Shown: positions 1 to 34,191 of the stretch, piece by piece | Position numbering within the stretch: the stretch's first letter is position 1 | How the letters are laid out: each line of letters starts with the position of its first letter | Assembly: GCA_017651315.1 (NCBI GenBank) | Contig: JAGCDE010000043.1 | Span: 1 to 34,191, forward strand | Origin: Bacteroidaceae bacterium | Lineage (GTDB): Bacteria; Bacteroidota; Bacteroidia; Bacteroidales; Bacteroidaceae | Reading direction: 5' to 3' | Length of the DNA: 34,191 bases | The notes under the pieces: generated by a model | Databases searched by the model: none | Told to the model about the DNA's origin: nothing | Seen by the model: only the letters and a program-made list of their open reading frames with translations | Made by a program: the position numbers and the translations under genes

Positions 1-288
1 GAAGACCTTGACGCTTTGGTAAACGAGATGGCCCAAAACATCGTGGCAGCTCAAACAAAGAATGCACAGAATGACTTGGAGACATGGATGAATGTCCCGG
101 AAGGTGAACGTTTCATCACTCGTGAAGAGGCGGCTCACATACTGCATGTGAATTTCACCACCCTTTGGCGATGGGACAAGCAGGGGCATCTCCATTCCAG
201 AAAGATTGGTGGCCGTCGGGTGATGTACAAATACAGCGATGTCCTGGCTTTGCTAAATGGTGTAATAAACAAGTCCAAAGATGAGTGA
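1..288 (+). CDS. Excisionase/MerR-like helix-turn-helix protein (5' partial)
   Basis: The reading frame is open to the left edge, so the true start lies outside the window. The visible C-terminal part holds a compact winged helix-turn-helix of the excisionase/MerR kind: TREEAAHILHVNFTTLWRW, then a basic wing GHLHSRKIGGRRVMYKYSDV. Small proteins like this sit next to the integrase in Bacteroides mobilizable elements and bind DNA to control excision or replication genes. The stop overlaps the start of the next gene by 8 bp, which suggests coupled translation. Family assignment is firm for the fold. The role in excision is inferred from the DUF3987 neighbour. Confidence 0.8.
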   Translation, partial: EDLDALVNEMAQNIVAAQTKNAQNDLETWMNVPEGERFITREEAAHILHVNFTTLWRWDKQGHLHSRKIGGRRVMYKYSDVLALLNGVINKSKDE

Positions 289-1572
289 ACAAGTCATGCC
301 ATTTGCGGGAGGGCAGCCCGACTTCCTTTCCCTCGTTAATGCCGAGGTGGAGAAGGTGGAACCAACTATTAAGGCTCCGCTTACTCCTCCAGACGAACAA
401 CCGTCATCCCTTGTGTCTTCAGAGTCATTGCCCACTCCTACCGAAAGGCCAAAAGAGGTACAGCACCTAAAAGCTTCGAATTTCACAGAGCCAACCTTAC
501 CAATTGACTGGCTGTCACAATCAGTTCAAGACTATATTCGTACTGTTGCAGAATCGTACGGATGCCCACAGGACTTTGTCGTTGCCATCTGTCTGACAAC
601 TGCCGGTATTGCGGCAGGAAAGAAAGTGCTGCTTGCCACTAACCCATACACCAATTATCCTTGTGACTTCATCTGTATGGTTGGTAAGCCGAGTCGTAAC
701 AAAACAGGGCCGTTGAAGGAAGTCACCAGTCCCCTACGGGAACATGACAAAGCTAACTTTGCCAAGTATTCCGAGGCGAAGACTGTTTATGACCAAAGCA
801 AACGGGAGGATAGGAACTTTAGCGGTGAACAACCGATATTCCACCAACGAGTGGCTGGCGATAGTTCCCCAGAGTCTCGTAACGCATTGCTGGCGCAAGG
901 AGACATGATAATCATTGTTGCCGATGAGCTGAAGTCCTTCATTGATTCTTTCGGGCGATATTCCAAAGGTGGTAACGGTTCAGGAACTGAAGTGTCTCAA
1001 CTGCTGTCAACTTGGTCTAATGTAAGTTTTACCATCAACCGAAAGTCTGAAGATACCAAGCTTGTCGATGACCCTTCCATGAGTATCATTGGTGGTATTC
1101 AACCAGGACCACTCGGAAAGACTTTTGGCACTGATGCCTTGATGGATTCGGGCTTCACCCAGCGTTTCCTTTTCGTCTATCCTGACAAAGCAGAGTTTAT
1201 CAAAAGACAGGATCGCAGACGGATGACACAGGAAATGCGTGACAACTGAAGTGACTTCATAGGAAGGCTGTTCTGTATGGAATCTTTACCGCTCTTGCTG
1301 TCCCATGAGGCTGAAAGACTCTACGCTGACTATGCCGATGCCAACGACATGAAGGCTGATGCGGAAGAGGATGACTACATCGGTGGTGTGAAGCAGAAGA
1401 TGAACATTCATGTGCTGCGTCTGGCTATCATGGCACATCTGCTGTCTGAGCATTGGAACGAACCTGTTGTCACAGGTGAATGCATGGAATATGCCATTCG
1501 CATTGCCGACTACTTTACCCAGATTCATGTTGAACGCATCTTGTACTTGATGGCACGGAGGAACAGACGCCC
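281..1572 (+). pseudogene. DUF3987 (primase-type) gene, nonsense-broken and 3'-truncated
   Basis: Codons from 281 to 1249 encode 322 residues of a DUF3987 protein (PIDWLSQSVQDYIRTVAESYG, then GIAAGKK, VGKPSRNKTGP, and VADELKSFID). The frame then meets TGA at 1247-1249 and continues in the same frame with clear family sequence (MESLPLLLSHEAERLYADYA, later HVERILYLMA). Only one stop separates the halves, and the site reads DN-stop-SDF, consistent with a TGG-to-TGA change. Family similarity ends near 1560, and from 1573 the DNA is the 3' end of ridA, so the tail is also missing. DUF3987 genes of this kind follow an HTH gene in Bacteroides mobilizable elements, where they are thought to act in element replication. 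The gene is not expected to be functional. Confidence 0.85.
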
Positions 1573-1947
1573 CTACCTGCCGGCAACAGCGTCTATCTCC
1601 ACCAGGGCGCCCTTGGGAAGCGCAACGACCTGATAGCAGACGCGGGCCGGCTTATCCTGCGGGAAATACCCGGAATAGACCGCGTTCATGGCCGCAAAAT
1701 CCGAAATGTCCGCCAACAATACCGTAGTCTTGACTATGTCGTTGAACGTAAGTCCGGCCTCATTCAGGATAGCTCCTATATTGTCCAAGGCCTGACGTGT
1801 CTGATTCTCCACACCCGCAGGCATGGTGCCGTCCGCAGGATTGACAGGCAGTTGTCCTGACACATATACGGTTCCGTTCAGCTCCACGCCCTGAGAGTAA
1901 GGACCTATGGCAGCCGGAGCCTTATCTGTAACAATCGTCTTTCTCAT
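1573..1947 (-). CDS. ridA: RidA family enamine/imine deaminase
   Basis: This is a full-length 124-residue RidA (YjgF/YER057c/UK114) protein, the usual family size. RidA hydrolyses reactive 2-aminoacrylate and related enamines or imines made by PLP enzymes, protecting PLP-dependent proteins in the cytoplasm. The family signature is intact: AIGPYSQG (Tyr17), YVSGQLPVNP, TVLLADISDFAAMN, and the C-terminal block with Arg102 and Glu117 (RVCYQVVALPKGALVEIDAVA). It lies 23 bp downstream of the nitroreductase gene on the same strand and is probably cotranscribed with it. Its stop codon abuts the truncated DUF3987 remnant, so its native downstream region has been replaced by element DNA. Confidence 0.95.
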   Translation of the reverse strand: MRKTIVTDKAPAAIGPYSQGVELNGTVYVSGQLPVNPADGTMPAGVENQTRQALDNIGAILNEAGLTFNDIVKTTVLLADISDFAAMNAVYSGYFPQDKPARVCYQVVALPKGALVEIDAVAGR

Positions 1948-1970
1948 AATATTTTAATTAAATGGAACTA

Positions 1971-2588
1971 TCAGAAGAACTTAACCACCTCACTGACAGA
2001 CTTGCGGTCCGGGCGGTTGGGGTCCGATGCACGGTAACCCAGGCTGATGACCGCCATGATGCACTCGTCATCCGGAATGGCAAACAGCTTGCGTAAAGCA
2101 TCGGAATCACGCATACCCATGATCAGCGTGTCAAAACCGCGCTCACGGGCTTTCAGGATAAAGTAGGCATTGCTCAAGCCGTTGTCGTATGCGCCCCAGC
2201 CGTCGCCGATTTCATTGGCGGGATTGCTGCGGAAAAAACCCGAACGACCCTTGATATATGTTGAAACTATCATGACAGGAGCACCTGCGGTATTACGTTT
2301 GTTACCGTCTCCCACCAGTTCCTTTACGGCAGCCACCTTCTCCGGAGTCATGGCCACATAATATTTGGAAGGCTGCTGATTGGCCCAAGAGGGAGCTTCC
2401 TGAGCACATTTGATAAGTTCCATGACCTCCTCCCGCGAAATTGACTTGGATGCATCATAGTCGCGAATGCTGCGGCGTGAAGCCACAATATCGTCAAAAC
2501 CCTGAACTGAAGCGGACTGTTTGTCACCGCATCCGCATATCAGACACACTGCCACTGCTAAATGGCTGAATAAAAGAAATCTTTTCAT
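1971..2588 (-). CDS. Nitroreductase family lipoprotein
   Basis: The protein is an FMN-dependent nitroreductase-fold oxidoreductase of about 205 residues. The core shows SRRSIRDYD (FMN-binding Arg/Ser), PSWANQQPSKYYVA, GAPVMIVS, a GWGAYDNGLSNAYF helix and GFDTLIMGMRD, in the family order. The start chosen is ATG at 2588, which gives MKRFLLFSHLAVAVCLICGC, a lipoprotein signal with Cys20 as the likely lipidation site. An export signal is unusual for a nitroreductase but is seen in Bacteroidales. An upstream extension of the frame would run through the promoter at 2631-2662, so it is rejected. The physiological acceptor is not known; quinone, nitro or flavin reduction is typical of the family. 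Confidence 0.9.
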   Translation of the reverse strand: MKRFLLFSHLAVAVCLICGCGDKQSASVQGFDDIVASRRSIRDYDASKSISREEVMELIKCAQEAPSWANQQPSKYYVAMTPEKVAAVKELVGDGNKRNTAGAPVMIVSTYIKGRSGFFRSNPANEIGDGWGAYDNGLSNAYFILKARERGFDTLIMGMRDSDALRKLFAIPDDECIMAVISLGYRASDPNRPDRKSVSEVVKFF

Positions 2589-2604
2589 ACACATCATATT
2601 GTCT

Positions 2605-2636
2605 GTTGTTTCTGCAAATAGTTGTTTCTGCAAATA
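2605..2636. repeat. Perfect 16-bp tandem duplication in the promoter
   Basis: GTTGTTTCTGCAAATA occurs twice without spacing (2605-2620 and 2621-2636). Each unit carries the TATTTGC part of a -7 box, but only the upstream copy is followed by the bases that complete TATATTTG. It looks like a recent slippage duplication that alters the leader of the nitroreductase transcript. Confidence 0.9.
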
Positions 2637-2662
2637 TAAAACGAGCTGTTCAAACCGCCAAA
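2631..2662 (-). promoter_or_regulatory. Bacteroidetes-type promoter of the nitroreductase-ridA pair
   Basis: On the minus strand TTTG (2659-2662) is followed after exactly 20 nt by TATATTTG (2631-2638), matching the TTTG/TAnnTTTG consensus. It ends right at the stop of the upstream DUF5131 gene, so nitroreductase-ridA can be transcribed independently. The downstream box lies at the edge of a 16-bp tandem duplication. Confidence 0.75.
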
Positions 2663-3493
2663 TCAAACATAGTCAGATTCAAACAGATCTTCCTGGCGAT
2701 AGTCTGATTCCTTCCACTCAAATTTGACCTTTTCAGGCACATAGAACTTGTCTATCTTATAGTCTATGTTCGCCTTATGAGCCTGGCTCAACTGGAACGG
2801 ACGTCTTACATAATACTCTCTGCCGTCCTTTATGAACCTGGCTCCAGTCTGATGGAAACGGAACGGGACATCCTTCTCCACACATTGGCGGCGCAAGTCA
2901 AGAATCCAGTCATAGCAACACGGGCGGGCATCAACGCCCGATTCACCGCCCACCGACACCTCATCAATACTATTATCCAGATACTGTGACAGTTCTATGG
3001 CTGATATCAAAGATGAAGCTATGATTGACTTATGCTTTATGGGCAACTCCCTGAAGATAGGCAAGCGATAATCGGCCATCTGCTGGTTCTCTACAGTACA
3101 GCCCACAAACACGTTGTCATAGCCGTCACCCCAGTCATCGGGTATGCACTCCATGAACCGGTCTATACGCTTGGTAAAGAAATAGAACCATAAGTCATTG
3201 CGCACGCGCATCATTCTCCAGCAATCACTGCGCCATTCATCGGCATCCTTCAGGAGGAAGTCCGATGTAAAGCAAGTGAACACCATCTTGCCCGGTTCAA
3301 TCTTCCAGCTGCGGTCACGCTTGCGTTTAACCGGCAGATCGAAAGCCGCGGTCTTGCGGGCCAGATTGCTGCCAATCTCACTGCCGTACATGGCATCCTG
3401 CCTATAGACATAGCAGTACCTGCACCCGGGACTTATCTTGGTGCACCCGTGCCAGGGATTCCAATCCGCATATATGCTCCAACGCTCCGCCAT
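2663..3493 (-). CDS. DUF5131 (phage Gp37/Gp68-like) three-cysteine protein
   Basis: This 276-residue protein matches DUF5131, a family also found in phages as Gp37/Gp68. The N-terminus WNPWHGCTKISPGCRYCYVY carries Cys17, Cys24 and Cys27 (C-x6-C-x2-C), a spacing that recalls radical-SAM iron-sulfur binding although the family reaction is not established. Further family blocks are FTCFTSDFLL, FYFFTKRIDRF, FVGCTVENQQMADYRLP, VSVGGESGVDARPC and PFRFHQTGARF. It is the first gene of the minus-strand set leading to nitroreductase and ridA. A TATTTTTG box at 3499-3506 is too close to the ATG to be a convincing promoter. Function unknown. Confidence 0.88.
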   Translation of the reverse strand: MAERWSIYADWNPWHGCTKISPGCRYCYVYRQDAMYGSEIGSNLARKTAAFDLPVKRKRDRSWKIEPGKMVFTCFTSDFLLKDADEWRSDCWRMMRVRNDLWFYFFTKRIDRFMECIPDDWGDGYDNVFVGCTVENQQMADYRLPIFRELPIKHKSIIASSLISAIELSQYLDNSIDEVSVGGESGVDARPCCYDWILDLRRQCVEKDVPFRFHQTGARFIKDGREYYVRRPFQLSQAHKANIDYKIDKFYVPEKVKFEWKESDYRQEDLFESDYV

Positions 3494-3559
3494 ATCCGCA
3501 AAAATAATAAAAAACTAAAGCAGTTTACCCACAGAAACAAATGATACACAGAGATTTTA

Positions 3560-3590
3560 TTTGCAACTTGAAAACTAATGACTATTATTG
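3560..3590 (+). promoter_or_regulatory. Bacteroidetes-type promoter for the secreted protein operon
   Basis: TTTG (3560-3563), 19 nt, then TATTATTG (3583-3590, one mismatch to TAnnTTTG). The predicted start of transcription is about 15 nt before the ATG at 3612, which also argues against the longer TTG-start reading from 3588. Confidence 0.55.
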
Positions 3591-3611
3591 CAGAATAAAA
3601 CAGTGACCGTT

Positions 3612-4976
3612 ATGGAAAAATATAAATTACTGGCTGCAGCATTGCTGGCAGCATCATCAACACTTACTGCACAGACAGTTCAGATGGAGGCCCGGATGGG
3701 CAGTGAATCCACCATCAGTCCGCTTCCCAAGGAACTGACCAAAGACGGGAAGGCATATATGGCAGTTGTCAATTTTGACCACAACGGCAAGGAATCGGAG
3801 ATAGACATCTATGACAGTCCCGGACCACAGGGCATGAAACTGTCCATTCCCATTCCGCTGCAGGAGTCATCGGACACCTATTACGAGAAGGCCGAAGGAT
3901 TTACCGAAACAGTGAAGATTGACAACAAATTCTTTGACTGGTTTGAATCGGACACCACCTACACCCCGTCCATGATTCCCGAGATGGAGGCGTTCATAAG
4001 AAAAAACTTTTTTAGATACAATAATGATGATTTCAAACTCATTGAATTTACAGATGCCGACGGCATCAAGGCTTTTGTCGGGAATAACCTCAGAGAAGAC
4101 CAATTTTATGAATATAACCGTTACGGACGGAAATATCCATACGAATACTGGGGTATAACCAAAGACAGCTGTATATGCATGTACCACTACTTTGGATACC
4201 ATACAGAATTTGATTTCACCAATGCTGTCTGGACGAAAGATTTGGATTACTCTCTCGCCAACGGTTATGAACAATATGCCCTTTACCTGAGAGGGTTCCT
4301 GTATCAGGACATCGACAACTCATTCTATCCCACATCGACCGTCTATGCCTGCCAGAACATATTCAATGATGACGACAGTTGGGAATACCTTACCATTGAC
4401 GTTGAACCGACAGCCCGAAGAGGCGATGCCTGGATGGACAATGAAGGAACTGTAAGAAGAAGCGTCAACCAGTCCACCACCGTCAAGGGCATAAAGATAA
4501 TGAATGACAAGGGCATACAGTCAGCATACATTGACATTCCTGATGAGGAAGAGGAAAAAACCGCACAAATATGGGTCAACTCGGTCTGCGTACTGAACGG
4601 ATTGGTCTATATCCTCACTTCCGAGGATGTCAGGAAGGGTTCAGGAAATGACTATCACTGGAATACATACGAAGGCATCTATGTCATCGATCCGACCACT
4701 GCCGAAGTCAAGTCCATATCGCGTGCACCATCACGCATGAGTATCAACCCGACAGTGGTTGAGCAAGGCGGCAGGCTGAACATTCAGGTTTCCGAGCCTA
4801 TGCAGAATGACAATGTGACAGTCTCAAGCATGTCCGGGCAAGTGCTGGAATCCTCCGCCATCAAGGAAGGCAATGCGGTATCAATCGGGACCGGAGCCAT
4901 GCCCAAGGGCATCTATAACGTGACTTTGCGCGGAAATGGAGGAACACCGGAAAACCAGAGGGTGATAATAAAATGA
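3612..4976 (+). CDS. Secreted protein with type IX secretion-like C-terminal domain
   Basis: The product is about 454 residues starting at ATG 3612 (MEKYKLLAAALLAASSTLTAQ, a Sec signal peptide). The long middle part is acidic and aromatic with no domain I recognise. It includes an EEEEEKT-like acidic patch and YVID/ILTSEDV strands that could be beta-propeller-like. The last ~75 residues look like a Por/T9SS sorting domain: INPTVVEQGGRLNIQVSE, VSSMSGQVLESS, MPKGIYNVTLRG and the terminal RVIIK. That suggests export across the outer membrane and surface attachment, if the organism has T9SS. The stop overlaps the next gene start as ATGA, so it is translationally coupled to msrC, which is a surprising pairing of a surface protein and a cytosolic repair enzyme. 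Confidence 0.75.
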   Translation: MEKYKLLAAALLAASSTLTAQTVQMEARMGSESTISPLPKELTKDGKAYMAVVNFDHNGKESEIDIYDSPGPQGMKLSIPIPLQESSDTYYEKAEGFTETVKIDNKFFDWFESDTTYTPSMIPEMEAFIRKNFFRYNNDDFKLIEFTDADGIKAFVGNNLREDQFYEYNRYGRKYPYEYWGITKDSCICMYHYFGYHTEFDFTNAVWTKDLDYSLANGYEQYALYLRGFLYQDIDNSFYPTSTVYACQNIFNDDDSWEYLTIDVEPTARRGDAWMDNEGTVRRSVNQSTTVKGIKIMNDKGIQSAYIDIPDEEEEKTAQIWVNSVCVLNGLVYILTSEDVRKGSGNDYHWNTYEGIYVIDPTTAEVKSISRAPSRMSINPTVVEQGGRLNIQVSEPMQNDNVTVSSMSGQVLESSAIKEGNAVSIGTGAMPKGIYNVTLRGNGGTPENQRVIIK

Positions 4977-5437
4977 CAGAAGCAGAGAAACAACTGAAAT
5001 ACAATCAGCTGCTCAAGGAGGCGGCAGCACTGTTGGACGGCGAGAATGACACGATTGCCAATATGGCTAACCTCGCCGCTCTCATACACGAATCCATGGG
5101 GTTCTGGTGGACAGGATTCTACATAGTCCGCACAGACGCCAACGACACTGAACAACTGGTACTTGGACCATTCCAGGGTCCGATAGCCTGTACACGCATC
5201 GCATTCGGGCGTGGGGTCTGCGGCACATCATGGCAGCGCCGTGAGACAGTCATCGTCCCCGACGTGGAGCAGTTCCCCGGCCACATAGCCTGCAGCAGCC
5301 AGTCACGCAGCGAGATTGTGGTTCCCGTGTTCAAAGACGACGCAGTAACAGCAGTACTTGATATAGACAGCCAATATCTTAACACTTTCGACAAGACCGA
5401 TGCCCGCTATCTGGAGCGGATAGTACGGCTTCTTTAA
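4973..5437 (+). CDS. msrC: Free methionine-(R)-sulfoxide reductase (GAF domain)
   Basis: The 154-residue GAF-domain protein is a clear fRMsr (YebR/MsrC type). It reduces free L-methionine-R-sulfoxide in the cytoplasm, using thioredoxin to recycle its cysteines. Hallmark blocks are MGFWWTGFY, LVLGPFQGPIACTRI, GRGVCGTSW, VPDVEQFPGHIACSSQSRSEIVVPV and VLDIDS. The three redox cysteines expected for the family are present at 73, 83 and 107. The gene overlaps the preceding one by 4 bp and is followed after 6 bp by the MGMT-UDG fusion, so the operon groups oxidative-damage and DNA-base repair. Confidence 0.95.
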   Translation: MTEAEKQLKYNQLLKEAAALLDGENDTIANMANLAALIHESMGFWWTGFYIVRTDANDTEQLVLGPFQGPIACTRIAFGRGVCGTSWQRRETVIVPDVEQFPGHIACSSQSRSEIVVPVFKDDAVTAVLDIDSQYLNTFDKTDARYLERIVRLL

Positions 5438-5443
5438 CCGGCA

Positions 5444-6361
5444 ATGACATTCAAGGAAGCTGTATATAAGGCGGTGGGACTGATACCCGAAGGACGTGTT
5501 GCCACTTACGGACAGGTTGCGCAGATGGCAGGATGGCCGGCCGGAGCCTCCCGTGCAGTGGGAAACGCCATACACACCAATACCGATCCCGTTAAGGTAC
5601 CCTGTCACCGTGTGGTATGCGCTGACGGGAGCATGGGTTCCAATTTCGGACGAGGCGGACCAGATGTACAACGCCAGATTCTGGAGTCCGAAGGTATTGT
5701 CTTTAAAGGTGACAAGGTGGACCTGGAACGCTGTGGCATGATGATAGAGGAACATCCTTTGCAACCCTTCCTGCCCAGGAATGCACGGATTCTGTTTCTG
5801 GGCAGTTTCCCTCCTCCCCAAACACGCTGGTCCATGCGTTTCTTCTACCCGAACTGGATAAACGATTTCTGGCGCATACAGGGGCTGATCCATTTTGATG
5901 ACCCACACCGCTTTGAGGTCCAGGGTGCAAAACGGTTTGACCGTTCACGGATAATGGAGTTCTGTAACAGCCAAGGCCTGGCATTCTATGACACAGCAAG
6001 CAAGGTGTGCCGTCTGAAGGGCAATGCCAGTGACGAGTTCCTGCTTATCCTGGAACCCGCCGATATCCCCTGCATAATGGAACAGATACCACTCTGCCGC
6101 ACTGTCGTGACCACAGGCGGCAAGTCATCGGAAGAGTTCCTGAACATCCTGCATTCACTTGAATCAGCAGGGCAAACCGACACCTCAGCTCCTGAAAGTG
6201 TACCCCAGCCCGGCGCAAAGGCAAACATCATCCTGTCTGACCGCCAGATAGACTGGTGGCGCATGCCTTCCACCTCACGCGCCTACCCCATGTCTCTACA
6301 AAGAAAAGCCGATGCCTACCGCCGGTTGTTTTCAGACAGACCAAACTGCTTAAGACTATAA
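5444..6361 (+). CDS. Fusion: O6-alkylguanine-DNA alkyltransferase domain + uracil-DNA glycosylase-like domain
   Basis: Residues 1-95 form the DNA-binding and active-site domain of MGMT/Ogt: GRVATYGQVAQMAG, SRAVGNA and PCHRVV with acceptor Cys54 intact (so not an alkyltransferase-like protein with Trp). Residues ~108-305 have the uracil-DNA glycosylase superfamily fold: ILFLGSFPPPQTRWSMRFFY at motif 1, LAFYDTASKVCRLKGNASD, TVVTTGGKSSEEF, and RMPSTSRAYP at the position of the HPSxR-type motif 2. The protein would transfer alkyl groups from O6-guanine and probably excise or bind a deaminated base. The junction is short and in frame with no stop. It is the last gene of a three-gene operon and ends just before a hairpin terminator. 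The UDG substrate cannot be told from sequence. Confidence 0.88.
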   Translation: MTFKEAVYKAVGLIPEGRVATYGQVAQMAGWPAGASRAVGNAIHTNTDPVKVPCHRVVCADGSMGSNFGRGGPDVQRQILESEGIVFKGDKVDLERCGMMIEEHPLQPFLPRNARILFLGSFPPPQTRWSMRFFYPNWINDFWRIQGLIHFDDPHRFEVQGAKRFDRSRIMEFCNSQGLAFYDTASKVCRLKGNASDEFLLILEPADIPCIMEQIPLCRTVVTTGGKSSEEFLNILHSLESAGQTDTSAPESVPQPGAKANIILSDRQIDWWRMPSTSRAYPMSLQRKADAYRRLFSDRPNCLRL

Positions 6362-6387
6362 AAGGCATGCGAAAAACCGCATGCCTT
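6362..6387. terminator. Bidirectional hairpin terminator between convergent genes
   Basis: AAGGCATGCG (6362-6371), loop AAAAAC, CGCATGCCTT (6378-6387): a perfect 10-bp stem. On the minus strand it is followed by TTTTATAG, so termination should be better for the serine operon than for the plus-strand operon. Confidence 0.8.
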
Positions 6388-6408
6388 CAACTATTCACGA
6401 TAATCAGT

Positions 6409-7656
6409 TCAATCAAGCGAATGTATCACCAGTCCCGAGCGGAGCTTGGGCTCGAACCAGGTGGTCTTGGGCGGCATGATGTTGCCTGTATCGGCTATAT
6501 CCATGAGCTGTTTCATGGAAACGGGATAGAGGGCAAGGGCCATCTTCATCTCACCGCTGTCAACACGGCGCTTGAGTTCGCCCAGACCGCGTATGCCGCC
6601 GACAAAGTCAATCCTCTTGTCGCGACGCAGGTCCTTGATGCCCAGCAGCTGGTCCAGAATCAGGTTCGAAGAGATTGTGACATCCAGAACACCGATGGGG
6701 TCGCTGTCATCGAATGTACCCTTCTTTGCGGTCAGCTTGTACCATTCGCCATCCAAATAGAGCGAGAATGTATGGAGTTCTGACGGCTTGAATATATCCC
6801 TACCCTTCTTCTCGACAGCAAAGTTCTGCTCCAAAGCCTTGAGGAACTGCTCCGATGTCATTCCGTTCAGGTCCCTGACAACGCGGTTATAGTCGATGAT
6901 GGTGAGCTGTGAAGCCGGGAAGCAGACAGCCATGAAGTAGTTGTACTCCTCATCACCGCGATGATTGGGATTGAGACGGGCCTTCTCGGCACCGACCAGG
7001 GCAGCGGCTGCTGAACGGTGGTGACCGTCGGAGATATAGAGTGAAGGAATACCGGCAAACCTCTCGGTTACGGTCTTGATATCCTCATCCTTGTCTATTA
7101 TCCAGAGCTGATGACGGAAACCGTCACCCTGAGCCACAAAATCGTACTCAGGAGCACCCTTGACGTACTTGGCTACAAGTTCGTCAAGAACCGCATCATC
7201 GGGATAGGCAAAGAACACCGGCTCAATGTTGGCGTTGTTTACGCGGACATGTTTCATGCGGTCCTCCTCCTTATCGGCACGGGTCAACTCATGTTTCTTG
7301 ATGTTGCCCTTGAGGTAGTCCTCCACGTATGCGCAAACCACCAGACCGTACTGGGTCTTGCCCTGCATAGTCTGTGCATAGATATAGTACTGCTCCTTGT
7401 CGTCACGCCTGAGCCAGCCCTTGTCCTGGAACTTACGGAAGTTCTCGGCAGCCTTGGCATATACGCGAGGATCGGTCTCCTCGGCTATGGGATCAAAATC
7501 AATCTCAGGCTTAATTATGTGGTAGAGGGACATCTCGTTGCCTGCTGCCTCGGCGCGTGCTTCCTCGGAGTTGAGCACATCGTACGGACGGCTCTGCACC
7601 TTCTCGACAAGCTCCTTGGGAGGACGGATTCCCTGGAATGGTTTTACGGTTGCCAT
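6409..7656 (-). CDS. DUF1015 family protein of the serine operon
   Basis: This 415-residue cytoplasmic protein is a full-length DUF1015 member. Visible blocks: IRPPKELVEKVQSRPYDVL (N-terminus), NEMSLYHIIKPEID, KHELTRADKEEDRMKHV at 121-137, FAYPDD, ISDGHHRSAAAALV at 208-221, FPASQLTIIDYNRVV, and the C-terminal YPVSMKQLMDIADTGNIMPPKT. It is the third gene after serC and serA. The biochemical function of DUF1015 is not established. The DGHHRS motif resembles the motif of ParB-fold proteins, a fold that also includes free-serine kinases (SerK/SbnI), which fits the serine operon. That link is my inference. Confidence 0.9.
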   Translation of the reverse strand: MATVKPFQGIRPPKELVEKVQSRPYDVLNSEEARAEAAGNEMSLYHIIKPEIDFDPIAEETDPRVYAKAAENFRKFQDKGWLRRDDKEQYYIYAQTMQGKTQYGLVVCAYVEDYLKGNIKKHELTRADKEEDRMKHVRVNNANIEPVFFAYPDDAVLDELVAKYVKGAPEYDFVAQGDGFRHQLWIIDKDEDIKTVTERFAGIPSLYISDGHHRSAAAALVGAEKARLNPNHRGDEEYNYFMAVCFPASQLTIIDYNRVVRDLNGMTSEQFLKALEQNFAVEKKGRDIFKPSELHTFSLYLDGEWYKLTAKKGTFDDSDPIGVLDVTISSNLILDQLLGIKDLRRDKRIDFVGGIRGLGELKRRVDSGEMKMALALYPVSMKQLMDIADTGNIMPPKTTWFEPKLRSGLVIHSLD

Positions 7657-7673
7657 ATCCTTAAACTTTTCGA

Positions 7674-7728
7674 CTTCGGCTGTTGGCTATAGCATTTTAG
7701 GCTGACAGCCAACAACCAACAGCCAAAG
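7674..7728 (-). repeat. Intercistronic inverted repeat between serA and DUF1015
   Basis: On the minus strand a 15-nt arm (rc of 7714-7728) pairs with rc of 7674-7688 using two G-U wobbles and no mismatch, with a 25-nt loop. It begins directly after the serA stop codon. There is no U-run after it, so it looks more like an mRNA-stability or attenuation hairpin than a terminator. Confidence 0.65.
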
Positions 7729-8649
7729 TTATCTGTTAACCATAAACTTGGTGCAACCCTCCTTGATGAAGCCCACAATCTGGTTTGCAGCGGCGATACC
7801 GGCATTGATATTGGCCTCGGCAGTCTGGGCACCCATCTTCTTGGGAGTAGCAAAGTAACGTCCTGCAAACAGCTCTTCGAACCTGGCGGCTGCGGCAGGT
7901 GCTATATCGGACACGAACTTGAGGTCTTCACGCTCCTGCATGAGCTGGATGAGCTCGTCCTCGTTGATAATCTCCTTACGGGCAGAGTTAACCAGAACCG
8001 CACCCTTCGGCATCAGGCTTACAAGCTTGCGGCCGATGGAGTTCTTAGTCTCATCGGTAGCAGGCAAGTGCAGTGAGACGAACTGACAGGTTTTGTACAT
8101 ATCCTCCACATTATCGACAGCGTGTACACCGGCAGCCTCGATAACCTCCTTGGGGCAGTAAGCATCGTACGCATAGACCTCCATGCCGAAGCCCTTGGCT
8201 ATGCGTGCCACATTACGGCCTACATTGCCGAAAGCATGGATACCCAATTTCTTGCCTAATAGCTCGATACCTGATGTGCCGTTGTAGAAGTTACGTACGG
8301 CGTAAACCATCAGACCGGCAACCAGCTCGGCAACTGCATTGGCGTTCTGGCCCGGAGTGTTCATGACGCATACTCCGTGTGCGGTGGCCGATGCCAGATC
8401 CACATTGTCATAACCTGCGCCGGCGCGAACCACAATCTTGAGCTGCTTTGCAGCATCGAACACTTCGGCGTCTATGATATCGCTGCGGATTATGATAGCG
8501 TCAACATCGGCGACGGCAGCAAGCAGAGCCGCCTTCTCTGTATATTTCTCAAGCAGTACAAGCTCATAGCCTGCACCCTCAATAACCTCACGGATTCCGT
8601 CAACAGCAACCTTAGCGAACGGCTTTGACGTAGCAACAAGTACCTTCAT
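7729..8649 (-). CDS. serA: D-3-phosphoglycerate dehydrogenase, short lysine-type
   Basis: The 306-residue enzyme oxidises 3-phosphoglycerate to 3-phosphohydroxypyruvate with NAD, the first step of serine synthesis. It has only the catalytic and Rossmann domains and no ACT or ASB regulatory domain. Seen motifs: RSDIID (Arg55), VVRAGAGYDNVDL, Rossmann AFGNVGRNVARIAKGF, VSLHLPATDETKN and VNSARKEIINE (Arg224). Where most family members have the catalytic His (TPHxGxxT) this protein has TPKKMGAQT (Lys270/271), as in the lysine subtype described for Entamoeba and Bacteroidetes PGDHs. The start is ATG 8649; the frame extends upstream only to a TTG. It lies 104 bp downstream of serC with a GC-rich hairpin in between. 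Confidence 0.93.
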   Translation of the reverse strand: MKVLVATSKPFAKVAVDGIREVIEGAGYELVLLEKYTEKAALLAAVADVDAIIIRSDIIDAEVFDAAKQLKIVVRAGAGYDNVDLASATAHGVCVMNTPGQNANAVAELVAGLMVYAVRNFYNGTSGIELLGKKLGIHAFGNVGRNVARIAKGFGMEVYAYDAYCPKEVIEAAGVHAVDNVEDMYKTCQFVSLHLPATDETKNSIGRKLVSLMPKGAVLVNSARKEIINEDELIQLMQEREDLKFVSDIAPAAAARFEELFAGRYFATPKKMGAQTAEANINAGIAAANQIVGFIKEGCTKFMVNR

Positions 8650-8705
8650 ATTATTATCTCCCAATTATCAATTAACAACTTTATTACAGATTTTTGTCGC
8701 AGTTC

Positions 8706-8734
8706 GGGAGAGGGCGGGAAATCCGGGCTCTCCC
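8706..8734 (-). other. GC-rich hairpin in the serC-serA gap
   Basis: GGGAGAG (8706-8712) and CTCTCCC (8728-8734) form a 7-bp stem around a GC-rich 15-nt loop, located in the 104-bp serC-serA intercistronic region. There is no T-run right after it on the minus strand, so partial attenuation or RNA processing is more likely than full termination. Confidence 0.5.
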
Positions 8735-8753
8735 CTCACCGCTCCGGAAATGC

Positions 8754-9818
8754 TCAATGATTAGCCTCGTATTCCTTCATGCAGGCAATCAGGGCGTCAA
8801 CACTCTCCATAGGCAGAGCGTTGTAGCAGGAAGCGCGGAAACCGCCAACCGAACGGTGTCCCTTGATGCCGACCATGCCCTTACCCTGGGCGAACTTCAG
8901 GAAATCCTCCTCCAGCTCCTTGTACTCAGGAGCCATCACCCAGCAGATGTTCATGTATGAGCGGTCCTCCTCTTTGGCGGTGCCTACGAACAGCTTGTTG
9001 CGGTCAATCTCGGTGTAGAGCTTGGCTGCGCGGGCTTCGGCACGCCTTGCCATCTCCTTCACACCACCCTGAGCCTTGAGCCAGCGGAGTGACTCCAGAG
9101 CCGAGTAGATAGTGAATGTGGGAGGAGTATTGAACATCGAACCATTATCTATGTGAGTCTGATAGTTCAGCATTGTGGGGATATAACGGTCCACATGACC
9201 GAGAGCATCATTCCTGACAATGACGAAAGCCATACCGGAAGGAGCCAGGTTCTTCTGTGCGCCGCCGTAGATGCAGTTGTACTTGCTGACATCGATGGGA
9301 CGTGAGAATATGTCCGATGACATGTCTGAGATCAATGGAACCGGGCTGTCCAGGTCCTTGCGGATCTCAGTACCATAAATCGTGTTGTTTGTCGTAAAAT
9401 GGAAATAGTCCGCATCGGCAGGGATGACAAAACCCTTGGGGATGTAGGTATAGGTCGATTCGGCCGATGAAGCCACCTCTACCACCTCACCGAAAGCCTT
9501 GGCCTCCTTCATGGCCTTCTTGGCCCAGACACCGGTGTTAAGGTAAGCCGCCTTCCTGTTGAGGAAGTTATAGGGAACGCGACAGAATTCCATGCTGGCA
9601 CCACCTGCCAGGAACAGTACCGAATAACCCTCGGGAACATCCAGAATCTCCTTAACCAAAGCCTCAGCCTCATCCACAACGGGCTTGAACTCTTTGGAAC
9701 GGTGGCTGATAGAGAGGATGGAAATGCCTGTGCCGGCAAAATCATAGACAGCCTGAGCTGATTTCTCAATCACTTCCTGCGGAAGAACAGCAGGACCTGC
9801 GCAAAAATTATGCTTCAT
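8754..9818 (-). CDS. serC: Phosphoserine aminotransferase
   Basis: The 354-residue PLP enzyme converts 3-phosphohydroxypyruvate and glutamate to phosphoserine and 2-oxoglutarate (serine route), and can also act in pyridoxal phosphate synthesis. Signature parts are [10 protein letters not shown] at the N-terminus, [52 protein letters not shown] and [12 protein letters not shown] with the PLP Lys189. The C-terminal [20 protein letters not shown] is the substrate-phosphate region. It is the first gene of serC-serA-DUF1015 and has a textbook Bacteroidetes promoter upstream. The length is typical. Confidence 0.97.
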
Positions 9819-9855
9819 GACGATGTTATTTGTTGTTGTTTTTTGATTCGTGCCG

Positions 9856-9887
9856 CAAAGGTACTCCCTTAATTCGGTCGGAACAAA
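9856..9887 (-). promoter_or_regulatory. Promoter of the serC-serA-DUF1015 operon
   Basis: Minus strand: TTTG (9884-9887), 20-nt spacer, TACCTTTG (9856-9863). Both boxes match the Bacteroidetes consensus exactly. The predicted transcript start is about 30 nt before the serC ATG. Confidence 0.8.
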
Positions 9888-9932
9888 TTATTTAAACATA
9901 AAAAATGATAAAGTTTTGAACAGTTTTCAATT

Positions 9933-10064
9933 ATTTTGCAAACAAAATCATTCCATATAATTACATTTTGCAAACAAATCAGATGTTTTGTGGACAATTA
10001 GTCATTTTTACAGACAAAAAGGAATGAATAACTGACAAAATGTAAGAATATGTCATTTTGCAAC
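9933..10064. repeat. Spaced direct repeats of ATTTTGCAAACAAA in the serC upstream region
   Basis: The ~260-bp gap 9888-10147 has no gene I can support. It is AT-rich and holds two identical 14-mers ATTTTGCAAACAAA at 9933-9946 and 9965-9978, exactly 32 bp (about three helical turns) apart, each with the palindrome TTTGCAAA. A third partial copy ATTTTGCAAC lies at 10055-10064, facing a CAAAATG inverted half-site near 10036. These could be binding sites for a regulator of serC or simply AT-rich drift. Confidence 0.55.
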
Positions 10065-10147
10065 ACTTTCTGCAGGTCACGCCCCTTTTTAACCGGCAAG
10101 GGAGCAATATCCGGAAACAAGGCCGCCATCCGACGGGAAAAGGAGAT

Positions 10148-12127
10148 TCATCTCACGTCGTACAGGCGGCAGGTCTTGAAAGCCACCTGGTTCACCCTCT
10201 TGGGAAGATTACCGACCACTCTCAAAGAACGGCAGTTGTAGAAGGCGTCATCATCCACCTTCTTCGTCTTTTTAGGCAGATAAAGCTCCACCAGATTCTC
10301 GCAGTCCGTAAACATGTTGGCCCCTATGGTATTGCTTTCGCTCAATTTGTAGAGTGCATAAACCCTTCCGTCACTCCCCCTGTCTAAAGTGCACCCTCCA
10401 AGTTCAAGGGCTCTCAACTCATGATTGATGATGTTCTGCCACTCCTCATCGGACACGTACGACAGGTCATAGACGTGTGACATCTTGCGTGAACCGACAT
10501 TCAGGAAACCGGAAAAGGAGATCCTGGCACTCTGCGGACTTATGGTAGCGTAATATTTACCCGCCTCGATTGTGGCATCCGACAGGTCCAGTTTCATGAG
10601 CGAACCGTATTCCACGGTATAATCATCCTTATACAGCGCCCCTGCCAAACGGCGCAACAGCTGTATGTCATCGCCGTCGATCGTCCCGCTCACTGTCAGT
10701 GAAGTTATCTTCATCATGTCGTACTTCTCAAGCAGTGCGGCCAGTGTACCTGGTTTAGAGACATTGACCGACACTTCAAGAGTCGATTCCAAAGGCTTGA
10801 CATCTATAAGGATTTCACTGAAAGGCAGCTGCCATTCGTCAATCGAAGGAATCACAATAGCACGGTAATAACCGTTACAGTAACCATTCCAGCCCAGATT
10901 CAGGTGCAGATAGTCATCATTGTAACCGTCGCACACGAAGATATGGTCATTGTCGGCTGAAATAACCGGACGGCCGGCATCAAGCTCCCTGTAAATCATG
11001 GTGAGCATCCCGGTATCATTATATTTCTCCACTCTCATGCACTGAGGGTCATACCCCCAGATAGCCACAAGAGCCGACTTGAAGTTGGAGAGGGAACTGG
11101 AAGTAGCCCATGGACTTATACTGGCCGACACGCTACCGGCACAGGCCATCATGAGCGAAGACAAGTCATCGTCACTACGGTTCCAGGAGAACGGATAGTC
11201 ACTCATCCTGACATTATAGTATCCGCCTGTCTGCTTGAAAAGCAGGGAACTTCCCACCGGGGCCTTGGGGCTGTGATAATAGCTCAGTACCTCGGCCAAC
11301 GCCACAGGACCGCAACCCACCAGGCTGCTGGTCAGAGTCCCGCCCCACTCCTCGGCAGGGAACTTGCTGTTGTATGGTGCATGCTGGTCATAACAGAAAT
11401 CCTCCAGCAGGGGCTTGACACCACCGGGCTTACGGGTGTATCCTTGCAATGAAAGCCCCTCATATACCGTGGAGTTTTCACGCAGGGCCTTGAGCTGACA
11501 GTCAAAACGGTTCATGATGTGATATATGGAATTATCCTGCATGACATCCACCCCGTTCCACATGGGATTACCTGTCCCATATGCCAGCACCGGATTGCCG
11601 ATATATGGCTCAAACTCCCGCGACGCCACTATTACAAAAGCCTTGATACTCTCGTCGGAGAATGATTTCAAGGTTTCAGTGGCATATTTGAGATAGAGCC
11701 GTCTCGCATCAATGCCTTGTCCGGACAGGAAATCATGCGCTATCTCCCACTCATGGCCAAAAGCCCTGTTCGGCTTCACATCTATGACAACGGTATCCGA
11801 ATAGACCGGCCTGTCGGCGACTTCAATCTTCATAGGCAATATCAGGAGTTCACCGCAGCCTTTCAGGGCATAAGTCACCTTGAGCACAAGGCTCCCCAAA
11901 GAGGAGCCGGTAACTCTTTCAAAACCCACCTGATCACCGCCGTCCATACGGGCATCGGCCGACGAATAGGAGTAACTGGAGGCATCAATGGAATAGAACA
12001 CATCAATACTGTCACCCTGATACATTTCGCCGTCAGGTATAGAGACCTCAAGCTTGGGATAAGCTTCCTGTGACAGGACTGGATATACCGAAACAGCAAA
12101 TAACAGGAGCGACAGGAGACGTTTCAT
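10148..12127 (-). CDS. Secreted C10 (streptopain-like) cysteine protease with BatD-like N-terminus and LRR C-terminus
   Basis: The 659-residue protein begins with a Sec signal (MKRLLSLLLFAVSVYPVLSQ). Residues ~24-118 resemble the BatD Ig-like region (YPKLEVSIPDGEMYQGDSI ... LLILPMKIEVADRPVYSDTV). Residues ~165-445 are a peptidase C10 domain with catalytic Cys272 in VGCGPVALAEVLSYY, His395 in SADNDHIFVCDGY and the LHLNLGWNG block. The C-terminal ~110 residues carry BspA-type LRR units (GANMFTDCENLVELYLP, DDAFYNCRSLRVV). C10 proteases such as SpeB, interpain and BfpA-type enzymes are secreted and degrade host proteins. A propeptide may lie between the first two parts. It follows the NhaC gene with a 12-bp gap, so the two are likely cotranscribed. 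Confidence 0.88.
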   Translation of the reverse strand: MKRLLSLLLFAVSVYPVLSQEAYPKLEVSIPDGEMYQGDSIDVFYSIDASSYSYSSADARMDGGDQVGFERVTGSSLGSLVLKVTYALKGCGELLILPMKIEVADRPVYSDTVVIDVKPNRAFGHEWEIAHDFLSGQGIDARRLYLKYATETLKSFSDESIKAFVIVASREFEPYIGNPVLAYGTGNPMWNGVDVMQDNSIYHIMNRFDCQLKALRENSTVYEGLSLQGYTRKPGGVKPLLEDFCYDQHAPYNSKFPAEEWGGTLTSSLVGCGPVALAEVLSYYHSPKAPVGSSLLFKQTGGYYNVRMSDYPFSWNRSDDDLSSLMMACAGSVSASISPWATSSSLSNFKSALVAIWGYDPQCMRVEKYNDTGMLTMIYRELDAGRPVISADNDHIFVCDGYNDDYLHLNLGWNGYCNGYYRAIVIPSIDEWQLPFSEILIDVKPLESTLEVSVNVSKPGTLAALLEKYDMMKITSLTVSGTIDGDDIQLLRRLAGALYKDDYTVEYGSLMKLDLSDATIEAGKYYATISPQSARISFSGFLNVGSRKMSHVYDLSYVSDEEWQNIINHELRALELGGCTLDRGSDGRVYALYKLSESNTIGANMFTDCENLVELYLPKKTKKVDDDAFYNCRSLRVVGNLPKRVNQVAFKTCRLYDVR

Positions 12128-12139
12128 AGGAATAATCGG

Positions 12140-13444
12140 TTATTTACGTGAAAAAACAATTGAACAGACAGCGCATAACCCCATAAGGAACGGATAATAC
12201 AGATACGGAATTATCGATGACGACGATATGGAGGCAAGTCCGGCTGCCATGAGCAGCTGGGCACCGTACGGAATCAGGCTTTGGACAAGGCAGGAGAACG
12301 TGTCCATGAGACTGGCAGTCTTCCTCGCGGAGACACCGAACTTCCGGGCAACGTCATGAGCGATACGCCCGGTTGTTATTATGGCAATGGTGTTGTTAGC
12401 GGTACATACATTGGCCAGGCTTACAAGACATGCGATTGCAGCCTGCGCTCCTCTTTTTCCGCCGATATGCCTGGTGAGCGTATTGATGATAAGGTCCAGC
12501 CCGCCTCCCCTGCGTATCATCTCGAGCAGTCCTCCGGCCAGCAGGGTCACTATAATCAGGTCGCTCATGCCTGCAATCCCCTCGCCCGCCGATTTCATCC
12601 ATCCTGTCCATCCGTAGCTCCCTGTCAGGAATCCTATCACCGCATTGGTCACGACTCCGACGGTCAGCACGAGAGTCACATCAAGCCTGAGCAGTGCCAG
12701 CACTATCACAAGCATATAGGGAAGCACGAGCAGAGGGTTGGCATGCGTGATGTCGCCGTTGAAACCGACTTCACGCCCCATAACCATGTAAATCACAGTC
12801 ACAACCACGAATGCCGGCATTACTATGAGAAGGTTTGCCTTGAACTTGTCAGCCATATCACAACCTGCCGCCTGGGTTGCAGCTATAGTCGTGTCCGATA
12901 TGAACGACAGGTTATCACCGAAAAAGGCGCCGCCCACTATGACAGCGGCCATGAAGGGTTGCGAAAGGCCGCACTGTCCGGCTATTCCGGCCCCGATAGG
13001 CACCAAAGCCACGATAGTCCCGACACTGGTTCCCATAGCCATAGAGATCAGGCACGCGGTAACAAACAGCCCGGCCAGAATGATACCCGGAGGAATAATC
13101 CCGAGCATGAGCGATACGGTGGCATCGACCGAACCGATAGCCTTGGCAGTGCCTGCGAAAGCTCCGGCAAGCATGAAAATCCAGATCATGAGCATAATAT
13201 CCGGATTACCTGCACCCTTGGAGAAAGCACGGACCCGCTCAGCCAGCGGCCCACCGGCCACAGCGACCGCATAAACGCATGCTATCAGGAAAGCCGATGA
13301 AACCGGAACAGCATAGAAATCATCGGCAATAACTGAAGAAAGCACATAAACCAGCAGGAACACCAGCAGCGGAGTAAGAGACAGGAATCCTCTCACTCCT
13401 CCACTGCCAGACTTGCGGGCATCCGTATTTCCGGAACCTTCCAT
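12140..13444 (-). CDS. NhaC-family Na+/H+ antiporter
   Basis: The 434-residue polytopic inner-membrane protein belongs to the NhaC ion transporter superfamily. It shows around ten to twelve hydrophobic segments and the diagnostic block AVIVGGAFFGDNLSFISDTTIAAT at 167-190, preceded by MAMGTSVGTIVALVPIG. NhaC proteins exchange Na+ for H+, or in some cases move organic acids or amino acids with Na+. The exact substrate is not predictable. It is first in a two-gene unit with the C10 protease and has a TACCTTTG box at 13473-13480. Confidence 0.9.
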   Translation of the reverse strand: MEGSGNTDARKSGSGGVRGFLSLTPLLVFLLVYVLSSVIADDFYAVPVSSAFLIACVYAVAVAGGPLAERVRAFSKGAGNPDIMLMIWIFMLAGAFAGTAKAIGSVDATVSLMLGIIPPGIILAGLFVTACLISMAMGTSVGTIVALVPIGAGIAGQCGLSQPFMAAVIVGGAFFGDNLSFISDTTIAATQAAGCDMADKFKANLLIVMPAFVVVTVIYMVMGREVGFNGDITHANPLLVLPYMLVIVLALLRLDVTLVLTVGVVTNAVIGFLTGSYGWTGWMKSAGEGIAGMSDLIIVTLLAGGLLEMIRRGGGLDLIINTLTRHIGGKRGAQAAIACLVSLANVCTANNTIAIITTGRIAHDVARKFGVSARKTASLMDTFSCLVQSLIPYGAQLLMAAGLASISSSSIIPYLYYPFLMGLCAVCSIVFSRK

Positions 13445-13472
13445 TCTGATTTCTCAACTCTACAAACTGTTG

Positions 13473-13480
13473 CAAAGGTA
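13473..13480 (-). promoter_or_regulatory. Candidate -7 box TACCTTTG for the antiporter-protease unit
   Basis: TACCTTTG on the minus strand, 29 nt before the ATG at 13444, matches TAnnTTTG exactly. No TTTG is found at the expected -33 distance, so the call rests on one box. Confidence 0.5.
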
Positions 13481-13552
13481 CGGATTTGTAGGAATCTGTT
13501 ATGATTTGTTCCGTGAAATTAAGAATCTGTCTTGAGCCGTTCCGGGCATACT

Positions 13553-13574
13553 TGAATCAGAATCAGAATCAGAT
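13553..13574. repeat. Short AATCAG tandem repeat at the 3' end of the isomerase gene
   Basis: AATCAG is repeated three times in tandem (GAATCAGAATCAGAATCAGA) in the gap just beyond the stop of the minus-strand gene at 13569. It is a simple repeat of unknown meaning. Confidence 0.7.
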
Positions 13575-14384
13575 AATGCTCATTACTCTCCGGACAGCCG
13601 CCTCATATTCCGGGTCAGTATCAAGATGTTCGATAATCATGGGCATTCGGATATCCTCTTTGTCAGCCAGTCTGATATAGCGCTTTATGTCAAGTGTTCC
13701 CTGACCGCAGGCGCACTCCTCCAGCTGGAAGGTATATTCCTGCCTGAGCCTGATGTCCTTAAGGTGACAGCTCACAATCGTGCCGTGCAGCTTGCAGAAA
13801 CACTCCTCTATGAACTCATCGTTATAGAAATACCGCCTTGGGGAGGTTATCATATTCACCACATCTAAATGCGTGCCGAATTCCGCACGGTCCACGTCCT
13901 CTATCAGGCGCAGGTACTCATCGGGACCCGACGGAATCATCCAGGGCATCGACTCTATGCAGAATCTGGTGTGACGCGGGTGGACGGCATCAATTATCTG
14001 CCGTATCATCCTGACTGCCATGTTCCATAACTCCTCAGAGAAATTATCACGGTATCCCCCGTCCCAACGCGGTCCGTATGGTGTACCGACCACATTCACG
14101 CAGCATCCGGCACCTATGGCATCGGCCATACGGAGCTGTTCAATAGCATAATCAATCCAACGTTTGCGCTCATCAGGGTCGGCGGCCAGCGTATTGCGCC
14201 ATATCCCCACTTCGGCTATAAGAAGCCCCGCATCACGGGCGGCTTTTGCGTACGCATCTACCTTATCAGCGCCGTCAGTGCAGTTAATCGGGAAGTTCAC
14301 GCATCCCAGGCCCAAAGACCTGTGCCTGGAAGCCCATTCCTGCGGCGTCTTATGCTCCAGGGCCGATGATACTCCAAGCAGCAT
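13569..14384 (-). CDS. Sugar phosphate isomerase/epimerase (xylose isomerase-like TIM barrel)
   Basis: The 271-residue protein is an AP-endonuclease-2/xylose isomerase-like TIM barrel. Likely divalent-metal ligands sit at the barrel ends in the usual order: Glu in FCIESMPWMIP, Asp in THLDVVNM, His in VSCHLKDI and Glu in IIEHLD. Such enzymes isomerise or epimerise sugars, ketoses or inositol derivatives. It is the last gene of the four-gene operon, 1 nt after the FMN oxidase gene, so the set probably processes one substrate brought in by the GPH symporter. The substrate itself is not evident. Confidence 0.85.
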   Translation of the reverse strand: MLLGVSSALEHKTPQEWASRHRSLGLGCVNFPINCTDGADKVDAYAKAARDAGLLIAEVGIWRNTLAADPDERKRWIDYAIEQLRMADAIGAGCCVNVVGTPYGPRWDGGYRDNFSEELWNMAVRMIRQIIDAVHPRHTRFCIESMPWMIPSGPDEYLRLIEDVDRAEFGTHLDVVNMITSPRRYFYNDEFIEECFCKLHGTIVSCHLKDIRLRQEYTFQLEECACGQGTLDIKRYIRLADKEDIRMPMIIEHLDTDPEYEAAVRRVMSII

Positions 14385-14385
14385 G

Positions 14386-15270
14386 TCAGAAGCTCCTTTT
14401 ATGAATTACCGTGGGATCCATCCTGTCAAGCGTGCCCACACCCGTGCGGGCCATCACACTGGCCAGTTCGGCCGTCATCCCGTTTATACGCTGGGCCACG
14501 AATTCAGGTCCCTGCTTGAGCAGCGGCATTAGATGCCTGCCCACCGATACGGCCTTTGCGCCAAGTGCCAGGCACTTGTAGGCATCCATTCCGCTCTCAA
14601 TACCGCAATCTACAAATACGGGAATGCTGTCTCCCGTGGCCGATATTATATCCTGCAGCACCATAAGCGGCGGCACGGAGTACGGCATCATGCCGTGATG
14701 ATGTGAAACCACGATTCCGGCACAGCCGGCATCCGCACACCTCTCGGCATCATGAGGGCTCAGCACACCCTTTACAATGAACGGGATGCCCGCTGCACTC
14801 ACAAACTCAGCCAGTTCCTCTGTGCTCTTGGCCTTCATGGGCAGCCCGAAAACACTGTCGTATCCGCCCTCCGAATTGAAAGCATGGTCTATATCCATTC
14901 CTACGGCAAAACAGCCGGTCTTTACCGCATGTGCAATCTTACGGAGCACCTCGCGGTTATCGGCATGAGGCTTGATAATCTTAATGGTTCTGGCTCCGGT
15001 AGCTACAATCCGCTCCAGCTCTTCATCAGGCCCCATTCCCACCCAATGGACAGCTCCGGCAAAGGCTGCCCCGCGGGCATAAGTGACCATTCCATCAGGA
15101 GCGGTATTGTCCAGATGAGACAGGGCGGCAGTCATTATGGGAGTCCTGAAGGTCTCGCCGAACAGGGTGAATTCCGTTGAGGGAATAACTGCATCCACAT
15201 ATCTTGTCTCTAAAAGCAGGGAGTCAAAATAGTCTCGCGTAACAGTATCGGGATTTGAAGTGTATTTCAT
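14386..15270 (-). CDS. FMN-dependent alpha-hydroxy-acid oxidase/dehydrogenase family protein
   Basis: The 294-residue protein is a member of the FMN_dh family (lactate/glycolate oxidase-like), somewhat shorter than the usual ~350. Seen: RTPIMTAALSHLD at the FMN site, IKIIKPHADN, PFIVKGVLSPHDAERCADAGCAGIVVSHHHG (Lys167 and His190-192 at the FMN and catalytic positions), IPVFVDCGIESGMDAYKCLALGAKAVSVGR for phosphate binding. The usual SNHGGRQ signature is replaced by SHHHGMMP, so the substrate may differ from lactate. It lies between the GPH transporter (6-bp gap) and the isomerase (1-bp gap). Oxidation of a hydroxy acid or sugar acid is inferred. Confidence 0.85.
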   Translation of the reverse strand: MKYTSNPDTVTRDYFDSLLLETRYVDAVIPSTEFTLFGETFRTPIMTAALSHLDNTAPDGMVTYARGAAFAGAVHWVGMGPDEELERIVATGARTIKIIKPHADNREVLRKIAHAVKTGCFAVGMDIDHAFNSEGGYDSVFGLPMKAKSTEELAEFVSAAGIPFIVKGVLSPHDAERCADAGCAGIVVSHHHGMMPYSVPPLMVLQDIISATGDSIPVFVDCGIESGMDAYKCLALGAKAVSVGRHLMPLLKQGPEFVAQRINGMTAELASVMARTGVGTLDRMDPTVIHKRSF

Positions 15271-15276
15271 ATAGGT

Positions 15277-16689
15277 TTACCTTTTTGATATTTCCATGTT
15301 TATCTCGTCCATCTTCCGGTCTGACAGTTCATACTTGCCGATAACCCAGATGGAAAGCAGGAACAGCAGCGCCGGTATGAGTGTCACCAGCCACAGGATT
15401 CCCTGCTCGGCAAGCGGAGTCTGCACCTTAAGATCGGCATCAAAGCCCACTGCAGCCAGTACCAGTCCCGGGATTACGCCCCCCAGAGCCATTCCGGCCT
15501 TCAGGAAGATGCATATTATGGCATTCACAATACCTGCCACGCGGCGGCCGGTAGTGTATTCGCTGAATGTAACCACTTCCGGTACCAGAGCCCACATATA
15601 TCCGGTAGCCACCAGGATACCGGTACTCTTAAGGAACTGCACCACGCACAGCAGCAGGAAGCATGATTTGAGAGCGGGTATCAGGACAACGATGTACATC
15701 ACGACCATACTTGCCACCGATATCCCTAAGAACATCTTGAACATTCCGTTCTTTCCTATCTTACGTTTGATTGCCGGGACAAGCGGCAGGAATATGAATG
15801 CAGGTATCGTACCTAACCACATGAACGCCGTTGTCATGAACGGGGTAGCACCGATGTTGTATGTCATGAAGTACGAATCGGCCGCATTGCTTATGCTCAT
15901 GGTGGTGAAAGCAATGATAAAGAAGGCCGAAAGCACCCTGAGCGGACGGTTGCGTACCAGTTCCATCCAGAGGTCGCTCACCTTTACATGCTCCGTTTCG
16001 CTGGCATCCATCACTATACGCTCCTTACTCTCAAAGAAGCAGAAAAAGAGCAGGGCCAATCCCGTAAGCGCAAATATGCTCATGGTGATGAACCAGGCCG
16101 ATGCGGCATCGGGAGTATTATATACCGCCTCCATCCTGCCCGTCTCAGGGTTGAGCGCCTTGGGTGCGAAGAGTGATATCACAAGCGGCAGGGTCTTGAT
16201 GATCAGACCGGCCAGATTGGCCAGGATCATACGCACGCTGGTAAGTATGGTTATCTCATCGGTATCACGGGTAAGCGATGAATTCAGAGCCCCGTACGGA
16301 ACGTTTATCAGCGTAAAACACATGCTCAAGCCCACATAAGTTACGTACGCGTAAACCAGCGAGCCCCTGAATCCGTCCCAGAAGCAGAGCATTGCGAACA
16401 GGGCCAGCGGAAGTCCTCCCAAAACGAGCCAGGAGCGGTACTTGCCCCACCTTGGATTTGCCTTATCCACAAAAGCGCCCACCACAGGGTCCCATATCAC
16501 ATCAATGATACGCACCACCAGGAACATCACGGCTGCCACTTCGGGCTTGAGCCCATAGACATTGGTATAATAGAAAAGCAGCCAGATACTGACAGTCTGG
16601 TATATGAGGTTCTGGGCCAGGTCGCCCGAACTGAAGCCTATCCGCTCCCGCCAGCTAAGCTTATAGCATCCGTTTTCTACAGTTTCCAT
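15277..16689 (-). CDS. GPH-family (MelB-like) sugar:cation symporter
   Basis: The 470-residue inner-membrane protein has about 12 hydrophobic spans and belongs to the glycoside-pentoside-hexuronide:cation symporter family of the MFS. Family features include the N-terminus LSWRERIGFSSGDLAQNLIYQ, FLVVRIIDVIWDPVVGAFVDKANPRWGKYRSWLV (the DP(V/I)xG and RWGKYR motif), and INVPYGALNSSLTRDTDE. It would bring in a glycoside, pentoside or hexuronate with Na+ or H+. Its ATG overlaps the stop of the upstream gene by one base (TAATG), which couples translation. Confidence 0.93.
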   Translation of the reverse strand: METVENGCYKLSWRERIGFSSGDLAQNLIYQTVSIWLLFYYTNVYGLKPEVAAVMFLVVRIIDVIWDPVVGAFVDKANPRWGKYRSWLVLGGLPLALFAMLCFWDGFRGSLVYAYVTYVGLSMCFTLINVPYGALNSSLTRDTDEITILTSVRMILANLAGLIIKTLPLVISLFAPKALNPETGRMEAVYNTPDAASAWFITMSIFALTGLALLFFCFFESKERIVMDASETEHVKVSDLWMELVRNRPLRVLSAFFIIAFTTMSISNAADSYFMTYNIGATPFMTTAFMWLGTIPAFIFLPLVPAIKRKIGKNGMFKMFLGISVASMVVMYIVVLIPALKSCFLLLCVVQFLKSTGILVATGYMWALVPEVVTFSEYTTGRRVAGIVNAIICIFLKAGMALGGVIPGLVLAAVGFDADLKVQTPLAEQGILWLVTLIPALLFLLSIWVIGKYELSDRKMDEINMEISKR

Positions 16690-17621
16690 TATCGTTTGGG
16701 TTTGATGTTAAGGTTTACGCCCAGCACATCCTCGGTATCCACAATGGTCCAGCTGCTGCCGGGATAGACTCCTACGGTCCTCTCCGTATCAAAGCCCATC
16801 TGTTTCAGTTCACGGATCACCTCGTCGCGGGCATCGCCCACCTCAAAACCTATGTGATGCACGCCAAATGCATGCTTGTCCTGGAATTCCCGGAAAGTGC
16901 TCGGGGTCTTGTCAACCTGATGCAGTTCCAGCACCCAGTTGCCCATCTCTATGACACACATCTGCAAGTCACACGGAATGTCCTTACCCCGATAAGTGTA
17001 CGGATACTCTGCGTTACCCTCAAGATGGTTCACCCAAATCACGGGTTCGGGAACATCAAGCAGGGCCGCCCAGGCCTTGGCTGCCTTATGAATGTCATCC
17101 ACCACTATGGTCGTCTGAATAAACTGCTCTTTCCTGACAGGTGTAGCCAGATGGTTGAACTCGACATCCTTACAAGTTTTTGGTTTTTCCCCAATCAGCT
17201 CCGAAATGTAGCACTTCATCTTACTGATGCCGTATCTGGCCACCTCCAGATCCTCTTCGGACAGTGCCCCGCTGAAAGCGAAAGCCATCCTGCAGCCCTC
17301 ATGCTCCCCGTAGGCGCCACCCACAAAGCCCAGTTCACCCACAATCTTCTTATGCTCAGGATTTCCGCTGTCGGCACCGGTTGCAATAACCTCGGCACAT
17401 TTGGACCAGGCTATAGCCACCAGGTTCCAGCCCTCCTCCTGTTTATAGGGTATTCCAACCACCTTCATCTCGCCTATCCAGTCGATTGACTCTCCCGCAC
17501 CCAGGACCGATGCAACTGCAACGCCCTCAATTCCCATCTCCATGGCTTTGGTCTTCATATCGCCAAGAGCCTTTACCACAGCCCCTCTAAGCTGTTCGCC
17601 GGTCAGTAATTCTACTTTCAT
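16689..17621 (-). CDS. Fusion of GlcG/HbpS-like domain and VOC (glyoxalase-fold) domain
   Basis: The 310-residue protein has two parts. Residues ~1-140 resemble the GlcG/HbpS (DUF336) fold: LTGEQLRGAVVKALGDMKTKAMEMGIEGVAVASV and the later AFSGALSEEDLEVARYGI. Residues ~165-308 are a VOC domain with paired beta-alpha-beta-beta-beta modules: TTIVVDDIHKAAKAWAALLDV, MGNWVLELHQ, AFGVHHIGFEV and TIVDTEDVLGVNLNI. Of the four usual VOC metal ligands, Glu in VLELHQ and His in GVHHIGF are present, but the first His is Thr (QTTI) and the last Glu is not seen, so a normal metal site is doubtful. It is the first gene of the four-gene operon. A binding or isomerase role toward the operon substrate is inferred. 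Confidence 0.72.
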   Translation of the reverse strand: MKVELLTGEQLRGAVVKALGDMKTKAMEMGIEGVAVASVLGAGESIDWIGEMKVVGIPYKQEEGWNLVAIAWSKCAEVIATGADSGNPEHKKIVGELGFVGGAYGEHEGCRMAFAFSGALSEEDLEVARYGISKMKCYISELIGEKPKTCKDVEFNHLATPVRKEQFIQTTIVVDDIHKAAKAWAALLDVPEPVIWVNHLEGNAEYPYTYRGKDIPCDLQMCVIEMGNWVLELHQVDKTPSTFREFQDKHAFGVHHIGFEVGDARDEVIRELKQMGFDTERTVGVYPGSSWTIVDTEDVLGVNLNIKPKR

Positions 17622-17660
17622 ATATCAATAATTACAACGTCGGATTTAGTCTTTGAACCA

Positions 17661-17668
17661 CAAACTTA
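17661..17668 (-). promoter_or_regulatory. Candidate -7 box TAAGTTTG for the four-gene sugar operon
   Basis: TAAGTTTG on the minus strand lies 40 nt before the ATG at 17621 and fits TAnnTTTG exactly. No clear -33 TTTG is found at the right distance. Confidence 0.45.
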
Positions 17669-17714
17669 GCATAATTATTGATAAGTTCGCATAGGGACGG
17701 GTGCTTTCCGTGCA

Positions 17715-17987
17715 CTATTTGCAGACCGGACGTACAGATAAGCCCAAGTATCGGAAGACACAGCCATATGGCACGAATCTTGCCTTAGTAAAACTTGCTG
17801 AGTAACATTCAAACTGGTCCGAATAAGGATTGAGAGAAGATGATATGTAATCTATAGAAGAACCAACGCCTGTAACTTTGTGTGCAGACAGTCCTGCAGC
17901 AGGCAGGAAGATTGAGTGGTCTGTATAACCAGGGACTAAACCGCAATTTACTGAAATTGCGTCTTGCATTATAGAAATAATTTGCAA
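17715..17987 (-). pseudogene. C-terminal remnant of an FISUMP-domain protein
   Basis: The frame ends DHSIFLPAAGLSAHKV ... FRYLGLSVRPVCK, which matches the C-terminal end of the Fibrobacter succinogenes major paralogous (FISUMP) domain found in many Bacteroidetes surface proteins (typical pattern: LPAAGxR ... YGxSVRPVCK). Only about 70 residues remain. The large N-terminal part and any signal peptide are missing, and the sequence upstream is unrelated. It is therefore a gene fragment in a degraded intergenic stretch (17622-18393). Confidence 0.6.
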
Positions 17988-18048
17988 AAAAGAGGTAGTT
18001 CCAAGCCGCCCCTTTTGCCATAGAGTCTGACCGATGAACTTTTGAAAC

Positions 18049-18237
18049 TCATTTTACACTTTTGGATAATGTTTCCGGCTCACGTCTGACATCCCAGAAA
18101 TCAGATATTTCAATATGGGTTTCAGATATATGGTAAACAATCTTGTTTAGTCTTTTTACAACCACACTGTGATAGATTACCGGTAAATCAGCGAGTAAAG
18201 GCTCTACAGGTCCTAATTCAGGATTAGTTTTAGGAGA
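18049..18237 (-). pseudogene. C-terminal remnant of a RelE/ParE-family toxin
   Basis: An open stretch without a good start encodes 62 residues ending PELGPVEPLLADLPVIYHSV, KRLNKIVYHISE, ISDFWDVRREPETL. This is the C-terminal two thirds of a ParE-type ribonuclease/gyrase-toxin fold (typical FPxSGPVEPLL...YRxLVVKRLNKIVYxI...IxDxWDxRRxP). The first ~40 residues are absent, and the DNA between it and the upstream antitoxin (18238-18393) reads in other frames. The toxin is therefore most likely inactive, leaving its antitoxin (18394-18627) as an orphan. Confidence 0.7.
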
Positions 18238-18404
18238 TTATTTACCCTACGAACTTCTTTTTTAAAACGGACACGTGCCTTTACGCCAAATTCCGTCTCT
18301 ATGAATACATAGTTTGGTCCAGTGCAGCCTTGGCACCAGGGCTCCAGATTAATGTTTTCATTGATATTAATAATAAGTAAATTGGATCTGCCCTTACAAC
18401 TCAC
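18213..18404 (-). CDS. Doubtful 63-codon frame between antitoxin and toxin remnant
   Basis: A 63-residue frame (MSCKGRSNLLIININ ... EFGVKARVRFKKEVRRVNNLL) lies where the N-terminus of the ParE toxin should be, overlapping the antitoxin stop. I do not recognise it and it has no clear start signal of its own. It may be inserted sequence or a frameshifted relic rather than a real gene. Confidence 0.2.
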   Translation of the reverse strand: MSCKGRSNLLIININENINLEPWCQGCTGPNYVFIETEFGVKARVRFKKEVRRVNNLLKLILN

Positions 18405-18627
18405 CGTTCAGATCAGCGAAAACCTCAGTATCGGTATAATAACGACCTTCGGCAAAATCCCGCTCGGATTGGGCAATTCTGGCATGTAACTCTTCAATGG
18501 TATAAGGCTCAGGCTTGCTATCTTTACGCACATAGTTCTTGAGTTCCTCTACCAACCAAACCATATCGTCTATTGATAGAGTACTGTAAAGATAGTTGCG
18601 CAAGTCCATCAACTTTGCTGTACTCAT
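18394..18627 (-). CDS. Small antitoxin-like protein, partner of broken ParE toxin
   Basis: The 77-residue acidic protein (MSTAKLMDLRNYLYSTLSIDDMVWLVEELKNYV ... EELHARIAQSERDFAEGRYYTDTEVFADLNGEL) has the layout of Bacteroidetes ParE-partner antitoxins: an N-terminal helical dimer region and a C-terminal tail that would wrap the toxin (the RIAQSERDFAEGRxYxxxEVF motif). It sits directly upstream of the ParE remnant at 18049-18237. The DNA-binding or dimer fold is not certain. An inverted repeat (18673-18690) lies 46 bp upstream and may be its operator. Confidence 0.65.
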   Translation of the reverse strand: MSTAKLMDLRNYLYSTLSIDDMVWLVEELKNYVRKDSKPEPYTIEELHARIAQSERDFAEGRYYTDTEVFADLNGEL

Positions 18628-18672
18628 GATGTTAGTTTATTAATTTTTACGTTGCTAAAGTATATTATTTAT

Positions 18673-18690
18673 ATGATTTCAGCAAATCAT
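18673..18690. promoter_or_regulatory. Inverted repeat ATGATTT-CAGC-AAATCAT, possible antitoxin operator
   Basis: A perfect 7-bp inverted repeat with a 4-bp spacer lies in the 192-bp divergent region between the minus-strand antitoxin and the plus-strand Fic gene. The position suits an autoregulatory site. Function is inferred. Confidence 0.4.
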
Positions 18691-18718
18691 GTTCTTTATT
18701 TCTCTTCAGTTCTTGCTT

Positions 18719-18744
18719 GACACAGGGAACCGATACTATTGTGC
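18719..18744 (+). repeat. Copy 1 of a dispersed ~27-bp palindromic repeat
   Basis: GACACAGGGAACCGATACTA then TTGTGC is one member of a family with ends GACACA and TGTGTC. Here the internal TACTATTG is one base from the -7 box TAnnTTTG and lies just ahead of the Fic operator, so it may be the Fic promoter. Confidence 0.6.
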
Positions 18745-18751
18745 TAATAAA

Positions 18752-18769
18752 CTTGCCGATATCGGCAAG
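18752..18769 (+). promoter_or_regulatory. Perfect 18-bp palindromic operator upstream of fic
   Basis: CTTGCCGATATCGGCAAG is a perfect palindrome 51 bp before the Fic start codon. A half-site TTGCCGATAA recurs at 18804-18813, just before the ATG. The Fic protein has its own N-terminal HTH domain, so autorepression is likely. The same palindrome core is kept in the collapsed copy at 24167. Confidence 0.7.
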
Positions 18770-18819
18770 AATTACCATATTTGTAGCCGGAATAAAAGAT
18801 ATTTTGCCGATAAAAGGAA

Positions 18820-19701
18820 ATGGATTACATAACTGTCAGTCAGTTTGCCGATGAACACGGTATATCAGAACGCACCGTCAGGAACTGGTGCGCAGCAGGA
18901 AAGATTAAAGGAGCCTTTCTGTCAGGAAAGACCTGGAATCTCCCTGCCGACACTTCTGTCCCACATAGAGGCAAACGTCCGTTATCCCCGCTCCTGAAGC
19001 GGCTGATCCAGGAGAAGGAAGGAAAGATAAGCGGCGGAATCTATCATCGGACCCAGATAGACCTCACATACAATTCAAATCATATGGAGGGAAGCCGCCT
19101 GACCCATGAGCAGACCAGATACATCTTTGAAACCAATACAATAGGCATAACAGATGAAACCGTGAATGTGGACGATATTCTGGAGACCACCAATCACTTC
19201 CGGTGCATAGACCTGATCATAGACAAGGCACAGGACAAGCTGTCGGAATCCCTTATAAAGGAATTGCACCGCATACTCAAGTCCGGGACCTCAGACAGCC
19301 GCAAATCTTGGTTTAATGTGGGCGACTACAAGCAACTGCCCAATGAGGTTGGAGGTGAAATGACCTGTCCGCCCCAGGATGTCCACGCCCGCATGAAATC
19401 CCTGCTATCCGCTTATAACGCAATACAGGACAAGACGCTCCGGGATATCCTGGACTTTCATCATGAATTTGAATCCATACATCCTTTCCAGGACGGTAAC
19501 GGCCGCGTGGGACGTCTTATCATGTTCAAGGAGTGCCTGGCCTACGGAATAGTGCCATTCATAATAACCGATGAACTGAAGCTTTTCTACTACCGGGGAC
19601 TACGTGAATGGGGGCACATAGACGGCTACCTGACCGACACTTGCCTGACCGCCCAGGACAATTACAGACTACTGCTGGACTACTTCAAAATCAGGTATTG
19701 A
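18820..19701 (+). CDS. Fic family protein (class II) with N-terminal helix-turn-helix
   Basis: The 293-residue protein has a MerR/excisionase-like HTH at 1-42 (SQFADEHGISERTVRNWCAAGKIKG), followed by a Fic domain. The catalytic motif HPFQDGNGRVGR (221-232) is complete, so AMP or other nucleotide transfer to a target hydroxyl is expected. The inhibitory-helix motif (S/T)xxxE(G/N) is present before the Fic core as SNHMEG (86-91) within LTYNSNHMEGSRLT, which places the protein in class II with built-in autoinhibition by Glu90. The target is unknown. The gene is followed by a convergent phosphatase gene and is preceded by a palindromic operator. A collapsed second copy of this segment lies at 24167-24323. 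Confidence 0.92.
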   Translation: MDYITVSQFADEHGISERTVRNWCAAGKIKGAFLSGKTWNLPADTSVPHRGKRPLSPLLKRLIQEKEGKISGGIYHRTQIDLTYNSNHMEGSRLTHEQTRYIFETNTIGITDETVNVDDILETTNHFRCIDLIIDKAQDKLSESLIKELHRILKSGTSDSRKSWFNVGDYKQLPNEVGGEMTCPPQDVHARMKSLLSAYNAIQDKTLRDILDFHHEFESIHPFQDGNGRVGRLIMFKECLAYGIVPFIITDELKLFYYRGLREWGHIDGYLTDTCLTAQDNYRLLLDYFKIRY

Positions 19702-19715
19702 CCAACAAAAGTGTC

Positions 19716-20450
19716 TTATCTGGCCAGCAGGCCGGAGTCCAGACCGCGGATAGTCTTGAACCGCATCTGGCCTTGCGGATCTATTATTATGGCTACGCCT
19801 GCCAGGTAATTGATCCATTTGCGGTTTACCCAGTAATGCAGGTCAACCTGTTTGTCCGATGCATATATCGCCATCGGGGTTACCATATAATCATTAGATA
19901 CAAGCACGTTGATACGCTTCATGGTAGGAAGATGAGCCTTGAGTGAATCCAGCCACTCCTTGCTGCGCTCCTCCAGGTTATAGAAGCCCTCTTCCTTGCC
20001 ACCCTCGTATGCCCACTGTGAGAGCGATTCCCAGTTGTCCCAACCATTACGCTTCAGCGCCGGAATATCCTTGCGGTACCAATCGCCATTGAGTATGTCC
20101 CACTCCTCATGAATGAACTCATCGCCACGGCCTATTGCAATGTTCTCGCAAGTCTGTATGGTGCGGCCGTAATCGGAGTGAGGGTAGAAAGCCTGCTCAC
20201 CGCTCTTGATCTTCTCACCCACCATCCGGGCCTGAGCCTTTCCGTTCTCGGTCAGCAATCCGTTCTTGGAGTAATCACGGCCGCGCTCACCGTGCCTGAC
20301 CAGGAACACAACCGTCTCATAGGCCTTAACCTGGGCAAAGACATCGGCTATATCATTGAAACCTATATCTGTGTAGGTAGGCTGAGCACTCAACTGAAAC
20401 ATACCGCACATAAGGACTGCGGCCACCATAAGCATTATCTTTTTCATCAT
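19716..20450 (-). CDS. Exported histidine phosphatase-superfamily protein
   Basis: The protein is a phosphoglycerate-mutase-like histidine phosphatase of about 244 residues. ATG 20450 gives a signal peptide MMKKIMLMVAAVLMCGMFQLSAQ, so it is periplasmic or exported; a longer upstream frame is rejected because it would start before the promoter at 20477-20484. The nucleophile motif VRHGERGRDY (His53) and the DYGRTIQTCENIA arginine are intact, and Glu in HEEWDILNGDW fits the acid. The second catalytic His, usually in a VSHxxxxxP context, appears to be Asn186 (VLVSNDYMVTP). That may impair or change catalysis. The gene is convergent with fic with a 14-bp gap and shares a divergent promoter region with the cupin gene. 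Confidence 0.85.
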   Translation of the reverse strand: MMKKIMLMVAAVLMCGMFQLSAQPTYTDIGFNDIADVFAQVKAYETVVFLVRHGERGRDYSKNGLLTENGKAQARMVGEKIKSGEQAFYPHSDYGRTIQTCENIAIGRGDEFIHEEWDILNGDWYRKDIPALKRNGWDNWESLSQWAYEGGKEEGFYNLEERSKEWLDSLKAHLPTMKRINVLVSNDYMVTPMAIYASDKQVDLHYWVNRKWINYLAGVAIIIDPQGQMRFKTIRGLDSGLLAR

Positions 20451-20476
20451 CAAGTATGTTTTATGTTTAGACTTTG

Positions 20477-20484
20477 CAAACTTA
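20477..20484 (-). promoter_or_regulatory. Candidate -7 box TAAGTTTG for the phosphatase gene
   Basis: TAAGTTTG on the minus strand lies 27 nt before ATG 20450. The -33 box is not evident. It overlaps the region that holds the plus-strand cupin promoter, so the two genes share a divergent control region. Confidence 0.5.
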
Positions 20485-20490
20485 CAAATA

Positions 20491-20523
20491 TTTGTGCTAT
20501 TCGTGAAGATTTGATTACATTTG
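20491..20523 (+). promoter_or_regulatory. Promoter of the cupin lipoprotein gene
   Basis: TTTG (20491-20494), 21-nt spacer, TACATTTG (20516-20523): both boxes fit the consensus, 29 nt before the ATG. Confidence 0.7.
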
Positions 20524-20552
20524 CGCATAATCAACAATTCTCATAAAGGACT

Positions 20553-21032
20553 ATGAAAAAGATTAATCTGCAGGTGCTTGCCGCCACCATAGTTTGCGGC
20601 TTGGCTACAGTATGTTTATCACTGAACTCCTGCAATGATGCCAAGGCACAAGAGTCAGACCCGACACCACAGGTGCAGAGCACCGAACTGATACGCACCA
20701 GCCAGAGCTGGGATGGCGTTGAACTGCCCGATTACCTGCAGGGCCGTCCCGAACTGGTGGCCGTAAAATATGTATTCCCCGCCGGCAAAAAGTTAGGCTG
20801 GCACCACCACCCCGTTATGAATTACGGCATACTGGTACAGGGCGAGTTGACCATCATAGGACTGGACGGCAAGACCAAGGTCGTACATGAGGGCGAGCCA
20901 GTTGTAGAAATGGTGAATACCATCCACCACGGCGAGAACCGGGGTGACAAAGACGTAATCCTCTACATGTTCTACCTCTCGCAGAAAGACTCCCTGCTGG
21001 CAGTACAGCACCCGGAAATTCCCCTGGAGTGA
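20553..21032 (+). CDS. Cupin-domain lipoprotein
   Basis: The 159-residue protein has a lipoprotein signal ending LSLNSC (Cys27) and a single small beta-barrel cupin domain. The metal-binding motif 1 is GWHHHPVMNYGILVQGELTI and motif 2 lies in EMVNTIHHGENRGDKDVILYMFYL. It is probably anchored in a membrane facing the periplasm. Cupins of this size may be dioxygenases, isomerases or sensors, and I cannot say which. It is divergent from the histidine phosphatase gene. Confidence 0.85.
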   Translation: MKKINLQVLAATIVCGLATVCLSLNSCNDAKAQESDPTPQVQSTELIRTSQSWDGVELPDYLQGRPELVAVKYVFPAGKKLGWHHHPVMNYGILVQGELTIIGLDGKTKVVHEGEPVVEMVNTIHHGENRGDKDVILYMFYLSQKDSLLAVQHPEIPLE

Positions 21033-21119
21033 CACAGGGATATATCAGGTTATTCATTTTCTAAACGGCAAAAAAGCGCTGAATACGTCTCCTGTTTTCC
21101 TATAAAAGCCCTCCCTGCA

Positions 21120-21545
21120 CTAGTGAGAAAAAACACTCTGTTGCGTATTTCTCAAAATCTCCATTATTTGTGCGGGAGTAACAACAATAGGAGTCTTAGG
21201 AAAATGCTTAAGATTACCGGTTACGACATAAGAATCCTCTCTGGATAATGCTACTTCATAAAACACTGCATCGTTCGGATCCGGATACTCTTCATTACTT
21301 TCATTTCGAGAAGACAGAAGACCTTTTTCCTTAATAGCGTTTATGTAGTGATAAACTGTGGATTCTGTAAAATTGAAAGTCGGTCTATTAAGAACAATCT
21401 CATACTCACTGATTATTTCCTCGTTATATAATGGTATTATCTGTCCATTCATTATTGCCTCCAAAACTTGAACTGTGGCGGTATCGGATTTACTGGTCAA
21501 TAATGCTGAAACAAGGACGTTGGTATCAATTACTGCGTGTATCAT
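21120..21545 (-). CDS. PIN-domain toxin
   Basis: The 141-residue protein belongs to the PIN ribonuclease toxin family. The acidic active site is complete: Asp7 in VIDTNVLVSALL, Glu47 in EEIISEYE, Asp89/Asp92 in YPDPNDAVF, and the TGNLKHFP block that follows the final acidic region. It is the second gene of a two-gene unit after a RelB/DinJ-type antitoxin (5-bp gap). Such toxins cleave RNA when released from antitoxin. Confidence 0.9.
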   Translation of the reverse strand: MIHAVIDTNVLVSALLTSKSDTATVQVLEAIMNGQIIPLYNEEIISEYEIVLNRPTFNFTESTVYHYINAIKEKGLLSSRNESNEEYPDPNDAVFYEVALSREDSYVVTGNLKHFPKTPIVVTPAQIMEILRNTQQSVFSH

Positions 21546-21550
21546 GGTTC

Positions 21551-21844
21551 CTATTTCTTTTTCTCTGCTCGTGCTTTTCTTATTTCTTCATTTATCTCTT
21601 CCAATGACATATCCTGCACTCCATTAGCTTTTGCCTCATCACGCAAAGCGTAAAATGCAGTCAAACCATCCACATAGCCCTCTTGAGGAGCCTTAATCTG
21701 AAAAGGAATACTCCTTGTTATCACCACAGCGTTAGCAAATATATTCATAGCTGTGTTGGCGCTCATGCCAAACTCACTGCAGAGTCTGTCAAATGACTGT
21801 TTGAGCTGTGAGTCCATCCTCACTGTCATAGATACTTGTGCCAT
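21551..21844 (-). CDS. RelB/DinJ-family antitoxin
   Basis: The 97-residue protein begins with a ribbon-helix-helix domain (VSMTVRMDSQLKQSFDRLCSEFGMSANTAMNIFANAVV) typical of RelB/DinJ antitoxins, followed by an acidic-basic toxin-binding tail. It precedes a PIN toxin, a partner type often seen with RelB/DinJ in Bacteroidetes, and should repress its own promoter. Confidence 0.9.
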   Translation of the reverse strand: MAQVSMTVRMDSQLKQSFDRLCSEFGMSANTAMNIFANAVVITRSIPFQIKAPQEGYVDGLTAFYALRDEAKANGVQDMSLEEINEEIRKARAEKKK

Positions 21845-21864
21845 AACTAATAATATTTACGCCA

Positions 21865-21905
21865 CAAATATATATGATTTATTTCATATTAACATCATAA
21901 TGACA
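21865..21905 (-). promoter_or_regulatory. Candidate promoter and operator of the RelB-PIN pair
   Basis: TATATTTG (21865-21872 on the minus strand) matches the -7 consensus. Just upstream on that strand ATGATGTT occurs twice, around 21890-21915, with about 20-bp spacing, a plausible ribbon-helix-helix operator array. The -33 box is weak. Confidence 0.45.
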
Positions 21906-21945
21906 TAAAACATCATTATATTATCTTATTTCTGACACAGCACAT

Positions 21946-21972
21946 GGCACAGGGAAACGATACTTCTGTGTC
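21946..21972. repeat. Copy 2 of the dispersed 27-bp palindromic repeat
   Basis: GGCACAGGGAAACGATACTT followed by CTGTGTC. It touches the 3' end of the frameshifted gene at 21971. The copy at 22724-22750 lies at the other end of the same gene. Confidence 0.65.
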
Positions 21973-22674
21973 ACAAACGTGTCACTTTCTTGCCGTTCAC
22001 GTAAACATTCTTGAGGCTGTCTATTGTAACGCCGGGGAGTTTCCGGATAATATCATCAGCAGTTGTACCTTCGGGCAGACGGAAAGCCTCCGGATTGAAT
22101 TCGGGGCCACAATCAAGATGTATTTCTGATGCCTGAATTTCAATAAGCAATGATATCATCTTTTCTACAGTAAGGTCACTTTCCTTAAGTTTGATTTCAA
22201 ATTGCTTCTGGTCTTTGCTGACCTGGGGCTCGGTCACACTTTCATCAACAATGAATGAAAAGTAATAATCATCATCAGCAAAATCAGACAGGGCATAAAT
22301 CTTGTGTGCAACCTGCCGGATGGTGCTTTCATATTTTTCAAGTATGAAGATGTCATAACCGTATGTTTGGCCAACAGCTTTAGAGAATTATACAATTCCG
22401 GGCTACACTTTACACTATACTCTTTCCCTTGTTGCGAAGTTACCTTTATTATACCCTGATTCATCACCAATGATTCCAGGATGGATGGTGATATAATCAT
22501 ATCAGAAGGCATGATAAGGTTTACATCGGCAGATTGGGTGTAATATTTGTCAATATACTTGCCCCAATAATCATAATGAGACCTGGTATTTGGTGAAAAC
22601 AGATTCTGGGCACCGGCATTCAGGCTTGTCAGGGCCATTATCAGCAAGAGGCTCAATAGGTTAATCTTTTTCAT
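21971..22674 (-). pseudogene. Frameshifted secreted protein gene
   Basis: The first part (22674 to about 22380) encodes a signal peptide MKKINLLSLLLIMALTSLNAGAQ and a domain ending KCSPELYNSLK. From there the sequence continues in another frame: AVGQTYGYDIFILEKYE, KIYALSDFADDDYYFSFIVDE, then KQFEIKLKESDLTVEKM, and TADDIIRKLPGVTIDSLKNV. Adding one A to the A-run at 22379-22381 (TTT on the plus strand) joins both into a single 234-residue protein. The end resembles the plug-like 'DDIIRKLPGV...VNGKKVTRL' segment found in Bacteroidetes outer-membrane proteins, but no barrel follows. Function unknown. A recent mutation, assembly error or slippage at the A-run could explain it. Confidence 0.72.
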
Positions 22675-22723
22675 CAGTCCTGTCTTTAATATTAAGGTAA
22701 TAACAAGTTTGTTATATTATTGT

Positions 22724-22750
22724 GACACAAAGATACGATACTTTTGTATC
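22724..22750. repeat. Copy 3 of the dispersed 27-bp palindromic repeat, overlapping a promoter
   Basis: GACACAAAGATACGATACTT followed by TTGTATC. This copy carries a -7 box on both strands: TATCTTTG on minus (22728-22735) and TACTTTTG on plus (22738-22745). Confidence 0.65.
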
Positions 22751-22759
22751 CTTGTCAAA
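22728..22759 (-). promoter_or_regulatory. Promoter of the frameshifted secreted gene
   Basis: Minus strand TTTG (22756-22759), exact 20-nt spacer, TATCTTTG (22728-22735). Both boxes match. It overlaps the stop region of the upstream gene. Confidence 0.7.
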
Positions 22760-23513
22760 AATCAAACACCCAGTTAGTCGGTCTCTTATCTATACGGAGC
22801 AGATAATACTCGCGGTACGGATCCTGGAGCTGTGATGCATACTTCACGGTCAGGTTCTTGATGTCTTCAAGTTTGGAACTGATCCTTTCAGTATCCCTAT
22901 ATCCGATGGCATTATACAACGCTTTTACGATTGCCACAAGCGCAGCATTGTTACCACCCCCTGGCGACCAGCACTTGGCGCCGTACCGCCTGTTGAAGAA
23001 CTTATATGTGGTGCCGTCAAGACCCACGACCGATGCCATCACCCCATCACCAGACTTTAAGTTATCCAACTTCTGCTGCATCCATTCCTTGTCAGGAAGA
23101 TTGCTGGCGGAATACACAGCCGCATCAATCAGTGTCTGCATCCTGTATGCCGTCTCCTCATCTATATCCAGGACATGAGGATTCTGCTGATTCTGGACCA
23201 TCAGTTCAAGCCTGAACTTCTCCGACTGCCGGTTGTATATACACTGAATCTCATAGCTCTCCTCAAAAGAAGGCTCCTCCCTTATACTCCAGCACTTGGT
23301 GTCATACGTTCTGGGGTTATTTCTCATAGACTCCAGATGGTTCTTAAAACCTTCAGGATCCTCAAGTATGTTTCCCGTATATACCGCCTCAAATTTGGGG
23401 AGAATAATATCACAAGGTTGCAAATGATCACCCGTTCCCTGTGACATAACCGGCATTGACAACGCCGTCATCAGGCTGAATACAGCCACATTCAGATACT
23501 GTCTCATAATCAT
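22755..23513 (-). CDS. Secreted protein of unknown function
   Basis: The product of 252 residues starts with a signal peptide (MIMRQYLNVAVFSLMTALSMPVMSQ). I see no known domain. The sequence alternates charged helices (EETAYRMQTLIDAAVYSA) and strands, and includes a GTTYKFFNRRYGAKCWSPGGGNNAALVAIVKALYNAI region with two invariant-looking cysteines in the whole chain pair. Its start overlaps the stop of the upstream carboxypeptidase-regulatory-like gene by 4 bp, so the two are coupled. A promoter for the next gene lies at its end. Confidence 0.75.
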   Translation of the reverse strand: MIMRQYLNVAVFSLMTALSMPVMSQGTGDHLQPCDIILPKFEAVYTGNILEDPEGFKNHLESMRNNPRTYDTKCWSIREEPSFEESYEIQCIYNRQSEKFRLELMVQNQQNPHVLDIDEETAYRMQTLIDAAVYSASNLPDKEWMQQKLDNLKSGDGVMASVVGLDGTTYKFFNRRYGAKCWSPGGGNNAALVAIVKALYNAIGYRDTERISSKLEDIKNLTVKYASQLQDPYREYYLLRIDKRPTNWVFDF

Positions 23514-23992
23514 TCAGTCTTTATTGGTTTAAGCCTTATATCATATGTACCCCGGTCAATCGGGCATCTCACGGTCTCATACCCTTCGGCCTCAAATGAC
23601 AGGTAATTGTCCGGATTCTTAATACCAGACAAGTTAAAGAAACCGTCTTCAAGCCCGGCACCTCCAATAGTAACGGCACGGTCCACAATATCGCGCTCAC
23701 AAATCTTAACTTCTCGCCTGACAGGGTTGCCGTCAACATCCAGGACATGCCCATTCACCCTGCCGCCCGCTTTTGGGGCCGATGCTATCGGTTTGCGCAT
23801 TTCTTCAATAGACTTACGGCGCATGGAGTCCAGCTGCTCACTGCTCATCTGGCTCAATCTGCTTACAAATGCAAGTGTCGAATCCAGCCTGGCCTGCAAG
23901 TCAGCGCTGTCTTTTGCCGCATCCGTCTGTTGTGCTCCAACCGGAATTGAGACAGACATGAATACGGCTAATATCAGGATAATCTTTCTCAT
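23510..23992 (-). CDS. Secreted protein with coiled-coil and CarboxypepD_reg-like domain
   Basis: The 160-residue protein has a signal peptide (MRKIILILAVFMSVSIPVGAQ), a charged helical stretch (SADLQARLDSTLAFVSRLSQMSSEQLDSMRRKSIEEMRK) and a C-terminal domain starting GRVNGHVLDVDGNPVRREVKI that looks like a carboxypeptidase-regulatory beta-sandwich (closing YETVRCPIDRGTYDIRLKPI). Proteins of this design are exported and interact at the cell surface or periplasm. It is the first gene of a set with the two downstream secreted genes. Only a weak -7 box (CATATTTG, 24001-24008) is seen upstream. Confidence 0.75.
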   Translation of the reverse strand: MRKIILILAVFMSVSIPVGAQQTDAAKDSADLQARLDSTLAFVSRLSQMSSEQLDSMRRKSIEEMRKPIASAPKAGGRVNGHVLDVDGNPVRREVKICERDIVDRAVTIGGAGLEDGFFNLSGIKNPDNYLSFEAEGYETVRCPIDRGTYDIRLKPIKTE

Positions 23993-24166
23993 ACTGTTTT
24001 CAAATATGTTCTGTTATCTAAACAATAATATTCTGAAAATACGTCTTATGTTAAAGGAGAAATTTCATTTTCATATTATCTGTTACATTTATTATGGAGC
24101 AAATGTAATCATATACATATTATCAAAACAACAATCAGGCGCTGCAAAACTGTTGTAAAAATATAT

Positions 24167-24323
24167 TTGCCGATATCGGCAAGAAATACCATATTTTTAG
24201 CCGGAATAAAAGATATTATGCCGATAAAGGGATTACAGACTACTGCTGGACTACTTCAAGATCAGGTATTGATTCACACATGATAACTGCGGCCACCATA
24301 AGTACTATCTTTTTCATCATCAA
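24167..24323 (+). pseudogene. Collapsed second copy of the Fic-phosphatase segment
   Basis: Three pieces of the 18752-20453 segment are joined here in order. (1) 24167-24231 matches the fic operator and leader (palindrome TTGCCGATATCGGCAA, ending at the start-codon region) with about three substitutions. (2) 24232-24272 matches the last 41 nt of fic, with one substitution, including the TGA stop. (3) 24286-24323 matches the signal-peptide region of the phosphatase gene (ACTGCGGCCACCATAAG) on the opposite strand. The first join lies in ATTACA, present at both parent sites (start GGATTACAT, end AATTACAGA), consistent with deletion by microhomology. Nothing functional remains except possibly the operator. 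Confidence 0.9.
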
Positions 24324-24335
24324 ACAGATTGAGAA

Positions 24336-24626
24336 TCAGTCTTTACGGGATATCCGGCACCATAGGCGCCACATCAGCCATCCCCATGCAAGGAACAGGG
24401 CATAAAAAACCCACTTGGGGACCGATGTCTGATACGCACCGTCAGGATCTATCTCCTGATACTGGTCTGCGGGTATATCGGCATAATAATAAGCCCCTGC
24501 CCCGAAATCATACTCAGGAACCAGACCCTTATGGCTGAAAACAATGTATAGGGCAATAACAATGGTGATTACAACCGTTATGATTGTAACCACACTGTAA
24601 ATTCTAGTTTTTGAAACTGATGACAA
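24336..24626 (-). CDS. Small membrane protein downstream of YeiH
   Basis: The 96-residue protein has two hydrophobic spans (about 10-30 and 71-90) around a polar, tyrosine-rich segment (GAGAYYYADIPADQYQEIDPDGAYQT). I recognise no family. It starts 7 bp after the exporter gene on the same strand and is probably cotranscribed and perhaps a partner in the same membrane. Confidence 0.7.
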   Translation of the reverse strand: MSSVSKTRIYSVVTIITVVITIVIALYIVFSHKGLVPEYDFGAGAYYYADIPADQYQEIDPDGAYQTSVPKWVFYALFLAWGWLMWRLWCRISRKD

Positions 24627-24633
24627 TGCTCAA

Positions 24634-25983
24634 TTATTTGAACGTATCCAGAAGAGGTACCTGGAAGAGCACGCCCGACAACAGGAGCCATACGGCCAAC
24701 AGGGTCAGGACAATGTTGAACAACTGCCCTACCACATAGAGCCACAGGACCTTACCGCCCTGCATCTGATGTGCCAGCTGCTTGAAATTGGTATCCAGGC
24801 CGATGCTTGTGAATGCCAGCACGAACGCCCAGTTCTTGTATTGGTCAAGCACGCTGTTGATGGCCTTGACCTGAGTTCCGCCAGCAAGAGGCTGTACTAT
24901 GAACGATGCCACCAGCGATGCCACAAAGAAACCTATTATGAACTTGGGAAAACGGTTCCATATCTCACCTGCACCTACGCTCTTGCCTGCGCTGCGATCC
25001 ACGCGGGTTGCAAAGAAAACCGCGACAAAGAATGCAATGAAACCTATCAGGATGTTCTGGATTGACTTGACCAGGACTGCAGCCTGCTCAGCCTCGGCCC
25101 CCAGGGCATTGCCCGCCAGAACCACGGCACCGGTCGAATCGACAGTACCTCCAATCAGCGCACCACCCATAAGCCCGTTCATTCCTGCCGCACGTATTAT
25201 CATCGGCTCAAACACCATCATAAGGATAGTGAATATGATGGATATCGATATAGCTAATGAAAGGTCCTCTTTCCTTGCACGGGAAGCAGCACCTGTAGCA
25301 ATTGCAGCACTTGTTCCGCACACTGATGTGGCCGATGCCATTGTGATGACCAGCGGCTTGTTGTCAATCTTGAGGACTCTGACTCCGAACCACCACATGA
25401 ATATTATCACGATCGGAGTAACAATCCAGGCGATACCCAGTCCGTACAGTCCGAACTTGGCGATATTGCTGAACAGCACAGAGAATCCCATGATTACCAG
25501 ACCGGTCTTGATGTAATACTCGGTCCTGATGGCGGGCTTGAGCCAATCGGGAGTTCCAACCGTATTTGATATAAGGAGTCCGATGAGCAATGCCCAGAAT
25601 GCCCACTCCAGATAGCGGTTAAGTGTGAATTCAGCACTAACCAGACGTACTATTACCGCTACGGCAAAGAGTGCCAGAAATGCGGGAACATACCTGCTGA
25701 CTTTCCCGCCCTGCAGCTTTACACCTATTGAAAAGAGGAATCCAAGTACAAGGACCGTCACAAACAGTTTACCCCAGAAAGCCCATTGGCCGATCTGTGT
25801 ACCCAGAGCGACCGCCTTAGCAGCCCCCTCTTCGCCCCACGACCATGTGCTGAACTTCAATGCCGAGAAATCAAACCATCCGGTTAGAACAGCAATACTA
25901 CCTACTGCAATGATTATGAATCCAATCCATACCGCCAACCAATCCTCCTGCCTAAACAGGTTCTGTGACCCCTTGTTTGCCAT
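24634..25983 (-). CDS. YeiH/UPF0324 putative sulfate exporter-family transporter
   Basis: The 449-residue inner-membrane protein has about 11-13 hydrophobic segments and the family block MASATSVCGTSAAIATG followed by ISIIFTILMMVFEP and GALIGGTVDSTGAVVLAGNALG. This is the Cons_hypoth698/YeiH family, annotated by homology as a sulfate exporter; the true substrate is uncertain. The size is above the ~350 of E. coli YeiH because of an N-terminal extension of roughly 90 residues with two to three extra spans. A -7 box TATCTTTG lies at 26015-26022. A small gene for a two-span membrane protein follows. Confidence 0.92.
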   Translation of the reverse strand: MANKGSQNLFRQEDWLAVWIGFIIIAVGSIAVLTGWFDFSALKFSTWSWGEEGAAKAVALGTQIGQWAFWGKLFVTVLVLGFLFSIGVKLQGGKVSRYVPAFLALFAVAVIVRLVSAEFTLNRYLEWAFWALLIGLLISNTVGTPDWLKPAIRTEYYIKTGLVIMGFSVLFSNIAKFGLYGLGIAWIVTPIVIIFMWWFGVRVLKIDNKPLVITMASATSVCGTSAAIATGAASRARKEDLSLAISISIIFTILMMVFEPMIIRAAGMNGLMGGALIGGTVDSTGAVVLAGNALGAEAEQAAVLVKSIQNILIGFIAFFVAVFFATRVDRSAGKSVGAGEIWNRFPKFIIGFFVASLVASFIVQPLAGGTQVKAINSVLDQYKNWAFVLAFTSIGLDTNFKQLAHQMQGGKVLWLYVVGQLFNIVLTLLAVWLLLSGVLFQVPLLDTFK

Positions 25984-26116
25984 GACTTTTTAGTTTAGTA
26001 ATTATTTTTGTCCACAAAGATAAAGAAGATAGAACAAACCCTACCAACAAAATCCAATAATCAGAAAACTTTTCCGTCAGAGCATCATCAAAAAGAATAA
26101 AACCGCTTACCCACAT
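25952..26116 (-). CDS. Possible small membrane protein ahead of YeiH
   Basis: A 54-residue frame (MWVSGFILFDDALTEKFSDY, then WILLVGFVLSSLSLW, ending KLKSHGKQGVTEPV) has two hydrophobic spans and a basic tail and overlaps the exporter start by 32 bp. It begins just past the terminator at 26121. The exporter promoter box lies within it, which argues against it being translated from that promoter. Real gene or chance frame; undecided. Confidence 0.35.
   Translation of the reverse strand: MWVSGFILFDDALTEKFSDYWILLVGFVLSSLSLWTKIITKLKSHGKQGVTEPV
26015..26022 (-). promoter_or_regulatory. Candidate -7 box TATCTTTG for the YeiH gene
   Basis: TATCTTTG on the minus strand, 31 nt before the ATG at 25983, fits TAnnTTTG. 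No clear TTTG is at the -33 distance. Confidence 0.5.
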
Positions 26117-26120
26117 ATAC

Positions 26121-26153
26121 AAAAAGAGGCCGCACGGCAAATGCGACCTCTTT
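26121..26153 (-). terminator. Rho-independent terminator of the BlaI-M56 operon
   Basis: Minus-strand stem of 12 pairs (one G-U): AAAGAGGTCGCA, loop TTTGCCG, TGCGGCCTCTTT, followed by a T-run. It lies 20 bp after the coupled 42-codon ORF. Confidence 0.85.
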
Positions 26154-26172
26154 CATATAAGAATCATATATT

Positions 26173-26301
26173 TCAGAATCTGTTCAAATTCGTTCCATGA
26201 AGATGATTTCCTTCAGTAAAACAGCTATAACTATACCAAGAATAATCACTCTTTGGGATAATCTCATCAATAGTACTATTGTTAAACAGATTCTCAATCA
26301 T
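26173..26301 (-). CDS. Coupled 42-residue ORF at the end of the operon
   Basis: ATG at 26301 overlaps the stop of the YD-repeat gene (ATGATTGA arrangement) and the frame encodes 42 residues (MIENLFNNSTIDEIIPKSDY, then SWYSYSCF, ending GTNLNRF). It ends 20 bp before the terminator. It resembles no family I know. The overlap and position make translation plausible, but it is short and could be a chance frame or the frameshifted tail of the YD-repeat protein. Confidence 0.4.
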   Translation of the reverse strand: MIENLFNNSTIDEIIPKSDYSWYSYSCFTEGNHLHGTNLNRF

Positions 26302-27643
26302 TGGCTATAACCTTGGAAATGATGAGGGGATGTCCTCCAAATGTATAATGCCCATTGCCATCGGATTCAAAGCCGGGTAATTGCTTCAGACTCTTCAGCA
26401 CGTCATCATCTATCTCTGACATCACTTCGCCCATGCTGAAACTCTGGATGTGAATTTCATGAGTCTGATTGTCCGGACTTGTGACTACGTGGATATACAT
26501 GGGTTTCAACTGAATATCCCGGAACGCGCCTGACTCATACCTTTCACCATCCCTGTAACAGAAACGGCGGTATTCAACTTGTTCGGGAACCAGAAAACCG
26601 TCTTCATCAACAATGAAGACACGCCTCCTCGTCCAGTTGCCGTGACTGTCATATCTGTAAGAGTCATATCCGGTAATCTCATTCTGTCCTTTCCGTATCT
26701 TGCTAACCAGAACGGGATCTCCCTGACTGTTGTATCTGCACTCGTAAACAGAGCCGTCAGGCAACACGGTTTTCTGCAGACAGTCCTTTGAATCATAGTA
26801 CTCAGTCTTACCCGTCCCGTCATTCAGGTACATTACCCGATAACTTCCATCCGGATTAAATGAATAATAGCGTTTCTCCCTCTTGAAATCAGATGTAAAA
26901 TCCGCGCCGACCCCAAACAGGATCCCATTGTCGATACGACCTTGAACAGACAAGTCTGGAGGCATGCCTATTTCGGTCCCAAGATAATTGTAGTATGACA
27001 TCACGACACTGTCAATCCTCCCGTTATGGCAATAGTAATCCGTTTGTTCCTTATGTCCTGTTGTCTTGTTTTCCAGCACCCTTGATTTGGGAGTTCCGTC
27101 ATCATTGTATTCATAAATAATGGTCTGACCTTGAGACAATATGCTATTATCCATTGTCGATTCCTGTACCGGTTTCCCATTCTGATACATGTAATCAGTC
27201 CAGTTGACAGGTTCCTCCCAAGGAACGCCATAGTCAAATCCCCTGTTATCAAAATGAAGTGCTTCGGACAAGACTGTATTGCGAGAAAACATACTACCGC
27301 CGGTTTCGTGGTCTATTCTACCGCTGATTTGTCTTATTGTATCTGATAATGAGAAAAAACCTCCGTGCGCACCGCCAATACCATGAAACATCGACCCGTA
27401 TGTGACGCTTTGAACAGGATTCCCTTCACTGTCCAACCGTACAGCGGTAAGTGATCTGGCGGGACCATCAATAACAGTATCACCGGAAAGCTTCAGTATA
27501 CCGTTGTTGTCCTTAACCAGAAAAACATTGTAAACTACTGTCTCGTATGATTCCACATCACCTTTCAGGTTCTGTGCACTAATGCCTGATGCAGCAACCA
27601 TACTTGCTGCCAACAACAAATATCTGTTTTTCATAAAACCCAT
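26294..27643 (-). CDS. Secreted YD-repeat-like protein of the BlaI-M56 operon
   Basis: The 449-residue protein has a signal peptide (MKNRYLLLAASMVAASGISAQ after a first MGF). Its body is built of Rhs/YD-type strand-turn units: IIYEYNDDGTPKSRVL, KTTGHKEQTDYYCHNGRIDSVVMSYYN, RYYSFNPDGSYRVMYLNDG, KTEYYDSKDCLQKTVLPDGSVYECRYNSQGDPVLV, and YDSYRYDSHGNWTRRR. It is probably a beta-rich exported protein; Rhs-like core residues for a toxin are not seen. It starts 2 nt after the stop of the M56 gene (ATG 27643; ATG 27634 is the alternative), so it is coupled to the protease gene and is a likely ligand, substrate or target of that system. The function is inferred. Confidence 0.75.
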   Translation of the reverse strand: MGFMKNRYLLLAASMVAASGISAQNLKGDVESYETVVYNVFLVKDNNGILKLSGDTVIDGPARSLTAVRLDSEGNPVQSVTYGSMFHGIGGAHGGFFSLSDTIRQISGRIDHETGGSMFSRNTVLSEALHFDNRGFDYGVPWEEPVNWTDYMYQNGKPVQESTMDNSILSQGQTIIYEYNDDGTPKSRVLENKTTGHKEQTDYYCHNGRIDSVVMSYYNYLGTEIGMPPDLSVQGRIDNGILFGVGADFTSDFKREKRYYSFNPDGSYRVMYLNDGTGKTEYYDSKDCLQKTVLPDGSVYECRYNSQGDPVLVSKIRKGQNEITGYDSYRYDSHGNWTRRRVFIVDEDGFLVPEQVEYRRFCYRDGERYESGAFRDIQLKPMYIHVVTSPDNQTHEIHIQSFSMGEVMSEIDDDVLKSLKQLPGFESDGNGHYTFGGHPLIISKVIAND

Positions 27644-27645
27644 TG

Positions 27646-29331
27646 TTAAAGTTGTTCAACATAGAATGCATTATCCCCAATCTCAGCCTTTAACCTGGAC
27701 GTATCAACCATCAAAGACCGGCAGTCATAGAACGCTCCGTTTCCTATATGCTTCAGTTTCCTGGGCAAGGAGACTGATGACAGGCGTACACATCGGTAGA
27801 AAGCCTCGTTTCCGATTCTTTCAAGTCTCTTAGGCAAATTGATGTCCTGTAAGTGACGGCAATCGGAAAAGGCGCCGTCACCGATATCACTAAGGGTGGA
27901 AGGAAGGTGTACTGATTCCAGGTTCCTGCAATTCATGAACATCCCCTGGGACAAAACTGTCAACCCGTTCTCAAAGAAAACCGTTTTCAGATTATTACAA
28001 TATGCGAACACACGGGCTTCCATAATACATACGGTTGATGGTATCGTGACACTCTCAAGCTGGTTACATCTGGAAAATGCCCCATCAGCAATCTCGGTTA
28101 TCCCCTCTGGTATTACAAGATCAGTGAAATGGGTACCACTCAACGACATTATCACTCTGACATCATAATCCTTGCCTTTAAAGGGTATGGAAGTGGGTAT
28201 GCTGTTTATCGAGTCAACCATACGCCAGTCACAACCGGTTATGACAGCCACTCCGTTAGAGATATTGAACTTGAGTCCCTGATAGTAAAAATCGCTGTCC
28301 GGATACTCGTACAGAATCCGTCGTATAGAAGGCATGCTTTCGATAGAAGGCATGCTTTCGCCTGTTGTCAAGACATAAGGAGCTTGCCGCCTGTCATAAA
28401 CCTTGTTCGATGTCAAACTTAATGAAACCACTATCAGGACAGGGAAATATACGAGTTTAAGCAATAGCGAACGGCTTGAACGGTTGCGGTTCATCATCCG
28501 GATTCTTGCACGGAGATTGCTCTCGCCCAAACCGTTCACTAAAGGGATGGAAATACCGCCTGCGGCTATGCTGAGCAGCGACCGCTCATATTCGGCACGG
28601 TCAATGCCAGATTCAAGGACGGAGGCATCGGCCTCAAACTCCTGGACACAGCACAAATCATGTCTGAGAAGCCAAACTGCGGGATTGAACCACTGGAATG
28701 CGGACAGAATGTCTGCTACAAGCAGTTCCAATGTGTGATGATGAGATATATGGGAGGATTCGTGTTGCACCACAGGCGATGTCCATGACACGCCGGCATA
28801 ACCCTCAGGAAGCACTATGTTTCTCATCCAGCTGAAAGGACGGATGTTATCCTTTGATATCACTATCCTGCATCCTTCTTTTTCCATTAACACCCGGCCG
28901 CTACGGATTATTCCAGTCACCTTGCGTACCGATATGAGTCGAAGGACAATCAGACTCACAACGCCTGTTGCATAAATGACAGTCGCTATCACTATCCAGT
29001 TTATCCGCTTCAGGTCTGTATCAGATGGAACTACTGCCTGTGACTGTACCTGTGGCTGTTGAGCGGGTGACTGAGCCTGATATCTTTCGGAAGCAGTTGT
29101 TGTCGCTGTTTGTGTAGGCACAGCCACAACATCTTTGCTGACAGATGCACTCATGGGCCTATGGACGGTTATTACACATAGCGGCAGAATGTATGAAATA
29201 AACAGTGACACAACAAGGACTATACGTGCTGTCCTATGGAATGTGTCACGTCTGAGGAGCAGATGATACAACAGCACAAGAACTGCCGTAAGCAAAGCCA
29301 CCTTTAGTATATATATAAGGAACGCGCTCAT
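27646..29331 (-). CDS. M56 (BlaR1-like) membrane metalloprotease fused to BspA-type LRR domain
   Basis: The 561-residue protein is a membrane-embedded M56 peptidase: hydrophobic spans near 3-25, 33-56, 110-133 and 290-306, with HESSH (190-194, the HExxH zinc site) and EFEADASVL (Glu231/233, third ligand region) in the cytosolic part. After the last span, residues ~330-561 are tandem BspA/LRR_5 repeats (VIPEGITEIADGAFSRCNQL, VTIPSTVCIMEARVFAYC, and three or more further units). BlaR1-like proteins normally have a penicillin-binding or carboxypeptidase-like sensor there. So this one may sense a protein or peptide ligand outside the membrane, cleave its BlaI-type repressor and start gene expression. 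The gene overlaps blaI-like gene by 4 bp (TGAATG-type) and is followed at 2 nt by the YD-repeat gene. Confidence 0.9.
   Translation of the reverse strand: MSAFLIYILKVALLTAVLVLLYHLLLRRDTFHRTARIVLVVSLFISYILPLCVITVHRPMSASVSKDVVAVPTQTATTTASERYQAQSPAQQPQVQSQAVVPSDTDLKRINWIVIATVIYATGVVSLIVLRLISVRKVTGIIRSGRVLMEKEGCRIVISKDNIRPFSWMRNIVLPEGYAGVSWTSPVVQHESSHISHHHTLELLVADILSAFQWFNPAVWLLRHDLCCVQEFEADASVLESGIDRAEYERSLLSIAAGGISIPLVNGLGESNLRARIRMMNRNRSSRSLLLKLVYFPVLIVVSLSLTSNKVYDRRQAPYVLTTGESMPSIESMPSIRRILYEYPDSDFYYQGLKFNISNGVAVITGCDWRMVDSINSIPTSIPFKGKDYDVRVIMSLSGTHFTDLVIPEGITEIADGAFSRCNQLESVTIPSTVCIMEARVFAYCNNLKTVFFENGLTVLSQGMFMNCRNLESVHLPSTLSDIGDGAFSDCRHLQDINLPKRLERIGNEAFYRCVRLSSVSLPRKLKHIGNGAFYDCRSLMVDTSRLKAEIGDNAFYVEQL
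28325..28360. repeat. In-frame 18-bp tandem duplication in the M56 gene
   Basis: ATAGAAGGCATGCTTTCG is repeated twice without spacing and in frame (encoding ESMPSI twice on the minus strand) between the last membrane span and the LRR domain, where the length of a linker can vary freely. Confidence 0.9.
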
Positions 29332-29693
29332 GACTTATTCTCCTGTCTGATTTCATTTATTATCTTCTCCAGTTCCTCAACCGAGAGTTTCTCGTCCCTG
29401 ATGAATGACATGACAACACTTGAGTATGAACTGCTGAAGAACTCCTCCACGATGCCGCTTATGCCGGACTTGCTGTACTCCTCCCTGCCGACAACAGGAA
29501 AATACTGGTAGTTGGTGCCATACGCCTTGTGGCTCATGAAGCCGTCGGCCTGAAGAGTACGCACCTGGTTGGAAAGTGTACCGAACGAGGGTTTGGGATC
29601 AGGATAATGATCCTGTAACTCGCGGATAAACATAGGCCCATAGGTCCAATAGTAGTCCATAATGACTCTCTCTTTCTTGGTTAATCTTCGCAT
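29328..29693 (-). CDS. BlaI/MecI-family transcriptional repressor
   Basis: The 121-residue protein has the family winged helix (RLTKKERVIMDYYWTYGPMFIRELQDHYPDPKPSFGTLSNQVRTLQADGFMSHKAYGTNYQYFPVV) and a C-terminal dimer helix (VEELEKIINEIRQ). BlaI/MecI proteins repress their operon until the partner M56 protease cleaves them. It is the first gene of the operon and overlaps the M56 gene by 4 bp. There is a -7 box at 29735-29742. Confidence 0.92.
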   Translation of the reverse strand: MRRLTKKERVIMDYYWTYGPMFIRELQDHYPDPKPSFGTLSNQVRTLQADGFMSHKAYGTNYQYFPVVGREEYSKSGISGIVEEFFSSSYSSVVMSFIRDEKLSVEELEKIINEIRQENKS

Positions 29694-29734
29694 AATTATC
29701 TCATTTTTACTATTACAACGAATAAAATTCTCTG

Positions 29735-29742
29735 CAAAGATA
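29735..29742 (-). promoter_or_regulatory. Promoter of the BlaI-M56 operon
   Basis: TATCTTTG on the minus strand with a weak -33 (ATTG, 19 nt upstream). No clear TACA/TGTA-type BlaI dyad is obvious next to it. Confidence 0.5.
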
Positions 29743-29793
29743 AATAAATATTTTCATTCAACAATTTTTTTTCGCTGATTTTTCACTCAGGCC

Positions 29794-30081
29794 CGGAGTG
29801 ACATTTTTTCTACCTAAACTATCGCAATGTCAGAAAATATTTTTTTCCTTGCACTGGACAGCCAAAATCGTTTCCATATGGCAGACAAAGAGAAGATTAT
29901 CGACCAAGTGACATTCACGCCCGACACCGTCCAAGGCATTCTTCCAAAAGAGTTTGCTTTGGAATTAGTGCGCCGCTATAAAAATGTCATTGCTTCTCGT
30001 TTTGATCCTGCCATGAAGGTCATGATGTTCGGTTCATATGCAAAAGACTGTCCTAACGAGTGGAGTGAAAAACGAGGTTAA
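29794..30081 (+). pseudogene. Collapsed HEPN-MNT copy with truncated nucleotidyltransferase
   Basis: From 29794 the DNA parallels the intact locus at 32988: the same leader (CGGAGTGAC ... TACCTAAACTATCGCAAT) and the same first codons of HEPN (ATG 29878, MADKEKI). It then jumps to the second gene (ATCGACC...ACATTC, encoding TFTPDTVQGILPKEF). The join sits at a short shared A/T run (AAGATT/ATCGAC), so the whole HEPN body was deleted. The MNT part keeps MMFGSYAKDCPNEWS but diverges just before the DxD catalytic pair and stops after 67 residues. The product would lack the catalytic acids. This copy cannot encode a working pair. Confidence 0.88.
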
Positions 30082-30211
30082 GAATTATATCAAGACACTG
30101 GACCGAAAGGCATTGGAAGAACTCGTAATTGGGCTGCAGCCCGTTTGTACCAGTGTATTTTCATGCTTTTACCGTTTCTTAGTTCTTGTGAAAGACTTCT
30201 TCATTCGTTAA
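30065..30211 (+). other. Unassigned 48-codon frame after the collapsed HEPN-MNT copy
   Basis: A GTG-start frame beginning in the relic and ending at 30211 (VKNEVKNYIKTLDRKALEELV ... ) has no family I know. It may be the tail of another lost gene. A degenerate copy of the 27-bp repeat follows. Confidence 0.25.
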
Positions 30212-30216
30212 ACAAT

Positions 30217-30244
30217 GATACAGGGAACTTGACACCTTTGAGTC
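30217..30244 (+). repeat. Degenerate copy 4 of the 27-bp palindromic repeat
   Basis: GATACAGGGAACTTGACACC followed by TTTGAGTC, with a one-base insertion relative to the other copies. Its TTTG (30237-30240) is also the candidate -33 box of mtgA. Confidence 0.45.
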
Positions 30245-30270
30245 ATTTTATCAAGAAATAAGTAATTTTG
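30237..30270 (+). promoter_or_regulatory. Candidate promoter of mtgA
   Basis: TTTG (30237-30240), 22-nt spacer, TAATTTTG (30263-30270), 25 nt before ATG 30295. The spacer is slightly long. Confidence 0.55.
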
Positions 30271-30294
30271 CAGCCGATTAGGACTCAACCGTTT

Positions 30295-30960
30295 ATGAAG
30301 AAGCGCAAATGGACATACAAGCTGTTTGTAAGGCTACCCCTACTCTTTATAGCCTTCAGCTTTGCCCTGGTGCTTCTGTTACGATACGTTCCCATAATAT
30401 ATACTCCGCTCATGCTTAAACGCTCCATCGAGAACCGTAAAGTGGAGTCATTTAAGAATCAGCACACCTGGGTAAGCCTGGATAAGATATCGCCCCAACT
30501 TGCCAAGGCCGTGGTTCTGACCGAGGACCAGAAGTTCTATCAGCATCACGGTTTTGATTGGGAGGAGATCCGCAAGATGCGTGACGATCACCTGAAGAAA
30601 GGGACCAAAATCCGTGGTTGCAGCACCATATCGCAGCAAACCGCCAAGAACGTATTCACATTCGGCTCCCGCACCGGCGCCAGGAAGATATGGGAAGCCT
30701 ACTGGACAGTTCTGATAGAACTACTCTGGAGCAAGGACCACATAATGGAAGTCTACCTTAATGTAATCGAGATGGGCCCCGGCATCTATGGCGCCGAAGC
30801 CGCCGCCCAGCAATATTTTAATTGTCAAGCCGGCAAACTTACCCGCAGACAAGCCATATCCATCGCCATTTGCCTTCCCAACCCGCTAAAGAGCAATCCC
30901 ACTAAGCTGACTCCCTACCTCCGCAACCGATGCAATACTCTGCTGGAACTGATGCAATGA
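30295..30960 (+). CDS. mtgA: Monofunctional peptidoglycan glycosyltransferase
   Basis: The 221-residue protein is a biosynthetic GT51 transglycosylase (MtgA) that polymerises lipid II into glycan strands in the periplasm. A single N-terminal anchor span (residues ~11-29) is followed by the GT51 domain: AVVLTEDQKFYQHHGFDW with catalytic Glu77, GCSTISQQTAKNVF, RKIWEAYWTVLIELLWSKDHIMEVYLNVIEMGPGIYG (second Glu region) and AAAQQYFNC. Length is typical and there is no transpeptidase domain. The ATG at 30295 is chosen over the TTG at 30268. It is a housekeeping gene wedged between conflict-module relics. Confidence 0.95.
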   Translation: MKKRKWTYKLFVRLPLLFIAFSFALVLLLRYVPIIYTPLMLKRSIENRKVESFKNQHTWVSLDKISPQLAKAVVLTEDQKFYQHHGFDWEEIRKMRDDHLKKGTKIRGCSTISQQTAKNVFTFGSRTGARKIWEAYWTVLIELLWSKDHIMEVYLNVIEMGPGIYGAEAAAQQYFNCQAGKLTRRQAISIAICLPNPLKSNPTKLTPYLRNRCNTLLELMQ

Positions 30961-30977
30961 CAGTTACCTTCACCGTA

Positions 30978-30995
30978 GTTTGGTTTAAATCAAAC
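30978..30995. other. Near-palindrome GTTTGGTTTAAATCAAAC
   Basis: An 18-bp near-perfect palindrome (one mismatch pair) lies in the 193-bp gap between mtgA and the antitoxin gene. Possible operator or hairpin; no T-run follows, so not a terminator. Confidence 0.4.
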
Positions 30996-31098
30996 AACAA
31001 AGAGTATCCCAAATCAACACCTTGAGGTTCTTGTGGAATACCCTACGTCAACAAACTGCGCCACCCACCCTAATGGTACAACTACAGAAAATAATTAA

Positions 31099-31117
31099 GT
31101 GTACCAAAATGGTGCAC
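31099..31117. promoter_or_regulatory. Inverted repeat GTGTACCA-AAA-TGGTGCAC, possible antitoxin operator
   Basis: An 8-bp inverted repeat (7 of 8 pairs) with 3-bp spacer lies 36 bp before the Phd-like antitoxin ATG; another half-site TGGTAC precedes it near 31073. A -7-like CATCTTTG follows at 31130-31137. This is a typical arrangement for an autoregulated toxin-antitoxin operon. Confidence 0.5.
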
Positions 31118-31153
31118 ATGTTTTTTTAGCATCTTTGCAAAAAATCTAAGAAT

Positions 31154-31420
31154 ATGATTGTAGTAACAGGAAGAGATTTCAGGGCAAACCAGGCAAAATA
31201 TGTAGGTTATGCCCGTAATGGTGAGGACGTTATCGTCAAGGCCCGCTATGGCTCTTGGCGTGTTGTTCCCGTCACAAATGATGATATCGTGATAAACAAA
31301 AGAGATCTGGTACAAGAACTGCGTGGTGCTCTGATAGAAGCTAAAGACGCAATTGATGGAAAACAAAAGTTGAATACCTTGAATAACCTGATTGATGAAC
31401 TTCGAAATACAGACAAGTAG
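31154..31420 (+). CDS. Phd/YefM-type antitoxin
   Basis: The 88-residue protein shows a Phd/YefM-like N-terminus (MIVVTGRDFRANQAKYVGYARNGEDVIVKARYGSWRVVPV) and a C-terminal helix (LNTLNNLIDELRN). It overlaps the next frame, which starts with a ParE/RelE-like toxin domain, by 26 bp. The antitoxin itself looks intact and its operator is present upstream, but its partner has been altered. Confidence 0.85.
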   Translation: MIVVTGRDFRANQAKYVGYARNGEDVIVKARYGSWRVVPVTNDDIVINKRDLVQELRGALIEAKDAIDGKQKLNTLNNLIDELRNTDK

Positions 31421-32995
31421 TTACTTTGACGCAGAAGCAAAGAGACTAGCCAAGAAACACCGCAGTTTTATAGATGATTTGGTAGCATTCCAAACAAGTA
31501 TCTTAAACAATCCATATCAAGGCACTGAACTTGCTCCGGGAATACGCAAGATCAGTTTGTATCCACTTTTCCCGGATGGAACATGCTGGTTTCTGGTCTT
31601 TGATTTTGATAATCATGATGAAGAGGCCAAGCCGTCAAAAGACTGGCAACAGGAAGTGGATGCTATGCGTCAGATATGTAAATCTACAGGAATTGATGCC
31701 TTGGTTGAACGGTCCAGATCCGGTCTTGGAGCACATCTTTGGATATTCTTTAGTGAAGCCGTATCAGCATCAAAAGCACGTAAGTTTGGAGAAGCTCTTC
31801 TTGCAAAAGGCGCAGAATCAGTCAACCTGAAATCTTTCAGATACTATGACAGGATGATGCCCATGCAAGACATTCTTCCAGATGGCAAACTGGGTAATCT
31901 CATTGAACTTCCACTACAAGGAAAAGCCCTTAGACAAGGTAACAGTGTTTTTGTTGATGAGAACTGGATTCCTTATGAAAACCAATGGGGCGCCCTACTT
32001 AATATCAGAAAACTTTCCAATGATGACATAAGAAATCATATAAACTTATGGTGCCCGGACAATGACACAATGGGATTGTTTTCAGAGATTGAGGAAGAGT
32101 CGGAAGATTCCTGTAATTGGTACATTTTATCGCAAAAGGATACAACCACTGGCATTATTGACGTTGCCATGATTACATCGCTGGGCAAAGATGACGACAT
32201 AAGCCCGATAGTGAAAAACTACGGTATGGTAATAATCGATGAATGCCACCATGCCGCAGCTGTCACACACGCAAATGTCCTACGTTCCGCAACTGCAAAA
32301 TATATATACGGAATGACAGCTACCGCCAAACGCGGAGATAAGCAGGACAAAAAACTAATCATGTTATTAGGCCCCATACGACATCGTTACACTGCGAAGG
32401 AACGAGCTTTAAAACAAGGAATCGGACACTATGTATATCCACGCTTTACACGCCTCTTAGATATAGATTCATCCAAAGATAAACACATCTCCGATTACTA
32501 TAGAATGATTATCCAAAGCGAGTCAAGGAATCTCCTGATTATAAAAGACACCATTGAATGTGTACATAAAGGCCGGACTCCAATAATTATGACCAAGTAT
32601 AGGGAACATGCTGAAGTACTATACCATCAGCTTCAAGGAGCAGCCCAATATGTGTTTCTGCTTCAAGGCGGAAACAGCATGAAGGCACGTGCCCAGCTAC
32701 GCGAGAAGATGCTTGCTGTCAGTAAGACAGAGAGCATGGTTGTTGTAGCAATTGGCCAATATATTGGAGAGGGATTCAATTCAACAACCTGTCCTCAGCG
32801 GGAATACAAGTAAAAGCACAAGAAATCTGCCACGAACGTTATGCCATTATTGACCAATCAATAGTCTGGTACGGCAGCATCAATCTGCTCTCTAATACAA
32901 AAGACGATGATAATATAATGCGAATCATCAGCCCTTCCATTGCAGAAGAACTAATGGAATTAAGCATCAGAACCGCCCAAGCAAGCACGGAGTGA
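31395..32995 (+). pseudogene. Chimeric remnant: ParE-type toxin N-terminus fused to TOTE-conflict primase, helicase and PLD fragments
   Basis: From ATG 31395 residues 1-53 are the N-terminal part of a RelE/ParE toxin (SYFDAEAKRLAKKHRSFIDDL ... PGIRKI). From residue ~54 the frame switches to an AEP-type TOTE primase: YPLFPDGTCWFLVFDFDNHD (Asp70/Asp72), RSRSGLGAHLWIFF (His114), YYDRMMPMQDILPDGKLGNLIELPLQG. From ~241 it is an SF2 helicase piece with DECHH (282-286), TATAKRGD and GQYIGEGF, but Walker A and the end of the second RecA lobe are missing. The frame stops at 32813; a third frame (about 32790-32995) encodes the PLD-like end (CHERYAIIDQSIVWYGSINLL). So at least three deletions/joins and a frameshift remain, and the ParE part lacks its catalytic C-terminus. 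Confidence 0.85.
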
Positions 32996-33095
32996 CTTTT
33001 TTTCTACCTAAACTATCGCAATTTCAGAAAAAAGTGTTATCCTTGCACCGTACAGCCAATATCGTTACTATATGATGGCAGACAAAGAGAAGATT
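32988..33095 (+). repeat. Leader of intact HEPN-MNT, repeated in the collapsed copy
   Basis: This ~105-bp stretch (CGGAGTGAC ... to the first codons of HEPN) is repeated with a few changes at 29794-29897. The first bases form the stop of the PLD fragment. It contains TATCCTTG (33031-33038 region), one mismatch from the -7 box, as a possible promoter. Confidence 0.8.
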
Positions 33096-33488
33096 AAGAG
33101 ATGGCTCTCTATCGTAGATGAGGACCTAAGTGTAGCCGATGACCTTTATAAGACAGGTCACTGGTTATATGTTGGCTTCATGTGCCATCAGGTCATAGAA
33201 AAGACTCTCAAGGCCTACTGGTGCGTCTGCCGAGACGATGACCCACCCTATCTGCACGATCATGATAGAATAGCTAAAGGATGTGGACTTTACACTAAAA
33301 TGAGTGAAGAGCAAAAAGACTTCCTCCAAGGTATCCGCGATCTGAACATCGAGGCACGCTATCAAGATGCCAAAGATGCAGCTTCACGTAAACTCAACAG
33401 CGATAACACCGCAAAAATATTAGAAACAACCAAACATCTTCACGAATGGATACTGAAAAGAATAACAGAAAAACTATCGACCCGATGA
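33072..33488 (+). CDS. HEPN-domain protein of a HEPN-MNT toxin-antitoxin pair
   Basis: The 138-residue helical protein (GHWLYVGFMCHQVIEKTLKAYWCVCRDDDPPYLHDHDRIAKGCGL ... LRDLNIEARYQDAKDA-like) belongs to the HEPN family that precedes an MNT nucleotidyltransferase. HEPN proteins of such pairs are usually the toxic ribonuclease; this one has the IEARYQDAK motif of the HEPN-MNT branch, and an obvious Rx4-6H motif is not seen. The MNT partner may neutralise it by adding nucleotides. The genes overlap as ATGA. Confidence 0.88.
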   Translation: MMADKEKIKRWLSIVDEDLSVADDLYKTGHWLYVGFMCHQVIEKTLKAYWCVCRDDDPPYLHDHDRIAKGCGLYTKMSEEQKDFLQGIRDLNIEARYQDAKDAASRKLNSDNTAKILETTKHLHEWILKRITEKLSTR

Positions 33489-33820
33489 CATTCACCTCTG
33501 ACACCGTCCAAGGCATTCTCCCCAAAGAGTTTGCCATAGAGTTAGTGCGTCGCTACAAGGAAGTCATTGCACCTCTTTTTGACAAAAAGATGATAGTTAT
33601 GATGTTTGGTTCCTACGCAAAAGATTGCCCTAACGAATGGAGTGATATAGATGTGGCTATTATCGTTCCAAAGGTCAATAAAGACAATTGGTGGGATACA
33701 GCTGTATCACTTGGTCGCGCCAAAGAAAACATCAGTTGCTACATAGAACCCATCCTCTTAGAGAGCGGCGAGGACTCTCCCATCTACCGTGAAGTTATGC
33801 GCACCGGCATAGCTGTTTAA
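33485..33820 (+). CDS. MNT-type minimal nucleotidyltransferase of the HEPN-MNT pair
   Basis: The 111-residue protein starts at ATG 33485, which overlaps the HEPN stop by 4 bp. An upstream ATG at 33446 gives a 13-residue extension overlapping HEPN by 43 bp, so the shorter start is preferred. The minimal nucleotidyltransferase motif is complete: FGSYAKDCPNEWSDIDVAII with Gly42-Ser43 and Asp54/Asp56, followed by ISCYIEPILLE near the third acid. Such proteins are antitoxins that modify HEPN. The truncated paralog at 29878-30081 lost the aspartates. Confidence 0.9.
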   Translation: MTFTSDTVQGILPKEFAIELVRRYKEVIAPLFDKKMIVMMFGSYAKDCPNEWSDIDVAIIVPKVNKDNWWDTAVSLGRAKENISCYIEPILLESGEDSPIYREVMRTGIAV

Positions 33821-33831
33821 CATAGAGGAGT

Positions 33832-33858
33832 GGCACAGGGAAACGATACTTTTGTGTC
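33832..33858. repeat. Copy 5 of the 27-bp palindromic repeat
   Basis: GGCACAGGGAAACGATACTT followed by TTGTGTC, 11 bp after the MNT stop and 27 bp before the end of the convergent ATPase gene. It carries a TACTTTTG box. Confidence 0.7.
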
Positions 33859-33884
33859 CAAAATTCAATACAGTTTATATAACG

Positions 33885-34191
33885 TCATAGATAGCGTTTA
33901 AACCAAATCTTAAATACTGGATCTTCAAGATAGACTTTGTCTTTTTCAAAATCTATCATTTCTTTGTCTTGCAATGCCGTCTTAATACGTGCTATGTTGG
34001 ATTTACTGCCTAAGCTATAACTTTCAAGTATTGCCTTGCTGCTAAAATCCGAACTCACTCCATCGCACAAAGCGCGTATAAAGTTCATCTGGTATCCGGT
34101 CAATCCCTTTATCTGCTCTTCAAACAATGCCGAGCATTGGGCCAATAAAGAATCTACACCCATATGGAATTCCTGTTCTGTTACAATTTGA
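33885..34191 (-). CDS. AAA-type ATP-binding protein, C-terminal part (runs off the right edge)
   Basis: The frame is open to the window end. The visible ~100 residues (VTEQEFHMGVDSLLAQCSAL ... LTGYQMNFIRALCDGV, SKAILESYSLGSKSNIARIKTALQDKEMIDFEKDKVYLEDPVFKIWFKRYL) match the C-terminal winged-helix end of archaeal-type ATPase/AAA proteins common in Bacteroidetes. The ATP site would lie to the right, outside the window. The role is unknown; some act in DNA-linked processes. Confidence 0.7.
   Translation of the reverse strand, partial: QIVTEQEFHMGVDSLLAQCSALFEEQIKGLTGYQMNFIRALCDGVSSDFSSKAILESYSLGSKSNIARIKTALQDKEMIDFEKDKVYLEDPVFKIWFKRYL

Follow-up and report, generated by a model that had tools for sequence, protein, structure and literature searches.

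Systems that pair a BlaI repressor with an M56 membrane protease are known mainly from beta-lactam resistance, and to our knowledge the signal that most of them sense is an open question. An operon of this kind is present in the window, the whole stretch of 34,191 nucleotides analysed here from a Bacteroidaceae bacterium of the rumen, and its protease carries a leucine-rich repeat (LRR) ectodomain.

Gene content of the operon

The operon occupies positions 26294-29693 of the minus strand, where the genes for a BlaI repressor, an M56-LRR protein and a YD-like partner follow one another in that order; the BlaI and M56 ORFs overlap by 4 bp, and 2 bp separate M56 from the partner gene (Table 1). 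The repressor matches Pfam PF03965 (Penicillinase_R) over model positions 1-114 of 115 (E 2e-20; 73.6 bits, cut-off 22.6), and this match and the gene spacing bear out the preliminary description of a BlaI-type repressor in a tightly coupled operon. The repressor also matched MecI in the PDB, in an alignment spanning the cut-site region. S96-F97 of the window BlaI align with the BlaI cut site N101-F102, placing Phe at the predicted P1' position; among 13 aligned repressors, 10 have Phe there and 3 have Leu.

Pfam matches to Peptidase_M56 (residues 12-279, E 2.6e-13) and LRR_5 (E 1.5e-47, best stretch at residues 399-514) lie in one ORF, as expected if a BspA-type LRR domain is fused to the M56 protease. 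The transmembrane and protease core, which contains hydrophobic segments, covers approximately residues 1-311, and the ectodomain approximately residues 312-561. The zinc site described previously was recovered as HExxH at 190-194 and ExxxD at 231-235, both invariant in 16/16 aligned M56 cores; furthermore, a profile of the core aligned with BlaR1 over positions 2-315 (E 5e-12), these motifs included. The position of BlaR1 Asp210, counted from HExxH, is His199 in the window protein, and this was entered against the explanation favored below. Family searches of the M56-LRR protein revealed no penicillin-binding sensor domain of the BlaR1/MecR1 kind, LRR_5 being in its place, and NCBIfam BlaR1 models scored far under their cut-offs (25.3 bits where 400 are required, and 18.1 where 1200 are); the earlier view that the sensor is not of the beta-lactam type was therefore upheld. 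A beta-lactam or other antibiotic role was rejected because the three operon proteins contain neither such a sensor domain nor a resistance family. The idea that the ectodomain duplicates a secreted LRR protein in tethered form was also rejected, because no such protein was found in the assembled genome, where, apart from a paralog of the window locus (55%), matches of at least 100 residues are 29-38% identical. Many LRR stretches occur in this genome.

The third gene had been described as encoding a secreted YD-repeat protein. A conserved partner with a signal-peptide-like N-terminus, read by eye from the sequence, was retained from this description; the repeat assignment was weakened, as the matches to RHS_repeat (E 0.006; 17.5 bits, cut-off 22) and YD_repeat_2x (E 0.17; 12.5 bits, cut-off 15.8) fall below the curated cut-offs. 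The protein contains five Yxxx(x)G motifs, and its profile gave one PDB match (E 0.63). It shares with YD/RHS-repeat proteins a weak repeat similarity, and with the RHS-like ectodomain of two related loci (L053 and L054) a similarity confined to a local stretch of 62 columns (pairwise E 4e-5, probability 69); when 11 other ectodomains were compared, one, that of L049, also scored (P 5e-4). The partner differs from YD/RHS-repeat proteins in being short and in being conserved to near its C-terminus in an alignment of three proteins. A polymorphic RHS toxin was rejected given this lack of a variable C-terminus, the length of 449 aa and the absence of any toxin family or domain in the searches. 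An anti-phage defence system was likewise rejected, the PADLOC models having matched 0 families for each of the three operon proteins.

A 42-codon ORF (26173-26301), counted previously as a member of the operon, was dismissed as a gene: it overlaps the stop of the partner gene, family searches assigned it to no protein family, none of the loci compared contains a convincing homologue (E 0.28 for the best foreign tblastn match), and the nearest relative is similar in DNA only up to about the YD stop. The hairpin beyond this ORF is absent from the pattern-scan output; L051 and L052 have a comparable one after the operon.

Table 1. Features of the operon and its flanks (window positions)
Feature	Coordinates	Strand	Basis
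BlaI/MecI-type repressor, 121 aa	29328..29693	-	Penicillinase_R match, MecI alignment
M56 protease with LRR ectodomain, 561 aa	27646..29331	-	Pfam, motifs, alignments
Partner protein, 449 aa, weak YD/RHS-like repeats	26294..27643	-	sub-cut-off repeat matches; conserved position after M56
Putative operator half O1, AGCGAAAAAAAATTGTT	29760..29776	-	upstream of -7 box; matrix score 17.8
Putative Bacteroidales-type -7 box, TATCTTTGC	29734..29742	-	between O1 and O2; read by eye
Putative operator half O2, AGAGAATTTTATTCGTT	29717..29733	-	directly after -7 box; matrix score 11.4
Hairpin and T run, likely operon terminator	26123..26153	-	read by eye

Promoter and candidate regulon

The Bacteroidales -7 box has the consensus TAnnTTTG. 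Two imperfect dyads, 43 bp apart and conserved in 14 related loci, flank the BlaI promoter, giving the operon an autoregulatory layout. With an operator matrix trained on 14 other loci, from which the window and the paralog were held out, O1 was the top-scoring site of the entire window. O2 ranked second, close to an unrelated site at 9798 that scored 11.1, whereas the training sites scored at least 17. The window copies appear degenerate, and O2 is putatively assigned from its position and the 43-bp spacing; 13/14 training loci share this spacing, the remaining one having 44 bp, and so do the two held-out loci. The palindromicity of the window promoter by itself was not above that of shuffled sequences (23/200).

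The O1-type pattern, O1 with its flank, allowing up to 3 mismatches, matched the assembled genome twice, at the promoters of the window operon and of the paralog (control, 0 matches); because the upstream dyad occurs there only at these two places, the repressor probably controls no more than its own operon. Across 37 genomes of the genus, an operator pattern that misses the window's own degenerate sites gave 39 matches. By position, 27 of them are at the paralog or at the BlaI promoters of the group of loci termed chassis 1, and the other 12 are not; half of these 12 represent a single, terminator-like site that lies between convergent genes and recurs in three species. The reversed-pattern control gave 6 matches, and a wider regulon was rejected.

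Distribution of the LRR and YD combination

Four loci of the short-LRR type were found, namely the window, the paralog in the same genome and loci in two other species, and in all of them the three genes recur in unchanged order, from which we take the LRR-M56 fusion to be real. The fusion is in frame at all four loci, in three species, and the same partner gene is present in 4/4; neither of the doubts attached to the preliminary description, that LRR and M56 might be separate genes in relatives or that the YD partner might not be conserved, therefore holds. Full-length YD relatives occurred only adjoining a short-LRR M56 gene (4/4), in 3/37 genus genomes, in 3/399 genomes sampled from the family and in 1/393 sampled from the order, the last being the window's own. 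The LRR and YD version was thus found in one genus only among these genomes, and its expected spread across Bacteroidales was not borne out. In 5 other genomes of the genus, YD-like matches were present but weaker (E 1.6e-10 to 6e-6). The 37 genus genomes contain 216 M56 and 234 BlaI matches, the same two genomes lacking both; the window's genome has 10 of each, and every M56 gene (10/10) adjoins a BlaI gene. Searches of titles and abstract beginnings returned, among the matches listed, no publication on LRR-M56 proteins or sensor exchange, and none combining BspA, leucine-rich repeats and M56, most subscription papers being outside the coverage.

Exchange of ectodomains between related loci

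The window BlaI is 83-89% identical to its counterparts in chassis 1 (L051 to L064, n=14). Near-identical BlaI/M56 halves bear unrelated ectodomains; the ectodomain changes at the last membrane helix, and the adjoining gene changes with it. L051 and L053 share 1,429 bp at 95.9% identity up to M56 codon 311; beyond it, ectodomain and partner are unrelated until a common 192-bp 3' block. L053 is a clear mosaic of two other loci: it matches L051 and then L054, with the changeover inside the conserved core, and later departs from L054 to rejoin the 3' block of the L051/L052 type. Among 47 M56 proteins, a non-random sample because loci were selected with the window protein as query, 77 pairs have cores at least 80% identical, and in 31 of these (4 in chassis 1, 27 in chassis 2) the ectodomains show no BLAST similarity; the reverse pattern was seen in 9 pairs. 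The core tree requires repeated changes of ectodomain type. The AU test rejected a single clade both of mid-length LRR (p 2e-6) and of the four short-LRR rows (p 0.029); when the paralog, which sits on a long branch, is left out, a clade of the remaining three was not rejected (p 0.26).

The ectodomain families found were LRR_5, Lcl_C, Big_2 and a weak RHS, and the partners vary from the YD protein to CBM48/esterase and small proteins, the output of a related chassis in L069 resembling plant-fibre esterases. Under a rule for downstream genes of same strand, 250 bp and 90 aa, four chassis-1 loci (L056, L060, L063 and L064) lack a partner, so an arrangement in which the sensor drives a secreted effector is not universal. 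The chances are about even that these loci form a genus-specific receptor-swapping family, with BlaI, operator and M56 constant, in which cassettes (LRR with YD, LRR with esterase, RHS-like, Lcl_C/Big_2), each with a sensor and often an output, recombine between loci and species near or inside the core.

Proposed mechanism and alternatives

The explanation that we consider moderately probable is a self-contained proteolytic switch of the BlaI/BlaR1 type with an LRR periplasmic sensor, composed of a constant chassis and exchangeable sensor and partner cassettes. The computation itself shows the gene content, the catalytic motifs, the twin operator with its autoregulatory layout, the linkage of LRR and YD, and the exchange of sensors among relatives; we infer ligand, direction of signalling, binding and cleavage of BlaI and the role of the YD protein as follows. 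A BlaI dimer on the twin dyads O1 and O2 would hold the operon off. The LRR ectodomain, which follows the last transmembrane helix and is predicted to lie on the outer side of the inner membrane, would sense a protein or surface ligand, as its fold class suggests, and the YD partner may itself take part in detecting it. The signal would open the cytosolic M56 site, M56 would cut BlaI near S96/F97, and BlaI, the M56-LRR protein and the YD protein would be induced together. Ectodomain and adjoining partner gene would move as one cassette, through recombination in or close to the conserved core. With a constant switch whose sensors are exchanged in nature, an operator in common and outputs encoded next door, the signal sensed by BlaI/M56 systems becomes testable; if the proposal is true, uncultured rumen bacteria hold a natural modular sensor platform.

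An unlikely alternative is autoregulated display or release, in which the M56-anchored LRR or other ectodomain would be a surface or periplasmic binding protein, perhaps shed, and the protease would limit its own level through BlaI. In the four chassis-1 loci without a downstream gene, M56 may be the only regulated product besides BlaI. Ectodomains resemble the neighbouring gene product in 14/51 ectodomain/downstream-gene pairs, that of L126 and a separate LRR protein share 52% identity across 1131 aa, and the S. aureus BlaR1 sensor is reported to be cut by signal peptidase (PMC9834060). However, the window partner is unlike the window ectodomain, and a close LRR copy was found in the assembled genome only at the paralog. 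It is quite improbable that the ectodomain monitors the folding or transit of secreted repeat proteins, with YD as a chaperone-like or stress-relieving product. LRR_5, Lcl_C, Big_2 and RHS, the ectodomain families found, are typical of secreted or surface proteins, and the LRR stretches of the window's genome are consistent with such envelope surveillance, but the great differences between partners fit specific cassettes better than general stress relief.

It is very unlikely that the changes of ectodomain stem from chimeric assembly of related rumen species and that the system is just a common BlaI/M56 pair with an unusual C-terminus. Two relatives are metagenome-assembled genomes and the genomes are draft, so that single mosaics could be chimeric, and the changeover in L053 lies inside the conserved core, where misjoins are expected; yet L053 also leaves L054 and rejoins the 3' block, the switches recur in the 31 pairs and in two chassis groups, and the short-LRR fusion stays in frame across species.

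Relation to known systems

Like BlaR1/BlaI and MecR1/MecI of S. aureus and B. licheniformis, the window system combines a repressor with an M56 membrane protease that has an N-terminal transmembrane and protease core and a C-terminal extracytoplasmic part, and it shares with them HExxH/ExxxD and Phe at the predicted BlaI P1'. It differs in having an LRR ectodomain in place of the penicillin-binding domain, a YD-like partner and no beta-lactamase or PBP2a in the operon, and an operator half of AGCGAAA, unlike the TACA/TGTA type of BlaI/MecI systems. The ectodomain is a standard member of the BspA-type LRR_5 proteins (PDB 4fs7, 4gt6 and others), from which it is set apart by its fusion to an M56 protease. 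Two other M56 proteins of the same genome (L045 and L046) belong to the same protease family and each adjoin a BlaI gene; they differ in their TonB_C ectodomains, to which L046 adds OmpH-like and CarboxypepD_reg-like parts, and their cores are 28-30% identical to that of the window protein.

Organization of the window operon

The repressor, protease and YD partner are encoded head to tail, with a 4-bp overlap between the BlaI and M56 genes and a 2-bp gap between the M56 and YD genes, in agreement with the tight coupling claimed in the preliminary description. Pfam matches were Penicillinase_R for the repressor (E 2e-20), Peptidase_M56 for the protease (E 2.6e-13) and LRR_5 for its tail (E 1.5e-47), bearing out the BspA-type LRR domain said to be joined to M56. 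The partner had been called a secreted YD-repeat protein; its start is signal-peptide-like by eye, but it matched no family at curated cut-offs and its YD/RHS likeness is weak. A 42-codon ORF listed next to the operon found no support as a gene.

Features of the window operon and its promoter
Feature	Position	Strand	Details
Operon	29693 to 26294	minus	three head-to-tail genes
BlaI-type repressor		minus	first gene; 121 aa
M56 protease with LRR tail		minus	second gene; 561 aa
YD partner		minus	third gene; 449 aa
O1 (candidate dyad)	29760-29776		matrix score 17.8; best site of all 34,191 bp
O2 (candidate dyad)	29717-29733		matrix score 11.4; second-best window site; 43 bp from O1

Upstream of the BlaI promoter, an 84-aa ORF (29827-30081, plus strand) seems to be a truncated copy of a nucleotidyltransferase-like ORF (33446-33820, plus strand) that adjoins a HEPN-like ORF (33072-33488), these names coming from sequence reading. 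A plug-like LPG...G motif, seen by eye, is common to the YD protein C-terminus (26294-26430, minus strand) and a small ORF (21971-22237, minus strand), and there is also a local match in the M56 ectodomain (the part after the last membrane helix) of one related locus (L049, 6015-7661; 1 of 11 ectodomains compared).

Resemblance to BlaR1 and BlaI

A profile of 16 M56 cores (the transmembrane and protease part, about residues 1-311 in the window protein) matched solved BlaR1 structures (8exp and related entries) across positions 2-315 (E 5e-12). The zinc site noted earlier is present, and H190ExxH and E231xxxD, invariant in all 16 cores, correspond to H201EXXH and E242XXXD as described for BlaR1 in PMC9834060; however, BlaR1 Asp210 is replaced, by count from HExxH, by His199, which is also invariant. 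The window repressor aligns with MecI, and its S96-F97 coincides with the BlaI N101-F102 cut site; at P1', 10 of 13 aligned repressors have Phe and 3 have Leu. The window's own genome holds 10 M56 and 10 BlaI matches, every M56 adjoining a BlaI. Summed tables for 37 genus genomes gave 216 M56 and 234 BlaI matches, with the same two genomes having neither; the match in 37/37 genus genomes comes from another search, whose query, unlike that of these sums, included the LRR part.

The window system is a variant of the BlaI/M56 kind. Gene order, motifs, operator and exchange are computational results; by analogy with BlaR1/BlaI, BlaI would most likely occupy the twin dyads, the LRR ectodomain would detect a protein or surface ligand, M56 would cleave BlaI, and repressor, sensor and YD protein, the last a presumed part of the response, would then be produced. 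Among the matches listed in the literature searched (titles and abstract starts, with most subscription papers outside its coverage), there was no description of M56-LRR proteins or of sensor exchange.

A shared operator

Two dyads, close to cAGCGAAAAAATTTTGCTGa and tAGCGAAAATATTTCGCTaa, are common to 14 related promoters around a Bacteroidales-type -7 box, and a matrix built on those loci spaced them 43 bp apart in 13/14 and 44 bp in 1/14. The window and its paralog (a second LRR+YD locus in the same genome) were held out of this matrix; it found O1 and O2 in the window and a pair 43 bp apart in the paralog (scores 22.9 and 11.3). Because a window site at 9798 scores 11.1, the O2 assignment rests on place and spacing more than score; taken by itself, the window promoter is not remarkably palindromic (23/200 shuffles). 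With up to three mismatches, the O1-type pattern occurs at two places only in the assembled genome, the window and paralog promoters (control 0); the assembly is 83% complete, and further operator targets could therefore be missed. Four promoters of chassis 2, a related group sharing its own BlaI/operator/M56 core, carry a different dyad, close to ATCAAAA-N3-TTTTGAT (L066, L068, L069 and L070), and it is therefore suggested from these sequences that repressor and operator change together. In a further locus (L111; G036:C20, 5404-5951), BlaI persists with an operator-like pair at 42-bp spacing, but the M56 ORF is shortened to 59 aa; the locus looks like a degraded chassis.

Exchange of sensors among related loci

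Ectodomains are exchanged on closely similar cores. L051 (genome G006, LRR+YD) and L053 (G027, RHS-like) match at 95.9% over 1,429 bp, a stretch that starts upstream of BlaI and reaches M56 codon 311, where the last hydrophobic segment ends; past it, ectodomains and partners are unrelated, and beyond the partner gene the two loci are alike again over 192 bp (85%). L053 and L054 are 98.3% identical over 421 residues of RHS-like ectodomain, with a core identity of 82%, and then diverge. In 90-bp steps, L053 is 93-100% identical to L051 up to about +670 and 89-91% on to +850, whereas its identity to L054 is 67-89% before about +675 and 99-100% from there to +2025 (one step 93%). By this comparison, L053 is a mosaic of L051- and L054-like parents, with the changeover inside the protease core.

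Assembly chimerism, the main technical rival, would produce such switches artificially, but explains these data poorly: the pattern is present in two chassis groups, and the mosaic departs from one parent and later rejoins the other. Exchange is repeated in chassis 2, where 311-320-aa and 744-783-aa ectodomains occur and L116 and L070 diverge at codon 320. In 77 pairs the core identity is 80% or higher, and for 31 of these BLAST gives no similarity between the ectodomains (4 pairs in chassis 1, the 14 loci close to the window, and 27 in chassis 2); the reverse, a core below 85% with an ectodomain of at least 95%, was found in 9 pairs. A 34-row core tree needs 3 changes for short-LRR (the window type) and 5 for mid-LRR ectodomains, with a minimum of 2 in each case required by the starred branches. 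In AU tests, a single clade was rejected for mid-LRR (p 2e-6) and for the four short-LRR rows (p 0.029), and not for the three short-LRR rows without the paralog (p 0.26); the place of the paralog is unsure because its row has a long branch.

Past the M56 stop of L055 and L058, sequence resembling an ectodomain apparently continues in another frame, and at L063 BlaI and M56 read as a single ORF; these odd frames may reflect assembly error, decay or variation.

Conservation of the LRR and YD pairing

The same gene order is found at three other loci: the paralog (identity to the window: BlaI 72%, M56 core 44%, LRR 54%, YD 41%), a locus in G006 and another in G024 (BlaI 84 and 88%, YD 64%), so that the M56-LRR fusion stands as a real protein with a conserved YD partner. 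A spread across Bacteroidales found no support: at E 1e-10 the YD profile matched these four loci only (3/37 genus and 3/399 family genomes) and at E 1e-15 only the window's own among 393 order genomes, at most four candidates per genome being scored in family and order. In 5 further genus genomes the matches are weaker and partial (E 1.6e-10 to 6e-6). The close chassis also looks genus-bound by sequence search, since at E 1e-60 all 11 positive genomes of 301 in the family lie inside the genus (at most four candidates per genome scored). The loci analysed contain 47 M56 proteins of more than 400 aa, a non-random sample chosen with the window protein as query; 12 of them belong to the LRR ectodomain cluster, and the four short-LRR proteins are the only ones with the YD partner gene behind them.

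Other partners accompany other sensors. Mid-LRR operons L067-L069 have a downstream gene within 8 bp, that of L069 matching CBM_48 and esterase families, and L066 and L070 have a 195/196-aa gene in the partner place. The ectodomain resembles the downstream product in 14/51 pairs, 12 of them in chassis 2. At four chassis-1 loci (L056, L060, L063 and L064) no partner gene was found by the adjacency rule applied, which argues against a universal sensor-to-effector rule. The L069 gene, with CBM48 and esterase, resembles feruloyl-esterase-type fibre enzymes. At L126 (G031:C14, 3614-8170 and 9726-13001), an M56 protein carries a 1181-aa LRR ectodomain that shares 52% identity over 1131 aa with a separate LRR protein two genes downstream.
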